Shown in pieces: positions 1 through 64,000 of a stretch of DNA of 64,000 nt (the first letter of the stretch is position 1; the number at the start of each line of letters is the position of its first letter). The position numbers were made by a program, and so were the translations under genes. The stretch spans positions 62,001 through 126,000 of the forward strand of contig JAUHVR010000013.1 in the NCBI GenBank assembly GCA_030424865.1, in the 5' to 3' direction. This DNA comes from Alphaproteobacteria bacterium. Its GTDB lineage: Bacteria; Pseudomonadota; Alphaproteobacteria; Rhodobacterales; Rhodobacteraceae. The notes beneath the pieces were generated by a model that had not been told where the DNA came from, ran no database searches, and worked only from the letters and a program-made list of their open reading frames with translations.

Positions 1-1409
1 CATGGCTGCACCTCCAGCACATTGGTCTGGGCGCCGATGTCATCCAGGAAATAGCGGATCAGCAGGTTGCGCGCGGCATTCAGCCGGTAGTCGGCGCTGG
101 CGCGCATATCGGACATCGGGGTAAAGTCCTGCTCCCATGCGTCCCACGCCAGTGCTATCGTATCGGCCGTCCAGGGCTGGCCGGTCAGGATCTCTTCGAC
201 CCGGGCGGCGCGTTTCGGGATGCCCGCCATGCCGCCAAAGGCGATGCGCGCCTCGGTCACGGTGTCGTCCTCGACCGTGATGTTGAAACAGCCGCAGACG
301 GCGGAGATGTCCTGGTCAAAGCGTTTCGACAGCTTGTAGCAACCCAGCCGGTCCTGGCCGAGGGGAATGCTGACGGCCTCGACAAATTCGCCGGGGAAGC
401 GGTCCTGCTTGCCGTAGTCGACAAAGAACTCTTCGATCGGCAGGTCGCGCTGGCTGTCGCCGTGGCGCAGGTGCAGCGTCGCCCCAAGGGCGATCAGGGC
501 CGGGGGGTTGTCGCCGATGGGCGATCCGTTGGCGATGTTGCCGCCGATGGTGGCGGCGTTGCGCACCTGGGTGGAGCCATAGCGGCGGATCAGCTCGGCA
601 TAAGACGGGTAGTGTTCCGCCATCAGGGCGTGAACGCGGTCCATCGTGACCCCGGCACCGATGTTCAGGGCGTCATCCGTGACGTCGATCCAGGCCATGT
701 CGCCCACGCGGTTCAGAAAGATCACCGTGCCGAGCTCGCGCATCTGCTTGGTGACCCAGAGGCCGACATCCGTTGCGCCCGCGACCAACGTGGCATCAGG
801 GTGGTCGGCGTAGGTCCAGGCGAGCTGATCGAGGCTTTCCGGGGCAAACCACAGAGGGGGGCTGTCTGCCCCCCGACCGGCTGAGCCGGTCCCCCCCGAG
901 GATATTTTGGGCAAAGAGAATGTGGGCGGTCCCACCCAGTCAGGAACCGGTTCGAGCGAGGCGGCCTCGGCCGCGCGCACGATGGGGGCATATCCGGTGC
1001 AGCGACACAGGTTGCCGGCCAGCGCGTCGTCAAAGTTGGTGTCGCCATTGGTGTGGGCGGTGGCCATCGACATGACAAAGCCCGGCGTGCAGAAGCCGCA
1101 TTGCGAGCCGTCAAGTTCGACCATCGCCTTTTGCACCGGGTGCAGGGTGCCGTCGGGGGCGGCCAGCCCCTCGACCGTGGTGACCGATTTGCCCTGCAGC
1201 TGCGGCAGGAACAGGATGCAGGCGTTCAGGGACCGCGCGCCGTCGGCATCGCGCACCATGACGGTACAGGCGCCGCAGTCGCCTTCGTTGCAGCCTTCTT
1301 TTGTGCCTTTCAGGCCGCGTGTTTCGCGCAGCCAATCCAGCAGTGTCGTCGTCGGGGAAATGTCCGACAGCTGCACACTCTCTCCGTTCAGAAGAAAGGT
1401 GAGGTCCAT
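1..1409 (-). CDS. xdhA: Xanthine dehydrogenase small subunit (partial, 3' end off window)
   Basis: The 469 visible codons run off the left edge, so the C-terminus is missing. The ATG at 1407-1409 opens a [2Fe-2S] plant-type ferredoxin domain with the cysteine pattern [12 protein letters not shown] (about residues 38-49). It is followed by the second 2Fe-2S domain (CGFCTPGF and NLCRCTGY). A molybdopterin-dehydrogenase FAD domain follows, with [14 protein letters not shown] and the FAD-loop motif [15 protein letters not shown]. This is the iron-sulfur/FAD half of the cytoplasmic enzyme that oxidises hypoxanthine and xanthine to urate; the molybdenum subunit xdhB would be expected just off the left edge. 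The linker between the Fe-S and FAD domains (about residues 165-187) is encoded by a GC-rich hairpin repeat (856-916) that looks like an intergenic element read through in frame. Confidence 0.93.
856..916. repeat. Hairpin repeat element absorbed in frame into xdhA
   Basis: Two adjacent perfect stem-loops lie inside the coding sequence. One is GGGGGGC/GCCCCCC (856-862 with 868-874, loop TGTCT) and the other is GACCGGC/GCCGGTC (875-881 with 885-891, loop TGA). They are followed by an A/T patch reading CCAAAATATCC on the minus strand. The same order (A/T patch, G-run, hairpins) occurs at 31425-31474 in an intergenic position. The element keeps the xdhA frame open and encodes the linker between the Fe-S and FAD domains. 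Confidence 0.6.
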
Positions 1410-1627
1410 CGCGAAAAGCCCGCCGCCTTACCAAAAAACCCCTGCCGTGACCGGCCGGGGTGCGCGCCCTCGATGCGGCGTAGAAAGCGCGCGAGATCCC
1501 TGTTTCTGGCCTCAAGCTACGGGGGGGATTGCCGCAAACGCAAGCAGAATCTGCGGTTTCAGGGCGTGGCGCGCGGGCGTGACGCCCAAAAATGCAGCAC
1601 CGGGCGCGGTGGGATTGGCGGTCGGGA

Positions 1628-2083
1628 TTACGCCACCGGCACCAGCAAGCTTGGCAGACGGTCCAGGGCCGAGGTCCAGCCGACCTTGAAATCCCCCAGC
1701 GCCTCTTCGCCGACAAAACTGACCGTGGTGACATCGACGGTCAGCACCGTCCCGCCGTCTTCGGCGGTGATCTGATACGTCACCAGGCTGGTGCCGATCC
1801 GCATCCCTTCGGCATCCACCGTTTCGCTGAAACAGGCGGCCTGTGGCGCATCCAGCCGGTACCATCGTGTCTCGACGGTATAGGCCGGGGCCTCGGCAGG
1901 GCCGCAACGGTGCAGGTCTTGCCCGCCTTCGCGAAGATCGGCCCGGTCCGCCGTCAGAACGTCGTCGTCCGACGGGCCGCTCCAAACCTCGCGCGCTTTG
2001 GGGTCGGTCAACAGGTGCCAGAGCTTGTCTGGCGTGCATCTGAAGCTGCGTGTCAGCTGGAACGAGGCTTGGGCAAGGGTCAT
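1628..2083 (-). CDS. SRPBCC (AHSA1-like / START fold) family protein
   Basis: A 151-residue protein of the Activator-of-Hsp90-ATPase-1-like SRPBCC superfamily. It has the typical N-terminal pattern FRCTPDKLWHLLTDP, a central strand region TRWYRLDAP, and a C-terminal helix VGWTSALDRLPSLL that would close over the hydrophobic pocket. Its start overlaps the ArsR gene by four bases, so the two are co-transcribed and translationally coupled. ArsR-SRPBCC pairs are common in proteobacteria; the ligand is unknown. I infer a small-molecule binding or detoxification role controlled by the upstream repressor. Confidence 0.88.
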   Translation of the reverse strand: MTLAQASFQLTRSFRCTPDKLWHLLTDPKAREVWSGPSDDDVLTADRADLREGGQDLHRCGPAEAPAYTVETRWYRLDAPQAACFSETVDAEGMRIGTSLVTYQITAEDGGTVLTVDVTTVSFVGEEALGDFKVGWTSALDRLPSLLVPVA

Positions 2084-2409
2084 GTCTGGTCCTTTTCGAT
2101 CTGTTCAGCGAGGGCAGAAAGGCGGTCAAGCCTGCTCTCCCACAGGGTGCGTTGCTGCGACAGCCAGTCTTCGGCAATGCGCAGCCGCGCGGTTTCAATC
2201 TGTGCGATGCGGGTGCGCCCCTGTTTCGACGTGCGGATCAGACCGGCGGCTTCGAGCTTGGTCAGGTGCTTGAGGAACGAGGGCAGCGCCATGTCAAATG
2301 GCGCGTGCAGGTCGGATACCGCCGCTGGTCCCCGCGTCAGCCGGGCAATGACGGCGCGTCGGGTGGGGTCCGCCATGGCGCCAAAAAGAGAATCGAGATT
2401 GTTATCCAT
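2080..2409 (-). CDS. ArsR/SmtB-family winged-helix transcriptional regulator
   Basis: A 109-residue protein with the classic ArsR fold. It opens LFGAMADPTRRAVIARL, continues with a recognition helix region MALPSFLKHLTKLEAAGLI, and has a wing RTSKQGRTRIAQIE. No CxC metal-binding motif is present, which puts it in the non-metal subgroup usually paired with SRPBCC proteins. The ATG at 2407-2409 overlaps a repeated sequence (see operator at 2407-2475). It likely represses its own two-gene operon and releases on an unknown signal. Confidence 0.9.
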   Translation of the reverse strand: MDNNLDSLFGAMADPTRRAVIARLTRGPAAVSDLHAPFDMALPSFLKHLTKLEAAGLIRTSKQGRTRIAQIETARLRIAEDWLSQQRTLWESRLDRLSALAEQIEKDQT

Positions 2410-2475
2410 ATGGCTAAGTATTCAAGCGGCCACGTTGGCGTCAATAAAAACTTTGCCATTTGGCTAAGTTTCAAT
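2407..2475. promoter_or_regulatory. Direct-repeat operator candidate for the ArsR regulator
   Basis: Two copies of CATWTGGCTAAGT (2407-2419 and 2457-2469) are each followed by TTCAA within a few bases. They are about 50 bases apart on the same strand. The first overlaps the regulator's start codon and the second lies upstream of it, in the promoter region. The arrangement fits autoregulation, but this is inference from repetition only. Confidence 0.4.
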
Positions 2476-3397
2476 CCCCGACGTCACCGCTGTCCGTCAG
2501 GAATGCCGTCGCCTCGGCGATTGCGGCGCGCATCGACAGGATCGAGTTGTGCTCGCCCTGCTCAAACACCACGCGGCGCGCGCCGGGCCAGGTTCGGGCC
2601 AGGGCCTCGGTATCGGCAACCGGTGCGGCCCAGTCCTGTTGGGTATGCAACATCAGCAACGACTCGGTCCGGGTCGCGGCGATGTCGTGCCAGGCCTTGT
2701 CCAGCGGATAGGGATCCCCAAGAGCGCTGACGTTGGCGACAAACCTGTCGAGGCAGGCACCGTCGATGCCGTATTGCCGGCCACCAAGGCGCACCAGTTG
2801 CGGCAGGTCCACGGGTGTCGAAAACAGCACGATCCGGGGGCAGGTCATCCCTTCGGCCAGGGCAAAGATCGTTGCGTTGCTGCTGACGCAATGCCCGATG
2901 TGCCCGTCATAAGCGGGCTGCGTTTCCGAAATCCGACGCAACGAGGTGACGAAATCGGCAAGGCTGCATAGCGAGGCGTCAGCTTGAAGGTGGCCCGGCG
3001 GTACGACGATATCGACCTGGGTGCCAGCGCGGGTCAGAGCGCGTGTGAGCCGCAGGAACTGGCGATAGTGCCCGTCGTGGCCCGGAACGATCAGGACCCG
3101 ACGCAATGGTCCCGTCGCCCGGGAGTCGGGCGGGTGCCGCAGCAAGGCAAGGTTCGGATCGATCTGGATCACGTCAAAACGGTCGTTGCGCTGTTCGAGG
3201 TCGTCCAGAAAGGCCGAAGACGCCCGAAGGTAGCGTCGCGCCAGGATGCGCGCTGTTGTCTCGGGCAGGATGTGTGCCGCCGCGCGGATCAGGGTCTGGC
3301 GGAGACCGGTACCCGGTTGCGCCAGCGCAGACGAATCCTGACCGGATGAAATGTCAGGTCCGGGCGGGGAGGCTGGGCGGGTTACCGAAACGGCCAT
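2471..3397 (-). CDS. Alpha/beta-hydrolase fold protein, probable Cys nucleophile
   Basis: 308 residues. The first roughly 90 are low-complexity or variable. An alpha/beta-hydrolase core follows: strand and oxyanion loop VLIVPGHDGHYRQFL, then DIVVPPGHLQ, then a nucleophile elbow IGHCVSSNATIF in which Cys replaces the usual Ser. The acid is probably in LLMLHTQQDWAAPVAD and the catalytic His in FEQGEHNSIL. A Cys-Asp-His triad is known from dienelactone-hydrolase-like enzymes. It is divergent from dnaE. Substrate unknown; the catalytic assignment is by motif only. Confidence 0.6.
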   Translation of the reverse strand: MAVSVTRPASPPGPDISSGQDSSALAQPGTGLRQTLIRAAAHILPETTARILARRYLRASSAFLDDLEQRNDRFDVIQIDPNLALLRHPPDSRATGPLRRVLIVPGHDGHYRQFLRLTRALTRAGTQVDIVVPPGHLQADASLCSLADFVTSLRRISETQPAYDGHIGHCVSSNATIFALAEGMTCPRIVLFSTPVDLPQLVRLGGRQYGIDGACLDRFVANVSALGDPYPLDKAWHDIAATRTESLLMLHTQQDWAAPVADTEALARTWPGARRVVFEQGEHNSILSMRAAIAEATAFLTDSGDVGD

Positions 3398-3534
3398 GAT
3401 GTAACCAGAAGACTACTCGAATTTGACAAGGCTTTGACCACAGAAATCCGGCAACAGTTTGACGCTCTGGTTGAAACTGTCCAATCATTCAAATTGGGGT
3501 TTCCGCTGCCTGTTCCTCGAAATAGGGTGGCGAC

Positions 3535-6500
3535 ATGGCTGATCCTCGTTTTATTCACCTGCGCCTCCACACTGAATATTCCCTGCTTGAAGGGGCCATG
3601 CGGCTGAAAAAGCTGCCGGGTCAAATCGCGGGCATGGACATGCCCGCCGTGGCGGTGACGGACACCAACAACCTGTTCGCGGCGCTTGAGTTTTCCGTGG
3701 GCGCGGCGGGGGCAGGCGTGCAGCCAATCATCGGCTGCCAGTTGGACCTGCGGTTTGTCGAGCCCGCGCCGGGCGAACGCCCGCGGGATCCGGCGGGGGT
3801 TGTTCTGCTGGCGCAGACCGAGGCGGGGTACGAGCATCTGATGAAGCTCAACAGCTGTCTTTACCTGCGCACCGATGGGCAGTTGCCGCATATCACTCTG
3901 GACGAACTGGCCGCGCATTCCGAAGACGTGATCTGTCTGACGGGCGGCCCCGAAGGCCCCGTGGGCCAGCTCTTGCAGCAGGGACAGCGCCCGGCGGCGC
4001 AGGCGCTGATGACGCGGCTGCACACAATCTTTGGCGACCGGCTCTATGTCGAGCTGCAGCGCCATCCCGGCGAAGGCGGCGCGCCCGAGGCCGAGCAGCT
4101 GACCGAGCGGGGTTTTGTCGAGATGGCCTATGCCATGGACATCCCGCTGGTGGCCACCAACGATGTCTATTTCCCGCAGTCCAAGATGTACGAAGCCCAT
4201 GACGCGATGATCTGCATCGCCGAGGGCGCTTATGTCGACCAGCAGGACCCGCGGCGCAAGCTGACGAACCAGCACTATCTGAAAACGCCCGAAGAAATGG
4301 CGACGCTGTTTGCCGACCTGCCCGAGGCGCTGGAAAACACTGTCGAGATCGCGCGGCGCTGTGCCTTCATGGCCTATCGCCGTGATCCGATCCTGCCGAA
4401 GTTTGCCGATGACGAGGTGGCCGAACTGCGCCGCATCGCGAACGAGGGACTGCAGAAACGTCTGGCCGTGATCCCCCACGCGGTGACGGTCGAAGAGTAT
4501 CAGGAACGCCTCGAATTCGAACTGGGCATCATCGAGGGCATGGGCTTTCCCGGCTACTTCCTGATCGTTGCCGACTTCATCCAGTGGGCCAAGGACCATG
4601 ACATTCCGGTGGGTCCGGGCCGTGGCTCGGGTGCGGGCAGCCTTGTGGCCTATGCCCTGACGATCACCGACCTTGATCCGCTGCGCTATTCCCTGCTGTT
4701 CGAACGCTTCCTGAACCCTGAACGGGTCAGCATGCCCGACTTCGACATCGACTTCTGCATGGATCGCCGCGAAGAGGTGATCCAATACGTGCAGCAGAAA
4801 TACGGCAATGACCGGGTTGCTCAGATCATCACCTTTGGCGCGCTTCTGTCCAAGGCGGCGGTGCGCGACATGGGGCGGGTGCTGCAGATGCCCTATGGGC
4901 AGGTGGACCGCCTGTCCAAGATGATCCCGGTTGAAGGTGTGAAACCCGTCAGCATCGAAAAGGCGCTGAAGGACGAACCGCGTCTGGCCGAAGAGGCCAA
5001 GAACGAAGAGGTCGTGGACCGGCTGCTGAAATACGGCATGCAGGTCGAGGGGCTGTTGCGGTCCGCCGGGACGCACGCGGCGGGGGTCGTGATCGCCGAC
5101 CGTCCGACGGACGAGCTGGTGCCGCTTTACCGCGATCCGCGTTCGGAAATGCCCGCCACCCAATTCAACATGAAATGGGTCGAACAGGCTGGGCTGGTGA
5201 AGTTCGACTTCCTGGGTCTGAAGACGCTGACGGTCATTCAGAACGCAATGGACCTGATCTTCAAGTCCGGGCGCCCCTTGCACGTCGCCGCTGATGGCAC
5301 CGAGCTTTACGAACCCGCCGAGGGGGCCGAGAACCAGATCAACGCCATCCCGTTGGATGACGAGGCAAGCTACAAGCTTTATTCTGCGGCCAAGACGGTG
5401 GCGGTGTTCCAGGTGGAAAGCTCGGGCATGATGGATGCCCTGAAGCGGATGAAACCCACCTGTATCGAGGACATCGTCGCGCTTGTGGCGCTGTACCGCC
5501 CCGGGCCGATGGAGAACATCCCGACCTATTGTGAGGTCAAGAACGGGCTCAAGGAAATCACCTCGGTCCACCCACTGATCGACCATATCCTGGAAGAGAC
5601 GCAGGGCATCATCGTTTACCAGGAACAGGTGATGCAGATCGCGCAGGTCATGGCGGGCTACAGCCTTGGCGGCGCGGACCTGTTGCGCCGCGCGATGGGT
5701 AAGAAGATCAAAGAGGCGATGGACGCCGAACGCCCGAAGTTCGAAAAGGGCGCAGCGGAAAACGGCGTCGACAAGAAGAAGGCGACCGAGGTTTTCGATC
5801 TTCTGGAGAAATTCGCCAACTACGGCTTCAACAAATCCCACGCGGCGGCCTATGCGGTGGTCAGCTATCAGACCGCCTGGCTGAAGGCGAACCACCCGGT
5901 CGAATTCATGGCGGGCGTCATGAACTGCGATATCCACCTGACCGACAAGCTGGCTGTCTACTTCGAAGAGGTGAAGAAGGGGCTGAAACTGCCCTGGGTG
6001 CCGCCCTGCGTAAACCGGTCACAGGCGACGTTCGACGTAGAGAACGGAGAGCTGGTCTATGCGCTGGGCGCGTTGAAAAACGTCGGCGTTGAGGCGATGC
6101 GGTTGGTCGTTGAAGGACGTGGCGAGAAACCCTTTGTGAACCTCTTCGACTTTGCGCGGCGCGTCGATCTGAAACGCGTCGGCAAGCGCCCGCTTGAAAT
6201 GATGGCCCGCGCCGGGGCCTTTGATCAGCTGGACCCGAACCGGCGGCGGGTGTTCGACTCGCTCGATGGGCTGGTGGGCTATTCTGCGGCGGTGCATGAC
6301 CAGAAGAACTCGAACCAGGTCTCGCTTTTTGGCGAGGCGGGCGACGATCTGCCCGAACCGCGCCTTGCGCCGGTCAACGACTGGCTGCCCGCCGAGCGGC
6401 TGAGCGAGGAATTCAAGGCCGTCGGCTTCTACCTGTCCGGCCACCCGCTGGATGACTACATGACCGCGCTGAAACGCAAGGGCGCGCTGACCCTGGACGA

Positions 6501-7032
6501 GGTCATGGCCAAGGCCGAACGTGGGCCCTTTCTGGCCAAGATGGCGGGGGTCGTCGCGGGCCGTCAGGAACGCAAATCCGCGCGCGGCAACCGCTTTGCC
6601 TTTTGCCAGCTCAGCGACCCGACCGGGGCTTTTGAGGTCACGCTGTTTTCCGAGGCGCTGGAAGCCTCGCGCGAGCATCTGGAAACCGGGGCCAAGGTCA
6701 TGGTAACCGCCGAGGCGACGATGGAGGCTGACCAGCTCAAGCTGCTGGGCCGCTCGGTGGCACCCGTCGATCTGGCCGTGGCCGACGCGGGCGCGCCCGA
6801 CCTGCGGGTCTTTGTCGAGGACGCCGGCGCCTTTGGCATGATCGCCAATGTGCTCGATGGCGCGATCGAGCGTCTGCCCAAGGCCCCAAGGGGGCAGGTC
6901 ACGCTGTGCCTGATGGACCCCTCGCTGCCCGGCGAGGTCGACATGACCCTGCCCAATCCTTTCCCGCTGAATCACGACGTCAAAGGCGCGCTGAAAAGCC
7001 TGGCCGGGGTAATGGCCGTCGAAGAAGTCTGA
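3535..7032 (+). CDS. dnaE: DNA polymerase III alpha subunit
   Basis: 1165 residues, full length for DnaE. The N-terminal PHP domain begins FIHLRLHTEYSLLEGA. The palm carries GPGRGSGAGSL and the catalytic Asp cluster PDFDIDFCMDRR (about residues 401-411). It is followed by the fingers and the tudor/HhH region (GADLLRRAMGKK, NYGFNKSHAAAYA) and a C-terminal OB fold around residues 990-1080. This is the replicative polymerase of the holoenzyme. The ATG at 3535 follows AGGGTGG at a good distance. It is transcribed away from the alpha/beta-hydrolase gene, with about 137 bases of shared promoter region. Confidence 0.98.
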   Translation: MADPRFIHLRLHTEYSLLEGAMRLKKLPGQIAGMDMPAVAVTDTNNLFAALEFSVGAAGAGVQPIIGCQLDLRFVEPAPGERPRDPAGVVLLAQTEAGYEHLMKLNSCLYLRTDGQLPHITLDELAAHSEDVICLTGGPEGPVGQLLQQGQRPAAQALMTRLHTIFGDRLYVELQRHPGEGGAPEAEQLTERGFVEMAYAMDIPLVATNDVYFPQSKMYEAHDAMICIAEGAYVDQQDPRRKLTNQHYLKTPEEMATLFADLPEALENTVEIARRCAFMAYRRDPILPKFADDEVAELRRIANEGLQKRLAVIPHAVTVEEYQERLEFELGIIEGMGFPGYFLIVADFIQWAKDHDIPVGPGRGSGAGSLVAYALTITDLDPLRYSLLFERFLNPERVSMPDFDIDFCMDRREEVIQYVQQKYGNDRVAQIITFGALLSKAAVRDMGRVLQMPYGQVDRLSKMIPVEGVKPVSIEKALKDEPRLAEEAKNEEVVDRLLKYGMQVEGLLRSAGTHAAGVVIADRPTDELVPLYRDPRSEMPATQFNMKWVEQAGLVKFDFLGLKTLTVIQNAMDLIFKSGRPLHVAADGTELYEPAEGAENQINAIPLDDEASYKLYSAAKTVAVFQVESSGMMDALKRMKPTCIEDIVALVALYRPGPMENIPTYCEVKNGLKEITSVHPLIDHILEETQGIIVYQEQVMQIAQVMAGYSLGGADLLRRAMGKKIKEAMDAERPKFEKGAAENGVDKKKATEVFDLLEKFANYGFNKSHAAAYAVVSYQTAWLKANHPVEFMAGVMNCDIHLTDKLAVYFEEVKKGLKLPWVPPCVNRSQATFDVENGELVYALGALKNVGVEAMRLVVEGRGEKPFVNLFDFARRVDLKRVGKRPLEMMARAGAFDQLDPNRRRVFDSLDGLVGYSAAVHDQKNSNQVSLFGEAGDDLPEPRLAPVNDWLPAERLSEEFKAVGFYLSGHPLDDYMTALKRKGALTLDEVMAKAERGPFLAKMAGVVAGRQERKSARGNRFAFCQLSDPTGAFEVTLFSEALEASREHLETGAKVMVTAEATMEADQLKLLGRSVAPVDLAVADAGAPDLRVFVEDAGAFGMIANVLDGAIERLPKAPRGQVTLCLMDPSLPGEVDMTLPNPFPLNHDVKGALKSLAGVMAVEEV

Positions 7033-7169
7033 CCGCGAAAGAACGACAAAACCCGCAAAACCCCGCGATTTTGCGCGCAAACCGGCCGAAAACCGCGTCA
7101 CAGTGGACCTGACGCGGCTTTACCTCTATGTAGCCCGCTGGGACAAAAGGGACCTGCGGGGGGAACGGC

Positions 7170-8303
7170 TTGCAAAAGGCGGGATGGATCTGTGCCATTT
7201 TGGTGGCTTTGGCAGGCTGCGCCGATCCCATGGCGGATGTGGACCGGCTGTCGGATCTGGATATTGCCGAGGACGCCACCGAACACGCCGCTGTCGCGGA
7301 TCCCGAGGACGCAAGCGCCCTGGTCGCGGACGAGGCAGACCCAGAAAGTGCATTGGCCGTCGAGGACGCGCCAGAAGAGGCCGACCCCCAGCGCAGGGGG
7401 CTGTTACGTGGTCTTTTCGCGCGCAGGGCCGATCCCGAAGCTGATCCGGTAGAGGTCTTGCCCCAAGAGACCGAGGTCGCCGAGGATATCGAGGCAATCG
7501 ACCCCGAGGCTGCGGACACCGCCGAGGTCGCGGCGCTTCAACCGCTCGACCTGCCCGAGGTTGCCGAGATCGAAGATCAAGAGCGTCCGCGCACGGGTCT
7601 TCTGGGCTTTTTGAGCCGCAAGGCCGAAGAGGCCAAGGACGAGGAAGAGCCGTCCTCGCTGGACATTGCCAAGAAAAACGACCCCGCCGAGCTGGTCAAG
7701 CTGGCCGCACTTGGGGAACCCGCCGCGCCCAAGGCAAAACCGCGCAATGGCGGTCTGTTCGGCTTTGGCCGCAAACCCAAGACCCCCAAGGGTGGCGCGC
7801 CCGACTATCAGCAGGTCGGTCCAAACGTGGTGCTGCCCTATGGCGAAATCGCCCAACTCTGTGGTGTCCCGATTGGGAAACTGGGCAAGAAGGTCGCGAA
7901 ATACCCCGAAACCGGGCGCGGCTTCGTGATCTACGACAGCGACCCCGACAGCACCGATCCGCGCAATTTCTACGTCACGGGCTTTGACGACGGCTGCGCC
8001 CGCCAGTTCACGGCCGCCTTGGTGATGTTTGGCGCGGCCTCGATGCACGAGCTTTTGCGCTATGGCCTGCCCGCCGAGGTTCACCCCTATTCGGCGACCG
8101 ACAAGGCCTATGAAAAGATCAAGCGCCGGATTTGTGGTGTCGGACGCAACAAGCCCTGCGGCGAAAAGATTGCCGAGGTCGAAAAGACCACGGTCTTTGT
8201 CAGCGTCTACGAACGTTTTGGCAGCAATCCGCGGTGGAAGACCATTTTGCTGCACGATGGCGCGCTGGTCGCGACCGACATCAAGGAAAGCGACGAAAGC
8301 TAG
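7170..8303 (+). CDS. Lipoprotein with acidic low-complexity N-terminal region, function unknown
   Basis: 377 residues starting at TTG with a strong GGGGGAACG Shine-Dalgarno seven bases upstream. A signal peptide ends in the lipobox LVALAGC (Cys17), so the product is probably membrane-anchored. Residues about 18-190 are rich in Asp, Glu and Ala, with scattered Arg/Lys-rich patches (GLLRGLFARR, GFLSRKAEEA, GLFGFGRKPK). A compact C-terminal region (about 210-370) contains four Cys (LCGVP, DGCARQ, RRICGVG, KPCGEK) that could form disulfides. I do not recognise the C-terminal domain. It follows dnaE by 137 bases and ends with a convergent overlap with slyX. Confidence 0.75.
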   Translation: MQKAGWICAILVALAGCADPMADVDRLSDLDIAEDATEHAAVADPEDASALVADEADPESALAVEDAPEEADPQRRGLLRGLFARRADPEADPVEVLPQETEVAEDIEAIDPEAADTAEVAALQPLDLPEVAEIEDQERPRTGLLGFLSRKAEEAKDEEEPSSLDIAKKNDPAELVKLAALGEPAAPKAKPRNGGLFGFGRKPKTPKGGAPDYQQVGPNVVLPYGEIAQLCGVPIGKLGKKVAKYPETGRGFVIYDSDPDSTDPRNFYVTGFDDGCARQFTAALVMFGAASMHELLRYGLPAEVHPYSATDKAYEKIKRRICGVGRNKPCGEKIAEVEKTTVFVSVYERFGSNPRWKTILLHDGALVATDIKESDES

Positions 8304-8506
8304 TAGTGCGGAGGGCGTTCGTCGCCGATGATCACGCCGCCGGTCATCTCGCTTTCGCGTTCCGCCTCGCGCCGCAACAGCATCTCGACCCGTGCGGTCA
8401 GCTTGGCGATCTCGGTGTCCTGACGGGCCACGGTGTCCGACAGGTCGTCGACCGTGCGGATCAGGTGGGCCAGGCGTTCTTCCAGCGATGGGGCAGTCTG
8501 AGTCAT
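8300..8506 (-). CDS. slyX: SlyX family protein
   Basis: A 68-residue, almost entirely helical protein. It has a heptad-rich stretch (LEERLAHLIRTVDDLSD, then TEIAKLTARVEMLLRR) and the hallmark C-terminus ending PPHY. SlyX is a small coiled-coil protein of unknown function. Its stop codon overlaps the convergent lipoprotein stop at 8301-8303. A longer open frame extends back to 10051 but is antisense to hisS, so I start at the ATG at 8504-8506. Confidence 0.85.
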   Translation of the reverse strand: MTQTAPSLEERLAHLIRTVDDLSDTVARQDTEIAKLTARVEMLLRREAERESEMTGGVIIGDERPPHY

Positions 8507-8641
8507 GGCGGTCTTCTGCGCCGAAAGCCGCGCGCTGGCAAGCTGTGATCGTGCGGGCGGGAAACACGCCTTGGTTGCTTGCCCCGCAGGGCCAGTCCTT
8601 ATACATGGGGCCGCGAACCGATCCGGAACTGGACCTGACCC

Positions 8642-10111
8642 ATGGCCAAGCCAAAGAAGACCCCCCGCCCCAAGGCACAGACGCCCAAGGGGTTCCGCGA
8701 CTATTTCGGCGCAGACGTCAGCGAGCGCGCCGAGATGCTGCAGACGATTGCCGGGGTCTACCATCGATACGGGTTCGAGGCGCTGGAATCCTCGGCTGTG
8801 GAAACGGTCGAGGCGCTGGGCAAGTTCCTGCCCGACGTCGACCGCCCGAACGAAGGTGTCTTTGCCTGGCAGGACGAAGACGACAGCTGGATGGCGCTGC
8901 GCTATGACCTGACCGCGCCTTTGGCGCGCGTCTATGCACAACACCGCAACGATCTGCCGACGCCTTATCGCCGCTTTGCGATGGGCCCGGTCTGGCGTAA
9001 CGAAAAGCCCGGCCCCGGGCGCTATCGTCAGTTCTATCAATGTGACGCCGACACGGTGGGCGCGGCCAATGTGGCGGCGGATGCCGAGATCTGCGCGATG
9101 CTCAGCGACACGCTGGAAGAGGTCGGCATCCCTCGTGGCGACTACCTGGTGCGCGTGAACAACCGCAAGGTTCTGAACGGCGTGCTCGAAGCAATGGGCG
9201 TGACCGACGAAGGCCAGGCGGCGGACGTGCTGCGCACCATCGACAAGTTCGACAAGGTTGGCGAAAGCGGCGTGCGCGAACTGCTGGGCAAGGGGCGTCT
9301 GGATGCCTCGGGCGCTTATATCGACGGGGTGGGCCTGAGCGAGGCTCAGGCCGATCCGGTGGTGGCCTTCCTGACGTCGAAAGGCGCGGATGCCGCAGCG
9401 ACGCTGGCCAACCTGCGGAACGCCATCGGCGGCAGCAGCATCGGCGCGGATGGTGTGAACGAACTGGAAACCATCGCCAGCCTGCTGGACGCAGGTGGCT
9501 ACGACGCCACGCGGATCGAGATCGATCCGTCCGTTGTGCGCGGCCTTGGCTATTACACCGGACCGGTGTTCGAGGCTGAACTGACCTTTGAGATCCTCGA
9601 CGAGAAAGGCCGCAAACGCCAGTTCGGCTCGGTCTCGGGCGGCGGGCGCTATGACGATCTGGTCAAGCGCTTCACCGGGCAGTCGGTGCCCGCGACGGGT
9701 GTGTCCATCGGCGTCGACCGCCTGCTGGCGGCGCTGCGCGAAAAGGGCCGGATTGGCCGTACCGAGGTGGGGCCGGTTGTTGTCACCGTCATGGACCGTG
9801 ATCGCATGGCCGACTATCAGGCCATGGTGGCCGAGCTGCGCAATGCGGGCATCCGGGCCGAGGTCTATCTGGGCAACCCCAAGAACTTTGGCAACCAGCT
9901 GAAATATGCAGACAAGCGCAACTCTCCGGTCGCCGTGATCGAAGGGGGCGACGAAAAGGCCAACGGCGTGGTGCAGATCAAGGACCTGATCCTGGGCGCC
10001 AAGATCGCGGAAAGCGCGACGCTCGAAGAGTGGAAGGAACGCCCCAGCCAATTCGAAGTGCCGCGCGACCAGCTGGTTGCCAAAGTGCGCGAGATTTTGG
10101 ACGCCGATTGA
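8642..10111 (+). CDS. hisS: Histidyl-tRNA synthetase
   Basis: 489 residues, class II aminoacyl-tRNA synthetase. Visible motifs are motif 1 near [17 protein letters not shown], motif 2 with [25 protein letters not shown], the histidine-specific signature [16 protein letters not shown], and motif 3 [13 protein letters not shown]-terminal anticodon-binding domain follows ([15 protein letters not shown] onward). It charges tRNA-His in the cytoplasm. Its stop overlaps the hisZ start (TGATG at 10109-10113), so it forms an operon with hisZ and hisG, as is usual in Rhodobacterales. Confidence 0.97.
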
Positions 10112-11193
10112 TGACCACGTCTCAAGTCAAATCCCGCGCCGCCGATCTGCGCGGCCGCTTCGAGACTGCGGGCGCGGTGCCCGTTGATTGCGGCATCCTG
10201 CAGCCCGCCGAGACGCTGCTTGATCTTTATGGCGAAGACATCCGCACCCGCGCCTATGTCACCCACGACCCGGCGCGCGGCGAACAGATGCTGCGCCCGG
10301 ATTTCACCGTGCCGGTTGTGCAGATGCACATGGAAAGCGGCGCGGAACCGGCGCGTTACACCTACGCGGGCGAGGTGTTCCGGCGTCAGGAAGATCATCC
10401 CGAACGCCCCTCTGAATACCTGCAGGTCGGTTTTGAGGTCTTTGACCGCACCAACCCCGCAGAGGCGGATGCCGAGGTCTTTGCGCTGTTCAACGAGGTC
10501 CTTGGCCCCCTGGGCCTGCGGGCCGCGACGGGGGACATCGGCATCCTGACGGCGGCCGTGCAGGGTTTGCAGACCTCGGACGCGCGGCGCGCGGCGTTGA
10601 TGCGCCACCTGTGGCGGCCGCGCCGGTTTCGCGGCCTGCTGGACCGCTTTGCCGGTCGCACTGCGGTCCCAGCTTCGCGCGCGGCGCTGCTGGCGGCGAA
10701 GGCCCCGCAAAAGATCGACGCACCTTCGATCGGGTTGCGCTCGGATGCCGAGGTGGCCAGCCGGATCGAGGCCTTGCGGCAGGACGCGGCGGAACCTCCG
10801 ATCTCGGACGAACAGGTGGCGCTGCTGGATGCCGTCATGGGCGTCAAGGAAACCTGCCCCTTCGCGCTGGAACACCTGCGCGATCTGGCGGTGGACCTTC
10901 CGGTGATCGCGCACGCGGTCGAACGCTTTTCGGACCGCTGCGAAGCGCTGGACAAACGCGGCGTCGACGTTGCGGCGCTTGAGTTCGAGACGACCTATGG
11001 CCGGACCTTCATGGAATATTACGACGGGTTTGTCTTTGGCTTCTACGCGGGCACCCGGCCCGACCTGCCGCCCGTCGCCTCGGGCGGGCGCTATGACGCG
11101 CTGACGCGGGTGCTGGGCAAAGGCGCGGAAATTCCTGCCGTGGGCGGCGTGATCCGCCCGCATCTGGTGGTCGAGCTGGAGGGCGCGGCATGA
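10111..11193 (+). CDS. hisZ: ATP phosphoribosyltransferase regulatory subunit
   Basis: 360 residues, a HisRS-paralog that has lost tRNA charging. It retains the class II core (MLRPDFTVPVVQMHME, YAGEVFRRQEDHP, ASGGRYDALTRVLG) but lacks the anticodon-binding domain. HisZ pairs with short-form HisG to make a hetero-octamer catalysing the first step of histidine synthesis, and it transmits histidine feedback. The ATG is embedded in the hisS stop and its own stop overlaps hisG by four bases (ATGA at 11190-11193), consistent with translational coupling and stoichiometric assembly. Confidence 0.95.
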   Translation: MTTSQVKSRAADLRGRFETAGAVPVDCGILQPAETLLDLYGEDIRTRAYVTHDPARGEQMLRPDFTVPVVQMHMESGAEPARYTYAGEVFRRQEDHPERPSEYLQVGFEVFDRTNPAEADAEVFALFNEVLGPLGLRAATGDIGILTAAVQGLQTSDARRAALMRHLWRPRRFRGLLDRFAGRTAVPASRAALLAAKAPQKIDAPSIGLRSDAEVASRIEALRQDAAEPPISDEQVALLDAVMGVKETCPFALEHLRDLAVDLPVIAHAVERFSDRCEALDKRGVDVAALEFETTYGRTFMEYYDGFVFGFYAGTRPDLPPVASGGRYDALTRVLGKGAEIPAVGGVIRPHLVVELEGAA

Positions 11194-11882
11194 GCCTGAA
11201 GCTGGGGGTGCCGTCCAAGGGGCGGCTGATGGAAAAGACCTTTGACTGGTTCGGCGAGCGGGGCGTGCGTCTGTCGCGGACCGGGTCGGACCGCGAATAT
11301 GCGGGCGCCGTCGAAGGGGTCGAGGGCATCAGCCTTGTGCTGCTGTCTGCCGGAGAGATCCCGCGCGAGCTGGCCGCCGGGCGCATTCACCTGGGCGTGA
11401 CGGGCACCGATCTGGTGCGCGAAAAGCTGGTGCAATGGGACCAGAAGGTGAAACCTCTGGCCGAGCTGGGCTTTGGCCATGCCGACCTGATTGTCGCGGT
11501 CCCGACCTGCTGGGTCGACGTGGACACGCTTGATGATCTGGACGGCGCGGCAGCGGCCTTTCGGGCGCAACACGGGTTCCGGATGCGCATCGCCACCAAG
11601 TACCACCGGCTGATCCGCGACTACCTGCGCCAGGGCGGAGTGGCCGACTATCAGCTGGTTGACAGCCAGGGTGCCACCGAAGGCACGGTCAAGAACCTGA
11701 CCGCCGAGGCGATTGCAGACATCACCTCGACCGGCGAGACGCTGCGCGCCAACCACCTGAAAATCCTTCAGGAAGAGCCCGTTCTGAGATCACAGGCGAC
11801 GCTGTTCAAAAGCCGCATTGCGGATCTGGAGCCTTCTGAACGTGCCGCGATGACGGCGCTGTGTCAGACCCTGGGCGTCTGA
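11190..11882 (+). CDS. hisG: ATP phosphoribosyltransferase, short form
   Basis: 230 residues, the length of the short HisG that lacks the C-terminal ACT-like regulatory domain and depends on HisZ. It has LGVPSKGRLMEKTFDWF at the N-terminus, the conserved LGVTGTDLVREK, and the PRPP-binding stretch QGATEGTVKNLTAEAI. It condenses ATP with PRPP to phosphoribosyl-ATP. The gene ends the operon; the next gene converges from the other strand 13 bases downstream. Confidence 0.96.
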   Translation: MSLKLGVPSKGRLMEKTFDWFGERGVRLSRTGSDREYAGAVEGVEGISLVLLSAGEIPRELAAGRIHLGVTGTDLVREKLVQWDQKVKPLAELGFGHADLIVAVPTCWVDVDTLDDLDGAAAAFRAQHGFRMRIATKYHRLIRDYLRQGGVADYQLVDSQGATEGTVKNLTAEAIADITSTGETLRANHLKILQEEPVLRSQATLFKSRIADLEPSERAAMTALCQTLGV

Positions 11883-11895
11883 TCTGACCAAACCG

Positions 11896-13347
11896 TCATG
11901 GCGAACTGTCGACGTTTGGCAGGGTCAGTGGCGGAAAGGAAAAGCAGAAAATCGCGCGCTTGTCGTCGAACTGCCAGCAGTTCGTGTCCGGCGCGTCGGT
12001 GGGATGCGCGTCTTTTTCCAGCCTGTGACCCGCTGCACCCAGGATCGTCACGCCCTCGGCGTCAGACATGGACGCGATTTCAAGCGTTTCTCCGGCAGTG
12101 TTGGTGAACCTTTCGCGCCGGTCCAGGCGCAAATCCTCGGTCCAGCTGATGTTGAACGCCAGAGTGCAGGCCTCGCGATGGCGAAGCGCGCGTTCGACCC
12201 AGGTGGTGCAGACACCCTTGCTGGTGAAATCCGAATAGGGGCCGACAGTGCCCGCGACGGGCATGAAGGCCAGTGCGTCATCGTGCGGCCGGGCAATGTC
12301 CTTTAGCGGAGTTTGCATTCCGAAAAAGAAGGCGGGAAGGATCCCCTCTGCCGGTCCGCCTTCAAAGATGATCCGCGCGCGTTCAGGCGGGATGTCGAGG
12401 GGACCATGTGCCGAAGCAGTGTCCGAGGCTGAAGGCTCTGCCGTTGGCAAGTGCAGGGCGCAGTCGTAATAGACCTTTTTCCCCGCCACCAGACCGACGG
12501 TTTTCAGGTGCCAGGTCTTGCCATCCTCGGACAGGCGCGCATCGCCGGCGAACAGCGACTGTCCCGCAAGGCCGATCATGGACGAGATGCGCTGGTTTGC
12601 CTGTCCTTCGCGCGCAAAGATCATGGCGCAGGCGTTTGCGGCGGCCAGCGGGGTAATCTGTTGCGGGTAGACACTGCCAACAACCGCTATTTGCCAGAAC
12701 GCGGCTTCAAAGACCGTGTCGACGGTGCGCATTTCGGACGGTGGGGTGGTGACGATCACTTCGATCAGGGAATCCGGGATGTTCCACCGCTGTTTTCTCT
12801 GAACAAGTTCGCCAAGACTGAGGATGGCGACGTTATACGCGCCTTCGACCTGCGCTTTGGAATATTGCCCACCTTCGACAACCAGAGACGGGGCGTGGAA
12901 CCCCAAAGACGCCGTGGCGTGCAACAAGCGGCCGGGCGTAAAGGGGGCTGCGCCCTTTTCCGAACTCTTGCCCGCCAAAAAGAGAATGGCACAGGCCGAG
13001 TGGCACAACGCATCGCGTGCCACAGCTGTGGTGATCCCGTTTGACGACAGTTCTTCGCCAATGCTCAGAGCCTCGGAAAAACTGCCGCCCGGGCTGTCCA
13101 GACACAGCCGTTTTCCGGCAAGAGCGCCGGTGGCGATTTCGTTCAGGTCAAAGACGTCGGGGTTTGCAAACTCGAAGGCGTCTATGAAGTCCCAGAACCG
13201 ATCGTCCAGTTTGGTCGCGTCGCCTTTTTCGATCACCCCCGACAACGTCATATCGCAGCCCATGTAGGGATCGCCGCCCAATACGATGTCCGCCGCCTCG
13301 ACGGTGGTCGCCCAGGAAAAACACAAAAGCAGTGCCAGCCGTCGCAT
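11896..13347 (-). CDS. Secreted ClpP-fold (COG3904-like) protein, paralog 1
   Basis: 483 residues from the ATG at 13345-13347, chosen because AAGGGGA sits seven bases upstream and a clean signal peptide (ending VEAADI) follows; upstream in-frame ATGs lack both. The N-terminal third resembles the ClpP/crotonase fold. It has the LCLDSPGGSFSEAL oxyanion region, a likely nucleophile Ser117 in CHSACAILFLAG (aligning with ASMGAFLL of ClpP), and a likely His151 in LGFHAPSL. The C-terminal half is unassigned and Cys-containing. It is the first of three paralogs here. Probable periplasmic location; protease activity is inferred, not shown. Confidence 0.7.
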   Translation of the reverse strand: MRRLALLLCFSWATTVEAADIVLGGDPYMGCDMTLSGVIEKGDATKLDDRFWDFIDAFEFANPDVFDLNEIATGALAGKRLCLDSPGGSFSEALSIGEELSSNGITTAVARDALCHSACAILFLAGKSSEKGAAPFTPGRLLHATASLGFHAPSLVVEGGQYSKAQVEGAYNVAILSLGELVQRKQRWNIPDSLIEVIVTTPPSEMRTVDTVFEAAFWQIAVVGSVYPQQITPLAAANACAMIFAREGQANQRISSMIGLAGQSLFAGDARLSEDGKTWHLKTVGLVAGKKVYYDCALHLPTAEPSASDTASAHGPLDIPPERARIIFEGGPAEGILPAFFFGMQTPLKDIARPHDDALAFMPVAGTVGPYSDFTSKGVCTTWVERALRHREACTLAFNISWTEDLRLDRRERFTNTAGETLEIASMSDAEGVTILGAAGHRLEKDAHPTDAPDTNCWQFDDKRAIFCFSFPPLTLPNVDSSP

Positions 13348-13475
13348 TCCCGATCCCCTTCGCATGGGCAAAGGGAACCATATTCCCCGGCGTTGCGCAA
13401 AGGCCGCGACGGTGCGTGTCGTTTGGATCCGCGCAGTTGTGCCATGGTCCGAAGGTCAGAGTGCCAGCCGCCCGT

Positions 13476-14909
13476 TTACGAAGCCTCTTCAAAACAGAAT
13501 GTGTTGCCAGACCCCCGGTTCAGCCAGCAGGTCCCCTCGGGCACCGGAGGATTGTCCCATTCGTACAGTGTCGAGGCCTCTGATCCGTTGACATATTCCC
13601 AGCTGCTGGCGTGTTTCAGCTCGACCACAACCACGGTCTTGGACCCGGAGGGCCAGGTGAAGGTGCGGTTCACGGTTTTGACGGCTTCGTCGTCTGTCGT
13701 GGTCAACAGGTCCAGCTCGCAGGGATCCTGATCGCGCCTGTCCTGACCGCGCCAGACAGAGCAGATCCCCCTGGCCTGGCGCGCCTCATCCGGTGCGGTC
13801 ATCTGAAGGACCGAGCGGAACTCGAGCGCGTCATCACGTGGCCTTGCGATGTCGCGCAGGGCAAGCCGGTTGTCAAAGAACATCGCGGGCATGATCCCGG
13901 TTTCGATCCCGTCACGCCACGAGATCGTGGCGTATTGATAGGGCCAACTGTTTCCCGAGGCATTCGCCGCGTCAAAGGCATCGCGCGTCTCGATCGGCAG
14001 GCCGATGGTGCAACCGTGCCAGTTGCCTTCGTCCCCAAAGCCCGAGAGCAACAGCTTTTCCCGGTCGTCATATTCGCCCTTGGTCAGTTGCGGGCTGATG
14101 CCAAATCGATCCTTGGCCGTCGTGCCATAGGTGGTCTGATAGTCCGGATCCACGCCCTGAAGGTAGGCAAAATTCTTGGTGCAGGCATTGGCCGCCGCAA
14201 GTGGGGTGACCTTGTCGGGATAGACGGTGCCGACCACAGGAATGTTCAAACGACCGGCATCAAAGGTGGTCTCGACATAGGTCATCGCCTCGGGCGGTGT
14301 CGTCAGGATCGTGGTCAACAGGCTGTCGGACAGTTGCCACGCATGTTTGCGCTGGCTCAACGCGCCAAGTCCCGCGATGGCAATCTTGTAGGCGCGTTCG
14401 ACCTGATCCTTGGAATAGGTGTTGTCAGGCACCGCCAGCGAGGGCGCGTGGAACCCCAGTCGGGACGTCGCATGCATCACGCGGTTGGCCCCCAAAAGCC
14501 CGTCGCCTGTGATCATTTCAGTACCGGACAGGAACAGAACAGCACAGGCCGATTCACAGCGGGCACCACGAGGCACTGCGGTTCCAAGAGCCTGATCGTG
14601 CAGGATGTCGCCCATACGGATCGCCTCGGACAGGCTGCCACCGGGGCTGTTCAGGCAAAGCCGCATCGCCTGGAACCCCAGCGAAAAGGAGTCGCTGCTC
14701 TGGATTCCTTGTTCGGCGGCGTAGGCAGCGTCAATCTCGCGCTGCAGGTCCGGCAGAAGACTGGCCAGACGGTCGGCGTCACCCTTGACGATCGGCCCGC
14801 TCAGCGTGGCGATGCAGCCCATATAGTCATCGCCGCCACGGGTCAGTTCGGCGGCCTGCGCCTGAGTGCAAAGAAGACCCAGGGCAAATACGGCTTGAAC
14901 CAGGCGCAT
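13476..14909 (-). CDS. Secreted ClpP-fold (COG3904-like) protein, paralog 2
   Basis: 477 residues from the ATG at 14907-14909, preceded by GGGAGGATGAC, with a signal peptide ending AQAAEL. Core motifs match paralog 1: YMGCIATLSGPIVKGDA, LCLNSPGGSLSEAI, CESACAVLFLSG (Ser120) and LGFHAPSL (His154). The helical region HAWQLSDSLLTTILTTPP is also shared. The C-terminal region differs from paralog 1 and ends with Cys-rich segments. It lies directly upstream of paralog 1 on the same strand, a tandem duplication with 128 bases between. Confidence 0.7.
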   Translation of the reverse strand: MRLVQAVFALGLLCTQAQAAELTRGGDDYMGCIATLSGPIVKGDADRLASLLPDLQREIDAAYAAEQGIQSSDSFSLGFQAMRLCLNSPGGSLSEAIRMGDILHDQALGTAVPRGARCESACAVLFLSGTEMITGDGLLGANRVMHATSRLGFHAPSLAVPDNTYSKDQVERAYKIAIAGLGALSQRKHAWQLSDSLLTTILTTPPEAMTYVETTFDAGRLNIPVVGTVYPDKVTPLAAANACTKNFAYLQGVDPDYQTTYGTTAKDRFGISPQLTKGEYDDREKLLLSGFGDEGNWHGCTIGLPIETRDAFDAANASGNSWPYQYATISWRDGIETGIMPAMFFDNRLALRDIARPRDDALEFRSVLQMTAPDEARQARGICSVWRGQDRRDQDPCELDLLTTTDDEAVKTVNRTFTWPSGSKTVVVVELKHASSWEYVNGSEASTLYEWDNPPVPEGTCWLNRGSGNTFCFEEAS

Positions 14910-14959
14910 GTCATCCTCCCAAAACAGTCTCGAGAGAATGCTGACCACAAAAGCGTAAA

Positions 14960-14991
14960 GAAATCAAAGGCCCCGGAGTGATCTGGGGCCC
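14960..14991 (-). terminator. Probable intrinsic terminator of yghU
   Basis: Read on the minus strand, GGCCCC (14985-14990) pairs with GGGGCC (14969-14974) across a ten-base loop and is followed by TTTGATTTCTTT. It begins about ten bases after the yghU stop. Confidence 0.65.
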
Positions 14992-15001
14992 TGAACCGAG
15001 G

Positions 15002-15868
15002 TCACTCGGCCGCTTGAAGCTTGTCCTGCGTCTGGGTGTCGAAGTCGCTGGCGTCATGACGTTCGTGCAGCTGCATCGCCAGGTCACCGGAGGCGCGGTT
15101 CACCATGCGGCCGCGCTGGACGGCAGGGCGGGCGTCGATCAGCTTGGCCCAGCGGATCACATGAGTGTAGCTTTCGACATCCAGGAACTCGGCGGCGCCA
15201 TAAAGACGGCCCAGGACCAGCTGGCCGTACCAGCTCCAGATCGCCATGTCGGCGATGGTGTAGTCGTCGCCCACCATGAACGTATTGTCGGCCAGATGCC
15301 GGTCCAGCACGTCAAGCTGCCGCTTGGTTTCCATCGCGAAGCGGTCGATCGGGTACTGCCATTTCTCAGGCGCGTAGGAATAGAAATGGCCAAAGCCGCC
15401 GCCCAGGTAGGGCGCGCTGCCCATCTGCCAGAAGAGCCAGCTCAGCATCTCGGCGCGATGCTCCTGCGGGCCAAGGAACTTGCCGAATTTCTCGGCCAGG
15501 TGCAGCAGGATCGAGCCGGACTCGAAAACCCGCACAGGTGTCTCGCCCGAACGGTCCATCAGTGCCGGGATCTTCGAGTTCGGGTTGACCTCGACAAAGC
15601 CGCTGCCGAACTGGTCGCCGTCGCCGATCCGGATCAGCCAGGCGTCATATTCGGCGCCGGTCTCGCCTTCGGCCAGAAGCTCCTCCAGCATCACGGTGAT
15701 CTTCACCCCGTTGGGAGTGGCCAGCGAGTAAAGCTGGAAGGGATGCTTGCCGACCGGCAGTTCCTTGTCATGTGTGGCCCCGGCGATGGGGCGGTTGGTG
15801 CTGGCGAACTGGCCGCCGTTTTCGCGGTCCCAAGTCCAGACTGCAGGGGGGGTATAGGTCTCGGTCAT
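15002..15868 (-). CDS. yghU: GSH-dependent disulfide-bond oxidoreductase YghU (GST family)
   Basis: 288 residues from the ATG at 15866-15868, exactly the length of E. coli YghU. A TTG ten codons upstream is possible but lacks a ribosome site. The thioredoxin-like N-terminal domain has ATPNGVKITVMLEEL and the cis-Pro segment VNPNSKIPALMD, then the glutathione contact FESGSILLHLAEK. The all-helical C-terminal domain has FGHFYSYAPEK and the N-capping box DDYTIADMAIW. It reduces small disulfides with two bound glutathiones in the cytoplasm. A terminator follows the stop. Confidence 0.92.
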   Translation of the reverse strand: MTETYTPPAVWTWDRENGGQFASTNRPIAGATHDKELPVGKHPFQLYSLATPNGVKITVMLEELLAEGETGAEYDAWLIRIGDGDQFGSGFVEVNPNSKIPALMDRSGETPVRVFESGSILLHLAEKFGKFLGPQEHRAEMLSWLFWQMGSAPYLGGGFGHFYSYAPEKWQYPIDRFAMETKRQLDVLDRHLADNTFMVGDDYTIADMAIWSWYGQLVLGRLYGAAEFLDVESYTHVIRWAKLIDARPAVQRGRMVNRASGDLAMQLHERHDASDFDTQTQDKLQAAE

Positions 15869-15948
15869 CTGCGTGTTCCCATGTTCCGTTACCGCCAACC
15901 TATGTGTTTGCGCAGGAAATGCGAGCGCTTGGTGGTAGATTTCCGATC

Positions 15949-16178
15949 CACCCTGTCCGGAACGCGGACCACGCTGCCTATCCGCAAGGATAGGGGGGCC
16001 TATTCCGACGCTTCGTTGCGGTTCCGAAGGCCGGTCGGGTATCTTGAACGCCTAAGGTCGGGCGTGTTCCCGCATCCATTGTACGGTAGTGAGTGCAATG
16101 ACCCGATCGAGGAAACGGCGGTAACGAGTATGTCTGTAAGGACCTGGTCTTGGGGGAGCGGTGCTCCCCCATTTTTTT
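15949..16178 (+). ncRNA. Probable structured non-coding RNA with intrinsic terminator
   Basis: This 300-base gap has no convincing reading frame but dense helices. CCTATCC/GGATAGG encloses a GCAA tetraloop (15977-15994). GGCCT pairs with AGGCC (15997-16001 with 16028-16032). TCGGGT pairs with ACCCGA (16035-16040 with 16101-16106), enclosing ACGCC/GGCGT (16048-16052 with 16061-16065) and CATTG/CAATG (16077-16081 with 16096-16100). ACC and TCC near 15950-15958 can pair with GGA and GGT near 16140-16148 as a closing stem. It ends in a terminator at 16151-16178. The GNRA loop and the U-run both point to the plus strand. I could not match it to 6S, SRP, tmRNA or RNase P RNA; the 5' end is a guess. 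Confidence 0.45.
16151..16178 (+). terminator. Strong intrinsic terminator
   Basis: TGGGGGAGC (16151-16159), loop GGT, then GCTCCCCCA (16163-16171), followed by seven T residues. No protein gene on the plus strand ends nearby, which supports an RNA gene upstream. The T-run is shared with the end of the convergent DUF1489 gene. Confidence 0.85.
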
Positions 16179-16608
16179 ACAGAACGCCGATGTCCGCCAA
16201 TGCGCCCGCCAGTTCTGGCGGCAAGGTGTCGTCCGCGGCGCGGTCCTGCGGAAGGTCGGCAGGGGCATCTTCGGGCGCGAGGTAGCGCCAGCCTTGAAAC
16301 GGACGGCGTGGTGCGGCGGTGGTGCGCACGATCTCGGGGTCCAGCACGATGGCGCAGCGGCGGATGCCGTCCTGGCCCATGACCTCGTCCAGACGCAGGA
16401 TGCGTTGGCGGCACTGGACCACGCCCTTGATCACCCAAAAGATCGAGCCACCGTTCAGCACCTCGGCTTCGCGCTTGGGCCACATGCGCGTGACATGGCG
16501 CGGCAGACCGTCCGGCATCTCGGCACGGCGCATCTCTTGCCAGGCCTGCAGGGTCTCGACGCCCTCGCTGCCGACGCTCAGCTTGATCAGATGTGTGACC
16601 TTATCCAC
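16177..16608 (-). CDS. DUF1489 family protein
   Basis: 143 residues from a GTG at 16606-16608 preceded by GGGGTGAG. The larger open frame upstream has no ribosome site and the family normally starts near the HLIKL motif. Recognisable family features are THLIKLSVG, RHVTRMWPKR, LNGGSIFWVIKG and RQRILRLDE. DUF1489 is a conserved alphaproteobacterial protein of unknown function. Its stop overlaps the T-run of the opposing terminator. Confidence 0.82.
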   Translation of the reverse strand: MDKVTHLIKLSVGSEGVETLQAWQEMRRAEMPDGLPRHVTRMWPKREAEVLNGGSIFWVIKGVVQCRQRILRLDEVMGQDGIRRCAIVLDPEIVRTTAAPRRPFQGWRYLAPEDAPADLPQDRAADDTLPPELAGALADIGVL

Positions 16609-16770
16609 AGACTCACCCCAGTATCCCGCAGGATATGGTAGAAGATTTGTCGGCACCTTCAAGGTCTTGTGGGGGTTCGCCCTGCGACACGCAGGCGGCA
16701 TCGGCCCCCGCAAACGATGCGGAATCAGCTATACTGACCTCGGACCCCTCAGCCACCAAAGGACGATGCC

Positions 16771-18204
16771 ATGCCAGAACAGATGATCCGGATGATCGCG
16801 CTTTGGGTCTTTGGGGCACTGGCTGCCCCCGTTCAGGCCGCGACGATCGAGACCATCCCCCAAAACGACATGGGCTGCGTCCTCAGGATTTCGGGCACGC
16901 TCGAGGCGGGGGACGCGGCGCAGCTAGAGACCGTGTTGTCCGGCATCGACTACAGGTTCAGCACCACGCCCGAGGGGGAACGCATCTGCCTGGACAGCGC
17001 CGGAGGTTCGTTGGTTGAAGGCGTCAAGATGGGCGACCTGATCTCGCGCTTTGATTTCGGCACGGTGGTCGAAGGCGGGGCGGTCTGCGAAAGCGCCTGT
17101 GCCATCATGTTCATGTCGGGCAGCTTTTCCCACCCCGAGGCCGAGGGGAACTCGGTCCCCGACCGGCTGCTGCACCCGAAAGGGCGGTTGGGGTTCCACG
17201 CGCCGTCCCTGGTGGCCGAAGATCGCAGCTATTCCCTGCAAGAGATCAACAAGGCCTATGCCGTGGCGCTGGCCAGCATGGGGCAGATCGTGCGCCTGCG
17301 GTCCGAAGGGCGCAGCACCATGGCCGAGTCGCTGTTCCTGACCATCCTGACCACCCCACCGGGAGGGATGACCTATGTCGAAACAGTCGGGCAGGCGGCA
17401 CGCTGGCGCATCGACGTGGCGCCGGTGGCCTTGCCCAAGGCGGCTTCGGACAGGATCATTCTCGATGCCTGCGACAATGCCGATGCGGGTCTTCTGGACA
17501 CAGAGCCCCGCCCCTGGACCCAAAGCGGACTGTCGCGCGCACCCAAGGTGACGCTGACACGCGCCTCGGCGCAAAGCGCGCGGGCGTTTACGCAGGATGG
17601 CTATCGGACCGAGGCGGTCTCGAGCTGTCACATCCAGTTTTCGGCCCCCGACAGCGCGGTGACCCGCATCGGGTTTCTGCAGATGGTTGGCGACTCCGGC
17701 AACCGCGACACCCGGCGCGAGGTCTTTCCCTATCTGTTCTACCCGGCCAGCACCCGGTTGCAGGACTTGCCGGTGGCGCAGCCCAGGTCGAACGCGGGGT
17801 ATGCGGGGTTCACCGCGTCGTTTGACGGCGCAGCGGGGCAGGCCCAGGCGGCTGTCACCTTTGACTCGTGCTTTGTGCAGGAAGAACGGCTGATGATCGT
17901 GAACGTGCAGAACTTCGTCAACCTGCGCCAGCGTCCGGGGTTCAACGCGCAGGTCCTGCGCAAGGTGCCCAAGGGGGAACGCGTGACCGTGCTGGATGCG
18001 GGACGGGTGCATCAGGTCGGCTCGAACGCTGCCAAGACACGATGCCGGGACATCTGTCGGTCCGCGGCGCGACGGCCCGGAAACGCGGCGATGAAGGCGC
18101 GGGCCAATGCCTGCATTGGCGACCACGTCTATTGGTACCGAATCCGCGACGGGCAGGGGACCAGCGGCTTTGTCAGCCGCAAATTCCTTGGAGCGCGGAA
18201 CTGA
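16771..18204 (+). CDS. Secreted ClpP-fold protein, paralog 3, with C-terminal SH3b domain
   Basis: 477 residues with a signal peptide ending VQAATI. The ClpP-like region has ICLDSAGGSLVEGV, CESACAIMFMSG (likely nucleophile Ser108) and LGFHAPSL (His143). The shared helical segment ESLFLTILTTPPGGMTYVET is nearly as in the other two paralogs. Unlike them it ends in a bacterial SH3 domain (NFVNLRQRPGFNAQVLRKVP, then YRIRDGQGTSGFVSRKFL), which suggests binding to peptidoglycan. It is divergent from DUF1489 and about 2 kb from paralog 2. I infer a periplasmic, wall-associated protein. Confidence 0.72.
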   Translation: MPEQMIRMIALWVFGALAAPVQAATIETIPQNDMGCVLRISGTLEAGDAAQLETVLSGIDYRFSTTPEGERICLDSAGGSLVEGVKMGDLISRFDFGTVVEGGAVCESACAIMFMSGSFSHPEAEGNSVPDRLLHPKGRLGFHAPSLVAEDRSYSLQEINKAYAVALASMGQIVRLRSEGRSTMAESLFLTILTTPPGGMTYVETVGQAARWRIDVAPVALPKAASDRIILDACDNADAGLLDTEPRPWTQSGLSRAPKVTLTRASAQSARAFTQDGYRTEAVSSCHIQFSAPDSAVTRIGFLQMVGDSGNRDTRREVFPYLFYPASTRLQDLPVAQPRSNAGYAGFTASFDGAAGQAQAAVTFDSCFVQEERLMIVNVQNFVNLRQRPGFNAQVLRKVPKGERVTVLDAGRVHQVGSNAAKTRCRDICRSAARRPGNAAMKARANACIGDHVYWYRIRDGQGTSGFVSRKFLGARN

Positions 18205-18222
18205 CCGGCCCTGCGCAGGCGC

Positions 18223-18269
18223 GCGCAAAATTTGGTGGTTTTGCAGAAGCCGCAAGCTATCTCTTGTGA
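18223..18269 (+). promoter_or_regulatory. Tandem NrdR-box-like operators upstream of nrdJ
   Basis: The 10-mer CTATCTCTTG (18257-18266) matches 8 of 10 core positions of the published NrdR consensus CWATATATWG. CAAAATTTGG (18226-18235) matches 7 of 10. The two are exactly 31 bases apart, the three-turn spacing typical of NrdR box pairs. A possible -35 (TTGTGA, 18264-18269) overlaps the second box, with a weak -10 (TACCTT) 17 bases on. The start of nrdJ is 57 bases downstream of the second box. NrdR represses ribonucleotide reductase genes in response to ATP/dATP. Confidence 0.55.
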
Positions 18270-18325
18270 CGTTCCCGCGTTAGGGGTACCTTGATCGCCC
18301 TTCCCATTTGCCGAGAATCGCTGCC

Positions 18326-20824
18326 ATGACTCGTTTTGCCGCCCCTATTGCCGAACAGATCTGGGATATGAAGTACCGCCTGAAACAGGCGGATGGGACG
18401 CCGGTGGACCAGACCGTCGAAGACACCTGGCGCCGCATCGCCCGGTCGCTGGCGGCCGAAGAGGCGCAGCCGGAGGTCTGGGAAGACAAGTTCTTTGGCG
18501 CTTTGGAGGATTTCAAATATCTGCCCGCAGGCCGGATCACGGCGGGGGCGGGCACCGGGCGGTCAGTGACGCTGTTCAACTGCTTTGTCATGGGCACGAT
18601 CCCCGACAGCATGGGCGGTATCTTTGAAATGCTGAAAGAGGCCGCGCTGACCATGCAGCAGGGCGGCGGGATCGGTTATGATTTCTCGACCATCCGGCCC
18701 AAGGGCGCGGATGTCAAAGGCGTGGCGGCCGATGCCTCGGGGCCCTTGTCGTTCATGGATGTCTGGGACGCCATGTGCCGGACGATCATGTCGGCCGGCT
18801 CGCGCCGGGGGGCGATGATGGCGACGATGCGCTGCGATCACCCGGATGTCGAGCAGTTCATCGCCGCAAAATCCGACAGCGCCCGGTTGCGGATGTTCAA
18901 CCTGTCGGTGCTGGTGACGGATGACTTCATGGAGGCGGTCAAGGCGGATGGGTCCTGGGACCTGCAGTTCGACGGCAAGATCTATCACACCGTGCAGGCG
19001 CGGGATCTGTGGAACCGGATCATGCGCGCGACCTACGATTACGCCGAACCCGGCGTGATCTTCATCGACCGCATCAACCAGGCCAACAACCTGAGCTATG
19101 TCGAGACCATCGCGGCGACGAACCCCTGCGGTGAGCAGCCCTTGCCGCCTTATGGGGCCTGCCTTTTGGGCTCGATCAACCTGGCGCGGCTGGTGTGGTA
19201 TCCGTTTGAAGACGGCAAGGCGCATGTCTGCGAAACGGCGCTGGATGACCTGGTTGCGACAGCGGTGCGGATGATGGACAACGTGGTCGACGCCAGCCGC
19301 TTTCCGCTTGAGGCTCAGGCGCAAGAGGCGCAGGCCAAGCGGCGGATCGGCTTGGGTGTGACCGGGTTGGCGGATGCCCTGCTGATGGTCGGGCTGCGCT
19401 ACGGATCAGAGGAGGCGGCGCGTCAGACCGAGCACTGGTTGAAACGGATTGCCCGCGCCGCGTATCTGGCCTCGGTGCAATTGGCGAAGGAGAAAGGCGC
19501 CTTCCCGCTGTTTGATGCAGAGAAGTACCTGGCCTCTGGCACGATGCAGTTGATGGATGACGATGTACGGGAGGCAATTCGCGAACATGGCATCCGCAAT
19601 GCGCTGCTGACCTCGATCGCGCCAACCGGGACAATCTCGCTGTATGCCGGGAACGTCAGCTCGGGGATCGAGCCGGTCTTTGCCTATGCCTACACCCGCA
19701 AGGTCCTGCAGAAAGACGGCACGCGGACCGAGGAAGAGGTGGTCGATTACGCCGTCCAGATGTGGCGTGAACTGAAAGGTGACGAACCCTTGCCCGATCA
19801 CTTCGTGAACGCCCAGACCCTGGCGCCGCTCGATCACGTACGGATGCAGGCGGCGGCGCAGAAATGGGTCGACTCATCGATCTCGAAGACGATCAACTGC
19901 CCCGAGGATATCTCGTTCGAAGATTTCAAGGACGTTTACATGGAGGCCTGGGATACGGGGTGCAAAGGCTGCACGACCTATCGGCCAAATGATGTGACCG
20001 GCAGTGTTTTGAGTGTGGAACAGACATCGCCTAAGAAAGTGCCAACGTCAGAGATTCTGAAAGAACTCATTGCCAAAGAAGGGACCAATCCTGCAGCACT
20101 ATCGAAAAAAGCGGGTTTGAACGCTCGTGCTGTTACAGACATTATCGAAGGGCGTTCAAAAAACCCAAGGTCTGACACTCTCGAAAAACTGGCGCTGGCA
20201 CTAGAGGTCGAAGTTTCGGTTTTCTATGGGAGTACCGTGCTTCCCGATGTTACGGCGGACGAAGACGGCGCCGAACCGATGCGTCCCCATGGTGATGTGA
20301 TCTACATGTCCGAGCCGCTGGACCGCCCGCAGGCGCTGGAGGGCAACACCTACAAGCTGAAGTGGCCGGACAGTGAACATGCGATCTATCTGACGATCAA
20401 TGATATTGTCGTCGGCGGGCATCGGCGGCCGTTTGAGGTCTTCATCAACTCCAAGAACATGGAGCATTACGCCTGGACGCTGGCGCTGACCCGGATGATC
20501 TCGGCTGTGTTCCGGCGCGGCGGGGACGTGAGCTTTGTGGTCGAAGAGCTGAAGGCCGTCTTTGATCCGCGCGGCGGGGCTTGGGTGCAGGGCAAGTACA
20601 TCCCGTCGATCCTTGCGGCCATCGGAGGCGTGATCGAGCAGCATATGGTGGCGATCGGTTTCCTGGAAGGTGAGGGGATGGGGCTGAAGTCTGATCCCAA
20701 GGCGGCGGTGGTGAACCTGGATGCGCCGCGCGGCAAGGCCTGCCCGTCTTGCGGTCAGTTCGAGATGCGGATGGTCGAGGGCTGCATGACCTGCGCGAGT
20801 TGTGGTCACTCGAAGTGCGGGTGA
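18326..20824 (+). CDS. nrdJ: B12-dependent ribonucleotide reductase with inserted HTH domain
   Basis: 832 residues from the ATG at 18326. The class II reductase core is clear: FKYLPAGRITAGAGTGR, LFNCFVMGTIPDSMGGIF, GGGIGYDFSTIRPKG, NPCGEQPLPPYGACLLGSIN, and TSIAPTGTISLYAGNVSSG. A C-terminal Cys-rich tail follows (CPSCGQFEMR, CMTCASCGHSKCG), probably for redox regeneration. It reduces ribonucleotides using adenosylcobalamin, so it needs no oxygen. Between TYRPNDVTGSVLSVE and GDVIYMSEPLDRPQ lies an insertion (about residues 566-645) containing a Cro/CI-type helix-turn-helix. Hand-counted GC there is 48% (20041-20220) against 67% at 20521-20580. NrdR-box-like sites precede it. Confidence 0.96.
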   Translation: MTRFAAPIAEQIWDMKYRLKQADGTPVDQTVEDTWRRIARSLAAEEAQPEVWEDKFFGALEDFKYLPAGRITAGAGTGRSVTLFNCFVMGTIPDSMGGIFEMLKEAALTMQQGGGIGYDFSTIRPKGADVKGVAADASGPLSFMDVWDAMCRTIMSAGSRRGAMMATMRCDHPDVEQFIAAKSDSARLRMFNLSVLVTDDFMEAVKADGSWDLQFDGKIYHTVQARDLWNRIMRATYDYAEPGVIFIDRINQANNLSYVETIAATNPCGEQPLPPYGACLLGSINLARLVWYPFEDGKAHVCETALDDLVATAVRMMDNVVDASRFPLEAQAQEAQAKRRIGLGVTGLADALLMVGLRYGSEEAARQTEHWLKRIARAAYLASVQLAKEKGAFPLFDAEKYLASGTMQLMDDDVREAIREHGIRNALLTSIAPTGTISLYAGNVSSGIEPVFAYAYTRKVLQKDGTRTEEEVVDYAVQMWRELKGDEPLPDHFVNAQTLAPLDHVRMQAAAQKWVDSSISKTINCPEDISFEDFKDVYMEAWDTGCKGCTTYRPNDVTGSVLSVEQTSPKKVPTSEILKELIAKEGTNPAALSKKAGLNARAVTDIIEGRSKNPRSDTLEKLALALEVEVSVFYGSTVLPDVTADEDGAEPMRPHGDVIYMSEPLDRPQALEGNTYKLKWPDSEHAIYLTINDIVVGGHRRPFEVFINSKNMEHYAWTLALTRMISAVFRRGGDVSFVVEELKAVFDPRGGAWVQGKYIPSILAAIGGVIEQHMVAIGFLEGEGMGLKSDPKAAVVNLDAPRGKACPSCGQFEMRMVEGCMTCASCGHSKCG
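20018..20262 (+). other. In-frame XRE/Cro-CI helix-turn-helix domain inserted in NrdJ
   Basis: The encoded segment reads TSEILKELIAKEGTNPAALS, then KKAGLNARAVTDIIEGRS and PRSDTLEKLALALEVEV. That is the five-helix layout of phage-repressor N-terminal domains, with the HTH at NPAALSKKAGLNARAVTDII. Codons such as CTA, TTG, AAA and TCA are common here and scarce in the flanking enzyme. No start, stop or intein splice motif marks the edges. It reads as a repressor-type domain acquired into a solvent-exposed loop near the C-terminal region. Confidence 0.8.
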
Positions 20825-20834
20825 CGCCAGGGGC

Positions 20835-20879
20835 GGAATTCGTCACGAATTCCGGTCCGTTTTCCGTCACGGAAAACGG
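20835..20879. repeat. Tandem palindrome element after nrdJ
   Basis: Two perfect palindromes with one-base centres: GGAATTCGT-C-ACGAATTCC (20835-20853) and an 11-base-arm palindrome CCGTTTTCCGT-C-ACGGAAAACGG (20857-20879), then GGCTCCC. It starts ten bases after the nrdJ stop. A longer relative follows gcvP at 50568-50634. There is no T-run, so a classic intrinsic terminator is unlikely. Confidence 0.8.
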
Positions 20880-20969
20880 CTCCCGGCGGTGACGTCAGAA
20901 ATCCGTTTTCAGATGGGGCGCGATCTGATAGGATTCACCCAATAAAAACAACGAGCAGGCACAGGAACA

Positions 20970-22028
20970 ATGGGCGCTGGCGTCAAGGGCACCTTTGTCA
21001 TTTCCTGGTCTCAGACAGAACTCGATGGCTTTGAAGCACCGCCTCTTGTGGCTCTGACGGTCGGCGCCACATGGCGCTGGACCGGCACACCCCTCAGGGT
21101 CGATGGTCCCATTGATGTTCTGGCCTTGGACCAACCCCTTGGACAGGCCGAGCTGCGGCAGCGCGCGGCGCGTGCCGTGCGTCGGTTGGTGGGTGCGGCT
21201 GTCAGTGGCGCCCCCCTGACCCAGCCTGCGCTGGACGAAGATGCGCCCCTTCGCGACCGCAGCTTCACCGTCACCAACGGGTTCCGCAGCTTCACGGTCA
21301 CGCTGATCGACGTCCCCGACCATCCCCGCCCCCTGTTGATGTTCACCGACGCGCTGCCGCCCAAGGACACCGACCTCTGGGTCGTCCAGCGCAACCTCTC
21401 GCAACGCCCATTCCGCGACCGGACTCTTGGTGTCATCTGCTTCACGCCCGGCACCCGCATCGCCACGGCCAAGGGCCTGGTTCCGGTGCAGGACCTGCGC
21501 GAGGGCGACATGATCCAGACCAAGGACAATGGCGTGCAGGAACTGCTCTGGACCGGGGCCAAGCGCCTGACTGGCGCGCGGCTTTATTCGATGCCCGATC
21601 TCAGGCCGATCCGCATCCGCGCCGGGGCCTTTGGTCTCGACCGACCTGATCAGGAGTTCCTGGTGTCACCCGACCACCGCATGGTGATTTCGGGGCGCGT
21701 GGCGCAGGCCCTGTTCAACACCTCCGAGGTGCTGGTGGCCGCCCGCGATCTGGTCAACTGGACCACCGTCAGCCGTGATATCACCACACCTGACGTGACC
21801 TATGTGCATCTTCTGCTGCCCCAGCACGAGATCATCTTTGCCAATGGCGTCGAGACCGAAAGCTTTCACCCCGGCAGCACCGATCTTGGGCTGATGAACC
21901 AGATCGACCGCGCCCGGTTGCATGGCGTGATGCCCGAGATCGACGACGATCCGATGACCTATGGCGGGTTCGCGCGCCGTCAGCTCAGCCGGTCCGAAGC
22001 CGCTTTGCTGACGCACCAGGCGGCCTAG
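20970..22028 (+). CDS. Hint (hedgehog/intein) domain protein
   Basis: 352 residues. The N-terminal ~150 residues are a beta-rich region of unknown role, ending in LWVVQRNLSQRPF. A Hint domain follows: the nucleophile-bearing start VICFTPGTRIATAKGLVPV (Cys about residue 157), then LREGDMIQTKDNG, FLVSPDHRMVISG (His of block B), and YVHLLLPQHEIIFANGVETE. Such Hint_2 proteins are abundant in Rhodobacterales. The residue after the Hint end is not a clear splice acceptor, so self-cleavage or a non-splicing role is more likely than protein splicing. Convergent with the SH3 gene one base downstream. Confidence 0.8.
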   Translation: MGAGVKGTFVISWSQTELDGFEAPPLVALTVGATWRWTGTPLRVDGPIDVLALDQPLGQAELRQRAARAVRRLVGAAVSGAPLTQPALDEDAPLRDRSFTVTNGFRSFTVTLIDVPDHPRPLLMFTDALPPKDTDLWVVQRNLSQRPFRDRTLGVICFTPGTRIATAKGLVPVQDLREGDMIQTKDNGVQELLWTGAKRLTGARLYSMPDLRPIRIRAGAFGLDRPDQEFLVSPDHRMVISGRVAQALFNTSEVLVAARDLVNWTTVSRDITTPDVTYVHLLLPQHEIIFANGVETESFHPGSTDLGLMNQIDRARLHGVMPEIDDDPMTYGGFARRQLSRSEAALLTHQAA

Positions 22029-22029
22029 C

Positions 22030-22530
22030 TCAGTCCCTTAGCTCGTCCGGGCGCACACCCCAGAGTGCGTCCTTGCGCGCCCAGCCGCGGTAGCCCGAGA
22101 TTTTCAGCTCGCACCAATCCGCCGTGCAGTCGCCCAGCCGGGCGATCACACCTGATTGCAGACGCGCCCGAACCGGCGTGCGAGGGTCAGGGCGAACGTG
22201 CATTTCCAGCAATTCGGCCTGTACAATCACCGTCCGCGCGCCCGACAGCAGCGAATAATGCACCCAGCCGCCCGCGCCATCCAGATCGCGCACACGGCGC
22301 CAGTGGCCATATTCGGCGGTGATCTCCAGCGGCACGTCCTGCCGCTTGTAAATCCAGTCGATCCGATGGGTCAGCGAGGGTCCGCGGCGCACATTGCCTT
22401 CGGAAGCTTTCAGCGAGACAAACCGCGGCAACGGCAGGTTCGTCACCGGCCCCTTGTCCGAGGCCCGTGCCGCCTGCGAAACAAACACCAAAGCCGCGAC
22501 CAATGCGGCCCGCATCGCTGTTGCAAACAT
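22030..22530 (-). CDS. Secreted SH3-like domain protein (COG3807 type)
   Basis: 166 residues from the ATG at 22528-22530, nine bases after AGGA; the ATG at 22537-22539 is the alternative. A signal peptide (AALVAALVFVSQAARA) is followed by two SH3-like modules: FVSLKASEGNVRRGPS with RVRDLDGAGGWVHYSLL, then ELLEMHVRPDPRTPV with WCELKISGYRGWARKDALW. The family binds or senses the cell wall in the periplasm; exact role unknown. Divergent from the 2-hydroxyacid dehydrogenase gene. Confidence 0.85.
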   Translation of the reverse strand: MFATAMRAALVAALVFVSQAARASDKGPVTNLPLPRFVSLKASEGNVRRGPSLTHRIDWIYKRQDVPLEITAEYGHWRRVRDLDGAGGWVHYSLLSGARTVIVQAELLEMHVRPDPRTPVRARLQSGVIARLGDCTADWCELKISGYRGWARKDALWGVRPDELRD

Positions 22531-22637
22531 GCGCGTCATTCCTGCCCGAGTTTTTAACGGCCGGGTTCTTGTGCCCGTGCCTGTCTTGGGACACTGTGCC
22601 GACAAGCGGCGTCGGTGGAAAGCGAGGGTTTTGAATT

Positions 22638-23624
22638 ATGCCATTAAATCGTCTGAGTGTTGTCGTTACGCGACGCTTGCCCGAGGTCGTCGAAACCCGG
22701 CTGACCGAGCTCTTTGACGTCCGCCTGCGAGACGACGACGCGCCCATGACGCGGGCTCAGCTGATCGAGGCGATGCAGGACGCGGATGTGCTGGTTCCGA
22801 CCGTCACCGACACCATCGATGCGGGCATGATCGGACAGGCCGGCGAGCGGTTGAAGCTGATTGCCAGCTTCGGCGCGGGCTTTGATCACATCGATGTCTC
22901 GACCGCGATGCAGCGCAATATCCTGGTCTCGAACACGCCCGACGTGGTGACCGAAGACACCGCCGACATGGTCATGGCCCTGATGCTGGGCGTCACCCGC
23001 CGCATCCCCGAAGGCCTGTCGATGATGCAGGCCGGCGCCTGGCAGGGCTGGGCCCCGACGGCATTGCTGGGCGGTCGTCTGGGCGGTCGTCGTCTGGGCA
23101 TCCTCGGCATGGGCCGCATCGGCCAGGCCGTGGCCCGTCGCGCCTCGGCTTTTGGCATGCAGATCCACTATCACAACCGCAAGCGCCTGCGCCCGGATGT
23201 CGAAGAGGCATTGCAGGCGACCTATTGGGAAAGCCTTGACCAGATGGTGGCGCGGATGGACGTGATCTCGGTCAACTGCCCGCACACGCCCTCGACCTTC
23301 CACCTGATGAACGCGCGGCGGCTGAAGCTGATGAAACCCTCGGCGGTGATCGTGAACACCTCGCGCGGCGAGGTGATCGACGAGGCGGCCCTGACGCGCA
23401 TGCTGAAGGCCAAAGAGCTGGCGGGCGCGGGGCTGGACGTCTACGAACACGGCACGGATGTAAACCCCGACCTGCGCGACCAGCCCAACGTGGTGCTGCT
23501 GCCGCACATGGGATCGGCGACCGAGGAAGGCCGGGTCGAGATGGGCGAAAAGGTCATCATCAACATCAAGACCTTCGCCGACGGCCACAGACCGCCGGAC
23601 CGGGTGCTGCCGTCGATGTTGTAG
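22638..23624 (+). CDS. D-isomer-specific 2-hydroxyacid dehydrogenase
   Basis: 328 residues. The Rossmann NAD(P) motif is RLGILGMGRIGQAVARR (about residues 153-169). The catalytic Arg lies in NCPHTPSTFHLMN to NTSRGEVIDEAAL, the Glu follows in LDVYEHG, and the catalytic His is in VLLPHMGSATEEGR. Likely glyoxylate/hydroxypyruvate reductase or a related D-2-hydroxyacid enzyme of the cytoplasm. The substrate cannot be fixed from sequence alone. No dimerisation or ACT domain is attached. Confidence 0.93.
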   Translation: MPLNRLSVVVTRRLPEVVETRLTELFDVRLRDDDAPMTRAQLIEAMQDADVLVPTVTDTIDAGMIGQAGERLKLIASFGAGFDHIDVSTAMQRNILVSNTPDVVTEDTADMVMALMLGVTRRIPEGLSMMQAGAWQGWAPTALLGGRLGGRRLGILGMGRIGQAVARRASAFGMQIHYHNRKRLRPDVEEALQATYWESLDQMVARMDVISVNCPHTPSTFHLMNARRLKLMKPSAVIVNTSRGEVIDEAALTRMLKAKELAGAGLDVYEHGTDVNPDLRDQPNVVLLPHMGSATEEGRVEMGEKVIINIKTFADGHRPPDRVLPSML

Positions 23625-23724
23625 GCTGCTCGTTTTCAGCACCATCCATCTCTGTCTGCGAAAGCCGAACAAATGTCGCCAGCGTGCTGACCTGGCTTGT
23701 TTGGGACCGTTCTGAAATCGCGAT

Positions 23725-25515
23725 TCATTCGATTTCCATGACGAAACTGACATGTCCGTCTGGAAGGTCTCCCCACAGTGGCGATGCGAAAGCGTTGCTT
23801 TGCCCGGCTACCGGCTTGGCAAAGTAGTGATGAAACTTGGCCACATGTTCAGTGTTGGCGTAGTTGTTTGGTTCGTTCGGGTCCCAAGGCAGGTAGTCGA
23901 CAGGTTCACCGGTCACCCAAGCCCAACCCCCTTCGGGTTCAAGCGAATTGGGAAGCTGACGCAATCCAAACATTGGGCCAAAAGTTCCTTGATCGTCAGT
24001 CGCGAACTCCCACAGCCGTTTGTCTCCTTTGACGAGGTCGAATACAAAGTCGTTCTCTTCTTCACTTGTCATGGTCGCCAAATGCCCGCCGGCTCTTTCG
24101 GCCAGAGATTGGGATTGCTCGAAATTCAATCCCCAACTCAGAACAGCGATATAAATCCTACCGTCATAGATGCCGTAGGCAATCTCAAAGTCTTTAAGTT
24201 CTCTAGCCGCACGGATCAATCGACGGTCTGCCTCGACGACGGCGAGCATATCTGGGTCGAATTTGCGCACGTTGGACGAAGCGACAAGAACCTGATCACC
24301 TGTTTCGGCTTCATCAAGCTCAACATCCAGCGCCAAGGCAGTTGCGCTCGTTATCACGCCGGTCACTGTCAGGTTCATCGAGGCTTGGAAATCCGCAATG
24401 GCTTGTCGGGTCTTGACGCCGACAACGCCATCGGGCGCGCCGGGATCGTATCCGCGGTCCAACAGCGCTTGTTGAATAGCCTGATAGTTTTCTTTGGACA
24501 GCCCCAACTTGTTTTCCGTTCCGCGCGCCACAGAAGCCGAAACCTCAAGAGTATTGTCCGCCTCCACCAACGTACCCGATACGCTGGAGAGTTCAGCAGT
24601 CTCCAGACGTTCGAGTTCAGAAAGCGCGAACTCCCGAAGTCGCCCAGCGGGGAACTTGTCCAAATAGATGTTCCACGCCCGACGTGTTCCAATCGCCGAG
24701 GCCGCTTCAAAAAAGGCTTCTTCCTGATTGTATGCGAGCACGGCCCCCGGTCCACTGTCCCCGAGGTTCAAGTAGATCTCTGTAACCAGGTCATTGGTCA
24801 CCATGGGTGTCTGCTTGTCCCCGGTGCCGCCTTTGACATCCCGGATCACCCGTTTCATCAGGGACAGAACCTCGGCGTTTTCGGTGTCCAGATGGCGGGC
24901 CAGGGATTCCGCGAAGATCGAGTTCGCGCCCTCGCCGTCAAATGCCACCTGCCCCGGTGAGGCCGAGAACACCACCATCGCGCCGTCGGACATGCTGGTC
25001 ACCGGCGCCAACCCGCGCGTCATCATCGCGCGCGTTTCCGAGAAGTTCTGTGTGTAGAACGCATTCGCCAACGGGTTGTCGCGGCAGGCGTCGATGAAAA
25101 CAAGGCTGGCCTTGGAATTCCGCTGCATCAGCGTCAAGACCTGTTCCAGCGAAATCGTCTCGCCCAGTATGTCGAACTCGCTGGCCAGCGCGGCGTCGAC
25201 AGGGATCAGGTAGTTCTTGCCGTCGAACTGCATGCCGTGGCCTGCAAAGTAGAACAGCATGACGTCGGCGCCTTTGTGGGTCTTCACAAAGGACGACAGG
25301 TTCCGGCCCAGGTCAGCCCGCGATTGGTCGAGGTGCAAGGTGACGTCAAAGTCCAGCCCCGCCAGAGTGTCCGCGATCAGCCGTGCATCGGCGACGGGGT
25401 TCTTCAAGGGGTTGGAGTGCAGGTAGGCACTGTTCCCGACAACAAAGGCGACGCGGCTTTCGGCCAGGGCCAGGCCGGGAAGCAATAGCAGGAAAAGCAG
25501 TACGGCGCGGAACAT
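23725..25515 (-). CDS. Secreted caspase-like (C14) / PG-binding / C-type lectin protein, copy 1
   Basis: 596 residues with a signal peptide ending ALAES. Domains in order: caspase p20 with catalytic His93 (FYFAGHGMQ) and Cys144 (FIDACRDNP); a linker; a PG_binding_1 motif (about 336-395, ALLDRGYDPGAPDGVVG, QAIADFQASMNL); and a C-type-lectin-like domain (about 445-596). The lectin part has AERAGGHLATMTSEEE, GGWAWVTGEPVDYLPW, an EPNN motif like the mannose-type calcium site, and WGDLPDG near the end. The lectin half has lower GC (88 of 180 hand-counted bases in three lines between 24001 and 24240) than the protease half. Probably periplasmic or surface-exposed; function unknown. Confidence 0.88.
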   Translation of the reverse strand: MFRAVLLFLLLLPGLALAESRVAFVVGNSAYLHSNPLKNPVADARLIADTLAGLDFDVTLHLDQSRADLGRNLSSFVKTHKGADVMLFYFAGHGMQFDGKNYLIPVDAALASEFDILGETISLEQVLTLMQRNSKASLVFIDACRDNPLANAFYTQNFSETRAMMTRGLAPVTSMSDGAMVVFSASPGQVAFDGEGANSIFAESLARHLDTENAEVLSLMKRVIRDVKGGTGDKQTPMVTNDLVTEIYLNLGDSGPGAVLAYNQEEAFFEAASAIGTRRAWNIYLDKFPAGRLREFALSELERLETAELSSVSGTLVEADNTLEVSASVARGTENKLGLSKENYQAIQQALLDRGYDPGAPDGVVGVKTRQAIADFQASMNLTVTGVITSATALALDVELDEAETGDQVLVASSNVRKFDPDMLAVVEADRRLIRAARELKDFEIAYGIYDGRIYIAVLSWGLNFEQSQSLAERAGGHLATMTSEEENDFVFDLVKGDKRLWEFATDDQGTFGPMFGLRQLPNSLEPEGGWAWVTGEPVDYLPWDPNEPNNYANTEHVAKFHHYFAKPVAGQSNAFASPLWGDLPDGHVSFVMEIE

Positions 25516-25533
25516 GGGGTCAGGTCCTTTTGG

Positions 25534-27327
25534 CTATTCGATCTCGATCACCAAGGATTTCGGCGAATGCGGCAGGTCCCCCCATTGCGGGGCGGTGCCG
25601 TGTTTGCGGTTGGAATTCCGTGGCCAGAGGTCCCAGATGAAGCTGGCGAAATCTTCGTCGTTGTTGTTGTTTCCAGGCTCTCCGGGCGACCAGTTCTGGT
25701 AGGTCACAGGCTCGCCCGTCACCCAGGCCCAGCCGCCGGCCGGCTCCAGCGAACCCGGGCGCTGGATCAGCCCGATGCTTGGGCCAAAGGTCGTTGAGTG
25801 CCCCCGAGTGTGCTTGTGCCAGAACCGCTGATCGTTCTTGACCAGATCGAAAATAAACTGGTTTTCCCGGGCGTCCGAAATCGTTGCGAGATACCCGCCG
25901 GCACGCTCGGCATAGCGGGTGGCTTCTTCGGGGCTCATCAAGCGCCAGGTCTGCACGGCGATGTACAGGTGATCCTGATGGTAGCCGTAGACAAACTCTT
26001 TGCCGACCAGCGCCTTGGCGGCCTCGATCAACCGTTTGTCGGTCTCGATAATGGCCAGCTGCTCGGGATCGTACAGGCGTGCATTGCGCGAAGCGACAAG
26101 CGCGATACTGCTTTCTTCGGCGTCTTCAAGGCTGACACCCAGGGCCGTGGCCGTCGCCTTGGTGATCACGCCCGTGATCGGCAAGTTCACAAAGGCCTGG
26201 AAATCCGCAATGGCCTGGCGCGTTCTTCGCCCGACGACCCCATCGGCCGAGCCGGGATCGTACCCACGGTCCAGCAGGGCCTGCTGGATCGCCCGGTTGT
26301 CTTCGCGCGACAGCCCAAGCTTGCTTTCGACATCAAGGGCCACTTCGCGTGTGACCTCGACGCTGTTGTCGTCCTGGATTTCCGTTCCCGAGGCCTCTGC
26401 CATCTCGATGGCGCCCAGACGCGCGACCTCGGCCAGAGCGATCTCGCGGAAGTTTCCGTTCGGGTACTTGTCCAGGTAGATGTCCCAGGTGCGCCGCGTT
26501 CCGATCGAGACCGCCGCCTCGAAAATCACCTCTTCCTGCTTGAAAGCCAGCGCGGCCCCTGCGCCGCCCGTCCCGAGGTTCAGGTAAATCTCTGTCACCA
26601 GATCGTTGGTCACCATCGGCGTCTGCTTGTCCCCGGTGCCGCCTTTGACATCCCGGATCACCCGTTTCATCAGGGACAGGACCTCGGCGTTTTCGGTGCC
26701 CAGATGGCGGGCCAGAGATTCCGCGAAGATCGAGTTCGCGCCCTCGCCATCAAATGCCACTTGTCCCGGGGACGCGGAAAAGACGACCATGGCCCCATCC
26801 GACGAATTTTGCACCGGCGCCAGCCCGCGTGTCATCATCGCCCGCGTTTCCGAGAAGTTCTGCGTGTAGAACGCATTCGCAAGCGGGTTGTCGCGGCAGG
26901 CGTCGATGAACACAAGGCTGGCCTTGGCGCTGCGCTGCATCAGCCCCATGACCCGGTCGAGCGAGATCGTCTCGCCCTCGATGTCGAACTCGCTGGCCAG
27001 CGCGGCGTCGACCGGGATCAGGTAGTTCTTGCCGTCGAACTGCATGCCGTGGCCTGCAAAGTAGAACAGCATGACGTCGGCGCCCTTGTGGGTCTTCACA
27101 AAGGCCGACAGGTTCCGGCCCAAATCGGCGCGGGATTGGTCGAACTGCAAATCCACCGTGAAGTCGAGCTGGGTCAGGGTCTCTGCGATCAGACTGGCGT
27201 CATTGCCGGGGTTCCGCAAAGCGGCCGCGTGGGCGTAGTCGGAATTGCCGACCACAAATGCAACACGGGTGTCCGCATGCGCCGCAGCGGACAGACAGAC
27301 AACACACAGGATCAATAGCCGAAACAT
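25534..27327 (-). CDS. Secreted caspase-like (C14) / PG-binding / C-type lectin protein, copy 2
   Basis: 597 residues from the ATG at 27325-27327, which follows GGGGGGCGCG and opens a signal peptide ending AAAHAD; the upstream in-frame GTG has no signal sequence. Same architecture as copy 1: FYFAGHGMQ, FIDACRDNP, a PG_binding_1 unit (ALLDRGYDPGSADGVVG), then a C-type lectin fold with AERAGGYLATISDARE, GGWAWVTGEPVTYQNW, an EPGN sequence in place of EPN, and WGDLPHSPKSLVIEIE. The caspase-encoding DNA is almost identical to copy 1 while the lectin half is not. The two genes are 18 bases apart and probably co-transcribed. Confidence 0.88.
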   Translation of the reverse strand: MFRLLILCVVCLSAAAHADTRVAFVVGNSDYAHAAALRNPGNDASLIAETLTQLDFTVDLQFDQSRADLGRNLSAFVKTHKGADVMLFYFAGHGMQFDGKNYLIPVDAALASEFDIEGETISLDRVMGLMQRSAKASLVFIDACRDNPLANAFYTQNFSETRAMMTRGLAPVQNSSDGAMVVFSASPGQVAFDGEGANSIFAESLARHLGTENAEVLSLMKRVIRDVKGGTGDKQTPMVTNDLVTEIYLNLGTGGAGAALAFKQEEVIFEAAVSIGTRRTWDIYLDKYPNGNFREIALAEVARLGAIEMAEASGTEIQDDNSVEVTREVALDVESKLGLSREDNRAIQQALLDRGYDPGSADGVVGRRTRQAIADFQAFVNLPITGVITKATATALGVSLEDAEESSIALVASRNARLYDPEQLAIIETDKRLIEAAKALVGKEFVYGYHQDHLYIAVQTWRLMSPEEATRYAERAGGYLATISDARENQFIFDLVKNDQRFWHKHTRGHSTTFGPSIGLIQRPGSLEPAGGWAWVTGEPVTYQNWSPGEPGNNNNDEDFASFIWDLWPRNSNRKHGTAPQWGDLPHSPKSLVIEIE

Positions 27328-27463
27328 CGCGCCCCCCTTGAAGAAATGCATGAAGGGTAGAGGACGGACCACGGCGCTGTAAAGTTGGGTTTACCAGAGG
27401 TTTTGGCGGGGAATGCCCGTGTAAGGCCTTGATCAGAGTGGGACACTCTGGCCCGACAGGGGC

Positions 27464-27492
27464 AAAACAGGCCACGCGATGCGCGGCCTGTT
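27464..27492 (-). terminator. Intrinsic terminator of the small secreted protein gene
   Basis: On the minus strand ACAGGCCGCGC pairs with GCGTGGCCTGT around an ATC loop, followed by TTTT. It begins about 30 bases after the stop at 27521, so the small gene and the caspase genes downstream are probably separate transcripts. Confidence 0.75.
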
Positions 27493-27520
27493 GGGGATGG
27501 ATCCGGGGGAACCTGTCGGA

Positions 27521-27922
27521 TCAGTTCTTGATGTAAACCGTGTATTCGGTCTTGCCGCTCTTGCACTCTTTGCGCTTGGACCAGCTGCGCCAGTCGCCCA
27601 CGTATTTCCCTTGCTGGTCCTTCTTGTGGTACTGGGCGCGGATCTGGCTGCGGGTGCCTTTGACGCCTTCGAGGTTGCGTTCAAAGGTGTAGGACTGGCC
27701 CGGGCTCAGAACGCGGTTCTTGAAAGGTTCCGAGGCCCAGCGTTCGGTGCCCGGATCGTAATAGTCGATGTCAAAGACCTCGACCTTTTCGTCCAGGTTG
27801 TTGACCAGCTTGATTTCGATGTCCTTGCAGATGTCGAAAAAGCCGGCCTGGGCGGTGCCGGCAAAGGCCAGCGTGCTGAGGGTCAGGGCGATCTTGGCGG
27901 TGGTCTTGAAGATATTGGTCAT
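27521..27922 (-). CDS. Small secreted basic protein, function unknown
   Basis: 133 residues from the ATG at 27920-27922, preceded by GGAGAC, with a signal peptide ending GTAQAGFFD. The mature protein has two cysteines (DICKDIEIK and KRKECKSGK) that could form a disulfide, a beta-type pattern (EVFDIDYYDPGTERW, LSPGQSYTFERNLEG), and a basic middle. The layout suggests a small beta-sandwich of the kind that binds or stabilises surface structures, but I do not recognise a family. It lies upstream of the caspase-lectin pair on the same strand, with its own terminator between. Confidence 0.75.
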   Translation of the reverse strand: MTNIFKTTAKIALTLSTLAFAGTAQAGFFDICKDIEIKLVNNLDEKVEVFDIDYYDPGTERWASEPFKNRVLSPGQSYTFERNLEGVKGTRSQIRAQYHKKDQQGKYVGDWRSWSKRKECKSGKTEYTVYIKN

Positions 27923-28053
27923 TTGAAAGTCTCCGGTTTGGGTTTGATGTAATCGTCGTTGCGATGACATCGTTATGCCGGGAGACGGGCGCCCATCGTA
28001 TGGGGTCGATACCCCAATCTGTTTGCGCACCGGGACAGGCGGGACCGCCAATG

Positions 28054-28079
28054 AAAAAGGGGCGCTGGTGGCGCCCCTT
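28054..28079 (-). terminator. Intrinsic terminator of leuA
   Basis: On the minus strand AAGGGGCGC pairs with GCGCCCCTT around a CACCA loop and is followed by a run of T (TTTTTCATT). It starts about 24 bases after the leuA stop. Confidence 0.85.
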
Positions 28080-28102
28080 CCTGGTCAAAGTGCCGCTGGC
28101 GG

Positions 28103-29668
28103 TCAGACGTCCTTGTAGCTGATCTCGCGCGTGTCAGCGCCGGGGCCGACCTTTTCGCGACGCACGATCAACCGGTTCAGCGCCTGGATGTAGGCCTTGG
28201 CCGAGGCCACCACGGTGTCGGTGTCCGCCGACTGCCCGGTGGCGATCACACCGTCCTCTTCCAGCCGGACCGAAACCGTGGCCTGCGCGTCCGTGCCTTC
28301 GGTCACCGCATTCACCTGGTAAAGCTGCAGCCGCGCCTTGTTGGGGTGAATGGCCCGCACCGCCTTGAAGGTGGCGTCAACCGGCCCGTCGCCTTCGCAG
28401 GTCGCCGTCTGTTCCTGCCCGTCGACATCCATCTCAAGCTCGGCCCGCGCCGGTCCGCCGGTACCGCAGACGACCTTGAGGTTCACCAGCTCCAGGTGCG
28501 TCTCTTCACCACCGGTGGTCGAGACCAGCGCAAGGATGTCGTCGTCAAAGACCTCTTTCTTGCGGTCGGCCAGATCCTTGAACCGCACAAAGATATCCTT
28601 CAACTGGTTGTCCCCAACCTCGACCCCCAGTTCCTTGAGCTTGGCGCGCAGCGCCGCGCGGCCCGAGTGCTTGCCCAGCGGCAGCGAGGTTCCGGCGATG
28701 CCCACATCCTCGGGCCGCATGATTTCAAACGTTTCGGCGTTTTTCAGCATGCCGTCCTGGTGGATCCCGCTTTCATGGGCAAAGGCATTCTTGCCGACGA
28801 TCGCCTTGTTGAACTGCACTGGAAAGCCCGAGACGGTCGAGACACGGCGCGAGATATGCATGATCTTCTGCGTGTCGATGCCGGTGTAATAGGGCATGAT
28901 ATCGCCCCGCACCTTCATCGCCATCACGACCTCTTCCAGCGCGGTGTTGCCCGCGCGTTCGCCCAGACCGTTGATCGTGCATTCGATCTGCCGCGCGCCG
29001 CCGATGACCGCGGCCAGGCTGTTCGCGGTCGCCATGCCCAGGTCGTTGTGACAATGGGTGGCAAAGACCACTTCATCGGCACCCGGAACCGTGGCGATCA
29101 GGCGCTTGATCAGGTCGGCGCTTTCCTCGGGTGCGGTATAGCCCACGGTGTCGGGGATGTTGATCGTGCCGGCACCGGCCTTGATCGCAATCTCGACCAC
29201 ACGGCAGAGGTAATCCCACTCGGTCCGCGTCGCATCCATCGGCGACCACTGTACGTTGTCACACAGGTTGCGCGCGTGGCTGACAGTTTCGTGGATGCGA
29301 TCCGCCATTTCGTCCTGCGTCAGGTTCGGAATGGCGCGGTGCAGCGGCGAGGTGCCGATAAAGGTGTGAATGCGCGGCTTTGCGGCGTGTTTCACCGCCT
29401 CCCAGCAGCGGTCGATGTCCGGCAGCTGCGCCCGCGCCAGCCCGCAGATCACCGCATTTTTCGAGCGTTCCGCAATTTCGGACACAGCGCGAAAGTCCCC
29501 TTCGGACGCAATCGGGAACCCGGCTTCGATGATATCGACGCCCATGTCGTCCAGCAGCTCGGCAATCTCGAGCTTTTCGTCATGGGTCATGGTCGCGCCC
29601 GGGCTTTGCTCGCCGTCGCGCAGGGTGGTGTCAAAGATGACTACACGGTCTTTGGATGTGTCGTTCAT
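28103..29668 (-). CDS. leuA: 2-isopropylmalate synthase
   Basis: 521 residues, a full-length LeuA. The TIM barrel starts VVIFDTTLRDGEQSPGATM with catalytic Arg and metal-binding Asp. The metal-binding HCHNDLG and NGLGERAGN follow, then GIHQDGMLK. The C-terminal LeuA allosteric dimer domain (about 400-510) binds leucine. It condenses acetyl-CoA with 2-oxoisovalerate, the first committed step of leucine synthesis. The gene follows a cupin gene by 13 bases, and both sit behind a probable leucine leader peptide (30112-30174). A terminator follows. Confidence 0.97.
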   Translation of the reverse strand: MNDTSKDRVVIFDTTLRDGEQSPGATMTHDEKLEIAELLDDMGVDIIEAGFPIASEGDFRAVSEIAERSKNAVICGLARAQLPDIDRCWEAVKHAAKPRIHTFIGTSPLHRAIPNLTQDEMADRIHETVSHARNLCDNVQWSPMDATRTEWDYLCRVVEIAIKAGAGTINIPDTVGYTAPEESADLIKRLIATVPGADEVVFATHCHNDLGMATANSLAAVIGGARQIECTINGLGERAGNTALEEVVMAMKVRGDIMPYYTGIDTQKIMHISRRVSTVSGFPVQFNKAIVGKNAFAHESGIHQDGMLKNAETFEIMRPEDVGIAGTSLPLGKHSGRAALRAKLKELGVEVGDNQLKDIFVRFKDLADRKKEVFDDDILALVSTTGGEETHLELVNLKVVCGTGGPARAELEMDVDGQEQTATCEGDGPVDATFKAVRAIHPNKARLQLYQVNAVTEGTDAQATVSVRLEEDGVIATGQSADTDTVVASAKAYIQALNRLIVRREKVGPGADTREISYKDV

Positions 29669-29681
29669 GGTCTCGGGTCCG

Positions 29682-30038
29682 TCAGATAAAGTCTTTGGCC
29701 GCGGGTGGAACGCCGCTGTCGCCAGTGTTGGGTTCGCCGGTGATCTCGATCTGCATCACGCAGGCTTCGGTCTCGGATCGTGGGCGATGCACCACGCCTT
29801 TGGGCACCACGCACAGCTCGCCCGGGCCCATCACCAGGCTCTCTTCGCCCTCGCGGTCAAGGATCACCTCACCCTCGAGCACCAGAAAGAAATCATCGGT
29901 GTCGTCGTGCTTGTGAAAGGGAAATTCGCCTTGGAATTTCGCCACCATCACATCGTTGTCGTTATAGCGCGCCACGACCTTGGGGTCCCAGTGGCTGCTG
30001 AAAAGGGCCAGTTTGTCGGCCAGATTAACCTTGTTCAT
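29682..30038 (-). CDS. Cupin domain protein
   Basis: 118 residues forming a single cupin barrel. Motif 1 is FPFHKHDDTDDFFLVLEG with metal-ligand His and Glu positions; motif 2 is PGELCVVPKGVVHRPRS. It resembles small mannose-6-phosphate-isomerase-like cupins of unknown substrate. It is placed between the leader peptide and leuA and is likely in the same transcript, so its expression would follow leucine supply. Any role in leucine metabolism is only inferred from position. Confidence 0.88.
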   Translation of the reverse strand: MNKVNLADKLALFSSHWDPKVVARYNDNDVMVAKFQGEFPFHKHDDTDDFFLVLEGEVILDREGEESLVMGPGELCVVPKGVVHRPRSETEACVMQIEITGEPNTGDSGVPPAAKDFI

Positions 30039-30065
30039 ATCCTGTCTCCAAAGCTGTCGCGGATA

Positions 30066-30115
30066 CGGCGCACGCGTGACTCCCCTGAGCGCTGGCGCCG
30101 TGACGGCGCGCTCAG
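30066..30115 (-). promoter_or_regulatory. Attenuator-type alternative hairpins upstream of cupin-leuA
   Basis: On the minus strand CTGAGCGC (30108-30115) pairs with GCGCTCAG (30085-30092), with an inner GCCG/CGGC stem; this hairpin overlaps the leader peptide stop codon. A competing pairing joins CGGCGC (30095-30100) to GCGCCG (30066-30071). The two use overlapping bases, as in attenuators. There is no T-run after the second hairpin, so the mechanism could be Rho- or translation-based. Confidence 0.45.
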
Positions 30116-30174
30116 AGGCGGCTTAGGAATAGGAGAACGGCACTGTAAACGGCAGTTTCCAGCCGTTTCATCAT
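30112..30174 (-). CDS. Probable leucine leader peptide for cupin-leuA
   Basis: A 20-residue frame, MMKRLETAVYSAVLLFLSRL, with five leucines. Two leucines use CTA, a codon rare in this GC-rich genome, in the run CTC-CTA-TTC-CTA just before the stop. Stalling there at low leucyl-tRNA would alter the overlapping hairpins (30066-30115). A good promoter lies upstream (30206-30234). A longer in-frame, possibly leaderless start exists at 30196-30198. Homology cannot be tested for so short a peptide; the call rests on codon choice, position and structure. Confidence 0.5.
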   Translation of the reverse strand: MMKRLETAVYSAVLLFLSRL

Positions 30175-30205
30175 GGGGATATGTGCCACCTGTGCCATGG
30201 AGCGG

Positions 30206-30234
30206 ACTATAGGGCGGGGATCTGCGGTTGAAAA
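30206..30234 (-). promoter_or_regulatory. Sigma-70-type promoter of the leader-cupin-leuA operon
   Basis: On the minus strand TTTTCA (30229-30234) is separated by exactly 17 bases from TATAGT (30206-30211, 5 of 6 matches to TATAAT). Transcription would start near 30199, just after the convergently placed end of the GFA gene and just before the leader peptide. Confidence 0.5.
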
Positions 30235-30250
30235 CCCCGGAAATCCGCGA

Positions 30251-30658
30251 TCATCCGGGCATTTTATCGAAGCGCGTTGCCCCAGTGACCGGGGCAACCC
30301 AGGGCAGGGCCGAGGTGCAAAAGACCTCAAAGGCGGGCATCAGATCACGGCGCTGATCAATCGCCCCGGCCCGCAGGTTATAGACCTCGCGTGGGCCGTC
30401 GGCATTGGTGGCATAAAGCCCCGAACCGCAGGTCCCGCAAAAGGCCTGCACGCGCCGCGCGCCGCTGTCACCGGTTTTGACGTACTCCTTGGGCGTGCCC
30501 GTCAGGACAAACCCGGCCGAGGGCACCATGGCAATCAGGCGATAGGCCGAGGCCGACAGGCTCTGGCAATCGGTGCAATGGCAGATGCCGACCTTGGCGG
30601 CCTCGAGCTCGGCTTCGAAACGGATCGCTCCGCAATGGCATCCCCCGGTGATCTTCAT
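30251..30658 (-). CDS. GFA family protein (glutathione-dependent formaldehyde-activating-like)
   Basis: 135 residues with the zinc ligand pattern of the family: GGCHCGAIRFE, then ICHCTDCQSLS, then FCGTCGSGLYAT. The name comes from one studied member; most homologs have unassigned substrates. Cytoplasmic, no signal peptide. It is divergent from the SDR gene across 92 bases, and its stop is only about 17 bases upstream of the -35 of the leuA operon promoter. Confidence 0.9.
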   Translation of the reverse strand: MKITGGCHCGAIRFEAELEAAKVGICHCTDCQSLSASAYRLIAMVPSAGFVLTGTPKEYVKTGDSGARRVQAFCGTCGSGLYATNADGPREVYNLRAGAIDQRRDLMPAFEVFCTSALPWVAPVTGATRFDKMPG

Positions 30659-30750
30659 GGCTGCGTCCTCCTGCGGGGATCCTCGCCCAGGCGTCGCAAT
30701 CCTGTCCAGCCCCGGCTTGATATCACGTCCAGCGCGGCTAGCTCAGCGCC

Positions 30751-31416
30751 ATGACACATGCTCTGATCATCGGCGCCTCGGGCGGCATCGGCCAGGCGCT
30801 GGCGCGGGCGCTGACCCAACGCGGCGCGCAGGTGCAGACCCTGTCGCGCAGCACCGACGGGTTTGACCTGACCAGGCCCGAAACCGTCACCGCCGCGCTC
30901 GATGCCCTGAACACCCGGTTCGACCGTATCCTCATCACCACCGGGGCCCTGGTCACCAAGGGGCACCAACCTGAAAAACGCCTGCCGCAGATCACCGCAC
31001 AGGCGATGATGGATCAGTTTGCCCTCAACACGATCGGCCCCGCCCTGATCCTGTCGCAGATCGCGCGCCTCGTACCGCGCGACCGCCCGGCGGTCTGTGC
31101 CACGCTCTCGGCCCGCGTGGGCTCGATCACCGACAACCGCCTGGGCGGTTGGTACAGCTACCGCGCCGCCAAGGCCGCACTCAACCAGGTGATCCATACC
31201 GCCGCCATCGAGCTCGCCCGCACCCACCCGCAACTGGCCTGCGTCGTCCTGCATCCGGGCACTGTCGCCACACCGCTGACCCAGGCCTACGCCAACCGCC
31301 ACCCGACCGTCCCGCCCGAGACCGCGGCAGCCAACCTCTTGTCCGTGATTGACAGCCTGTCCCCCCAGGACACAGGTGATTTTTTCGATTGGCGCGGCCA
31401 GCCGATCCCCTGGTAG
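30751..31416 (+). CDS. Short-chain dehydrogenase/reductase
   Basis: 221 residues. The glycine-rich NAD(P) motif is LIIGASGGIGQALAR at the N-terminus, and the catalytic Ser/Tyr/Lys are in LSARVGSI and YSYRAAKAALNQ. C-terminal LHPGTVATPLTQAY is typical of the C-signal/CsgA-like SDR subgroup. Substrate unknown. The 3' end is followed directly by a cluster of hairpins. Confidence 0.92.
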   Translation: MTHALIIGASGGIGQALARALTQRGAQVQTLSRSTDGFDLTRPETVTAALDALNTRFDRILITTGALVTKGHQPEKRLPQITAQAMMDQFALNTIGPALILSQIARLVPRDRPAVCATLSARVGSITDNRLGGWYSYRAAKAALNQVIHTAAIELARTHPQLACVVLHPGTVATPLTQAYANRHPTVPPETAAANLLSVIDSLSPQDTGDFFDWRGQPIPW

Positions 31417-31424
31417 GTGTTTCT

Positions 31425-31526
31425 TTTTGCCAAAAATATCCCGGGGGACGCCGAAGGCGGGGGGCAGAGCCCCCATCCCGCAGGTCCAGAGGACCTGCAA
31501 ACCCTGCGCGGCCCCACCGGGGCCGC
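31425..31526. repeat. Intergenic cluster of four hairpins between SDR and MORN genes
   Basis: After an A/T patch CCAAAAATATCCCGGGGG come four perfect stem-loops: CGCC/GGCG (31449-31459), GGGGGC/GCCCCC (31460-31474), GCAGGTCC/GGACCTGC (31480-31498) and GCGGCCCC/GGGGCCGC (31508-31526). Loops are three bases (GAA, AGA, AGA, ACC). The first part matches the repeat found inside xdhA. It lies between two converging genes and may act as a two-way terminator or a transcript-end stabiliser. Confidence 0.75.
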
Positions 31527-31541
31527 CCAATCTGAAAACGC

Positions 31542-32939
31542 TCAGCCGTCCGTCAACGCGCCGTTTTCCCATGTGCCCGAGCTTTCCTGCCCGTCGACAT
31601 AGGTCATGGTGCCCTGACCTTCGCGCTTGCCGTTCTGGAACTGGCCTTCGTAGATATCGCCATTGGCATAGGTCGCAGTGCCGAACCCGTTGATCTCGCC
31701 CCGCTGCCATTCGCCGACATAGCGGAAGCCGTCGGCCATCACGATCTCTCCGGCACCATCGCGCTGCCCGTCCTTGAACTGCCCGGTATACACCGTGCCG
31801 TCCGCATAGGTCGCGGTTCCTTGACCATGCCGCTGCCCGTCGCGCCATTCACCTTCGTACTTGTAGCCGTCCCCAAAGGTCATGGTGCCAAAGCCGTCGT
31901 TCCGCGCGTTCTTGAACTCGCCGATATAGACCAGACCGTTGGTGTAGGTCGCCTTGCCCTCACCCTCGATCACGCCATTGACCCAGTCGCCCTCGTAGGT
32001 GGCCCCGTCAGGATAGACGATCTTGCCGATCCCATGCGCCAGGTCGCCCAGGAAGGTCCCGGTGTAGACCGAGCCGTCGGGATAGGTCACTTCGCCATCA
32101 CCCTCGATCTGGCCATTGGTCCAGTTGCCCACGTAACGATAGCCATCCGCACCTTCGAATGTGCCCTGACCGTGGCGCTGATCGTTTTCAAAGGCACCTT
32201 CATAGATGTCACCATTGGCATAGGTCACCTTGCCCTGGCCCTGCCGGCGGCCATCGGCCAGTTCTCCTTCGTAGACGTCGCCATTGGCCTGGCTCAGCTT
32301 GCCGATCCCGTCGATCTGGCCGCCGGTCCAGGTGCCTTCATAGACCAGCCCGTCGGCCATGGTCAGCTTGCCCTGACCCGCGCGCAGCCCCTCGGCGATC
32401 CGGCCTTCGTAGACCGAGCCATCGGGATAAGTGATCTTGCCCGAGCCTTCCTTGACACCGTTGACCCAGTCGCCGTCATAGACATACCCGCCGGGGCTGG
32501 TCATCGCGCCCTTGCCATGATGCATGGCATTGCGGAACGACCCTTCATAGCGCACCCCATTGGCATAGATCGCCACACCCTGACCGGTGATCTTGCCGGC
32601 GACCCAGGTGCCCTCATAGGTGCCGCCGTCGGTAAAGACGATCTTGCCGACGCCGTCCGGCTTGCCCTTGGAAAAGCTGCCTTCATAGACCGAACCATTG
32701 GGGAAACGCGCAACACCGTCGCCCTTGATCTCGCCCTCGACCCAGTTTCCGGTGTATTCATACCCGTTGGGCAAACGATAGGTGCCCTGACCGTGCTGCA
32801 GCCCGTTCAGAAAGGTGCCTTCGTAGACGCCGCCGTCGTCATATTGCTTGGTGATGACCTCGCCATCCTGTGCCGAAGCAATGCCGCCGAAAAACGCCAA
32901 TCCCAGAACGACCGGAAGCGTGAACTTGGCTGGTGTCAT
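31542..32939 (-). CDS. Secreted MORN-repeat protein
   Basis: 465 residues from the ATG at 32937-32939, with a signal peptide ending GIASAQDG. The rest is one uninterrupted array of 23-residue MORN repeats with consensus YEGxFxNGxxHGQGxxxxxNG; I count 18 full units and a partial last one. MORN arrays form long beta-solenoids used for protein or lipid contacts. There is no enzymatic domain, unusual for a repeat protein of this size. Divergent from nadE. Location probably periplasmic or outer surface. Confidence 0.92.
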   Translation of the reverse strand: MTPAKFTLPVVLGLAFFGGIASAQDGEVITKQYDDGGVYEGTFLNGLQHGQGTYRLPNGYEYTGNWVEGEIKGDGVARFPNGSVYEGSFSKGKPDGVGKIVFTDGGTYEGTWVAGKITGQGVAIYANGVRYEGSFRNAMHHGKGAMTSPGGYVYDGDWVNGVKEGSGKITYPDGSVYEGRIAEGLRAGQGKLTMADGLVYEGTWTGGQIDGIGKLSQANGDVYEGELADGRRQGQGKVTYANGDIYEGAFENDQRHGQGTFEGADGYRYVGNWTNGQIEGDGEVTYPDGSVYTGTFLGDLAHGIGKIVYPDGATYEGDWVNGVIEGEGKATYTNGLVYIGEFKNARNDGFGTMTFGDGYKYEGEWRDGQRHGQGTATYADGTVYTGQFKDGQRDGAGEIVMADGFRYVGEWQRGEINGFGTATYANGDIYEGQFQNGKREGQGTMTYVDGQESSGTWENGALTDG

Positions 32940-33093
32940 GGTAGTGCCTGTCCTTGTTGTGCGCCCTCCCCAGGGCTTGCGGCACACTAGTGAATTGACA
33001 CCAAAGAAACAACGCCTTTCGGGGCGGTGGCGGGCTTCCACTCGCTGCGGGTTCTGTTAAATGTCGCGGCGAGGCAACAGGAAGGAACGCTTC

Positions 33094-34752
33094 ATGGCTG
33101 ACCGGTTTCGTGTGACGCTGGCCCAATTGAACCCCACGGTCGGTGATATCGCCGGCAACGCCGCGCTGGCGCGCGACGCATGGGAGCAGGGCAAGGCCGC
33201 AGGCGCCGACCTCGTGGCGCTGCCCGAGATGTTCATCACGGGCTACAACGCCCAGGACCTGGTGATGAAACCCGCCTTCCACACCGCTGCGATGCAGGCC
33301 GTGCAAGACCTGGCCGAAGCCTGTGCCGACGGCCCGGCGCTGGCCATTGGCGCGCCCTGGGCCGAAGGGGCCGAGCTCTACAATGCCTACCTGATCTGCA
33401 AGGGTGGGCAGATCGCCTCGCGCGTGCTGAAACACCATCTGCCGAATGAAACCGTCTTTGACGAGGTCCGCATCTTCGATTCCGGCCCCCTAGGCGGGCC
33501 CTATAGCGTGGGCAACACCCGCATCGGCTCGCCGATCTGCGAGGACGCCTGGCACGAGGACGTGGCCGAGACGCTGGCCGAAACCGGGGCAGAGTTCCTG
33601 CTGGTGCCCAATGGCTCGCCCTATTACCGCAACAAGTTCGAGACGCGGCTGAACCACATGGTGGCCCGCGTCGTCGAGACGGGCCTGCCGTTGATTTATC
33701 TCAACATGGTCGGCGGGCAGGACGATCAGGTCTTTGACGGCGGCAGCTTTGTGCTGAACCCCGGTGGACAAATGGCGGTGCAGCTTCCGGTGATGGAAGA
33801 GGTGGTGACCCATGTCGACCTTGAACGCGGACCCGATGGCTGGCGCGCGACAGAGGGGACGTTTGCCAAGCACCCAGATGCGATGGAGCAGGACTATCAC
33901 GTGATGGTCACGGCGCTGCGGGATTATTTGCGCAAGGCCGGTTTTTCCAAGGTGTTGCTGGGGCTCTCGGGCGGGATCGACAGTGCGATTGTCGCGACCA
34001 TCGCGACGGATGCGCTGGGCCCCGAGAACGTGCGTTGCGTGATGCTGCCGTCCGAATACACGTCGGAACATTCGCTTGAGGATGCCAAGGCCGTCGCCGA
34101 GAACCTTGGCTGCCGGTACGACTTTGTGCCGATCGCCGAGGGGCGCGCAGCGATCACCAACACGCTGGCGCCGCTCTTCGACGGGCTGAAGCCGGACCTG
34201 ACCGAGGAAAACATCCAGTCCCGTCTGCGGGGGCTGCTGCTCATGGCGCTGTCGAACAAGTTTGGCGAGATGCTGCTGACCACGGGCAACAAGTCCGAGG
34301 TCGCGGTAGGCTATGCCACGATCTATGGCGACATGGCGGGCGGGTACAATCCGATCAAGGACATGTACAAGACCCGGGTTTTCGAAGCCTGCCGCTGGCG
34401 GAATGACAATCATCGCGACTGGATGAAAGGCCCGGGCGGCGAGGTGATCCCGGTGCGGGTGATCGAAAAGCCGCCCTCGGCGGAACTGCGCGAAGATCAG
34501 AAAGACAGCGATTCCCTGCCCGATTATCCGGTTCTGGACGGCATCCTCGAGATCCTGGTGGATGGCGATGGCTCGATCGAGGATTGCGTGGCGGCGGGGT
34601 TCGACCGTGCGGACGCCAAGAAGGTCGAGCATCTGCTCTACATCAGCGAATACAAACGCTTTCAATCTGCCCCCGGCGCGCGCTTGTCGAAAAAGGCCTT
34701 CTGGCTCGATCGCCGCTATCCCATCGTCAACCGCTGGCGGGACAACAGCTGA
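33094..34752 (+). CDS. nadE: Glutamine-dependent NAD+ synthetase
   Basis: 552 residues from the ATG at 33094 (GGAAGGA upstream), the two-domain bacterial type. The N-terminal nitrilase-fold amidase has Glu in LPEMFITGYNAQDL, Lys in VLKHHLPNETVFDE and Cys in SPICEDAWHED. The C-terminal synthetase has the PP-loop LLGLSGGIDSAIVATIA and TTGNKSEVAVGYATIYGD. It adenylates deamido-NAD and aminates it with ammonia from glutamine, the last step of NAD synthesis. Confidence 0.96.
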   Translation: MADRFRVTLAQLNPTVGDIAGNAALARDAWEQGKAAGADLVALPEMFITGYNAQDLVMKPAFHTAAMQAVQDLAEACADGPALAIGAPWAEGAELYNAYLICKGGQIASRVLKHHLPNETVFDEVRIFDSGPLGGPYSVGNTRIGSPICEDAWHEDVAETLAETGAEFLLVPNGSPYYRNKFETRLNHMVARVVETGLPLIYLNMVGGQDDQVFDGGSFVLNPGGQMAVQLPVMEEVVTHVDLERGPDGWRATEGTFAKHPDAMEQDYHVMVTALRDYLRKAGFSKVLLGLSGGIDSAIVATIATDALGPENVRCVMLPSEYTSEHSLEDAKAVAENLGCRYDFVPIAEGRAAITNTLAPLFDGLKPDLTEENIQSRLRGLLLMALSNKFGEMLLTTGNKSEVAVGYATIYGDMAGGYNPIKDMYKTRVFEACRWRNDNHRDWMKGPGGEVIPVRVIEKPPSAELREDQKDSDSLPDYPVLDGILEILVDGDGSIEDCVAAGFDRADAKKVEHLLYISEYKRFQSAPGARLSKKAFWLDRRYPIVNRWRDNS

Positions 34753-34892
34753 TCCTGCGCGCCTTACCGTCTTGGCGTGTTCTTGAAGGCAAATCCGTGT
34801 TTCCTCGCGCGTCAATTCGTTGACAGGGGTCTGTCTCAACCTACTGTCCAATGACGTGGGAAGATGATCGATCAACCGGCGACGGAGAGAAC

Positions 34893-35720
34893 ATGTTCAG
34901 ACGGTCTATTGCAGCACTGGTGGTCCTGATATGCGCGCCAACGATGTCATTCGCGGAAACGCCTGAAAAGCCGACCTTGTTGTCGGCCTTTTTTGGTCTG
35001 GATGATGCCCGCCAAATACGCATTCGCACTTTGCCAGTCTGCGACGGGATTTCAGGCGGCGACGGGATGCCCGTCATTTTCTCGCACGAAGTCGATCCGG
35101 AAACCCTGGACCCCGAAGATTTCCGCGTCACCCGTGCGTCAGGCGCGATCGGGCGCGTGGATTGTGTGACGCTCAGACCGGCGGACGAACCCGGAGAATT
35201 GCGAACCGCCTTGGTGACTGGGCAATACGGGTCTGCCGACGACGCCCCGGTTTCGGTCGAGATCGTTGGCGATGTCATGACCTTGGACGGCAGCCTGAAC
35301 TTCAAGGGCGCGCGGGTCGACGTCATCCCGCTGGTCGAAGGACCAAAGATGATCCTGGCGGAGCAGATTGCTCCGAACTACTGGAGCCTCGGCGCCCCGG
35401 GCGATTGCCCGCGGAAAGGGCTGAAAGGCATTGTGCGTGCCGTTTGGGTGGGCGGTATCACCAAACCCGGTGGGGACGAGATCGACGTTCAAGAAATGGC
35501 GCTATACCGTGTCTCGGTGCGTCAAGAGGATGGGTCAGTTGTCGAAGTTGCGCCGATCGCGGTCGGGGACCTGGACGACAACGACAACAATCACGAACTT
35601 TGCCTTGGCGTGGACGGAGATCCTTTGCTCGTGTCCTTTCCGGCCGGCGCAATGACTGACCCCAACGAGGACCTCAATCCAGATACTCAGATCGCCGTAA
35701 CCGGACTTCAGTCAGACTGA
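34893..35720 (+). CDS. Secreted protein of unknown function
   Basis: 275 residues from the ATG at 34893 (GGAGAG upstream), with a signal peptide ending TMSFAET. The mature part is acidic and beta-rich. Three Cys-containing segments (LPVCDGISGGDG, RVDCVTLRP, GDCPRKGLKG) and an acidic loop GDLDDNDNNHELCLGVDGD could bind calcium. IFSHEVDPETLDPEDFRVTR resembles a bacterial Ig-like domain. I do not recognise a family. Flanking genes point away or in both directions, so it is likely monocistronic. Confidence 0.7.
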   Translation: MFRRSIAALVVLICAPTMSFAETPEKPTLLSAFFGLDDARQIRIRTLPVCDGISGGDGMPVIFSHEVDPETLDPEDFRVTRASGAIGRVDCVTLRPADEPGELRTALVTGQYGSADDAPVSVEIVGDVMTLDGSLNFKGARVDVIPLVEGPKMILAEQIAPNYWSLGAPGDCPRKGLKGIVRAVWVGGITKPGGDEIDVQEMALYRVSVRQEDGSVVEVAPIAVGDLDDNDNNHELCLGVDGDPLLVSFPAGAMTDPNEDLNPDTQIAVTGLQSD

Positions 35721-35761
35721 TGGGGTGGTTGGCCGCGCGATTTTGATGAGGCCAAGACCTT

Positions 35762-36709
35762 TTACATCTTGGTAAGGTCGCATTGCGGCGCCAATTCCTG
35801 AACCATCAATGGGTCACACAAACGGGTGGCTTCCGTCGTGACGGCTGAGGCCGCTGTCGCGACCGCCAATCGAAGGCACTCTTCCGGGGCATCCCCACGC
35901 GACAGGGCAAATGTGAAGGCCCCGACAAAACTGTCCCCTGCGCCGACGGCGCTGACGACCTTGACCGTTGGTGGCACTGCGTGCCAGCAGCTGTCTTCGG
36001 TGGCCAGCACAGACCCGTCGACCCCGCGGGCGATGATCACGTTGCGCGCGATCCCACGCGTCACCAGGCTGCGCGCGAATTCCGCGGTATCCTCTCGGGT
36101 CGGCAAGGCACGCCCGGCAAGCCCCTCGGCCTCTTCATCGTCCATCCGCAGCACAAAAAGCGCCCTGTGCGGGTCCTCGACAAGGCTCGCCAGCGCAGGC
36201 CCCGAGGTGTCAACCACAAGCCGGGCATGCCGGCCCTCAAGGTGATCCGACAGGATCGCAGGAAAGGTCTTGGCGACCCCCGGCGGCTGGCTGCCAGAGA
36301 GCACCACCAGCGTCTCGCTGCCCGTCGCCTGATCTATCGTGTCCAGCGCGCGGCGCAGATCCTCTTGGGTCCAGGACGGGCCGGGCAGGACAAATCGGTA
36401 CTGGCCGCCATCCGCCGCCGAGGTTACCGACAGGCTTTGCCGCGTCTCGCCCGGACCCTGAAAGCCCACGGTCGCAATCCCTTCCTGCGTCAGAAGCTCG
36501 AGCAGCCGAGCGCCGTTGTTGCCACCAATGGCCACCAGCGCCGCCGAGCGTCCGCCCAGCAGCTTGATCGCCCGACTGACGTTGATCCCGCCGCCACCGG
36601 GGTCGATGTGCGGCTCGCTGCAACGCAGTTTCAGCCCGGGCTCAAGCTCGGGCACCGAGGTCGCGTAATCCACGCAGGGGTTCAGCGTGACAGTCAGGAT
36701 ATCGGGCAT
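35762..36709 (-). CDS. PfkB-family sugar kinase (phosphofructokinase-2-like)
   Basis: 315 residues from the ATG at 36707-36709. Signatures of the 1-phosphofructokinase/Pfk-2 branch are present: LTVTLNPCVDYATSVPEL at the N-terminus, DPGGGGINVSRAIKLLGG for the sugar site, and the C-terminal VSAVGAGDSFVGAF with catalytic Asp. It phosphorylates a sugar phosphate or hexose in the cytoplasm. Which of fructose-6-phosphate, fructose-1-phosphate or tagatose-6-phosphate it uses cannot be decided; no PTS or sugar operon is next to it. Confidence 0.88.
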   Translation of the reverse strand: MPDILTVTLNPCVDYATSVPELEPGLKLRCSEPHIDPGGGGINVSRAIKLLGGRSAALVAIGGNNGARLLELLTQEGIATVGFQGPGETRQSLSVTSAADGGQYRFVLPGPSWTQEDLRRALDTIDQATGSETLVVLSGSQPPGVAKTFPAILSDHLEGRHARLVVDTSGPALASLVEDPHRALFVLRMDDEEAEGLAGRALPTREDTAEFARSLVTRGIARNVIIARGVDGSVLATEDSCWHAVPPTVKVVSAVGAGDSFVGAFTFALSRGDAPEECLRLAVATAASAVTTEATRLCDPLMVQELAPQCDLTKM

Positions 36710-36792
36710 GTGCGGCGGCTCCGGGCAGGGGTTGCCGCGCAGTATGGTCATTGCGACGCGCTGGTCCAGCGTTTTCTGTTAGCGCTCACGGC

Positions 36793-37182
36793 TCATTCCC
36801 ACCAACGGTCGATGGTGGCGATGTCATCGTCCGACCAACCAAAGTGATGCGCAAATTCGTGCACCGTCACATGGGCAATCAGATCCGCCAAATCCAGGTC
36901 GCCGCGCGCGCGCCATTCGTGCAGGATGGGTTCCCGGTACAGCCAGACCGTGTCAGGCATCGGGGCCGGATCGCTGGCGGATTTGAAGGGCAGGGGGGTG
37001 CCGTCATAAAGACCGGTCAGCTCCAGCGGATCTGCGATCCCCATGTCGGCGAGGATGTCCTCGGGCGGCCAGTCGACGACCTGAATCACCACGTCCCGCG
37101 CACCGCTTTGAAACGGTTCGGGAAAGGCGGCCACGGCAGCAAATGCCGTGTCGAGGAACCAGGAAAGATCAGGGTCGGCCAT
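36793..37182 (-). CDS. Metallopeptidase family protein (minimal zincin, DUF1025 type)
   Basis: 129 residues with the zinc-protease motif VTVHEFAHHFGWSDDD (HExxH, glutamate in the middle), preceded by PDTVWLYREPILHEW. This small cytoplasmic family is widespread in alphaproteobacteria and actinobacteria; no natural substrate is known. Closely spaced with the MBL gene, which lies upstream on the same strand. Confidence 0.88.
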   Translation of the reverse strand: MADPDLSWFLDTAFAAVAAFPEPFQSGARDVVIQVVDWPPEDILADMGIADPLELTGLYDGTPLPFKSASDPAPMPDTVWLYREPILHEWRARGDLDLADLIAHVTVHEFAHHFGWSDDDIATIDRWWE

Positions 37183-37233
37183 GCCACGCTATATGGCATG
37201 GCCGAAGATGCGCCGAAACCCGGCGCGGGGCTT

Positions 37234-38163
37234 TTACCCCATCAACAGCTGATAGCTGTGAGGAACATAATGGAACCCGTCGCCACGGGTCTCGACATAG
37301 CCAACGCCCGGGAAGGGCATGTGGTAGCCGACAAAGGGCACGCCATCGGCGGCCAGCATGCCCAGCACCTTGCGGCGCGAGGCGGCGGCGCCGGCCTTGT
37401 CCATGTCAAAGCGGACCTCCCAATCAGGATGGGCCAGCGACCAGACATAGTGGTTTGCCAGATCGCCGATCAGCATCAGCTGCTGGCCTTCGCTTTCCAG
37501 CATATAGCCCATGTGACCCGGCGTGTGCCCAAAGGCCGCCATGCCGGTCACACCCGAGGTCACCGCGCCTTCGTCACCGATGAAGGTCATCTTCTCGGCC
37601 AGCGGCTTCACGTTGCCGTCGAACCGCTCGTTCTCCTGCGTGGCCCAAGCGTCGTATTCGACCTGACCTGTGACATAGGCCGCATTGGCAAAGGTCGGCG
37701 ACCCGTCGGTCATCAGGCCTCCGATATGGTCGCCATGCATGTGGGTGATCACCACATGCGTCACCTGATCGGCGCTGTAGCCCGCGGCCTGAACCGCCGC
37801 CGCGATGCCCGCACCGTTCAGTCCGGTGTCAAAGAGGATCAGCTCATTGCCGGTGTTCACCAATGTGGGCGTAAAGAAGAACTGCGCCTTGTCGGCGGGG
37901 ATATGTGCGGCAGCAGAGGCTTCGGCAAATTCCTCGGCCGAGACGTTCATGCCGAAAATGCCCTGCGCGCCTTCGACCGTGCGCGTGCCCGCCAGCATCG
38001 TGGTCACCTCGAATGCGCCCAGTTTCATGCGGTTGACGCGCGGCACCTGAGCGCCCTGCATCGGCGCCATGGCGCTGGCCTGGCTGGCCAGGCTTGCCGC
38101 CATCGGCAAGGCCGCCGCCCCCAGAAGCGCCGTCCGGCGGTTCACGTTGATTGATTTGGTCAT
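37234..38163 (-). CDS. MBL-fold metallo-hydrolase with Tat signal
   Basis: 309 residues from the ATG at 38161-38163. It has a twin-arginine leader (NVNRRTALLGAAALPMAAS), then a metallo-beta-lactamase fold with ILFDTGLNG, the HxHxDH motif ITHMHGDHIGG, FGHTPGHMGY, LIGDL and a final His in VGYHMPFPG. Export folded through Tat suits a metal-loaded enzyme in the periplasm. Substrate unknown; relatives include quorum-quenching lactonases and other hydrolases. Confidence 0.92.
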   Translation of the reverse strand: MTKSINVNRRTALLGAAALPMAASLASQASAMAPMQGAQVPRVNRMKLGAFEVTTMLAGTRTVEGAQGIFGMNVSAEEFAEASAAAHIPADKAQFFFTPTLVNTGNELILFDTGLNGAGIAAAVQAAGYSADQVTHVVITHMHGDHIGGLMTDGSPTFANAAYVTGQVEYDAWATQENERFDGNVKPLAEKMTFIGDEGAVTSGVTGMAAFGHTPGHMGYMLESEGQQLMLIGDLANHYVWSLAHPDWEVRFDMDKAGAAASRRKVLGMLAADGVPFVGYHMPFPGVGYVETRGDGFHYVPHSYQLLMG

Positions 38164-38290
38164 AGCATACCCTCCCGTGCTGGCCTCAAGTGTAGGGTTC
38201 GCCCCGCCGACGACCTCTGGCTTCACGGCCTTGTGAAGTTTTGAAATCAAGCGGCACCCTAGGCTGGACCCGGGTCGACAGGAGGGTGCG

Positions 38291-38725
38291 ATGAGCAAGA
38301 ACCAGAACAAGACGGTTGCGACGGATGCCTCGGTCGAGGAGTTTCTGGCCGCCGTGGACCATCCGCGCCGTCGCGAGGACGGGCTGGCGCTGGACGCGCT
38401 GTTTCGCGAGGTCACCGGCTTTCAGCCACGCATGTGGGGGCCGACCATGGTGGGCTACGGCTGGTATCACTACAAGTACAAGACCGGGCGCGAGGGCGAT
38501 TTCCTGGCCACCGGCTTTTCGCCGCGCAAGGCCAACCTCAGCATTTACATCATGCCCGGCTATGCCGATTTTTCAGAGATCCTGGGCCGGTTGGGCAAGC
38601 ACAAGACCGGGGTTTCCTGCCTTTACGTCAACAAGCTGGCGGACATCGACATGGATGTCCTGGCCGAGTTGATCCGGGCAGGGCTGAAAGATCTGGCAGA
38701 CTTCGCGCCAATCAACCCAACCTGA
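38291..38725 (+). CDS. DUF1801 (YdhG/YjhX-like) domain protein
   Basis: 144 residues from an ATG after AGGAGGGTG. It has the family layout: EEFLAAVDHPRRREDGLAL, MWGPTMVGYGWYHYKYKT, then ATGFSPRKANLSIYIMPG, LGRLGKHKTGVSCLYVNKL and a C-terminal helix. DUF1801 proteins are small cytoplasmic proteins with an iron-chaperone-like fold; no established role. Confidence 0.88.
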   Translation: MSKNQNKTVATDASVEEFLAAVDHPRRREDGLALDALFREVTGFQPRMWGPTMVGYGWYHYKYKTGREGDFLATGFSPRKANLSIYIMPGYADFSEILGRLGKHKTGVSCLYVNKLADIDMDVLAELIRAGLKDLADFAPINPT

Positions 38726-38763
38726 GACTTTGCCGAAGCGTGGCAGGGCGTTAGGCTTTGCCC

Positions 38764-40089
38764 ATGCTCTCGATTCTGCGCAATCCCACCTATGCCAAAC
38801 TGCTTGCCGCGCAGGTGGTGGCGCTTGTGGGCACGGGTCTGTTGACGGTCGCGCTGGGGCTGCTGGCCTTTGATCTGGCCGGTGTGAATGCCGGGATCGT
38901 TCTGGGCGTCGCCTATACGATCAAGATGGTGGCCTATGTCGGGCTCTCGCCGCTGGCGCAGGCGCTGGTGGTGCGTCTGCCGCGCAAGGGGGTGCTGATC
39001 GCCGCCGATCTGGTGCGCGGCGGGGTGGCCCTTTGCCTGCCCTTCGTGACCGAGGTCTGGCAAATCTACGCGCTGATCTTTGTTCTGCAGACGGCCTCGG
39101 CGGTCTTTACGCCCGCCTATCAGGCCTTGCTGCCCGACGTCCTGCCGGATGAGCGTGAGTATACCCGCGCCTTGTCGCTGTCGCGCATGGCCTATGATCT
39201 GGAAAATGTCACCAGCCCGGCGATCGCGGGGCTTTTGCTGAGCGTGACGGGCTATTCGACGCTGTTCCTTGGGACGGTTGTCGGGTTTGCCGTCTCGGCG
39301 CTGCTGGTCTTTGCGGCGGTCCTGCCGCCGCAATCCGTGCCAAAGGCGCAGCAGCCGTTTTTGCACCGCGCGACCCGTGGCATCCGGATGTATCTGGCCA
39401 CACCCCGGCTCAGGGGCCTCTTGTCACTGAACTTTGCCGCTGCCGCGATCAGTGCATTTGTCATTGTGAACACGGTTGTGCTGGTGCGCGGAAGCTTCGA
39501 AGGGGCCGAGACCGACCTCGCCTGGGCCGTCGGCGCCTATGGCGCGGGGTCCATGTGTGTGGCCCTGATCCTGCCAAAGGTGCTGGAGAGCGTCGCCGAC
39601 CGGCTCGTGATGATCACCGCCGGGGTGCTGCTGGCCTGCACCATGCTGGTCGCGGCATTGGCCACGGGCCTTGCGGGCCTGCCGCCGTGGCCGCTGTTTC
39701 TGCTGGTCTGGGCGCTGTTCGGGGCGCTTTATTCGGCGATCCTGACACCCGCCGGGCGGCTTTTGCGGCGGTCGGCTTTCCCCGAGGACCGGCCGGTGTT
39801 GTTCACCGCGCAATTTGCGCTCAGCCATGCCTGCTGGCTGGTGACCTATCCGATGGCCGGGGTGCTGGGCGCCTGGATCGGCCTGCCCGGCGCGATGGGC
39901 GTGCTGGGCGTCATGGCGGCACTGGCCATCGTCGTGGCCCTGCGGGTCTGGCCCACCGGAGACACCGGCATCATCGCCCATGACCACAGCGACCTGCCCG
40001 CCGATCACCCACATCTGCATGGCACCGGCCCAATCCATGCACATGCCCCCCGGCATGACAATCTGCACCCCAACTGGCCCGCCGCGTAA
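38764..40089 (+). CDS. MFS exporter with His-rich cytoplasmic tail (NreB-like)
   Basis: 441 residues from the ATG at 38764; a TTG two codons earlier is possible. Twelve hydrophobic segments can be traced, with DRLVMITAGV and PLAQALVVRLPRKGVLIAADL matching the MFS loop 2-3 region. After the last helix comes a tail of about 35 residues with ten His in pairs with Asp or Pro (IAHDHSDLPADHPHLHGTG, then HAHAPRHDNLH). Such a tail is seen in the nickel-resistance exporter NreB and in other metal exporters, so divalent metal efflux is plausible. Upstream of gltX on the same strand. Confidence 0.82.
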   Translation: MLSILRNPTYAKLLAAQVVALVGTGLLTVALGLLAFDLAGVNAGIVLGVAYTIKMVAYVGLSPLAQALVVRLPRKGVLIAADLVRGGVALCLPFVTEVWQIYALIFVLQTASAVFTPAYQALLPDVLPDEREYTRALSLSRMAYDLENVTSPAIAGLLLSVTGYSTLFLGTVVGFAVSALLVFAAVLPPQSVPKAQQPFLHRATRGIRMYLATPRLRGLLSLNFAAAAISAFVIVNTVVLVRGSFEGAETDLAWAVGAYGAGSMCVALILPKVLESVADRLVMITAGVLLACTMLVAALATGLAGLPPWPLFLLVWALFGALYSAILTPAGRLLRRSAFPEDRPVLFTAQFALSHACWLVTYPMAGVLGAWIGLPGAMGVLGVMAALAIVVALRVWPTGDTGIIAHDHSDLPADHPHLHGTGPIHAHAPRHDNLHPNWPAA

Positions 40090-40141
40090 CTGGACAAAGC
40101 CCGGCCCGTGTGACAAAGGGCGCGGGACCAGGAGACACCCG

Positions 40142-41470
40142 ATGACCACCACCCGTTTTGCCCCTTCGCCCACCGGCTATATCCACGTGGGCAACCTGCG
40201 CACCGCGCTGTTCAATTTTCTGATCGCCCGCAAGGCGGGCGGGACGTTCATTCTGCGGATCGACGACACCGATCCCGAACGCTCGAAAGAGGAATACGTC
40301 GACGCGATCAAGCAGGATCTCGAGTGGCTGGGCCTGACATGGGACCGGATCGAGCGGCAGTCGGAACGGCTGGACATGTACGCTGATGCCGCCGACAAGC
40401 TGCGCGAGATGGGCCGGTTTTACGAGGCGTTCGAGACGCCGACCGAGCTGGACCTGAAGCGCAAGAAGCTGCTGAACATGGGCAAGCCGCCGGTTTACGA
40501 CCGCGCGGCGCTCGACCTCAGCGACGACGAAAAGGCAGCGCTGCGGGCGGAACGCGGTGACGGTGTCTGGCGGTTCAAGCTGGATCAGGAACGCATCAAT
40601 TGGACCGATGGCATCCTGGGCGATCTGTCGATTGATGCCGCCAGCGTCTCGGACCCGGTGCTGATCCGTGCCGACGGTCAGGTGCTGTACACCATCGCCT
40701 CGGTAGTTGATGACACCGACATGGGTGTGACCCATGTTGTGCGCGGTTCGGACCACGTCACCAATACGGCGACCCAGATCCAGATCATTGAGGCGCTGGG
40801 CGGCAATGTGCCGTCCTTTGCCCACCACTCGCTGCTGACCGGCCCGCAGGGCGAAGCGTTGTCGAAACGTCTGGGCACGCTGGCCCTGCGCGACCTGCGC
40901 GAACAGGGCGTCGAGCCCGAAGCGCTGCTGAGCCTGATGGCGCGACTGGGATCTAGCCAGCCGGTGGAACTGCGCATGTCGCTGGATGAGATCGCCGAGG
41001 GCTTTGACCTGGACCACTTCGGCTCTGCGCCGACCAAGTTCGACGTGCAGGACCTGTTCCCGCTGACCGCGCGCAAGCTGCACGGGTTGGGGCTGGCCGA
41101 TGTTGCGGATGAGATCGCTGCGCTGGGCGTGCCGGGTGAACTGGCCGAGCCGTTCTGGAACGTCGTGCGCGAAAACATCACCACCCGCAAGGAACTGGGC
41201 GACTGGTGGTCGCTGTTCCGCGACGGCGCCGCCCCGCTGGTCGAGGACGAAGACGCTGAATTCGTGGCTCAGGCCTTTGCAATGCTGGGTGAGCCGCCCT
41301 ACACGGCTGAAACCTGGGGTGCCTGGACCAATGCCGTCAAAGAGGCGACGGGCCGCAAGGGCAAAAAGCTGTTCATGCCGCTGCGCAAGGCCGTCACGGG
41401 CCGTCAGCGCGGGCCGGAAATGGCGGATGTGCTGCCGTTGATGCAGGTGAAACCCGGCGCGGGTTCCTGA
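40142..41470 (+). CDS. gltX: Glutamyl-tRNA synthetase (GluRS, short second type)
   Basis: 442 residues. Class I signature RFAPSPTGYIHVGNLRTALF (IHVGN as the HIGH motif) and the KMSKS counterpart EALSKRLGTLALRDLR are both present. The catalytic core has ILRIDDTDPERSKEEYVDAI and TNTATQIQIIEALGG. The anticodon-binding part is short compared with the ~470-residue major GluRS. Many alphaproteobacteria carry two GltX copies, one charging tRNA-Gln for amidation; which this is cannot be told here. Confidence 0.95.
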   Translation: MTTTRFAPSPTGYIHVGNLRTALFNFLIARKAGGTFILRIDDTDPERSKEEYVDAIKQDLEWLGLTWDRIERQSERLDMYADAADKLREMGRFYEAFETPTELDLKRKKLLNMGKPPVYDRAALDLSDDEKAALRAERGDGVWRFKLDQERINWTDGILGDLSIDAASVSDPVLIRADGQVLYTIASVVDDTDMGVTHVVRGSDHVTNTATQIQIIEALGGNVPSFAHHSLLTGPQGEALSKRLGTLALRDLREQGVEPEALLSLMARLGSSQPVELRMSLDEIAEGFDLDHFGSAPTKFDVQDLFPLTARKLHGLGLADVADEIAALGVPGELAEPFWNVVRENITTRKELGDWWSLFRDGAAPLVEDEDAEFVAQAFAMLGEPPYTAETWGAWTNAVKEATGRKGKKLFMPLRKAVTGRQRGPEMADVLPLMQVKPGAGS

Positions 41471-41472
41471 TC

Positions 41473-41988
41473 TCAGGCCGTTTTCTCGGCCAGGGCGACC
41501 AGTTTGGTCACCGTATTCACGTTGCGGGCTGTCCCCTGTGACAGGGCGGGCACCCGCAGCTTGGACCGGCCCATGCCGTCGGGATAGTGGACATAGACCG
41601 CGCGGGCGCCGGGCACGATCTCTTCGGTCTTGTGCCCCTTGGCATCCGCCAACAGATCCTGCGGCGGGTCGCTGTCCAGAAAGACGATCATCACCTGGTT
41701 CGGCGCGGCCTGCGGAAAGGGATTTGCGGCCAAGAGCGCCTGCAGGGCGTCAACCGTCCGCACAAACACACCGACCGGTTTGTCCGCATAGGCCTCTAGC
41801 TGCGCCTCCAGCGTCGCTTTCACCTGATCTGCCGTCTGATCCGTGGTGACCAGCAGGTTGCCCGACTGGATATAGGTCCGCACCCCGGCATACCCGGCCT
41901 CTTCCGCCATGGCGCGCAGGTCGGCCATGGGCAGCTTGCCGGTGCCGCCGACATTCACGGCGCGCAAGAGGCAGATGTAGGTCTGCAA
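41473..41988 (-). CDS. DUF1697 domain protein
   Basis: 171 residues. The start is a TTG at 41986-41988 preceded by GGAGG five bases away, which places the family-typical TYICLLRAVNVGGTGKLPMA right at the N-terminus. Other conserved parts are RTYIQSGNLLV and GARAVYVHYPDGMGRSKL. A much longer open frame upstream is antisense to the nitronate monooxygenase gene. Cytoplasmic, function unknown. Confidence 0.85.
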   Translation of the reverse strand: MQTYICLLRAVNVGGTGKLPMADLRAMAEEAGYAGVRTYIQSGNLLVTTDQTADQVKATLEAQLEAYADKPVGVFVRTVDALQALLAANPFPQAAPNQVMIVFLDSDPPQDLLADAKGHKTEEIVPGARAVYVHYPDGMGRSKLRVPALSQGTARNVNTVTKLVALAEKTA

Positions 41989-42150
41989 GACAGCCTCCAA
42001 AGCATGATTCCTGCCCACACAGAACGCCCGCGCCCCAAGTGGGGCAAGGGTTTTCCGCAAGACCTTGCCCAAACCTCGCCGACGCGCGTCAAAAATGAAT
42101 CGGTCCTGACAAGATCGCGTGCTAGCGTCTGCGTCGGGGAGGAGTTCACC

Positions 42151-43224
42151 ATGTGGCCAGACTCGCGATTGACGGACCTTCTGGGGATCGAACATCCGAT
42201 CATCCAGGCACCCATGCTGGCCAGCGACTCGCCAGAGCTGGCGGCAGCCGTTGGCGCGGCGGGGGGCTTGGGCTCGATCGGATGTGGCCGGAAATCGGCT
42301 GACGAGGTGGCGGCGCTGCACAGCGCGGTCGGGCAGCTGACCAACGCGCCGGTCAACTTCAACTTCTTTGTCGACGCCCCGGCGCAGGACACGCCTTATG
42401 AGCTGAGCGCCCGCGTCAGGGCCGCCTTGGCGCTGCAGTATTCGGCGGTCGGCGCGGGGTCCCGACCCGATCTGCCCGACGCGACCACAAGCTGGATCAA
42501 CGAGGCGATGGTGGCACAGCTGGAAGAGCTGAAACCGCGGGTCGTCAGCTTTCACTTTGGCGTGCCCGAGGTCTGGGCCATGGGTCGGCTCAAGGCCGCC
42601 GGGATCCTGATCCTGTCGACCGCCACAACCGTGGCCGAGGCCAAGGCGCTGCAAGAGGCGGGCGTCGACGCCATCATCGCCCAGGGATGGGAGGCCGGGG
42701 GCCATCGCGGATCGCACCAGCCGACTTTACCGCGCGAAGGCGTGGGCACCATGGCGCTGGTCCCGCAGGTGGTCGATGCGGTCACCGTTCCGGTGATCGC
42801 GGCTGGCGGCATCGCCGACGGGCGCGGCATTGCGGCAGCCTTTGCACTGGGCGCGTCCGGTGTGCAGATGGGTACGGCCTTTCTGCGCACGACCGAGGCC
42901 GCAACGCCCGAGGCGCGGCGCGCCAAGATGGCCAATGCCAGCGATGCGGGCACGATGATGACCGACGCGGTGTCGGGCCGAGTCGCGCGGGCGTCGATCT
43001 CGCCATATGCCGTCGCGATGGAGGATTTTGCCGGCGAACTGCCGCCCTTCCCGTCGATGTATGCGCTGTCGGGGCCGGTGCTGACCGCCAGCGCCGAGAA
43101 AGGCGCGGATCACGCCAGCTTTGACCTGTGGGGGCAGGCGGCCCCGCTGGCGCGCGACACGGATGCACGCAGCCTGTTCGACAGCCTGGTCTCGCAAGCG
43201 CTGGAACGGATGCCCAAGCCGTGA
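42151..43224 (+). CDS. Nitronate monooxygenase family flavoprotein
   Basis: 357 residues from the ATG at 42151 (GGGGAGGAG upstream). TIM-barrel FMN enzyme with IEHPIIQAPMLASDSPELAA, the FMN-binding AGGLGSIGCG, the catalytic-loop AQGWEAGGHRGSH, VIAAGGIADGRG and SGVQMGTAFLRTTEA. It oxidises alkyl nitronates such as propionate-3-nitronate to less toxic products. The MATE gene follows by 36 bases and may be co-transcribed. Confidence 0.93.
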   Translation: MWPDSRLTDLLGIEHPIIQAPMLASDSPELAAAVGAAGGLGSIGCGRKSADEVAALHSAVGQLTNAPVNFNFFVDAPAQDTPYELSARVRAALALQYSAVGAGSRPDLPDATTSWINEAMVAQLEELKPRVVSFHFGVPEVWAMGRLKAAGILILSTATTVAEAKALQEAGVDAIIAQGWEAGGHRGSHQPTLPREGVGTMALVPQVVDAVTVPVIAAGGIADGRGIAAAFALGASGVQMGTAFLRTTEAATPEARRAKMANASDAGTMMTDAVSGRVARASISPYAVAMEDFAGELPPFPSMYALSGPVLTASAEKGADHASFDLWGQAAPLARDTDARSLFDSLVSQALERMPKP

Positions 43225-43260
43225 CACAAAGGCCGTGACCACAGCGACGGGACGGGGACC

Positions 43261-44652
43261 ATGGCGGACGCACAGGCAAAATTTCTGACGGGCAACCTGT
43301 TCCGGCATGTCTCGACCATGTCGCTGACGGCCTCGATCGGCCTGATGGCCGTCTTTGCCGTCGATTTCATCGACATGATCTTTATCTCGATGCTGGGCAA
43401 CGCGGCCTTGGCGGCGGCGGTGGGATACGCGGGCGCGATCCTTTTCTTCACCACCTCGTTCAGCATCGGCATGGCCATTTCGGCGGGCGCACTGGTCGCC
43501 CGCGCGCTGGGCAGCGGCGAAGAGCACATGGCCAGCCGCCGTGCCGCGACGGCGTTGCTGTATGGCATGGTCATCGGATCGGTCTTTGCAGCCATCGTCT
43601 GGCTGAACCTCGGGACCCTGGTCGAACTGCTGGGTGCCACGGGTGAGACGCGCGATCTGGCGGTGAATTACCTGCGGATCATCATCCCGACATTGCCGGT
43701 CATGACGGCGGCGATGATCGGTGGCGCGATCCTGCGCGCGCATGGCGACGCGCGCCGGTCGATGATGGCCACCATCATCGCGGGGGTCGTGAACGCGGTG
43801 CTGGACCCGATCCTGATCTTCGGACTGAACATGGAGCTGACGGGCGCGGCGCTGGCCTCGGTCGCGGCGCGGTTTGCGATGGCCTATGCCTCGCTCGCGC
43901 CGGTGATCCGGCACTACGGCGGGTTCGACAAGCCGACGCCCGCGGAATTCCGCGTCGATTTCCCGGCGATCATGGGCATCGCCTTTCCGGCGATCCTGAC
44001 GCAGTTTGCAACGCCGGTGGGGCAGGCGATTGTCACCCGCTCGATGGCGGAATTCGGCGAATCCGCCGTGGCGGGCATGGCCATCATCGGCCGCCTGACG
44101 CCGGTGGCCTTTGGCGTGATCTTTGCCCTGTCAGGCGCGGTCGGCCCGATCATCGGGCAGAACTTCGGGGCCAATCAGCATGACCGGGTCCGAGGCGCGT
44201 TCAACGCGGCGGTGATCTTTGTCGGCATCTTTGTCGTCGGCATGACGCTGCTTCTGTTCCTGGTGCGCGGCCCCATTGCGGCGGTGTTCCAGGCCGAGGG
44301 GATCACGCGCGAGCTGGTGTTCCTGTTCTGCGGACCCCTGGCGCTGGCCTTCTTCTTCAACGGCATACTCTTCATCGCAAACGCGGCCTTCAACAATCTG
44401 AGCCATCCGTTCTATTCAACCTGGCTGAACTGGGGCCGTCACACGCTGGGCACCATCCCCTTTGTGCTGCTGGGCGCAGCCTGGTTCGGCGCGCCGGGGG
44501 TGTTGATCGGACAGGCGGCGGGGGGCGTGATCTTTGGCCTTGTGGCCTGGTGGCTGGCGGTGCGGGTCATGGGCAAGGGGCACAAGCCCGAACCGTCAGA
44601 ACCCTTTGCCCGTCAGGGCCGCCAGCTGTCGCTGTTCCACTACCGGCGCTGA
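43261..44652 (+). CDS. MATE family efflux transporter
   Basis: 463 residues with about twelve transmembrane helices and the MATE two-lobe repeat. FAVDFIDMIFISMLGNAALAA opens lobe 1, and FPAILTQFATPVGQAIVTRSMAEFGESAVAG opens lobe 2. AVGPIIGQNFGANQHDRVR is the well-kept inter-helix loop. It likely exports organic cations or drugs with Na+ or H+. It follows the nitronate monooxygenase gene closely, with three bases to the convergent next gene. Confidence 0.92.
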   Translation: MADAQAKFLTGNLFRHVSTMSLTASIGLMAVFAVDFIDMIFISMLGNAALAAAVGYAGAILFFTTSFSIGMAISAGALVARALGSGEEHMASRRAATALLYGMVIGSVFAAIVWLNLGTLVELLGATGETRDLAVNYLRIIIPTLPVMTAAMIGGAILRAHGDARRSMMATIIAGVVNAVLDPILIFGLNMELTGAALASVAARFAMAYASLAPVIRHYGGFDKPTPAEFRVDFPAIMGIAFPAILTQFATPVGQAIVTRSMAEFGESAVAGMAIIGRLTPVAFGVIFALSGAVGPIIGQNFGANQHDRVRGAFNAAVIFVGIFVVGMTLLLFLVRGPIAAVFQAEGITRELVFLFCGPLALAFFFNGILFIANAAFNNLSHPFYSTWLNWGRHTLGTIPFVLLGAAWFGAPGVLIGQAAGGVIFGLVAWWLAVRVMGKGHKPEPSEPFARQGRQLSLFHYRR

Positions 44653-44655
44653 CGC

Positions 44656-45228
44656 TCAGCCCGCATCCGCCAGAAGTTTGCAGCCGAGTGTCGCAAGGGC
44701 CGCATCGACATAGGCCTGTTCGTCTGCGGTCAACCGCTGCGCGCGGCTGTAGCGTGGCGCGGCGCGGTCGTTCAGGATGGGCGCCTCCCACCCGGTGGTG
44801 GTCGCCAGAAACCTCTCGGCCCCTGCACGTCCGTATTCACGCAGATAACCCTGCAGGACGACGTCGACATAACTGAGCAGCACCGGGTGATGCGCATCGG
44901 GCAGGTTCAGCTGCGTCTCGGGGATGGCGTAGATCACCACGTCAGCCGCATCTCCGGCGGCGTGGGTCACGTCGTCCGAGGCGGGCAGCTTGTCATAGGC
45001 CCGCTCGCGCTCGTCGAGCGCCGCCCAGTCGCTGGCGGGCACCCCGGCCACAAGGCCCTCGATCTGGCACCCTGCGTCGGGCACCACGGTCAGAAAGGCG
45101 ACCTGCCGGTGGGATGTGAACCGCCAGGCGCGCCGCCAGCCTCGTGCCGTGGCGGCATGGGCTTGCGCATAGTCATGGGTCTGCCGGTTCGCCAGTGAGC
45201 CGTAGCCAAAGAAATATCCATCTATCAT
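44656..45228 (-). CDS. Gamma-glutamylcyclotransferase-like (GGCT fold) protein
   Basis: 190 residues from the ATG at 45226-45228. The GGCT-fold phosphate-loop YFFGYGSLANRQTHDY is at the N-terminus. A catalytic-type Glu lies in LDERERAYDKL, with GCQIEGLVAGV before it. The product is probably cytoplasmic; it may cleave gamma-glutamyl peptides, but the family includes non-enzymatic members. It faces away from the Rrf2 regulator across about 93 bases. Confidence 0.85.
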   Translation of the reverse strand: MIDGYFFGYGSLANRQTHDYAQAHAATARGWRRAWRFTSHRQVAFLTVVPDAGCQIEGLVAGVPASDWAALDERERAYDKLPASDDVTHAAGDAADVVIYAIPETQLNLPDAHHPVLLSYVDVVLQGYLREYGRAGAERFLATTTGWEAPILNDRAAPRYSRAQRLTADEQAYVDAALATLGCKLLADAG

Positions 45229-45321
45229 GCGCCAAATTCCACACGTGGATTGATACATGTCAAATCCGAATTTTGTTGGCTCGGCTATCAAGGGCCATCA
45301 ACGGCAGCGAGGAACCACCCC

Positions 45322-45798
45322 GTGCGAGTCACCAAACGAACCAATATCGCCATGCGCGTGCTCATGTTCTGTGCGGCAAACACTCAGCGTCTGGTCACGA
45401 AGACCGAGATCGCCGAGCGCTGCAACGCGTCCGAGAATCACCTCGCTCAGATCATCAACCAACTGGGACAACTCGGCTATCTGCACACCCAACGTGGTCG
45501 CAATGGAGGGCTCAGCCTTGCGCGGCCGGCTTCCGAGATTGTCATCGGCGAAGTCTTTCGGGCGCTGGAGGCACCGGTGCCGTTGGCCGAGTGTTTTGCC
45601 GATGTCGACAACACCTGTCCGCTGACCGAAATGTGTAAGCTGCGCACGGCTTTGAGGGACGCGGCCGATGCCTTTTATGCCACGCTGGACCCGATCACGC
45701 TGGATGCGTTGGTCTGTGACAATGTTCCCTTGCTGGAACTTCTGGCGATGCCAGCCGGCTGTGGGCGCATGCGCCCAAATACAGCGCTTGCCAGCTAA
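45322..45798 (+). CDS. Rrf2-family transcriptional regulator (NsrR-like)
   Basis: 158 residues from a GTG at 45322 (AGGA eight bases upstream). Winged helix with ALRV-type start NIAMRVLMFCA, recognition helix SENHLAQIINQLGQLGYL and wing RGRNGGLSLARPAS. Three cysteines in ECFADVDNTCPLTEMCKL (C-x7-C-x5-C) are spaced as Fe-S ligands, as in NsrR. That suggests nitric-oxide or redox sensing. Neighbours are the GGCT gene (divergent) and the glycine riboswitch (downstream); no obvious NO-detoxification gene is in view. Confidence 0.88.
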   Translation: MRVTKRTNIAMRVLMFCAANTQRLVTKTEIAERCNASENHLAQIINQLGQLGYLHTQRGRNGGLSLARPASEIVIGEVFRALEAPVPLAECFADVDNTCPLTEMCKLRTALRDAADAFYATLDPITLDALVCDNVPLLELLAMPAGCGRMRPNTALAS

Positions 45799-45820
45799 CG
45801 GCACTTGTTCTAGAACCCCC

Positions 45821-45985
45821 GACATCACGATGGGAGAACCGACAACGTCGTCGGTGCCGAAGGAGCAACCGCCCCGGAAACTCTCAGGCCAACAGGGACC
45901 GTCGTGGTGTCAAACACTCTGGAGAGTGGCGCAGGCTTGCGCCCGCCGAAGGGATAACGATCTCAGGCGAAAGGACAGAGGGGGC
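45821..45985 (+). promoter_or_regulatory. Tandem glycine riboswitch
   Basis: Two consecutive glycine aptamers upstream of gcvT. The first has TGGGAGAACC, GCCGAAGGAGCAA, GGAAACTCTCAGGC and ACAGGGACCG (about 45821-45902). The second has CTGGAGAGTGG, GCCGAAGGGATAA, ATCTCAGGCGAAAGGACAGA (about 45916-45985). These are the conserved gcvT-motif core sequences. In most bacteria the pair binds glycine cooperatively and turns on the glycine cleavage operon. Confidence 0.95.
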
Positions 45986-45991
45986 ATTCTG

Positions 45992-46070
45992 GGCGCGGGT
46001 TGATCCGCGCCTGTGGAATGCCGGACGCCTGCGCACATCCTGCCAAGCCCCGGTTCGAGACGGGGAGAGG
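45992..46070 (+). promoter_or_regulatory. Possible riboswitch expression platform with SD-masking hairpin
   Basis: Two hairpins follow the aptamers: GGCGCGG/CCGCGCC (45992-45998 with 46005-46011), and CCCCG/CGGGG (46048-46052 with 46061-46065). The second overlaps the start of the gcvT Shine-Dalgarno GGGAGAGG (46063-46070). No T-run is present, so control of translation is more likely than of termination. This is inference from the sequence. Confidence 0.4.
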
Positions 46071-46074
46071 CGAT

Positions 46075-47202
46075 TTGACAGAAGCGTTGCAACGCACACC
46101 GCTATACGAGATGCACCTGGAGCTGGGGGCCAAGATGGTCCCCTTTGCGGGCTATGAAATGCCGGTGCAATACCCGCTGGGGGTCCTGAAGGAACATCAG
46201 CACACGCGCGCCAGCGCAGGGCTTTTTGACGTCAGCCACATGGGTCAGGTGATCCTGCGTGGCGAGAGCCTCGAGGCCGTGGCGCGCGCCTTTGAGGCGC
46301 TGGTGCCGGTCAATGTGCTGGGGCTGGGCGAAGGACGTCAACGCTATGGGTTCTTCACCAACGAGGCAGGCGGCATCGAGGATGACCTGATGTTTGCCAA
46401 CCGCGGCGACCATCTGTTTGTGGTCGTGAATGCCGCCTGCAAGGACGCTGACGTGGCGCGGATGAAAGCGGCGCTGGAGCCCGGCGTCTCGGTCGAGGTG
46501 ATCGAGGACCGCGCCCTGATCGCGCTGCAGGGGCCGGGGGCCGAGGCGGCTTTGGCCGCATTCAACCCCGCCGTGGCCGAGATGCGGTTCATGGATGTGG
46601 CGACGGTTGATCTGGCGGGGGCCGAATGTTGGGTCTCTCGCTCGGGATACACCGGCGAAGATGGATACGAAATCTCGGTTCCGTCCGAGGCCGCCGAAGG
46701 GCTGGCGCGGGCGCTGCTTGAACTCGATGCGGTCGAACCCATCGGGTTGGGCGCGCGCGATTCGCTGCGGCTGGAGGCCGGGCTTTGCCTTTATGGGCAT
46801 GACATTGACGCCGGGACTTCGCCAGTCGAGGCCGGATTGACCTGGGCGATCCAGAAGGTGCGCCGCGCCGGGGGCGACCGCGAGGGCGGGTTCCCGGGGG
46901 CCGACCGCATCCTGGGCGATCTGGCCGAGGGCGTGGCGCGCAAGCGCGTGGGCCTGCAGCCTGAAGGCCGTGCGCCCATGCGCGAAGGCGTCCCGCTTTT
47001 TGCCGAAGCTGAAGGTGGCGAGGCCGTCGGCCAGATCACCTCGGGTGGATTTGGTCCCACGGTGGGCGGACCGGTGGCAATGGGCTATGTTCCGGCGGCT
47101 TTGGCGGCGGAAGGCAACATTCTTTATGGCGAACAGCGCGGCAAACGGGCACCTTTGAAGGTGGTCAACCTGCCCTTTGTCCCCGCTGGTTTCAAACGCT
47201 GA
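46075..47202 (+). CDS. gcvT: Glycine cleavage system T-protein (aminomethyltransferase)
   Basis: 375 residues starting at TTG, with GGGAGAGG five bases upstream. [20 protein letters not shown] and [10 protein letters not shown] are the T-protein N-terminal motifs. The folate-site Asp is probably in [17 protein letters not shown], and the C-terminal barrel has [13 protein letters not shown]. It transfers the methylene group from the aminomethyl-lipoyl H-protein to tetrahydrofolate. First gene of the gcvTHP operon, controlled by the riboswitch. Confidence 0.96.
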
Positions 47203-47219
47203 GCAACAGGAGAGTTACT

Positions 47220-47579
47220 ATGAAATACACCGAAGAACACGAATGGCTGCGCGTCGAAGATGACGTTGTGGTTGTTGGCATCACCGCTCATGCGGCCGAA
47301 CAGCTGGGCGACGTTGTCTTTGTCGAACTGCCCGAGGAAGGCTCCGAAGTGGCCAAGGACGACGAGGTTGTCGTGATCGAAAGCGTCAAGGCGGCGTCCG
47401 ACATCCTGGCGCCACTAGACGGCGAGATTGTCGAGGTGAACGGACCGCTGGTCGATGAGCCCGGCAAGGTGAATGAAGATCCCGAAGGCGAGGCCTGGTT
47501 CTTCAAGATGAAGGTCGAAGATCTGTCAGCGCTGGATGAGTTGATGGATGAAGCGGCCTACAAGGACTTTATCGGCTGA
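47220..47579 (+). CDS. gcvH: Glycine cleavage system H-protein
   Basis: 119 residues from an ATG with AGGAGAG upstream. The lipoylation site is Lys in [37 protein letters not shown] and [12 protein letters not shown] are typical. It carries the aminomethyl group between P, T and L proteins. Located 17 bases after gcvT. Confidence 0.97.
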
Positions 47580-47586
47580 TCGGAGC

Positions 47587-47690
47587 GGCGGGGTAAACCC
47601 CGCCCTACGCCTGACCTTTTGGCCTTTTGCTGCAAGACTGGCCGGGTCTTTCGAGTATTTTTGGAAAGATGAAGGGGCGGAGTGGTCCCT
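47587..47690. repeat. Intergenic repeat cluster between gcvH and gcvP
   Basis: It contains the palindrome GGCGGGG-TAAA-CCCCGCC plus CTACG (47587-47608), shared with 59797-59819. It also has a stretch TTTCGAGTATTTTTGGAAAG (47649-47668) of a type I associate with intergenic repeats in Rhodobacterales. It lies within the operon, so it may affect relative expression of gcvP. The gcvP ribosome site (CGGAGGTGACC) follows. Confidence 0.5.
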
Positions 47691-47709
47691 TTGACCTGCG
47701 GAGGTGACC

Positions 47710-50559
47710 ATGACCTATGAGCCCATCGATTATCTGCCATATGACTTTGCCAATCGTCGGCATATCGGGCCTTCGCCCGATGAAATGGCGGCGATGTTTG
47801 ACACCCTGGGTGTGGATGGGCTGGAGCAGCTGATCGATCAGACGGTGCCAGCGGCAATCCGGCAGAAAGAGCCGCTGGAGTTTGGCAAGGCGAAGTCCGA
47901 GCGGGAGCTGTTGTTCCACATGCGGCGGACCGCGGCGAAGAACAAGGTTCTGACCTCGCTGATCGGCATGGGCTATCACGGCACGGTGACGCCGCCCGCC
48001 ATCCAGCGCAACATCCTGGAGAACCCGGCCTGGTACACCGCTTACACGCCTTATCAGCCCGAGATCAGCCAGGGGCGGCTTGAGGCGCTGTTGAACTATC
48101 AGACCATGGTCAGTGATCTGACGGGGCTTGAGATTGCCAACGCCTCGCTTCTGGACGAAGCGACGGCCTGTGCCGAGGCGATGACCATGGCGCAGCGGGT
48201 GGCCAAGTCCAAGGCCAAGGCGTTTTTTGTCGATGAGAACTGCCACCCGCAGAACATCGCGGTGATGAAGACCCGCGCAGCGCCTCTGGGGATCGAGGTG
48301 ATCGTGGGTGCGCCCGAGGATCTGCAGGCCGATCAGGTCTTTGGCGCGATCTTCCAGTATCCGGGCACCTATGGGCATTTGCGCGATTTCACCGCCGAGA
48401 TGGAGGCCCTTCACGCGGCCAAAGCCATTGGTGTGGTCAGCGCCGATCCGCTGTCTTTGTGTCTGCTGAAAGAGCCGGGCGCGATGGGGGCGGACATTGC
48501 CGTTGGCTCGACCCAGCGGTTCGGGGTGCCGATGGGCTACGGCGGGCCGCACGCGGCCTATATGGCGACGCGGGATGCCTTCAAACGCTCGATGCCCGGG
48601 CGGATTGTCGGGATCTCGGTCGACAGTCACGGGAACAAGGCCTATCGGCTGGCGCTGCAGACGCGCGAGCAGCACATCCGGCGGGAAAAGGCGACATCGA
48701 ATGTCTGTACTGCGCAGGCACTGTTGGCGGTCATGGCCGGGTTTTATGCGGTGTTCCACGGCCCCAAGGGGTTGCGGGCGATTGCACAGCGGATTCACCG
48801 CAAGACGGTGCGTCTGGCCAAGGGACTGGAGGCGGCGGGCTTTGCGGTCGAGCCGAAAACGTTCTTTGATACGATCACCGTCGATGTCGGGTTGTTGCAG
48901 CGCGGAGTGTTGCAGGCGGCCGTGCGCGAGGGGCTGAACCTGCGCAAGGTCGGGCGGACCAAGGTCGGGATCACGCTGGACGAGCGCACCCGTCCTGCCA
49001 CGATCGAGGCGGTCTGGCGGGCCTTTGGTCTGGTCAAGACCGACGATGATTTCGAGCCGGAATACCGCCTGCCCGAGGGGTTGGTGCGCCAGAGCGGCTA
49101 CCTGGAACACGATGTGTTCCACATGAACCGGGCCGAGACCGAGATGATGCGCTACATGCGCCGTCTGGCCGATCGCGATCTGGCGCTGGATCGTGCGATG
49201 ATCCCGCTGGGGTCCTGCACGATGAAGCTGAATTCGGCGGCCGAGATGATGCCGGTCAGCTGGCGCGAATTCAGCCAGATCCACCCCTATGCGCCCGATG
49301 ATCAGGCGCAGGGATACAAGGAGTTGATCGACGATCTGAACGCAAAGCTTTGTCAGATCACGGGATACGATGCGATCTCGATGCAACCGAACTCGGGTGC
49401 GCAGGGGGAATATGCGGGTCTGTTGACGATTGCGGATTGGCACCGGGCGCAGGGGCAGGGGCATCGCAATGTCTGCCTGATCCCGATGTCGGCGCATGGG
49501 ACCAACCCGGCCTCTGCGATGATGGTCGGCTGGAAGGTTGTTCCGGTGAAATCCGCCGAGAACGGCGATATCGATCTGGAGGATTTCCGGGCCAAGGCTG
49601 AAAAGCATTCGGAGGCGCTGGCCGGCTGCATGATCACCTATCCCTCGACCCATGGCGTGTTCGAGGAGACGGTGACCGAGGTCTGCGACATCGTGCATGC
49701 GCATGGCGGGCAGGTGTATATCGACGGCGCAAACATGAACGCCATGGTGGGTCTGTCGCGTCCCGGCGATCTGGGCGGCGACGTGAGCCACCTGAACCTG
49801 CACAAAACGTTCTGCATTCCGCATGGTGGGGGTGGACCCGGCATGGGGCCGATTGGGGTCAAGGCACACCTGGTGCCGCATCTGCCCTCGCATCCGCTGT
49901 CCGAGGGCGGCGCGGGGCCCGTCTCGGCGGCGCCCTATGGGTCACCATCGCTGTTGCCGATCAGCTGGGCCTATTGTCTGATGATGGGCGGCGAGGGGCT
50001 GACGCAGGCGACGCGTGTGGCGATCCTGAATGCCAACTACATCGCCGAGCGGCTGAAAGGCGCTTACGAGGTGCTGTACACCGGCCCGCAGGGGCGGATT
50101 GCGCATGAATGCATTCTGGACGTGCGTCCTTTTGCGGAAAGCGCGGGTGTGACGGTCGAGGATATTGCCAAACGGTTGATGGACGCGGGCTTCCACGCGC
50201 CGACGATGAGCTGGCCGGTGGCGGGGACACTGATGGTCGAGCCGACCGAGAGCGAGACCAAGGCCGAGCTGGACCGTTTCTGCGAGGCGATGCTGGCGAT
50301 CCGGGACGAGATCCGCGAGATCGAGGAGGGGCGGATGGACGAGGTCAACAATCCGCTGAAGAACGCGCCGCACACGATGGAAGATCTGGTCCGGGATTGG
50401 GACCGGCCCTATTCGCGTGAGCAGGGGTGTTTCCCGCCGGGGGCGTTCCGGGTCGACAAATACTGGCCGCCGGTCAACCGCGTCGACAACGCCTATGGCG
50501 ACCGGCATCTGGTGTGCACCTGCCCACCGATGGAAGATTTCGCCGAAGCGGCCGAGTAG
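47710..50559 (+). CDS. gcvP: Glycine dehydrogenase (decarboxylating), P-protein
   Basis: 949 residues, the fused homodimeric type. The N-terminal half (inactive PLP-fold) contains [15 protein letters not shown]; the C-terminal half has the PLP lysine in [34 protein letters not shown] and [10 protein letters not shown] are family marks. It decarboxylates glycine and passes the aminomethyl group to GcvH. The start at 47710 has GGAGG five bases upstream. A tandem-palindrome element follows the stop. Confidence 0.97.
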
Positions 50560-50567
50560 CGGCGCGC

Positions 50568-50634
50568 AATTCGTCACGAATTCCGGATCGGAAACCTTCA
50601 AGGTTTCCGGTCCGTTTTCCTTGAAGGAAAACGG
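50568..50634. repeat. Tandem palindrome element after gcvP
   Basis: Three perfect palindromes with one-base centres: AATTCGT-C-ACGAATT (50568-50582), a ten-base-arm CGGAAACCTT-C-AAGGTTTCCG (50589-50609), and an 11-base-arm CCGTTTTCCTT-G-AAGGAAAACGG (50612-50634), then GGCTCCC. It starts nine bases after the gcvP stop and lies against the IMPase stop from the other strand. It is a longer relative of the element after nrdJ. Confidence 0.8.
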
Positions 50635-50643
50635 CTCCCAGCG

Positions 50644-51507
50644 TCAGGCGTTCAGAAAAGCCAGTGCGTCGCGCACGGCGGTCCAGGTCTCCTGATTGGA
50701 CGCGCAGAGCAGAAATCCCGTCTGGTCGGCCGTGTACTCTCGGCCGTCCAGCATCGCGACATGCCCACCTGCCCGGGCCGTGATCAGCGCTCCTGCTGCA
50801 TGATCCCAAGGGGTCAGATTGCCGGACAGCACAAAATCCACATGCCCCTGCGCCATCATCCGGAACTCGTGACAGGAACAGCGCAGCGACAACGCACGCG
50901 CGAATTTGGGAAAAAGCGCCGCGATTTCCGGGCGGTGCTCGGCGGGCAGGTTGTACAACGGCACATAGCCCGTCAGCTCTGAAATGTCAGACGCGCCCTT
51001 CGAAACGGACAGCGTTTGCGGCGCCATGCGGGGGCGCAGCATCTGGACGGGGGATTGCTCGTCCGCGATGATCACGTCGTCCATCACCGGATCATAGAGC
51101 AGGCCCAGCACCGGCCGCCCGAACCGCAGCATCGAAACAATAACCCCAAAGGTCGCCAACCCCTTGGCAAAGTTCCAGGTCCCGTCCACCGGATCGATGG
51201 TAAAGGCCATCTCGGCGTCCGGGATCTTTTTCAACACATCGGGATTGGTCGAGACGTCCTCTTCCCCGATGATCACCGCATTGGGGAACATGTTCAGGAT
51301 CCCCCGGGCGAGCATCCGTTCGGCGGCACGATCCGCCTCGGTCACCAGATCCTGGTCGTCGCGCTTGGTGTCGACCTCTGCGGCCTTGAGGTTGCGGAAC
51401 CTCGGCAGGATCTCGGCGCGCGCCGTCCGCCGGATCAGGTTCAGCAGCGTCACCCGCTGGGCCGGGGTCAAGGGCGCCGGGATCGGCATGGGCAGCGTGT
51501 CGGTCAT
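50644..51507 (-). CDS. Inositol monophosphatase family protein
   Basis: 287 residues. IMPase metal motifs: VIIGEEDVS (Glu ligands), IDPVDGTWNFAKG (DPxDGTxNF) and LTPWDHAAGALI (WDxAAG). The family includes inositol-1-phosphatase, 3'-phosphoadenosine phosphatase and a histidinol-phosphatase (HisN). A his operon lies about 40 kb away in this window but gives no direct link. Substrate unresolved. Convergent with gcvP. Confidence 0.92.
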   Translation of the reverse strand: MTDTLPMPIPAPLTPAQRVTLLNLIRRTARAEILPRFRNLKAAEVDTKRDDQDLVTEADRAAERMLARGILNMFPNAVIIGEEDVSTNPDVLKKIPDAEMAFTIDPVDGTWNFAKGLATFGVIVSMLRFGRPVLGLLYDPVMDDVIIADEQSPVQMLRPRMAPQTLSVSKGASDISELTGYVPLYNLPAEHRPEIAALFPKFARALSLRCSCHEFRMMAQGHVDFVLSGNLTPWDHAAGALITARAGGHVAMLDGREYTADQTGFLLCASNQETWTAVRDALAFLNA

Positions 51508-51576
51508 TGGGCGATTCCCTCTGGCAGCAGTCCGTTGCGGCCCGAATGCCAGCCGGGCCGCCGGCTTTCAAGGTGA

Positions 51577-54090
51577 CTATTCGCGCGCCCGCAGCACCTG
51601 TGCAGGACGCGCCGCCAGGGGACGCCAGGCGAACCCCAGCCCGGCCAGCAATGTGGCCCCGACGCCGCCCGCAATAATGGCGAAAGCCGATCCCCAGATC
51701 ACGCCGAACTCGGTCTCCATCAGGAAGGTGCTGACCGCCCAGCCACCGAGGATGCCCGCGACCAGTGCAACGATCCCCGCGCCCGCGCCCAAAAGCGCCG
51801 CGCGCAGGGCAAAGCTGCGCAGGATCCGGCCCCGAGCTGCGCCCAGCGTCTTCAGGACCGCCGCCTCATAGGTCCGCGATTGCTCGCCCGCTGCCGCCGC
51901 GCCGATCAGCACCAGGAACCCCGTCAGCAAGGTCGCTGCCGCGCCCCAGCGGGTGGCATCGGCGATCCCGTTCAAAAGGTCGCTGACCTGATCAAGGGCA
52001 TCCCGCACACGGATCGCCGTGATGTTGGGATAGGCACTTGCCAGATCACGCAGGATCTGCGCCTCGGCCTGTTCTTCGGCATAGACTGTCGAGATGAAAC
52101 TGTGCGGCGCGCCCTGAAGCGCGCTGGGGTTCATCGACATGATGAACCCGATCCCGGCGGTCGAGAAATCGACTTCGCGGAAGCTGGTGATCGTCGCGGT
52201 GATGTCGCGGCCCAGGATGTTGACGGTCAACTCGTCCCCCAGCGCCAGGCCCATCTCTTCGGCCTCTTCGGCGGCAAAGCTGATCTGCGGCGCGCCTGCA
52301 TAGTCCTCGGGCCACCATTCGCCCGCCGTCACGGTGGTGCGCTCGCTGGGCGCGGGCGCGTAGGTCACACCCCGGTCGCCGCTCAGCACCCAATGGTCCC
52401 CGGCCACTTCGGCCGCTGGCTTGCCGTTGATCTGCGTGATGATCCCCCGCAGCATCGGCGCGCTGTCGATGCGGCTGACAGCCTCGTCGTTTTCCAGCCG
52501 GTCCAGGAAGCCCGGCATCTGATCCTTCTGGATGTCGACAAAGAAATACGAGGGCGCGACGTCCGGCAGATCGCGCTGGATCGCCGCCCGCAGGTTGCCA
52601 TCGATCTGGCCAACGGCGGCCAGAACGCTGAGGCCCAGGCCCAGTGACAGCACCACCGCGCCCGCGCCTTCGCGGGTTCCGCCGATGGCGCCAAGCGCCC
52701 ACCGCAGGACCGGTCGACCCCGGGCCATCGGGGCCGTGCGCCGTGCCAGCCAGCGGATGCCCGCAGCGGCGAAGGCCAGGATGACCAGCGCGCCAAAAAT
52801 GCCGCCTGCGGTCCAAAGTGTCAGCCAGACGGTTCCGGAGAACCAGATCGCCAAACCGATCAAAGCGGCCAGCAGGACCACCGTAGCCACCAGATAGATC
52901 GGCGCGGGCAAGAGCCGCGCGCTGTCCAGCGCCTCGCGAAAGAGCGTTGCCGCGCGCACTTCCTCGGCACGCGCCAGTGGCCAGAGCGTGAAGATCACTG
53001 CGGCCAGTGCGCCGTAGATGGCGGCCTCGATCAGCGGTTCCCAGTGGATGGCAAAGAGCACGGGCAGGGGCAGCGCGTCCGCGATCAACGGGGCCAGCAA
53101 CAGCGGCACAATGGCCCCCAGCGCAATGCCGATGGCGATGCCCAGAATGCTGAGCACACCGATCTGCAGGAAGTAGGTCTGGAAAATCACCCGCCGCGTC
53201 GCCCCAAGCGTGCGCAGTGTGGCAATGACCGAGGTCTTGCGCGCCAGATAGGCGCGCACGGCGGCAGAGACACCAACGCCCCCGACCGCAAGCCCGGACA
53301 GGCCGACGAGGATCAGGAAAGCGCCCAAACGGTCGACAAACTGCGCCACGCCGGGCGCGCCGTTGCGGGCATCGCGCCAGCGCAGGCCGGTGTCGCGGAA
53401 TTGCTCGGTGGCCTGCGCCTCGATGGCCGCCAAATCGGCGTTGGGCAGAAGCAGACGATAGCTTGTCTCAAAGAGCGTGCCCGGGGCCAGCAGGCCCGAG
53501 GCCTGCAGCGCCTCGGTCCGCACAAGCGTCCGGGGGCCAAGTGAAAAGCCCCCACCGGCACTGTCGGGTTCGCTGTCGAGGATGGCGTTCAGCGTGAACT
53601 CTTGTGTACCCAGCTTGAATGTGTCGCCCGGTTTCAGCGCCAAGCGGTCCGCCAAGATCGGCGCCATCACCGCGCCAAAGCCGTTCAGCGCCTGCTCAAG
53701 AGGCATCGGTGGGTCCAACTCGACCGCTCCGACAAGAGGATACAGGGCATCGACTGATTTCACCTGTGTCAATCCGCGTTCGGTTGTCCCGTCGCGTTCG
53801 ACCACCACCATGGACCGGAAATCGGTGACCTCGGACACGGCTTCGGCCAGGCCCTCCATCCAGGCGCGTTCTTCGTCCGTGGCAAACCGGTAGGTGAAGC
53901 GTGCCTCGCCATCGCCGCCCAGTAGAACCGCGCCCTGGTCTGCCAACCCGGCCTCGATCGCCGACCGGACAGAGCCGACGCCCGCAATTGCGGCCACGCC
54001 AAGCGCGAGGCAGGCCAGAAAGATCCGAAAGCCCCGCAGGCCGCCGCGCAGTTCGCGGCGGGCAAAGCGGGCCGACAGCGCCAGGTTCAT
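51577..54090 (-). CDS. ABC transporter permease (YbbP/FtsX type)
   Basis: 837 residues, a double FtsX-type permease. Hydrophobic segments fall at about 22-42, 255-285, 300-335, 345-370, 400-455, 480-500, 700-735, 755-785 and 800-825, separated by large extracytoplasmic MacB-like domains. Overlaps the ATPase gene by four bases. Homologs are YbbP/lolCE-like exporters that may extract lipids or peptides from the inner membrane; the partner gene order with tesA is widely kept. Confidence 0.9.
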   Translation of the reverse strand: MNLALSARFARRELRGGLRGFRIFLACLALGVAAIAGVGSVRSAIEAGLADQGAVLLGGDGEARFTYRFATDEERAWMEGLAEAVSEVTDFRSMVVVERDGTTERGLTQVKSVDALYPLVGAVELDPPMPLEQALNGFGAVMAPILADRLALKPGDTFKLGTQEFTLNAILDSEPDSAGGGFSLGPRTLVRTEALQASGLLAPGTLFETSYRLLLPNADLAAIEAQATEQFRDTGLRWRDARNGAPGVAQFVDRLGAFLILVGLSGLAVGGVGVSAAVRAYLARKTSVIATLRTLGATRRVIFQTYFLQIGVLSILGIAIGIALGAIVPLLLAPLIADALPLPVLFAIHWEPLIEAAIYGALAAVIFTLWPLARAEEVRAATLFREALDSARLLPAPIYLVATVVLLAALIGLAIWFSGTVWLTLWTAGGIFGALVILAFAAAGIRWLARRTAPMARGRPVLRWALGAIGGTREGAGAVVLSLGLGLSVLAAVGQIDGNLRAAIQRDLPDVAPSYFFVDIQKDQMPGFLDRLENDEAVSRIDSAPMLRGIITQINGKPAAEVAGDHWVLSGDRGVTYAPAPSERTTVTAGEWWPEDYAGAPQISFAAEEAEEMGLALGDELTVNILGRDITATITSFREVDFSTAGIGFIMSMNPSALQGAPHSFISTVYAEEQAEAQILRDLASAYPNITAIRVRDALDQVSDLLNGIADATRWGAAATLLTGFLVLIGAAAAGEQSRTYEAAVLKTLGAARGRILRSFALRAALLGAGAGIVALVAGILGGWAVSTFLMETEFGVIWGSAFAIIAGGVGATLLAGLGFAWRPLAARPAQVLRARE

Positions 54091-54776
54091 TCCGCGGCCT
54101 GCGCGTCTTGGCTGACACGGCCATCGGTCAGCCGCACCACGCGGTCACAGCGCCCCGCCAGGCTGCGCGAGTGCGTGACCAGCACCAGCGTCGCCCCGTG
54201 CCGGTCGCGCAGACCGAACAGCATGTCCATGATCGCGGTGCCGTTCGCACCATCAAGGTTCCCGGTCGGCTCGTCCGCCAGCAGGATCTGCGGGCGGGGC
54301 GCGGCGGCGCGCGCCAGGGCGACCCGCTGTTGTTCGCCCCCCGACATCTGCGCCGGGTAGTGGTCGGCCCGGTGGGCCAGACCCACGGCCTCCAGCTCGG
54401 CGGCGGCGCGGTCAAAGGCATCGCGGTGCCCGGCCAGTTCCAGCGGGGTGGCGACGTTTTCAAGTGCCGTCATCGTCGGGATCAGGTGAAAGCTTTGGAA
54501 CACCACCCCCATGTGATCGCGCCGAAAGCGCGCCAGCGCATCTTCGTCCAGCGCCGACAGGTCATGCCCTAGCACCTCAACCTTGCCCGATGTCGCGCGC
54601 TCCAACCCGCCCATGATCATCAGAAGCGAGGATTTGCCCGATCCCGAGGGGCCGATCAGGCCCAGGGTCTCGCCCTTGTGAACGGAAACGTCGATACCGT
54701 GCAGGATCTCGACCAATCCGGCATTGCTCTTGAGGCTCAACGTGACATCTTGGAGAGAGACAACGGTATCAGGCAT
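54087..54776 (-). CDS. ABC transporter ATP-binding protein (YbbA/LolD type)
   Basis: 229 residues from the ATG at 54774-54776. Walker A GLIGPSGSGKSSLL, Q-loop VVFQSFHLIPTMTALEN, signature MSGGEQQRVALARA, Walker B ILLADEPTGNLD, H-loop VLVTHSRSLAGRC. It energises the permease encoded with a four-base overlap. Divergent from tesA by 15 bases, so the two promoters must overlap. Confidence 0.95.
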   Translation of the reverse strand: MPDTVVSLQDVTLSLKSNAGLVEILHGIDVSVHKGETLGLIGPSGSGKSSLLMIMGGLERATSGKVEVLGHDLSALDEDALARFRRDHMGVVFQSFHLIPTMTALENVATPLELAGHRDAFDRAAAELEAVGLAHRADHYPAQMSGGEQQRVALARAAAPRPQILLADEPTGNLDGANGTAIMDMLFGLRDRHGATLVLVTHSRSLAGRCDRVVRLTDGRVSQDAQAAE

Positions 54777-54791
54777 CGGGGGTCCGGGCGC

Positions 54792-55466
54792 ATGTTTCAA
54801 TGGTTCACATATGGGGCCGCCGGGGGGGCGAGCAAGGCCGCAATCGCGGTTTCTGTGGTTTGGGCCAGCCTGGCCTCGGCCGAGCAGGTCACCGTGCTGG
54901 CCTTGGGCGATAGCCTGACGCAGGGCTATGGCCTGCCGATCGAACAGGGCTTTGTTCCGCAACTCGAAGGCGCGCTGCGCGCGGCGGGCCATGATGTGGC
55001 GGTGATCAACGGTGGCGTATCGGGTGACACGACGGCAGGCGGTTTGGCGCGCGTGGCCTGGTCACTGACGCCCGAGGTCGACGCGATGATCGTGAACCTG
55101 GGCGGCAACGACCTGCTGCGCGGGATCGCACCCGAGGTGGCCCGCGCCAACATTCGCGGCATCCTCGAGGTTGCGGCGGGCGAAGGGATCGACGTTCTGC
55201 TGGTCGGCATGCAGGCGCCGGGGAATTATGGGCCCGACTACAAGGCGGCGTTCGAGGCGATCTTTCCCGAACTGTCCGAAGAATTCGGCACGGTCTATCT
55301 GGAAAGCTATTTCGCCGGCACCTTTGACGTGACTGGCGGCGAGCTGGCCGATGCGGCCAAGTATTTTCAGCCCGACGGCATTCACCCCTCGGCCGAAGGC
55401 GTCCGGTTGAACGTCGCCGCGATGCTGCCGCAGGTCGAGGCGCTGTTGCAGCGCGCCGGGGACTAG
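54792..55466 (+). CDS. tesA: Arylesterase / multifunctional acyl-CoA thioesterase I (SGNH hydrolase)
   Basis: 224 residues. A signal-like start (AAIAVSVVWASLASAEQ) is followed by SGNH blocks: LALGDSLTQGYGLP (Ser), INGGVSGDTTAGG, LGGNDLLRGI (Asn) and QPDGIHPSAEGVRLN (Asp, His). TesA is a periplasmic lysophospholipase/thioesterase. It is divergent from the YbbAP-type transporter, a gene pairing found in many proteobacteria. Confidence 0.93.
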   Translation: MFQWFTYGAAGGASKAAIAVSVVWASLASAEQVTVLALGDSLTQGYGLPIEQGFVPQLEGALRAAGHDVAVINGGVSGDTTAGGLARVAWSLTPEVDAMIVNLGGNDLLRGIAPEVARANIRGILEVAAGEGIDVLLVGMQAPGNYGPDYKAAFEAIFPELSEEFGTVYLESYFAGTFDVTGGELADAAKYFQPDGIHPSAEGVRLNVAAMLPQVEALLQRAGD

Positions 55467-55470
55467 GCCG

Positions 55471-56085
55471 GTGCCGGGGCGGTTGTTCCTGACCTCACCC
55501 ATGGCGGCGGTGGCGAAGGCTGTGGACCGGCCCTGGGATCTGGGTGACGAACCGCCCCGCCAGAACATCGCCCCGGGACAAGAGATCGTGACCCTGACGC
55601 CCGACGGGTTTCAGCGCATGCGCTGGGGGCTGATCCCGCAGGGGCGCAAGAATGCGCGGGGGCGTCCGGTGATGGAAGTCCTGATCAACGCGCGCTCGGA
55701 AACGCTGTTTGACAAATCCGCCTTCGAGGGGCTGAAGCGCGCCGTTGTTCCGGCTGACGGCTGGTACGAATGGACTGGCGAGAAGCGCAAGAAAACCGCC
55801 TGGTCGCTGCGCCGCGCCGACGGCGCGTTGCTTTGGTTTGCGGCGATGTATGATGTCTGGTCCGCGCCCGGAGGCACCCTGGTGCCCCAGGTGGCGACGG
55901 TGACCTGTGCGCCCAATGCGGATGTCGAACCGATCCATCACCGCATGGGCGTGCTTTTGGCGCCCGAAGATGTGCCAGTCTGGATTTCGGGGGACGAGGC
56001 ACAGGCAAAGTCGCTGACGCGGCCCCTGGCCGAGGGGATTTTGCAGATATCCGAAGCCAGCGGGGTCGACTGGGACGGTGCCTGA
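55471..56085 (+). CDS. SRAP (YedK/HMCES-like) protein lacking catalytic Cys2
   Basis: 204 residues from a GTG at 55471, five bases after tesA. The SRAP fold is intact: PRQNIAPGQEIVTL, MRWGLIPQGRK, the Asn in LINARSETL, the Glu in ADGWYEW and the His in IHHRMGVLLAP. Normal members start with MCGR and use Cys2 to cross-link to abasic sites in single-stranded DNA. Here the second codon is CCG, so the start reads MPGRLFLT. Either this subgroup works without the thiol, by the Glu/His path, or it has another role. Confidence 0.88.
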   Translation: MPGRLFLTSPMAAVAKAVDRPWDLGDEPPRQNIAPGQEIVTLTPDGFQRMRWGLIPQGRKNARGRPVMEVLINARSETLFDKSAFEGLKRAVVPADGWYEWTGEKRKKTAWSLRRADGALLWFAAMYDVWSAPGGTLVPQVATVTCAPNADVEPIHHRMGVLLAPEDVPVWISGDEAQAKSLTRPLAEGILQISEASGVDWDGA

Positions 56086-56092
56086 CAAGATG

Positions 56093-56120
56093 GCCCCCGC
56101 CCCCGAAAGGGGGCAGGGGC
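56093..56120. terminator. Hairpin between converging SRAP and cold-shock genes
   Basis: GCCCC-C-GCCCCC (56093-56104), GAAA loop, GGGGGC-A-GGGGC (56109-56120): an 11-base-pair stem with one mismatch and a stable tetraloop on the plus strand. No T-run follows on either side, so it may act as a transcript-end stabiliser or Rho-assisted stop. Confidence 0.55.
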
Positions 56121-56127
56121 AATGCGC

Positions 56128-56334
56128 TTAGGCCAGCGCGATGTTCACTGCCGACTCGCGGCCGTCACGGCCGGGCTGCAGGTCATAGGTCACTTTCTGG
56201 TTGTCCGCGAGGCCGGTCAGGCCCGAACGTTCGACTGCAGAAATGTGCACAAAAACATCTTTGCCGCCGGCTTCGGGCGCAATGAAGCCGTAGCCTTTGG
56301 TGGTGTTGAACCATTTGACGGTGCCATTGGCCAT
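56128..56334 (-). CDS. cspA: Cold-shock protein (CspA family)
   Basis: 68 residues from the ATG at 56332-56334 (AGGAG seven bases upstream); a GTG two codons earlier is less likely. Single OB fold with GTVKWFNTTKGYGFIAP (RNP1) and VFVHISAVE (RNP2). Binds single-stranded RNA/DNA and melts RNA structure. The 173 bases up to the next gene probably hold a long 5' UTR, common in csp genes, but I see no clear hairpin regulator there. Confidence 0.95.
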   Translation of the reverse strand: MANGTVKWFNTTKGYGFIAPEAGGKDVFVHISAVERSGLTGLADNQKVTYDLQPGRDGRESAVNIALA

Positions 56335-56507
56335 CGTCACTCTCCTGTAAATGTCTGCCCGCGGAAGTGCGGCAGGTCGGCAAAGTCAGTGCAAGATCGA
56401 ATGACTGGGCCGGATAGGAGCAGTGGGTCGAAAATGGTAACGTCGCAGGTGCGATATGATCAGATGTACGGCAAGGATCAAGGGGAATGTGTGCCCCGCG
56501 CCGCGGA

Positions 56508-56687
56508 TCAGCGGGATGTGACGGCACGTCGCGTCAGGGTGCTGACAAGCACCAAACTGAGCGTTCCAAAGGAAAACCCAAGATACAGCGCCCCGCAGGC
56601 GATCAGGTTCATTCCCATGACCGACCAGCCAAGGACCGCCGCGACCAAGCCGAAGAAACTGCCGAAAATGAGTGCGACTGCTGCCAT
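56508..56687 (-). CDS. Small two-helix membrane protein
   Basis: 59 residues from the ATG at 56685-56687 (GAGAGGGGG upstream). Two hydrophobic segments, AAVALIFGSFFGLVAAVLGW and MNLIACGALYLGFSFGTLSL, then a short basic end TLTRRAVTSR. No domain is recognisable. Good ribosome site and helix pattern argue that it is real. Confidence 0.6.
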   Translation of the reverse strand: MAAVALIFGSFFGLVAAVLGWSVMGMNLIACGALYLGFSFGTLSLVLVSTLTRRAVTSR

Positions 56688-56779
56688 GAGGACCCCCTCT
56701 CTCACCATCGTGCGGCCAAAGTGTTAAAAGGACATTAACACTCTGGCCCTGACGGAAATGAGGCGAAAGCAGGGTCTGT

Positions 56780-57931
56780 TCAGGCCGCCTGTCGATTGGC
56801 GCGAAGGCTGCGCCAGATGTGGCGCGGCGCCCGCGCCAGCGCGGCCCGTGTGATCGGGCCGTATTCGGTTTCGCCAGCCAAGAGTCGCAGGTAATCGCGC
56901 CGCAGCCGGGTCGAGCGGCGGAAGCCCGCGACAAAGCCTTCGCGCAGGAAGGGGCGGAACATCAGCGGCCGGATCAACCGCGCCTGGTTGAGGGCGCGGT
57001 GAATGGGGCGCAGTGACTTTGTATAGACAGCCAGCACGGTTTCGGGGCGACCGGCTAGCAGAGCCTCTGCCGTGGCCATGGCCGCCAGTTGCCCGCTTTT
57101 CATCGCGTAGGCGATGCCTTCTCCCGTGATCGGATCGACCAGACCCGCAGCATCCCCCGCCAGCAGGATCCGGCCCGCGCCGGGTGTCTTGCGGAACGTG
57201 CCGCCCGGCAGGAACTGGCCCTTGATCGGCGTGTCATCCGGCAGGCCCAGGTCCTTAAGATAGCCACGAAGCGCGGCCTTCATATCGGGGTTTCGCCCGT
57301 TTATGCCGCCCACGCCGATGGTCACGCCATTGGGCTTGGGGAATTGCCAGCCATAGCCCCATTCGGCAGCTCCAAAGTCGATTCGCAAGGGCAGATCGGT
57401 CTCTGGCCGCTCGATCTCGAGCGCAAAGGCGATGGTTTCGCGGTCAAACGCTTGCCCGAACAGAGCACGCGCGGTTGCGCTGTTGACGCCATCGGCACCT
57501 ACGATCACCGGGGCGCGCAGGACCTGATCGCCAAACGAGACGGTGCCTGCCCTGGGATCCAGCGTCGTGTTGCCGACACCCGTGAAATCTGCCGCGCCAA
57601 AGCCGAGCGCAGTGGCCAACAGGTCGTTGTCCAACTCAAGACGCATCATCATGCGGATGGGCGGGATGTCGGTGTAGTGCCCCAGAACCTGACCATGCGC
57701 GCCAAACATCAGGTCAGAGCGTACCTCGGTCGGGATGTCCGGTGCCGGACGGCCAAAGATTTCCTGGTAGTAGGTCAGCGAGCGCCCGGTGAAGCCGCCA
57801 CCGCACAGCTTGTCACGGGGAAAGGCACGTTTGTCGACAATGGCCACGCGCAGCCCTGCGCGCGCTGCCGTGGCTGCCGCCGCACTTCCGGCCGGGCCTG
57901 CGCCCAGAACAATCAAATCAAAGTCAGACAT
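56780..57931 (-). CDS. Geranylgeranyl-reductase family FAD-dependent oxidoreductase
   Basis: 383 residues. FAD Rossmann motif LIVLGAGPAGSAAAATAARAG at the start, DKLCGGGFTGRSLTYYQE, the middle signature VIVGADGVNSATARALFG, and RILLAGDAAGLVDPITGEGI near the C-terminus. The family reduces isoprenoid double bonds (BchP/ChlP, menaquinone or lipid). No photosynthesis gene is nearby, so a role in bacteriochlorophyll is not supported here. Followed upstream by the L,D-transpeptidase gene, 23 bases apart. Confidence 0.88.
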   Translation of the reverse strand: MSDFDLIVLGAGPAGSAAAATAARAGLRVAIVDKRAFPRDKLCGGGFTGRSLTYYQEIFGRPAPDIPTEVRSDLMFGAHGQVLGHYTDIPPIRMMMRLELDNDLLATALGFGAADFTGVGNTTLDPRAGTVSFGDQVLRAPVIVGADGVNSATARALFGQAFDRETIAFALEIERPETDLPLRIDFGAAEWGYGWQFPKPNGVTIGVGGINGRNPDMKAALRGYLKDLGLPDDTPIKGQFLPGGTFRKTPGAGRILLAGDAAGLVDPITGEGIAYAMKSGQLAAMATAEALLAGRPETVLAVYTKSLRPIHRALNQARLIRPLMFRPFLREGFVAGFRRSTRLRRDYLRLLAGETEYGPITRAALARAPRHIWRSLRANRQAA

Positions 57932-57953
57932 GAAATCCCAATGGGTTGAGGCG

Positions 57954-58511
57954 TCAGAGCACCGTCACGATCGTGCCAATGGGAACCCGTTCATACAGGT
58001 CCTCGACATGCGCATTGATCATGCGGATGCAGCCGTTCGAGACCGACCGCCCGATCGATCGGGGGCTGGTGGTGCCGTGGATGCGGAACATCGTGTCCCG
58101 CCCATTCTGATACAGATACAGCGCCCGGGCCCCCAGCGGATTGCTGCGACCCCCGGGTTGGCGATAGGTGTTGTCGATGAAGCGTTCGTAGGTCTTGGGC
58201 TCGCGCTTGATCATCTCGTCCGTCGGACGCCAGTCCGGCCACTTGCGCTTGGCCCCGACCTTGGCAGTTCCGGTGAATTCCAGTCCGGCACGCCCGACAC
58301 CCACGCCATAACGCATCGCGCGGCCGGGTTCGGTGATGTAATACAGGAAATGCGCCTTTGGCAGCACCAGGATCTGGCCCGTGCCATAGGTCTTGGTGAT
58401 TCCCACCGGTTGCGGGGTATAGATCGGATCAAGCGAAAAGGCTGCCCGCGCCAAAGACGGGGCAAAGAGGCTGGCCGCGCCAGCCGCCATCAGGGTGCGT
58501 CGTGTCAGCAT
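57954..58511 (-). CDS. L,D-transpeptidase (YkuD domain)
   Basis: 185 residues with a twin-arginine-like signal peptide (LTRRTLMAAGAASLFAPSLA). YkuD catalytic motif HGTTSPRSIGRSVSNGCIRM with nucleophile Cys161 and catalytic His145. It forms 3-3 peptidoglycan cross-links or attaches proteins to the wall in the periplasm. Compact, no LysM or PG-binding domain. Confidence 0.94.
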   Translation of the reverse strand: MLTRRTLMAAGAASLFAPSLARAAFSLDPIYTPQPVGITKTYGTGQILVLPKAHFLYYITEPGRAMRYGVGVGRAGLEFTGTAKVGAKRKWPDWRPTDEMIKREPKTYERFIDNTYRQPGGRSNPLGARALYLYQNGRDTMFRIHGTTSPRSIGRSVSNGCIRMINAHVEDLYERVPIGTIVTVL

Positions 58512-58733
58512 GGGCCACTCACTTTCACGAATTTTATGCGTTGTTTCAAGTGTCGCACGTCCCTTAGCGGGCGCAAGTTGACATCAAGTCAAGATCTCGT
58601 GGGCGTTGCCGATTTGCGCCAGGTCTCGGCAGAAAGCTGCCGGGGCAGGCGGGACCGCCATGCGCCAAGGCGCTTTCACCTTAGGTGTCGGGATGCCATG
58701 GTGCTTTATCCAGTATGTTCCGGGGGCCAACCA

Positions 58734-59453
58734 ATGAGCAACCATCTTATTGTCAGCGCGCATCCAAATCCCGAGGGGTTTATCGCCTCCTGGGCGCGTG
58801 CCAGCGCTGAGGCGGCGGCGCGGTTGGGGCCCGTGGCGCGGTCGGATCTGTATGCCATGCAGTTCGACCCCGTCGAGCGGGCGGCGAACCCCCTGAAGGC
58901 GCAGGAAGATGCCTCGGCCCGCAACGGATGGGCGGCGGATGTCGCGGGCGAGGTCGCCAAGATCCGCGCCGCCGAGGTGATCGTCTTTCACTTTCCGATC
59001 TGGTGGTTCGGCGCGCCGGCGATCCTGAAGGGCTGGTTTGACCGCTGCCTCGTGCACGGGGGGCTGCATGACGTCGAGAACCGGTTTGACAGGGGACTGT
59101 GCCGGGGCAAGACGGCCCTGTTCTGTGTGTCGACCGGGGCGACCGAGAGCGAGGTCGGGCCGGGCGGCAAGGAAGGGCGCCTGGACCTGCTGCTTTGGCC
59201 ACTGGCCTATGCGCTGCGTTACTGCGGTTTCGACATTGCCGACCCCGTGGCCGTGCATGGTGTGCACGGGTACCACGAGGGGGCCGAAAAGGCCGCCCTG
59301 GAGGCGCGGCTCGGACAGGCTCTGACAGATCAGGACCAGATCCTCGAAACGCTTGCGGCGCGTCCGCGCTGGAGGTTCAATTCGGACGACGATTTTGATG
59401 GCGCGGGGCGGCTGCGCCCCGAAGCCGAGCGGATCTGGCCGTTCATCGACTAG
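58734..59453 (+). CDS. NAD(P)H-dependent oxidoreductase (flavodoxin-like quinone reductase fold)
   Basis: 239 residues from the ATG at 58734. Flavodoxin-like start HLIVSAHPNPEGFIASWA, the family signature FHFPIWWFGAPAILKGWFDR, and FCVSTGATESEVGPGG for FMN contacts. Similar to MdaB/KefF/NQO1-type enzymes that reduce quinones by two electrons. The 222-base gap upstream holds no gene; a promoter is expected there but none is convincing. Confidence 0.9.
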   Translation: MSNHLIVSAHPNPEGFIASWARASAEAAARLGPVARSDLYAMQFDPVERAANPLKAQEDASARNGWAADVAGEVAKIRAAEVIVFHFPIWWFGAPAILKGWFDRCLVHGGLHDVENRFDRGLCRGKTALFCVSTGATESEVGPGGKEGRLDLLLWPLAYALRYCGFDIADPVAVHGVHGYHEGAEKAALEARLGQALTDQDQILETLAARPRWRFNSDDDFDGAGRLRPEAERIWPFID

Positions 59454-59465
59454 CATCTGTTTGTG

Positions 59466-59726
59466 TCAGGGCGACATCCCGGCGGCGAGGATCGCCAGGA
59501 AAGCCGGGATCGCGGCCAGGGTGATCGCCATGCGCGGCCAGGTGCGGGCGAGGGCGAGCACCAGAGCGGGAACGGCAAAGAGCCCCGTCGCGCCGGCGCC
59601 GACCATGAAAAATCCCCAGGCCATGCCGATGCCGGCAGCGTCCGACGTACTGGTCGATATGCTGACCGCCCAGAACGTCAGCAGCCCTGCGTAGATCGCG
59701 CAGAGGATGTAGACAGCCTTGAACAT
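59466..59726 (-). CDS. Small three-helix membrane protein
   Basis: 86 residues with three hydrophobic segments: AVYILCAIYAGLLTFWAVSI, GMAWGFFMVGAGATGLFAVP and MAITLAAIPAFLAILAAGM. No family recognised. It converges on the oxidoreductase gene with a 12-base gap. Confidence 0.6.
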   Translation of the reverse strand: MFKAVYILCAIYAGLLTFWAVSISTSTSDAAGIGMAWGFFMVGAGATGLFAVPALVLALARTWPRMAITLAAIPAFLAILAAGMSP

Positions 59727-59796
59727 GCGATCAGCCTACCACAGTCGCGGGAAACTCAAAGTCGGCTGTTCCGGAGGTGTGTGCGGCGGCGGGCGC

Positions 59797-59819
59797 GGCG
59801 GGGTGAACCCCGCCCTACG
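59797..59819. repeat. Short palindromic repeat, second copy of the 47587 element
   Basis: GGCGGGG-TGAA-CCCCGCC plus CTACG, identical to 47587-47608 except in the loop. It lies in the 169-base gap (59727-59895) between the small membrane protein and the next minus-strand gene; nothing else convincing is seen there. Confidence 0.7.
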
Positions 59820-59895
59820 ATGGCGCGCCACGGGACCACCTGTTGCAAAGGATCAGCAAGGGCGCACCTGTCCGGCGCCTCCGCCGGTCGGGGTG

Positions 59896-61311
59896 TCAGT
59901 TGAACCATATGAAATAGGCCAGGAACCCCCGGTCGAAGATATCGAACATCGTCTGGGCCGTTTGCGCGGATACGAGCTCGCCCTCTTCGAGGTAGGGGAT
60001 GACCGCCGCCCCCTGCGCGATCATCACCGGGTCAAAGGTGCGCGGGTCCTCGAACATGCGCCGCACGTTCAAGCCCTTGCCAAGAAAGCGCCAATGCGCA
60101 ATCAGCTTGCGGCCTTCCAGCACATCCTCTGCCGTGTCCAGAAAGGCATGCCATCCCGCAATCACGTCCTTGTTGACACGCATGCGCGGAAAGCGCGGGG
60201 TCTGGTCCGGAGAGGGCAGCCATTCGTACTTGTCATCGCTTTCAAGAAGGATACGTCGCCAGTTTTCGCGGCTCAGCTCGACCATCGTCAGCAGGTGCAC
60301 CCGGGATTTTGCCATGCGGGCCTTGTCGACGACGGGCCAGTCGAAACGATGGATGAAGGCAATCACGTCGGCGATGCCTCCATATTCAAGGAACGTCCAC
60401 GCGCGGCGAGATTCCTCGCCATGGTTGATGTTCCAATCTTTCCATTCCAGGCCTTGCGCAGTGACGTCCCACTGCGCGCGCGTCGGCCGGTTGGGGTCGT
60501 TGCGGCTGTAGCGTCTCTCGGCGTCCCAATAGTTTGGCGGTTCGGGATGTTGCATGATGTACGCCAACGCAGCGTCCGCAGAGCGTCGCAGTTCAGAGGA
60601 GTACAGGTCTGTTTCCGGAAACATGAAATGAAAGGTCTCGTCAAAGGCCTGTTGCCAGTCGTGCGCCAGCAGAAACTCGGTCATTGCCCGTAACAGGTGC
60701 GTATACCCGCGCAGCCAGGGGGCATCACTCTGATCGAAGTCGAACTTCAGGCCTTTGCGCGGAGGATCCATTTGAGCGACAGCCGAAAACAGGGCGGCGA
60801 GACGCTCGTCCGATCTGACATTCCCGTCGCCATTGAAGTCAAGCGAGACAGAGGCAAGGTCCAGTTGAAAATCAAACGCCTCTGGCCCGATCAGGGCCAG
60901 CGTTCCGTCGGCTATCGCCAGATCCTGTGAAAACCTGTCCAGGATGTCCCGCAACCCGTCATACGTGACAGGCTGCGGATCGGGGTTTGGCGGCACAGGC
61001 ACCCTGAGAAACGGCAGGCCAGCCATACCGATCCAGTCACCATGGGTTTCGGCATTGCCGAGGCCAAAGCCGTACAACCCATTGCCCATCCGTTCGATCG
61101 CGTAGAGAAACTGCGCGGTCCCCAGGGCGAACCTGGCGGGTGGGCCGCCCTCTGTGTCCAGCCAATCCTCGGCCAATTGCATGGCATCCTGGGTGCGGCC
61201 CTGTTCGAGCAAGGCTCCAAAGTCCTTTGCAGGATCGGTACGCGCTGGTCCGGTGACAAGACAGGTCGCCGCCACAACGGCTGCCGCGGTGCGTATGACT
61301 TTCAGGTGCAT
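59896..61311 (-). CDS. Secreted protein with EF-hand-like loop, function unknown
   Basis: 471 residues from the ATG at 61309-61311 (GGGAGGGGG upstream). Signal peptide ending TGPARTD, then a TPR-like helical N-terminus (FGALLEQGRTQDAMQLAEDW). One EF-hand-type calcium loop, DFNGDGNVRSDE, lies at about residues 161-172, flanked by helices. The rest is helical with many Trp/Tyr-rich helices (WDAERRYSRNDPN, DKYEWLPSPDQ). No domain that I recognise after the EF loop. Probably periplasmic. Confidence 0.75.
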   Translation of the reverse strand: MHLKVIRTAAAVVAATCLVTGPARTDPAKDFGALLEQGRTQDAMQLAEDWLDTEGGPPARFALGTAQFLYAIERMGNGLYGFGLGNAETHGDWIGMAGLPFLRVPVPPNPDPQPVTYDGLRDILDRFSQDLAIADGTLALIGPEAFDFQLDLASVSLDFNGDGNVRSDERLAALFSAVAQMDPPRKGLKFDFDQSDAPWLRGYTHLLRAMTEFLLAHDWQQAFDETFHFMFPETDLYSSELRRSADAALAYIMQHPEPPNYWDAERRYSRNDPNRPTRAQWDVTAQGLEWKDWNINHGEESRRAWTFLEYGGIADVIAFIHRFDWPVVDKARMAKSRVHLLTMVELSRENWRRILLESDDKYEWLPSPDQTPRFPRMRVNKDVIAGWHAFLDTAEDVLEGRKLIAHWRFLGKGLNVRRMFEDPRTFDPVMIAQGAAVIPYLEEGELVSAQTAQTMFDIFDRGFLAYFIWFN

Positions 61312-61454
61312 GATATCCCCCTCCCGTGAGATAGGGACCCAGCATGCCACACGGGGCCCGGCTGTCATTGATCTGTCGCAAACGGGGCCCAGAGCTCCCC
61401 GGCGTTGCAGCGGAGGGACGCGAGTGCGTAAACTACTGCCATGGGAGTGGTGCG

Positions 61455-62243
61455 ATGCGCATACTGGTATTGTCAGACCTGCACGATGACTTTTGGGCAG
61501 CCACCCAAAGGGACCCCTTTGAGGGCATAGAGCCCCTGATTGCCGGATTGGATCACCTGATCCTGGCCGGGGATGTTTCGAACAAGCCCAAGGTCCGATG
61601 GAAACACGCCTTTCAGCGCATCCTGCGCCTGGTGCCGCCCGAACGTGTGTCGGTCTTTCCGGGAAATCACGATTTCTATGACTTCTGCATCGATGACGAA
61701 GACCGGTTGCGGCAGATCGCGGCCTCGTTCGGGGTGGGCTATGTTCAGAAGGCCCAGATCCATATTGGCCCCGCGCGGTTTCTGTGTGCGACGCTGTGGA
61801 CGGATCTCGAGCTTGGTCGGGGCCGGGTGATCAACGGTCGTGTCGCCGCGGAGCGGATGAATGACTTTCGCGCGATCCGGGTCGCTTCGGGCGGGTATCG
61901 AAAGTTGCGGCCGTCGGATGTCGTGACGCAGCATCACGACCATCTGGCCTGGCTGACCGAGGCGCTGGGCCAGCCCTTTGACGGGGACACCTATGTGGTC
62001 ACCCACCATGCCCCGCATCCCGATGTGCTGACCGAGCGATCCGAGGGGCTGGACGCGGCCTTTGCCAGTGATCTGCGCGAGGTCATCGCAACCTATCGTC
62101 CGAAGGCATGGCTGTTTGGTCACAGCCACAGTGCTATTGACCTGACTGTGGGCGCGACAGCCCTGCGAAACGTGTCGCTGGGCTATCCCGACGAAGTCGC
62201 GGACCCGGGTGCTCGGATCCGCAAGTTGATTTTCGAGGTTTGA
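61455..62243 (+). CDS. Calcineurin-like metallophosphoesterase
   Basis: 262 residues from the ATG at 61455 (GGGAG upstream). Metal-ligand motifs of the family in order: VLSDLHDDF, LAGDVSNKP, FPGNHDFYD, VTHHAPHPDV, FGHSHSAIDL. Cytoplasmic. Substrate unknown. The last gene before the third caspase-lectin gene, which converges on it with an 83-base gap. Confidence 0.93.
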   Translation: MRILVLSDLHDDFWAATQRDPFEGIEPLIAGLDHLILAGDVSNKPKVRWKHAFQRILRLVPPERVSVFPGNHDFYDFCIDDEDRLRQIAASFGVGYVQKAQIHIGPARFLCATLWTDLELGRGRVINGRVAAERMNDFRAIRVASGGYRKLRPSDVVTQHHDHLAWLTEALGQPFDGDTYVVTHHAPHPDVLTERSEGLDAAFASDLREVIATYRPKAWLFGHSHSAIDLTVGATALRNVSLGYPDEVADPGARIRKLIFEV

Positions 62244-62326
62244 CAAATGGTTGGCATCACCCCGTCCGACCTATGTGCAGGTGCCCATCAGAGGGCAGGA
62301 CTTGGAGCGGACGGAGGTCTGCAACT

Positions 62327-64000
62327 TCATTCCAGCATCAACACAAGGCTTTGTCGGCCATTGTGATTGTTTGCCCAGCCCCACCCAGATGCACCCGGCT
62401 TGGTGGTTTTTTCGCCAAGACGGTACTCGGCCACATTTGATCGTTTGGGGTTGTGAGGATACCCACTCAGCCATTTGGAATAGCGGAGCGGACTGCCATC
62501 GTGCCAGGCCCACGTGGTCGCGCCGTCCTGACCGTTGAACAAGCCAATGGTTGGTCCGGCCATCCAATTTTGAGAGTCATAGCCATCGGCCCAAAAGAAC
62601 GGTTCGAACTTGAACAAACTGACCACAAAGCGGTTCACTTCGCGGCTTTCGATTTTCGCAAGGGAACCGTCTGCCTTGGCGGCCAGTTGCAGCATCTGGG
62701 GCTTGGACATTCCGAACCCGGTGCGGACCACCGAATAAAGCCGGTCTTCGAAAAACCCATAAGTGATCTGCGCCTGAGGCGCTGCCCGGACAAGTTTCAG
62801 AACGCGCGGATCGTTTTCGACCAACCCAAGCAAGTCGGGATCGTACCGTTTCCCGCTGGGTGAGGCCACGGCATACCACGTTTCCGGGCCGGCCCGTCGC
62901 GTGTGCAGGTCAAGGGCGGCCAAGGTGGGGCGATCGATCACGCCATCTGCCAGCAAACCGCGATCCGACTGGAACGCGGCCACGGCTGTAAAACTCTTGT
63001 CTCCAAGGACGCCGTCGATTTTTCCGGGATCATACCCGAACTCTGTAAGGATCGACTGGACCGCAAGGCGTTCAGCGCGTGTCAGCCCCGAAAAAGAGAC
63101 CGAGGCCAAACGCATGCCCCGTTGGACATCTGCCTTGTCATGCTCGGTCGCCAGCAATCGCATGGCTTGCCGGAACGTCTTGGATTCTCGGGCAAGGGCC
63201 TCTTCGGTCCACCTGCTTTTCGGGTGATCGTTGAAGAAATGAGCCCAGGCGCGAGGGGTGTTGATCCGCCGTGCGGCTTCGTAAGCGCGGTCCGCTTTTG
63301 GGTCGAGGGGATCGGCCAGCGGGGTCTCAGAGACGGACGCATTGTTGCGGGCCAGAGCAGCGAGATCCTCTTCCCTGTCCCGCAATTCTTGCTCGACCTC
63401 TGCACGTTTTTCTTCTTCGGCCGCAGCGAGGGCGGCCAGTTGGTCGCGCTCTGCCAGCGCGGCTGCCGCCTCGGCCGCCAGCTTTTCCGTCTCGGCCTTG
63501 GCGCTTGCGGCCTCTTGCATCAATCTCAGGCGCTCGGTTGTGGCGTCGTCTTGCCCCAGCGCAGCTTGCCGCAGCTGGCGAGCGACGGCCACAAGCGCCT
63601 GATTGTCCGACCCTTCGTGGCGGTCCAGAAACCTATCCCACGCAGCGACATCCCCCTTGTCGCTGGCGATCTGAAAGTCCGCGACGATCGACGACTGGCC
63701 TGCAAGAAAGATATCGTGTCCGGGCAATGACCCATAGGTGAATGGCTCTTGTTGCCCGCCCGTCTTTTCCCGAACCGTGTCCCGGACCTTGCGGAACATC
63801 TTTCCAAGTTCAACGCCCGGTTCCTCGATATGTTCCAACAGAGCCTCTGCGTAGGGGCTGTTACGGCCTGTGCCGTCCAGGGCCAGTGTTCCGGCCCTCG
63901 CGGCATAGCCGACCAGGACGCCGCTGCTGGGATCGAACCGTCGCAAACCGCGACCGATGGATCGGGTTGCAGAGGTGCGCTGCATCTCGGCCACAAACGG
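62327..64000 (-). CDS. Caspase-like / coiled coil / PG-binding / C-type lectin protein, copy 3 (5' end off window)
   Basis: 557 codons visible; the 5' end is cut. The first visible codons read PFVAEMQRTSATR, matching the sequence just after the catalytic ACRDN of the other copies, so the Cys is just outside. Caspase remainder (GVLVGYAARAGTLALDG, SPYAEALLEHI, VRDTVREKTGGQQEPF), then a coiled coil of about 90 residues rich in Glu and Ala, a PG_binding_1 unit (ILTEFGYDPGKIDGVLG), and a lectin-like domain (WAWHDGSPLRYSKW, YPHNPKRSN, WGWANNHNG). The lectin motif differs from copies 1 and 2. The coiled coil is absent from them. Confidence 0.85.
   Translation of the reverse strand, partial: PFVAEMQRTSATRSIGRGLRRFDPSSGVLVGYAARAGTLALDGTGRNSPYAEALLEHIEEPGVELGKMFRKVRDTVREKTGGQQEPFTYGSLPGHDIFLAGQSSIVADFQIASDKGDVAAWDRFLDRHEGSDNQALVAVARQLRQAALGQDDATTERLRLMQEAASAKAETEKLAAEAAAALAERDQLAALAAAEEEKRAEVEQELRDREEDLAALARNNASVSETPLADPLDPKADRAYEAARRINTPRAWAHFFNDHPKSRWTEEALARESKTFRQAMRLLATEHDKADVQRGMRLASVSFSGLTRAERLAVQSILTEFGYDPGKIDGVLGDKSFTAVAAFQSDRGLLADGVIDRPTLAALDLHTRRAGPETWYAVASPSGKRYDPDLLGLVENDPRVLKLVRAAPQAQITYGFFEDRLYSVVRTGFGMSKPQMLQLAAKADGSLAKIESREVNRFVVSLFKFEPFFWADGYDSQNWMAGPTIGLFNGQDGATTWAWHDGSPLRYSKWLSGYPHNPKRSNVAEYRLGEKTTKPGASGWGWANNHNGRQSLVLMLE

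Follow-up and report, generated by a model that had tools for sequence, protein, structure and literature searches.

Ribonucleotide reductases (RNRs) are among the most studied of enzymes, and they are known to be controlled by way of allosteric sites, ATP-cones and NrdR. The trigger enzymes NadR, BirA and PutA carry a fused DNA-binding domain, and in these proteins the heads are, as far as is known, stable and the operators are known. The NrdJ protein described here, a predicted class II RNR encoded in a 64,000-nucleotide stretch of a Rhodobacteraceae contig (JAUHVR010000013.1; hereafter, the window), resembles them in that a metabolic enzyme and a domain of DNA-binding type, in this case a Cro/CI (XRE) helix-turn-helix (HTH), share a single chain. 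Unlike them, its head appears to be exchanged among relatives, and a search upstream of nrdJ gave no operator. With the Cro/CI repressors (434 Cro/CI, P22 c2, SinR, DdrO) the NrdJ domain has in common its HTH_3 and HTH_26 matches, a multi-helix fold and TM scores of 0.7-0.77; the HTH of these repressors is N-terminal, however, whereas that of NrdJ lies inside a metabolic enzyme, attached by two tethers, and has a lower mean charge. An HTH-like fold inside an enzyme chain also occurs in HEPD (6b9r), an enzyme that is unrelated to NrdJ and offers a precedent only for the presence of such a fold in an enzyme.

The elements covered by a survey of class II RNRs (Burnim et al. 2022, PMC9669993), namely the barrel, the finger loop, the TSCPD domain and the cysteine-rich tail, are all present and conserved in the window's NrdJ, which has in addition an HTH after the barrel and before the TSCPD domain; in the main text of that survey, neither helix-turn-helix nor DNA-binding occurs as a term. 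Domain mosaicism in phages, with recent exchange that includes RNRs and the winged HTH of replication initiators, is the subject of PMC10684548. The NrdJ case is similar in its recent domain exchange but concerns a bacterial protein and a single linker slot, and an HTH in an RNR is not described in the passages of that paper covered here. In the literature searched, which comprised open-licence papers and included RNR family surveys, no RNR with an HTH was found.

The NrdJ of the window and its inserted domain

The nrdJ gene (18326..20824, + strand, as are all the features of the protein given below) runs in an unbroken frame from the ATG at 18326 to a stop at 20824 and encodes an adenosylcobalamin-dependent class II RNR of 832 aa by its Pfam domains and by its score of 590 bits against the NrdJ_Z model TIGR02504 (cut-off 400). 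It comprises an RNR all-alpha N-terminal domain (PF00317; aa 8-79, 18347..18562), the catalytic barrel (PF02867, E 2e-129; aa 85-552, 18578..19981), a TSCPD domain (PF12637; aa 676-774, 20351..20647), which we equate, from its position, with the 'IscU-like' domain described in PMC9669993, and a C-terminal cysteine-rich zinc-finger/redox tail (aa 806-831, 20741..20818). No ATP-cone is found among the Pfam matches, and the RNR N-terminal domain begins as early as aa 8. In an alignment of 38 relatives, C86 and C268 of the barrel and C806, C809, C820, C823, C826 and C831 of the tail are invariant, and the finger loop (NPCGE, aa 266-270) is kept throughout.

Between the end of the barrel at aa 552 and the start of the TSCPD domain at aa 676 lies an insert of about 90 aa that is mostly missing in most relatives. 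Alignment with HTH-less relatives, such as the same-genus locus L067, together with its low GC and GC3 (third-position GC), places the inserted segment with its linkers at about aa 565-655 (20018..20290). Pfam HTH_26 and HTH_3 match aa 578-631 with E-values of 5e-5 and 7e-5 in the whole protein, just over the gathering score, and match the insert alone at 1.7e-6 (28.6 bits, cut-off 22) and 2.7e-6 (27.8 bits, cut-off 23), respectively. GC over the insert is 0.478-0.506 in 180-base windows, against about 0.58-0.68 in both flanks, and third-position GC is 0.47 against 0.81 in the rest of the gene. A full-length AlphaFold2 model, built with 38 sequences and moderate overall (mean pLDDT 70, pTM 0.64), shows an HTH domain of five helices at aa 574-634 (20045..20227) with pLDDT of about 84-93, the recognition helix being LNARAVTDII. 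The domain is flanked by stretches with pLDDT below 50 at aa 555-570 and 636-669; the second of these, a disordered C-side linker (20231..20332), carries AEPMRPHGDVIY. When the HTH was modelled alone it gave four helices with a pLDDT of 75, and Foldseek matched this model to DdrO, SinR, 434 Cro, P22 c2 and CapH at TM of about 0.7-0.77, with HEPD 6b9r also among the fold matches and no E-value at or below 0.001.

The original prediction had described an RNR core that is continuous and intact, interrupted in frame by a Cro/CI-type HTH whose base composition is unlike that of its flanks, and had proposed structure prediction as a check. The single open frame, the complete domains and the invariant cysteines bear out the first of these statements, and the product of nrdJ is predicted to be an intact B12-dependent class II RNR that reduces nucleotides. 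The HTH was recovered by Pfam, by AlphaFold2 as a confident five-helix domain between low-pLDDT stretches and by Foldseek, and the GC values agree with the compositional contrast. According to the model, the insert is a folded Cro/CI-type HTH held on disordered tethers that join barrel and TSCPD domain; an ordinary linker is ruled out by the Pfam matches and the modelled structure.

The enzyme had been correctly assigned to class II, although it is not the only class II RNR of its genome. The genome also encodes NrdR and a second class II RNR, whose open frame spans 1,277 aa, and no match to any RNR beyond the two was obtained in it. Since a large class II RNR of about 1,250 aa is present in 270 of 286 Rhodobacteraceae genomes, the small, HTH-bearing NrdJ is, to judge from gene content, an accessory RNR. 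Its immediate neighbours are ordinary, with no phage genes among those tested. Directly downstream of nrdJ is a gene for a Hint_2 domain protein (20970-22028, +), and further on, one for a protein that has a caspase domain and also peptidoglycan-binding and C-type-lectin matches (23725-25515, -). Two open frames on the other side (13476-14948, -, and 16771-18204, +) have similar secreted-protein-like starts, with an SH3_3 match in the second.

Distribution, turnover and source of the HTH

Small NrdJ proteins were sought in 296 Rhodobacteraceae genomes, almost every one of a different genus, and 267 of these genomes carried one. As judged from full-length matches and inspection of the linkers, an HTH is present at the same point of the linker in at least 36 of these 267 genera, among them Puniceibacterium confluentis, Pseudooceanicola batsensis, Rhodosalinus halophilus, Aliishimia ponticola and Roseovarius amoyensis. 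The alignment with related NrdJ proteins that the original prediction had called for thus places the segment well beyond the window's genome. A one-off capture there is rejected by these same-site HTHs, and an assembly artefact by their occurrence across many independent genomes, named isolates included. All the long inserts read in the family (53 rows) look like Cro/CI HTHs and no other kind was recognised in Rhodobacteraceae linkers; 46 of 49 linker domains match Pfam HTH_3, and a single phage regulator family is matched by 41 of the 49. None of the 26 linkers read from outside the family has an HTH, and among the matches listed there is no full-length HTH-type NrdJ from a non-Rhodobacteraceae genome. 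No HTH was seen by eye in the readable viral NrdJ linkers (about 18 of 66 viral loci could not be parsed), and on this count a viral origin of the fused gene was rejected. In the NrdJs of six viral contigs (L187, L188, L190, L211, L245 and L249), this linker holds different and longer segments. The NrdJ frame is open in all HTH-bearing rows except one genome (G009; L076/L315), in which it is lost after the HTH and the TSCPD part forms a separate open frame of 240 aa in a different frame, either by sequencing error or as a true split gene. Another genome (G180; L053, L068) has two small NrdJ copies in its assembly, one with the HTH and one without, which could be contamination.

Presence of the HTH, when mapped onto the tree built from 68 enzyme cores, requires 21 changes, at least 5 of which are forced by starred branches, and it is not clustered on this tree (126 to 133 of 500 shuffles were equally low). 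The AU test rejects a single clade of NrdJ-borne HTHs (p 0.007) when 48 linker HTHs are compared with 59 free-standing HTHs of the same family, the latter obtained from searches with four HTH queries. The tree of these sequences, which with 64 residues, few columns and long branches is weakly resolved, gives 12 changes, 3 of them forced. HTH identity and core identity are uncorrelated (rho 0.08, Mantel p 0.11). For example, the cores of L051 and L114 are 93% identical and their HTHs 24%, and in a same-genus pair (G250/G296) the values are 90% and 35%; the only other species of the window's genus that was compared (G082) is without the HTH at a core identity of 93%. In G118 (L271/L277), an open NrdJ frame of 943 aa contains two unlike HTHs in tandem, of subtype D and then subtype C in our own grouping, which was made by eye and from the tree.

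The composition of the inserts was compared with that of the linkers. The GC3 deficit relative to the rest of the gene averages 0.19 for HTH inserts and 0.05 for HTH-less linkers (Mann-Whitney p 5e-13, with some duplicates among the rows, which are therefore not independent). In subtype C inserts the deficit is slight or nil, and these inserts may be older. The PHGD motif, which belongs to the C-side linker, is found in most HTH-bearing NrdJs and also in 14 of 91 HTH-less linkers, where we read it as a probable scar of loss; a landing site is another possibility. In four loci (L069, L076, L112 and L307), a common proline-rich, GGTAGQPPAAPTGGG-like linker follows unlike HTHs. Third-position identity, raised values of which would mark recombination through conserved flanks, was not raised beside the insert, and recent exchange by homologous recombination through these flanks was rejected accordingly. 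Simple inheritance of one ancestral HTH is disfavoured by the AU test and by the comparison of core and HTH. Because the HTH types are mutually unlike, uncoupled from the core, rejected as a clade and poor in GC3, and because scars and a tandem arrangement occur, the view that this accessory NrdJ has, in its linker, a slot in which repressor-type HTHs have been repeatedly gained, exchanged and lost is well supported by the sequences compared, even though very fast divergence of the HTH is not completely separable from exchange.

The best free-standing matches of the window's HTH are at about 38-47% identity, so that no close donor was found among them, and tblastn against phage and plasmid collections gave no match at E 1e-3. 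The original prediction of a captured phage or plasmid repressor domain thus holds as far as the foreign-looking composition, the similarity to phage repressor families and the repeated gain, exchange and loss in relatives are concerned, but it lacks a close donor. In the course of events that we propose for this lineage, XRE-type repressor HTHs would be captured or swapped in frame time and again, retained while useful and then lost.

Possible roles of the HTH in NrdJ

The mean net charge of NrdJ-borne HTHs is +0.4, against +1.8 for free-standing HTHs, a hit-derived sample (p 0.002). The HTH of subtype C is acidic (-3.8), as is its recognition helix, and with this charge it would suit DNA poorly. 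In a set of five genera within subtype A, the recognition helix is conserved at 81% and the remaining HTH at 53%, while in subtypes B and C it is less conserved than the remainder. Our best guess, which we place a little short of probable, is that the HTH is a DNA-docking head of NrdJ. Through it the enzyme, alone or as a dimer, would be brought to sites in other parts of the genome or on mobile elements, where the docked NrdJ could serve as a DNA-associated source of dNTPs or as a regulator. Such a head would be replaceable, since long-term selection would act on the kind of domain and not on any one operator. Docking is weakened by the charge values, by the recognition helices of subtypes B and C, and by searches that gave neither an operator upstream of nrdJ nor a close donor. 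A fuller version, in which an exchangeable DNA-reading head docks NrdJ on possibly prophage or mobile sites, is replaced by others from the XRE repressor pool in step with changes in these elements and links dNTP supply to gene control or immunity, is unlikely.

The main rival to DNA docking holds that the HTH fold is a module for protein interaction or oligomerisation, tuning self-association of NrdJ or its contacts with partners beside the TSCPD domain and the zinc-finger tail. We regard it as possible but doubtful. The charge below that of free-standing HTHs, acidic in subtype C, and the tolerance of very different recognition helices are in its favour, as are HEPD among the fold matches and the location of the slot, next to the TSCPD/IscU-like and zinc-finger domains that are proposed in PMC9669993 to support oligomerisation. 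It would, however, need the same interface from unlike HTH subtypes, and in subtype A it is the recognition helix that is best conserved. It is also well established that, in the absence of DNA, the N-terminal domains of Cro/CI proteins mostly form weak dimers. Binding of NrdJ to its own promoter through the HTH, in the fashion of a trigger enzyme, was the role put forward in the original prediction; it would match the architecture of NadR, BirA and PutA as generally known, and subtypes A, D and E have a plausible recognition helix. The upstream sequences gave it no support. In about 250 bases upstream of nrdJ we found no inverted repeat that was tied to the presence of the HTH or shared within a subtype beyond controls, in a search that could have missed weak or degenerate operators. 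The DnaA-box-like TTATCCACA occurs there in 20 of 50 HTH-bearing and 40 of 91 HTH-less cases and was not seen upstream of the window's nrdJ, and a link between HTH and these boxes was discarded. Every unlike head would, moreover, require a new operator, and autoregulation is quite improbable.

A dispensable enzyme whose linker tolerates insertions might also simply collect small domains neutrally, the HTHs having no function. This would suit an accessory enzyme whose linker varies in length elsewhere and holds other inserts in viral NrdJs, but other domains would then be expected too, and the long inserts of the family are uniformly Cro/CI-HTH-like, in frames that are open in all rows but that of G009; we consider such a neutral trap very unlikely. 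Lowest in our estimate, and highly improbable, is a domesticated immunity in which captured heads bind and repress operators of prophages or plasmids, with NrdJ as their carrier and a turnover that tracks the mobile elements. The similarity to phage repressor families, the low GC3 of the inserts, the fast turnover with tandem heads in G118 and a partial, weak resemblance to the defence-associated HTHs CapH and RmrA would agree with it, whereas the reduced charge and the lack of phage or plasmid matches to the window's HTH at E 1e-3 argue against it.

Meaning for the family

A repressor-type HTH inside an RNR, present in many genera and repeatedly replaced, is unmentioned in what was searched of the RNR family surveys. 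Its gain, loss and exchange suggest an unrecognised tie of NrdJ with DNA or with regulation. The HTH would provide a direct physical route linking dNTP synthesis and DNA, and in the NrdJ linker nature offers an example of domains exchanged at a single fixed position within a metabolic enzyme of bacteria. The putative route and the exchange can each be tested in culturable Rhodobacterales.

Follow-up and report, generated by a model that had tools for sequence, protein, structure and literature searches.

Exported-looking, paracaspase-like bacterial proteins with peptidoglycan-binding and variable C-type-lectin-like domains

Proteins A, B and C of the window (the whole stretch of 64,000 nucleotides that was analysed) were interpreted, with our confidence about evenly divided, as exported, peptidoglycan-tethered, paracaspase-like cysteine proteases carrying a C-type-lectin-like domain as an exchangeable recognition module. 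Prokaryotic caspases are usually discussed as intracellular cell-death enzymes. The new feature here would be exported-looking, wall-tethered prokaryotic caspases with an exchangeable recognition half.

ORFs A and B were confirmed where the earlier note had placed them (Table 1), and C, the third, was truncated at the edge of the window; the genome sequence completed it to 702 aa from GTG (L029). B lies directly upstream of A with 18 bases between, and the two likely form one transcript. The three domains named in the earlier note were searched with Pfam, and C14 and PG_binding_1 were found in all three proteins. The E-values for C14 were 9.6e-40 (A), 1e-39 (B) and 1.9e-9 (in-window part of C), and the scores for the whole domain (PF00656, cut-off 21.4) were 137.1, 137.0 and 140.3 bits, respectively. 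PG_binding_1 (PF01471) reached 5.7e-14 or better in A, B and C, with 52.5 to 54.4 bits against a cut-off of 23. Because of these E-values, chance was excluded for the domain matches. The earlier note had seen a signal peptide in two proteins; the leader was indeed present, and the genome sequence gave C a hydrophobic leader as well, so that all three look exported. The combination of a Sec-type leader and a peptidoglycan-binding domain in a presumed Gram-negative organism points to the periplasm.

Table 1. Positions of the features in the window and in protein A.
Feature	Window position	Strand	Residues of A	Description
ORF A	23725-25515	-		596 aa: leader, caspase (C14), PG_binding_1, C-type-lectin-like domain
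ORF A leader			1-19	
ORF A caspase			20-250	His93, Cys144, acidic D43/D142/D193
ORF A helical linker			251-335	
ORF A PG_binding_1			341-395	
ORF A lectin-like domain	23728..24195 (codon arithmetic)	-	~441-596	no cysteines
Catalytic core of A, homogenised with B	24766..25335 (codon arithmetic)	-	61-250	
ORF B	25534..27327	-		597 aa; ATG at 27327, stop codon ends at 25534; same architecture as A
ORF C	62327-64000	-		3' part inside window; caspase/PG-binding/lectin + extra long helix
Small ORF upstream of B	27521..28051	-		176 aa, hydrophobic leader

In both sequence and predicted fold, the caspase domain came nearest to MALT1, an animal paracaspase; this likeness was missed at first reading. 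MALT1 was the best sequence match (3.1e-11 for A and 1.8e-20 for the family profile) and the best structural match for the AlphaFold model of A (mean pLDDT 84.3; Z 26.3, rmsd 2.6 over 210 residues) and for the model of C (Z 26.7); the VIA rows of these structure matches span the caspase part alone. The proposed His/Cys dyad was in place in A, B and C, and the alignment of the model of A to MALT1 put it in a predicted caspase fold. His93, Cys144, D43, D142, A191 and D193 were invariant in all 24 rows of alignment A1, in which L086 and L087 are near-identical, L098 breaks off where its contig ends and the plasmid copies L175-L178 are left out. In HMMER alignments, D43 stood opposite MALT1 Asp365 and D142 opposite Asp462, the numbering being counted from His415; D193 presumably corresponds to Glu500 by our reading of this stretch of MALT1. 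With the dyad and the acidic pocket residues invariant, a basic specificity (cleavage after Arg or Lys) is predicted for caspases of this type. For MALT1, the accessible part of PMC4357240 describes the pocket residues Asp365, Asp462 and Glu500, the Arg specificity and the requirement for dimerisation. Over the cut-off, Pfam gave only C14, PG-binding and lectin; since this search found no death or Ig-like domains around the caspase, a MALT1 orthologue with Ig domains was ruled out.

By profile, the C-terminal region of A and B was lectin-like, as had been proposed. For Lectin_C (PF00059, Pfam cut-off 22.6), the scores were 22.7 bits (A, marginal), 28.0 (B) and 16.8 (C, below the cut-off). For C, the assignment came from phmmer (macrophage mannose receptor, 3.3e-6), from alignment to other lectins and from a model whose strands and helices come in the same order. 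Moreover, the lectin family profile led to the mannose-receptor family (whole-chain 5.8e-25), and a search of a viral library returned caspases first and then weak poxvirus C-type-lectin-like proteins. C-type lectin-like domains have conserved disulphide cysteines and the calcium-site motifs EPN/QPD and WND. Such disulphide cysteines were absent from the lectin region of A. In the alignment, EPN and WND each occurred in 3 of 24 rows and W-x-D in 23; the lectin of C had neither EPN nor WND and its calcium site was degenerate. As the calcium-site motifs vary, sugar binding is not assured.

The claim that the three lectins differ held, with identities of 49% (A-B) and 31% (A-C), and it was supported further by the exchanges between genes described here. 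Gene conversion has left A and B with near-identical catalytic cores while the lectins differ: fourfold sites differed at 24/93 positions in the core versus 76/126 in the rest of the gene (Fisher p 3.6e-7). A clean swap was seen in Rhizobium, outside the genus of the window. The loci L094 and L097 shared 740/798 identical bases in the caspase half versus 568/873 in the half holding the PG-binding and lectin domains, and the latter half of L094 was nearer to L096, a more distant strain (723/873), than to L097. The locus is ~93% identical elsewhere; identity fell from ~95% to ~65% between mid-gene (~8850) and the stop codon, with sharp edges. In AU tests, grouping L094 with L097 was rejected for the PG-binding and lectin tree (p 9e-5), and grouping the rhizobia with G055b and G043 was rejected for the caspase tree (p 1.7e-10). 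The caspase tree did not reject L094 with L096 (p 0.198), so the evidence for the caspase half there is the DNA identity. The PG-binding and lectin half was thus replaced as a unit behind an unchanged protease, as would be expected of a recognition-triggered envelope protease. L094 and L097 would therefore be a natural experiment, with nearly the same protease and two different lectins, and exchange of the recognition half as a unit would make ligand and trigger testable via natural alleles.

After duplicates of the same places were dropped, 32 lectin-bearing ORFs were retained, 24 with and 8 without a caspase. Among the matches listed, the full architecture occurred in 5/295 family genomes, counted as those whose listed match covers PG-binding and lectin in a caspase-holding frame. 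The architecture is rare and partly plasmid-borne, on conjugative plasmids. A, B and the small upstream ORF were absent from the site of a congener, and the presence/absence variation that the earlier note had proposed to look for therefore holds for one congener. The host genome encodes 20 caspase-domain proteins, namely A, B, C and 17 further ones that had been missed, with varied C-terminal modules (PG-binding, SH3, LprI, PDZ, cyclophilin, Sel1). Around A and B, translation and Pfam identified dehydrogenase, leuA, Hint and SH3 proteins, and no defence island. The small ORF matched no Pfam family, was in no neighbour cluster of at least three loci and gave no sign of functional membership. 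Neighbour clustering over 21 loci (284 neighbour ORFs, with Pfam run on the named ones only) found no conserved partner gene common to most loci; besides paralogous caspases, the genes that recurred were cyclases and, from the rhizobial site, flanking genes such as ppdK and SMC. GC was 56-63% over A and B versus 58-65% around, which is uninformative on a compositional island. No tRNA insertion site was found within the window, and the promoter/terminator scan was near chance level.

In four genomes, the same lectin module follows a class III cyclase in a fusion protein; the cyclase domain was confirmed in three, and L080 was judged from sequence only. In addition, a cyclase gene adjoined the caspase-lectin locus in G193, G043 and Mesorhizobium; such adjacency was limited to a few loci, and the genomes concerned encode 16 to 23 cyclases. 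Since the host genome had no CHASE2 proteins and one weak cyclase match, coupling to cyclases there cannot follow the pattern of the relatives.

In the proposed mechanism, the Sec-type leader would export the protein to the periplasm, and the PG_binding_1 domain, to judge from its family, would hold it on peptidoglycan. The lectin-like domain would bind an envelope or foreign ligand, differing between paralogues. Ligand binding would cluster or release the caspase domains, which by homology may be active as dimers like MALT1, and a protein substrate would be cut after Arg or Lys, as the invariant acidic pocket residues predict. The output would most likely be an envelope alarm or conflict response, and in some relatives perhaps cyclic-nucleotide signalling. 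The earlier idea of a recognition-triggered protease was partly supported overall, through the domains, the dyad in a caspase fold and the differing lectins behind a conserved protease.

The lectin-like domain could also set substrate choice or placement by docking on a glycan or protein, with the protease as a housekeeping or remodelling enzyme of the envelope that has no ligand trigger; the lectin differences would then reflect different substrates. The varied C-terminal modules of the 20 host caspase proteins also fit substrate adaptors, and C-lectin variants are discussed as substrate selectors for kinases in the part of PMC7517822 at hand. However, likely membrane cyclases carry the same module at their far end, a place in which it cannot act as an adaptor for protease substrates. 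We consider this explanation unlikely. The exchange of lectin halves behind an unchanged protease fits varying targets, although it fits varying substrates too. An ordinary exported nutrient or host-interaction protease whose lectins drifted neutrally after duplication is highly improbable. The lectins were more diverged than the caspases everywhere (all-pair mean identity 38% versus 50%), as in a less constrained domain, but drift gives neither an identity drop from ~95% to ~65% between mid-gene and stop codon nor one allele matching a more distant strain.

Anti-phage or inter-bacterial defence, with the lectin as detector of phage or attacker envelope components and the protease as the agent that kills or disables the cell, would suit the patchy, rare occurrence among the matches listed, the conjugative plasmids, the difference between congeners and the lectin-half exchange. 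Moreover, the available part of PMC10907252 proposes that conflict systems use C-lectin antigen sensors together with caspase-like effectors. Against this, the best that PADLOC gave was a weak, generic caspase match (1.7e-7), by which a known defence system was rejected, the neighbours of A and B form no defence island, and the protein looks exported rather than cytosolic. We consider defence quite unlikely. Returning to the recognition-triggered envelope protease, if its trigger were a foreign glycan or phage part, it would represent a protease receptor of the bacterial envelope that is gated by a lectin.

Among known systems, the orthocaspases/metacaspases (MEROPS C14B) share the caspase with its His/Cys dyad, and some have a PG-binding domain. 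In the accessible part of PMC3501461, this domain was reported in 11 surveyed prokaryotic caspase homologues (1.6%), and alphaproteobacteria were rich in such homologues; the available main text of PMC3501461, PMC4933709 and PMC8283722 contained no mention of lectin. Compared with these enzymes, A, B and C add a C-type lectin-like domain, which is exchanged in relatives. The caspase/C-lectin fusion is already published for cyanobacteria, which the earlier note had missed. As far as the part of PMC7517822 at hand describes them, the variable proteins of cyanobacterial DGRs combine an orthocaspase with a C-terminal CLec, are retroelement-diversified and are mostly predicted to be cytosolic. They resemble A, B and C in the N-terminal caspase, the C-terminal C-lectin fold and the variation of the lectin part, whereas A, B and C carry both an export leader and a PG-binding domain, with recombination as the source of variation. 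A DGR origin of the lectin differences was rejected, since the host genome (99.98% complete) had no reverse transcriptase (0 RVT_1 matches). The EACC1 two-gene conflict 'System 4' is also similar, with a caspase bearing diverse C-terminal domains and with caspase and cNMP cyclase interchangeable, according to the available part of PMC7159879. An EACC1-associated caspase was rejected, with NF047832 scores of 42.5, 49.8 and 70.1 bits, far under the cut-off of 140; no EACC1 gene was recognised upstream.

MALT1 is the closest solved relative, sharing the dyad and the basic-pocket residues, whereas A, B and C lack Ig and death domains and are bacterial and exported-looking. In animals, signals pass from C-type lectin receptors to MALT1 via CARD9/BCL10. 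We tentatively suggest, as a possible though rather doubtful wider reading, an envelope pattern-recognition system that joins a C-type lectin sensor and a wall-anchored, MALT1-like, arginine-specific paracaspase in one polypeptide. In it, gene conversion would keep the effector uniform, alleles and strains would exchange lectin halves, and in relatives cyclases would be driven by this sensor too. If true, such a system would parallel the animal lectin-receptor-to-MALT1 pathway as a single-chain analogue, with recombination and not a retroelement as the source of its diversity; compared with that pathway, both kinds of domain are here in one chain, presumably through convergence.

The two tandem proteins claimed in the earlier note, ORF A and ORF B, were present, and Pfam matched each of them first to Peptidase_C14, then to PG_binding_1 and finally to Lectin_C. 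They probably share one transcript, B with A, as they lie on the same strand with 18 bases between them. The third protein, placed at the window edge, was found as ORF C, and the genome sequence outside the window supplied its leader and the remainder of its caspase domain, giving 702 residues in which a long helix separates the caspase from the PG-binding unit. The lectin domain that had been assigned to all three scored clearly in ORF B (28.0 bits; cut-off 22.6) and marginally in ORF A (22.7), and fell under the cut-off in ORF C (16.8). The leaders of all three were short and hydrophobic with an A-x-A/S-like site at the end, and the proteins are presumably exported.

Features of the window and of related loci
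Feature	Location	Strand	Description
ORF A	23725-25515	-	caspase + PG-binding + lectin-like
ORF B	25534-27327	-	as ORF A
ORF C	62327-64000	-	truncated by the window edge
Small ORF	27521..28051	-	upstream of ORF B
ORF downstream of C	59896-61368		490 aa; no match in Pfam or NCBIfam
Hint_2 domain protein	20970-22028
Bacterial SH3 protein	22030-22605		follows the Hint_2 protein
Pseudo-caspase	L041 3018-4682 (C8:350104)		Cys motif missing; two PG_binding_1 domains
Caspase-cyclophilin fusion	C35:179600
Caspase-SH3, caspase-LprI (lysozyme inhibitor-like), third caspase	L030 (C28:111721-115698); L072 6808-11779		gene neighbours in two genomes
Caspase + NADase-translocation/F5-8 type C fusion	L073 5820-7319		adjoins caspase-lectin gene
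Secreted-looking protein	L085 6070-9396		1109 aa; five C-type lectin domains with cysteines
Cyclase-lectin fusions	L077 5185-6381; L079 5588-6757; L080 4388-5602; L081 3483-4712		lectin behind class III nucleotide cyclase

The closest solved relatives of the caspase domain were the MALT1 paracaspases (3.1e-11 for ORF A alone, 1.8e-20 for the family profile). MALT1 was also the top VIA-align match of the AlphaFold models of ORF A (mean pLDDT 84.3, Z 26.3) and ORF C (81.0, Z 26.7), with human caspases not far behind. The arginine pocket of MALT1 is given as Asp365, Asp462 and Glu500 in a passage of PMC4357240. His93, Cys144, D43, D142, A191 and D193 (ORF A numbering) were invariant in 24/24 rows of the family alignment, and D43 paired with Asp365 and D142 with Asp462 in alignments to MALT1. 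D193 is the putative equivalent of Glu500. Because invariant acidic residues appear to match the pocket, cleavage after Arg or Lys is predicted.

A profile from 22 lectin domains matched mannose-receptor-type chains (best whole-chain match 5.8e-25), and the ORF C lectin by itself matched the macrophage mannose receptor (3.3e-6). The ORF A lectin region had no Cys, and calcium-site residues varied across the 24 rows (EPN 3/24, WND 3/24, W-x-D 23/24), all three motifs being absent from ORF C in this alignment. The assignment to the C-type lectin fold is thus good, and the ligands probably differ.

Between A and B, 24/93 fourfold-degenerate sites differed in residues 61-250, compared with 76/126 in the remainder (Fisher p 3.6e-7), which we read as homogenisation of the catalytic core, and not of the lectins (49% identity), by gene conversion. 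A stronger case for a conserved effector with changing recognition comes from Rhizobium. The loci L094 and L097 were ~93% identical across 13 kb; within the gene, 740/798 positions were identical in the caspase half and 568/873 in the PG-binding and lectin half, and 95% identity resumed directly past the stop codon. In its PG-binding and lectin half, L094 was instead closer to the more distant L096, with which it shared 723/873 positions there and 629/795 in the caspase half. The trees of the two halves conflicted, in agreement with these identities (AU tests): the PG-binding and lectin tree rejected L094 with L097 (p 9e-5), and the caspase tree rejected the grouping of a relative's locus (G055b) and G043 with rhizobia, as their lectins group (p 1.7e-10), and did not reject L094 with L096 (p 0.198). 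Deeper placements were unsure owing to long branches.

Full caspase/PG-binding/lectin proteins occurred in 5/295 genomes of the family, among the matches listed, and when 385 genomes from the class were searched with a lectin profile, 3 genomes were hit, 2 of them within these five carriers. Named carriers include Rhizobium, Ensifer, Mesorhizobium, Zongyanglinia and Roseivivax. Copies were plasmid-borne in R. leguminosarum 248, Ensifer adhaerens and Phaeobacter piscinae, and typing classed some of these plasmids as conjugative. A presence/absence check like the one that the earlier note had proposed for other strains found A, B and the small ORF missing from the site in a congener (G082; genome 91% complete), where the flanking dehydrogenase and leuA were 96% and 95% identical to those of the window and ~1.2 kb apart, compared with 4.5 kb in the window.

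Caspase-domain proteins were unusually numerous in the window's own genome (4.77 Mb), with 20 C14 matches above the cut-off. Among 80 family genomes including it, 37 had at least one C14, and it was counted as 19, with the runner-up at 13. Most of the 20 had a leader-like start, judged by eye, and their varied C-terminal units comprised PG-binding, SH3, LprI, PDZ, cyclophilin and Sel1. The pseudo-caspase at C8:350104, which has no Cys motif, and the caspase-cyclophilin fusion were among the 20. Contig C31 held a run of four consecutive caspase genes, three with Sel1 repeats. In G055, the caspase-SH3/caspase-LprI/caspase group adjoined a caspase-lectin gene.

The same lectin module was carried by class III cyclases in four genomes, the cyclase domain being confirmed in three. 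A membrane helix likely lies between cyclase and lectin, and these fusions are candidate lectin-gated cyclases. In G193 the caspase-lectin gene was directly adjoined by a CHASE2-cyclase gene, in G043 a homologue of this cyclase lay ~700 bases from the caspase-lectin gene, and in Mesorhizobium an FHA-cyclase gene lay upstream of it; no CHASE2 protein was found in the window's own genome. Since G043 and G193 encode 17 and 18 cyclases, this adjacency is suggestive and falls short of proof.

The most likely reading is that the protease is exported and retained on peptidoglycan, where the lectin half would act as the recognition unit; ligand binding would then cluster the caspase domains, and cleavage after basic residues would begin. 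The domains, their conservation and the exchange of modules were demonstrated, and location, ligand, activation and substrate are all inferred here. The lectin might instead dock the substrate, with no ligand triggering, or the proteins might serve in defence against phage or rival cells. Neutral drift could also be proposed for the differing lectins, but the sharp swap of the lectin half in Rhizobium speaks against it.

No description of a caspase/PG-binding/C-type-lectin protein, or of recombinational lectin exchange, was found in searches of open-licence papers. Passages of previous studies noted exported and also PG-binding caspase homologues in 2012 (PMC3501461) and proposed C-lectin antigen sensors in conflict systems (PMC10907252). 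Furthermore, orthocaspase-CLec fusions are described as DGR targets in cyanobacteria in part of PMC7517822, and these, like A, B and C, combine a caspase with a C-lectin fold.
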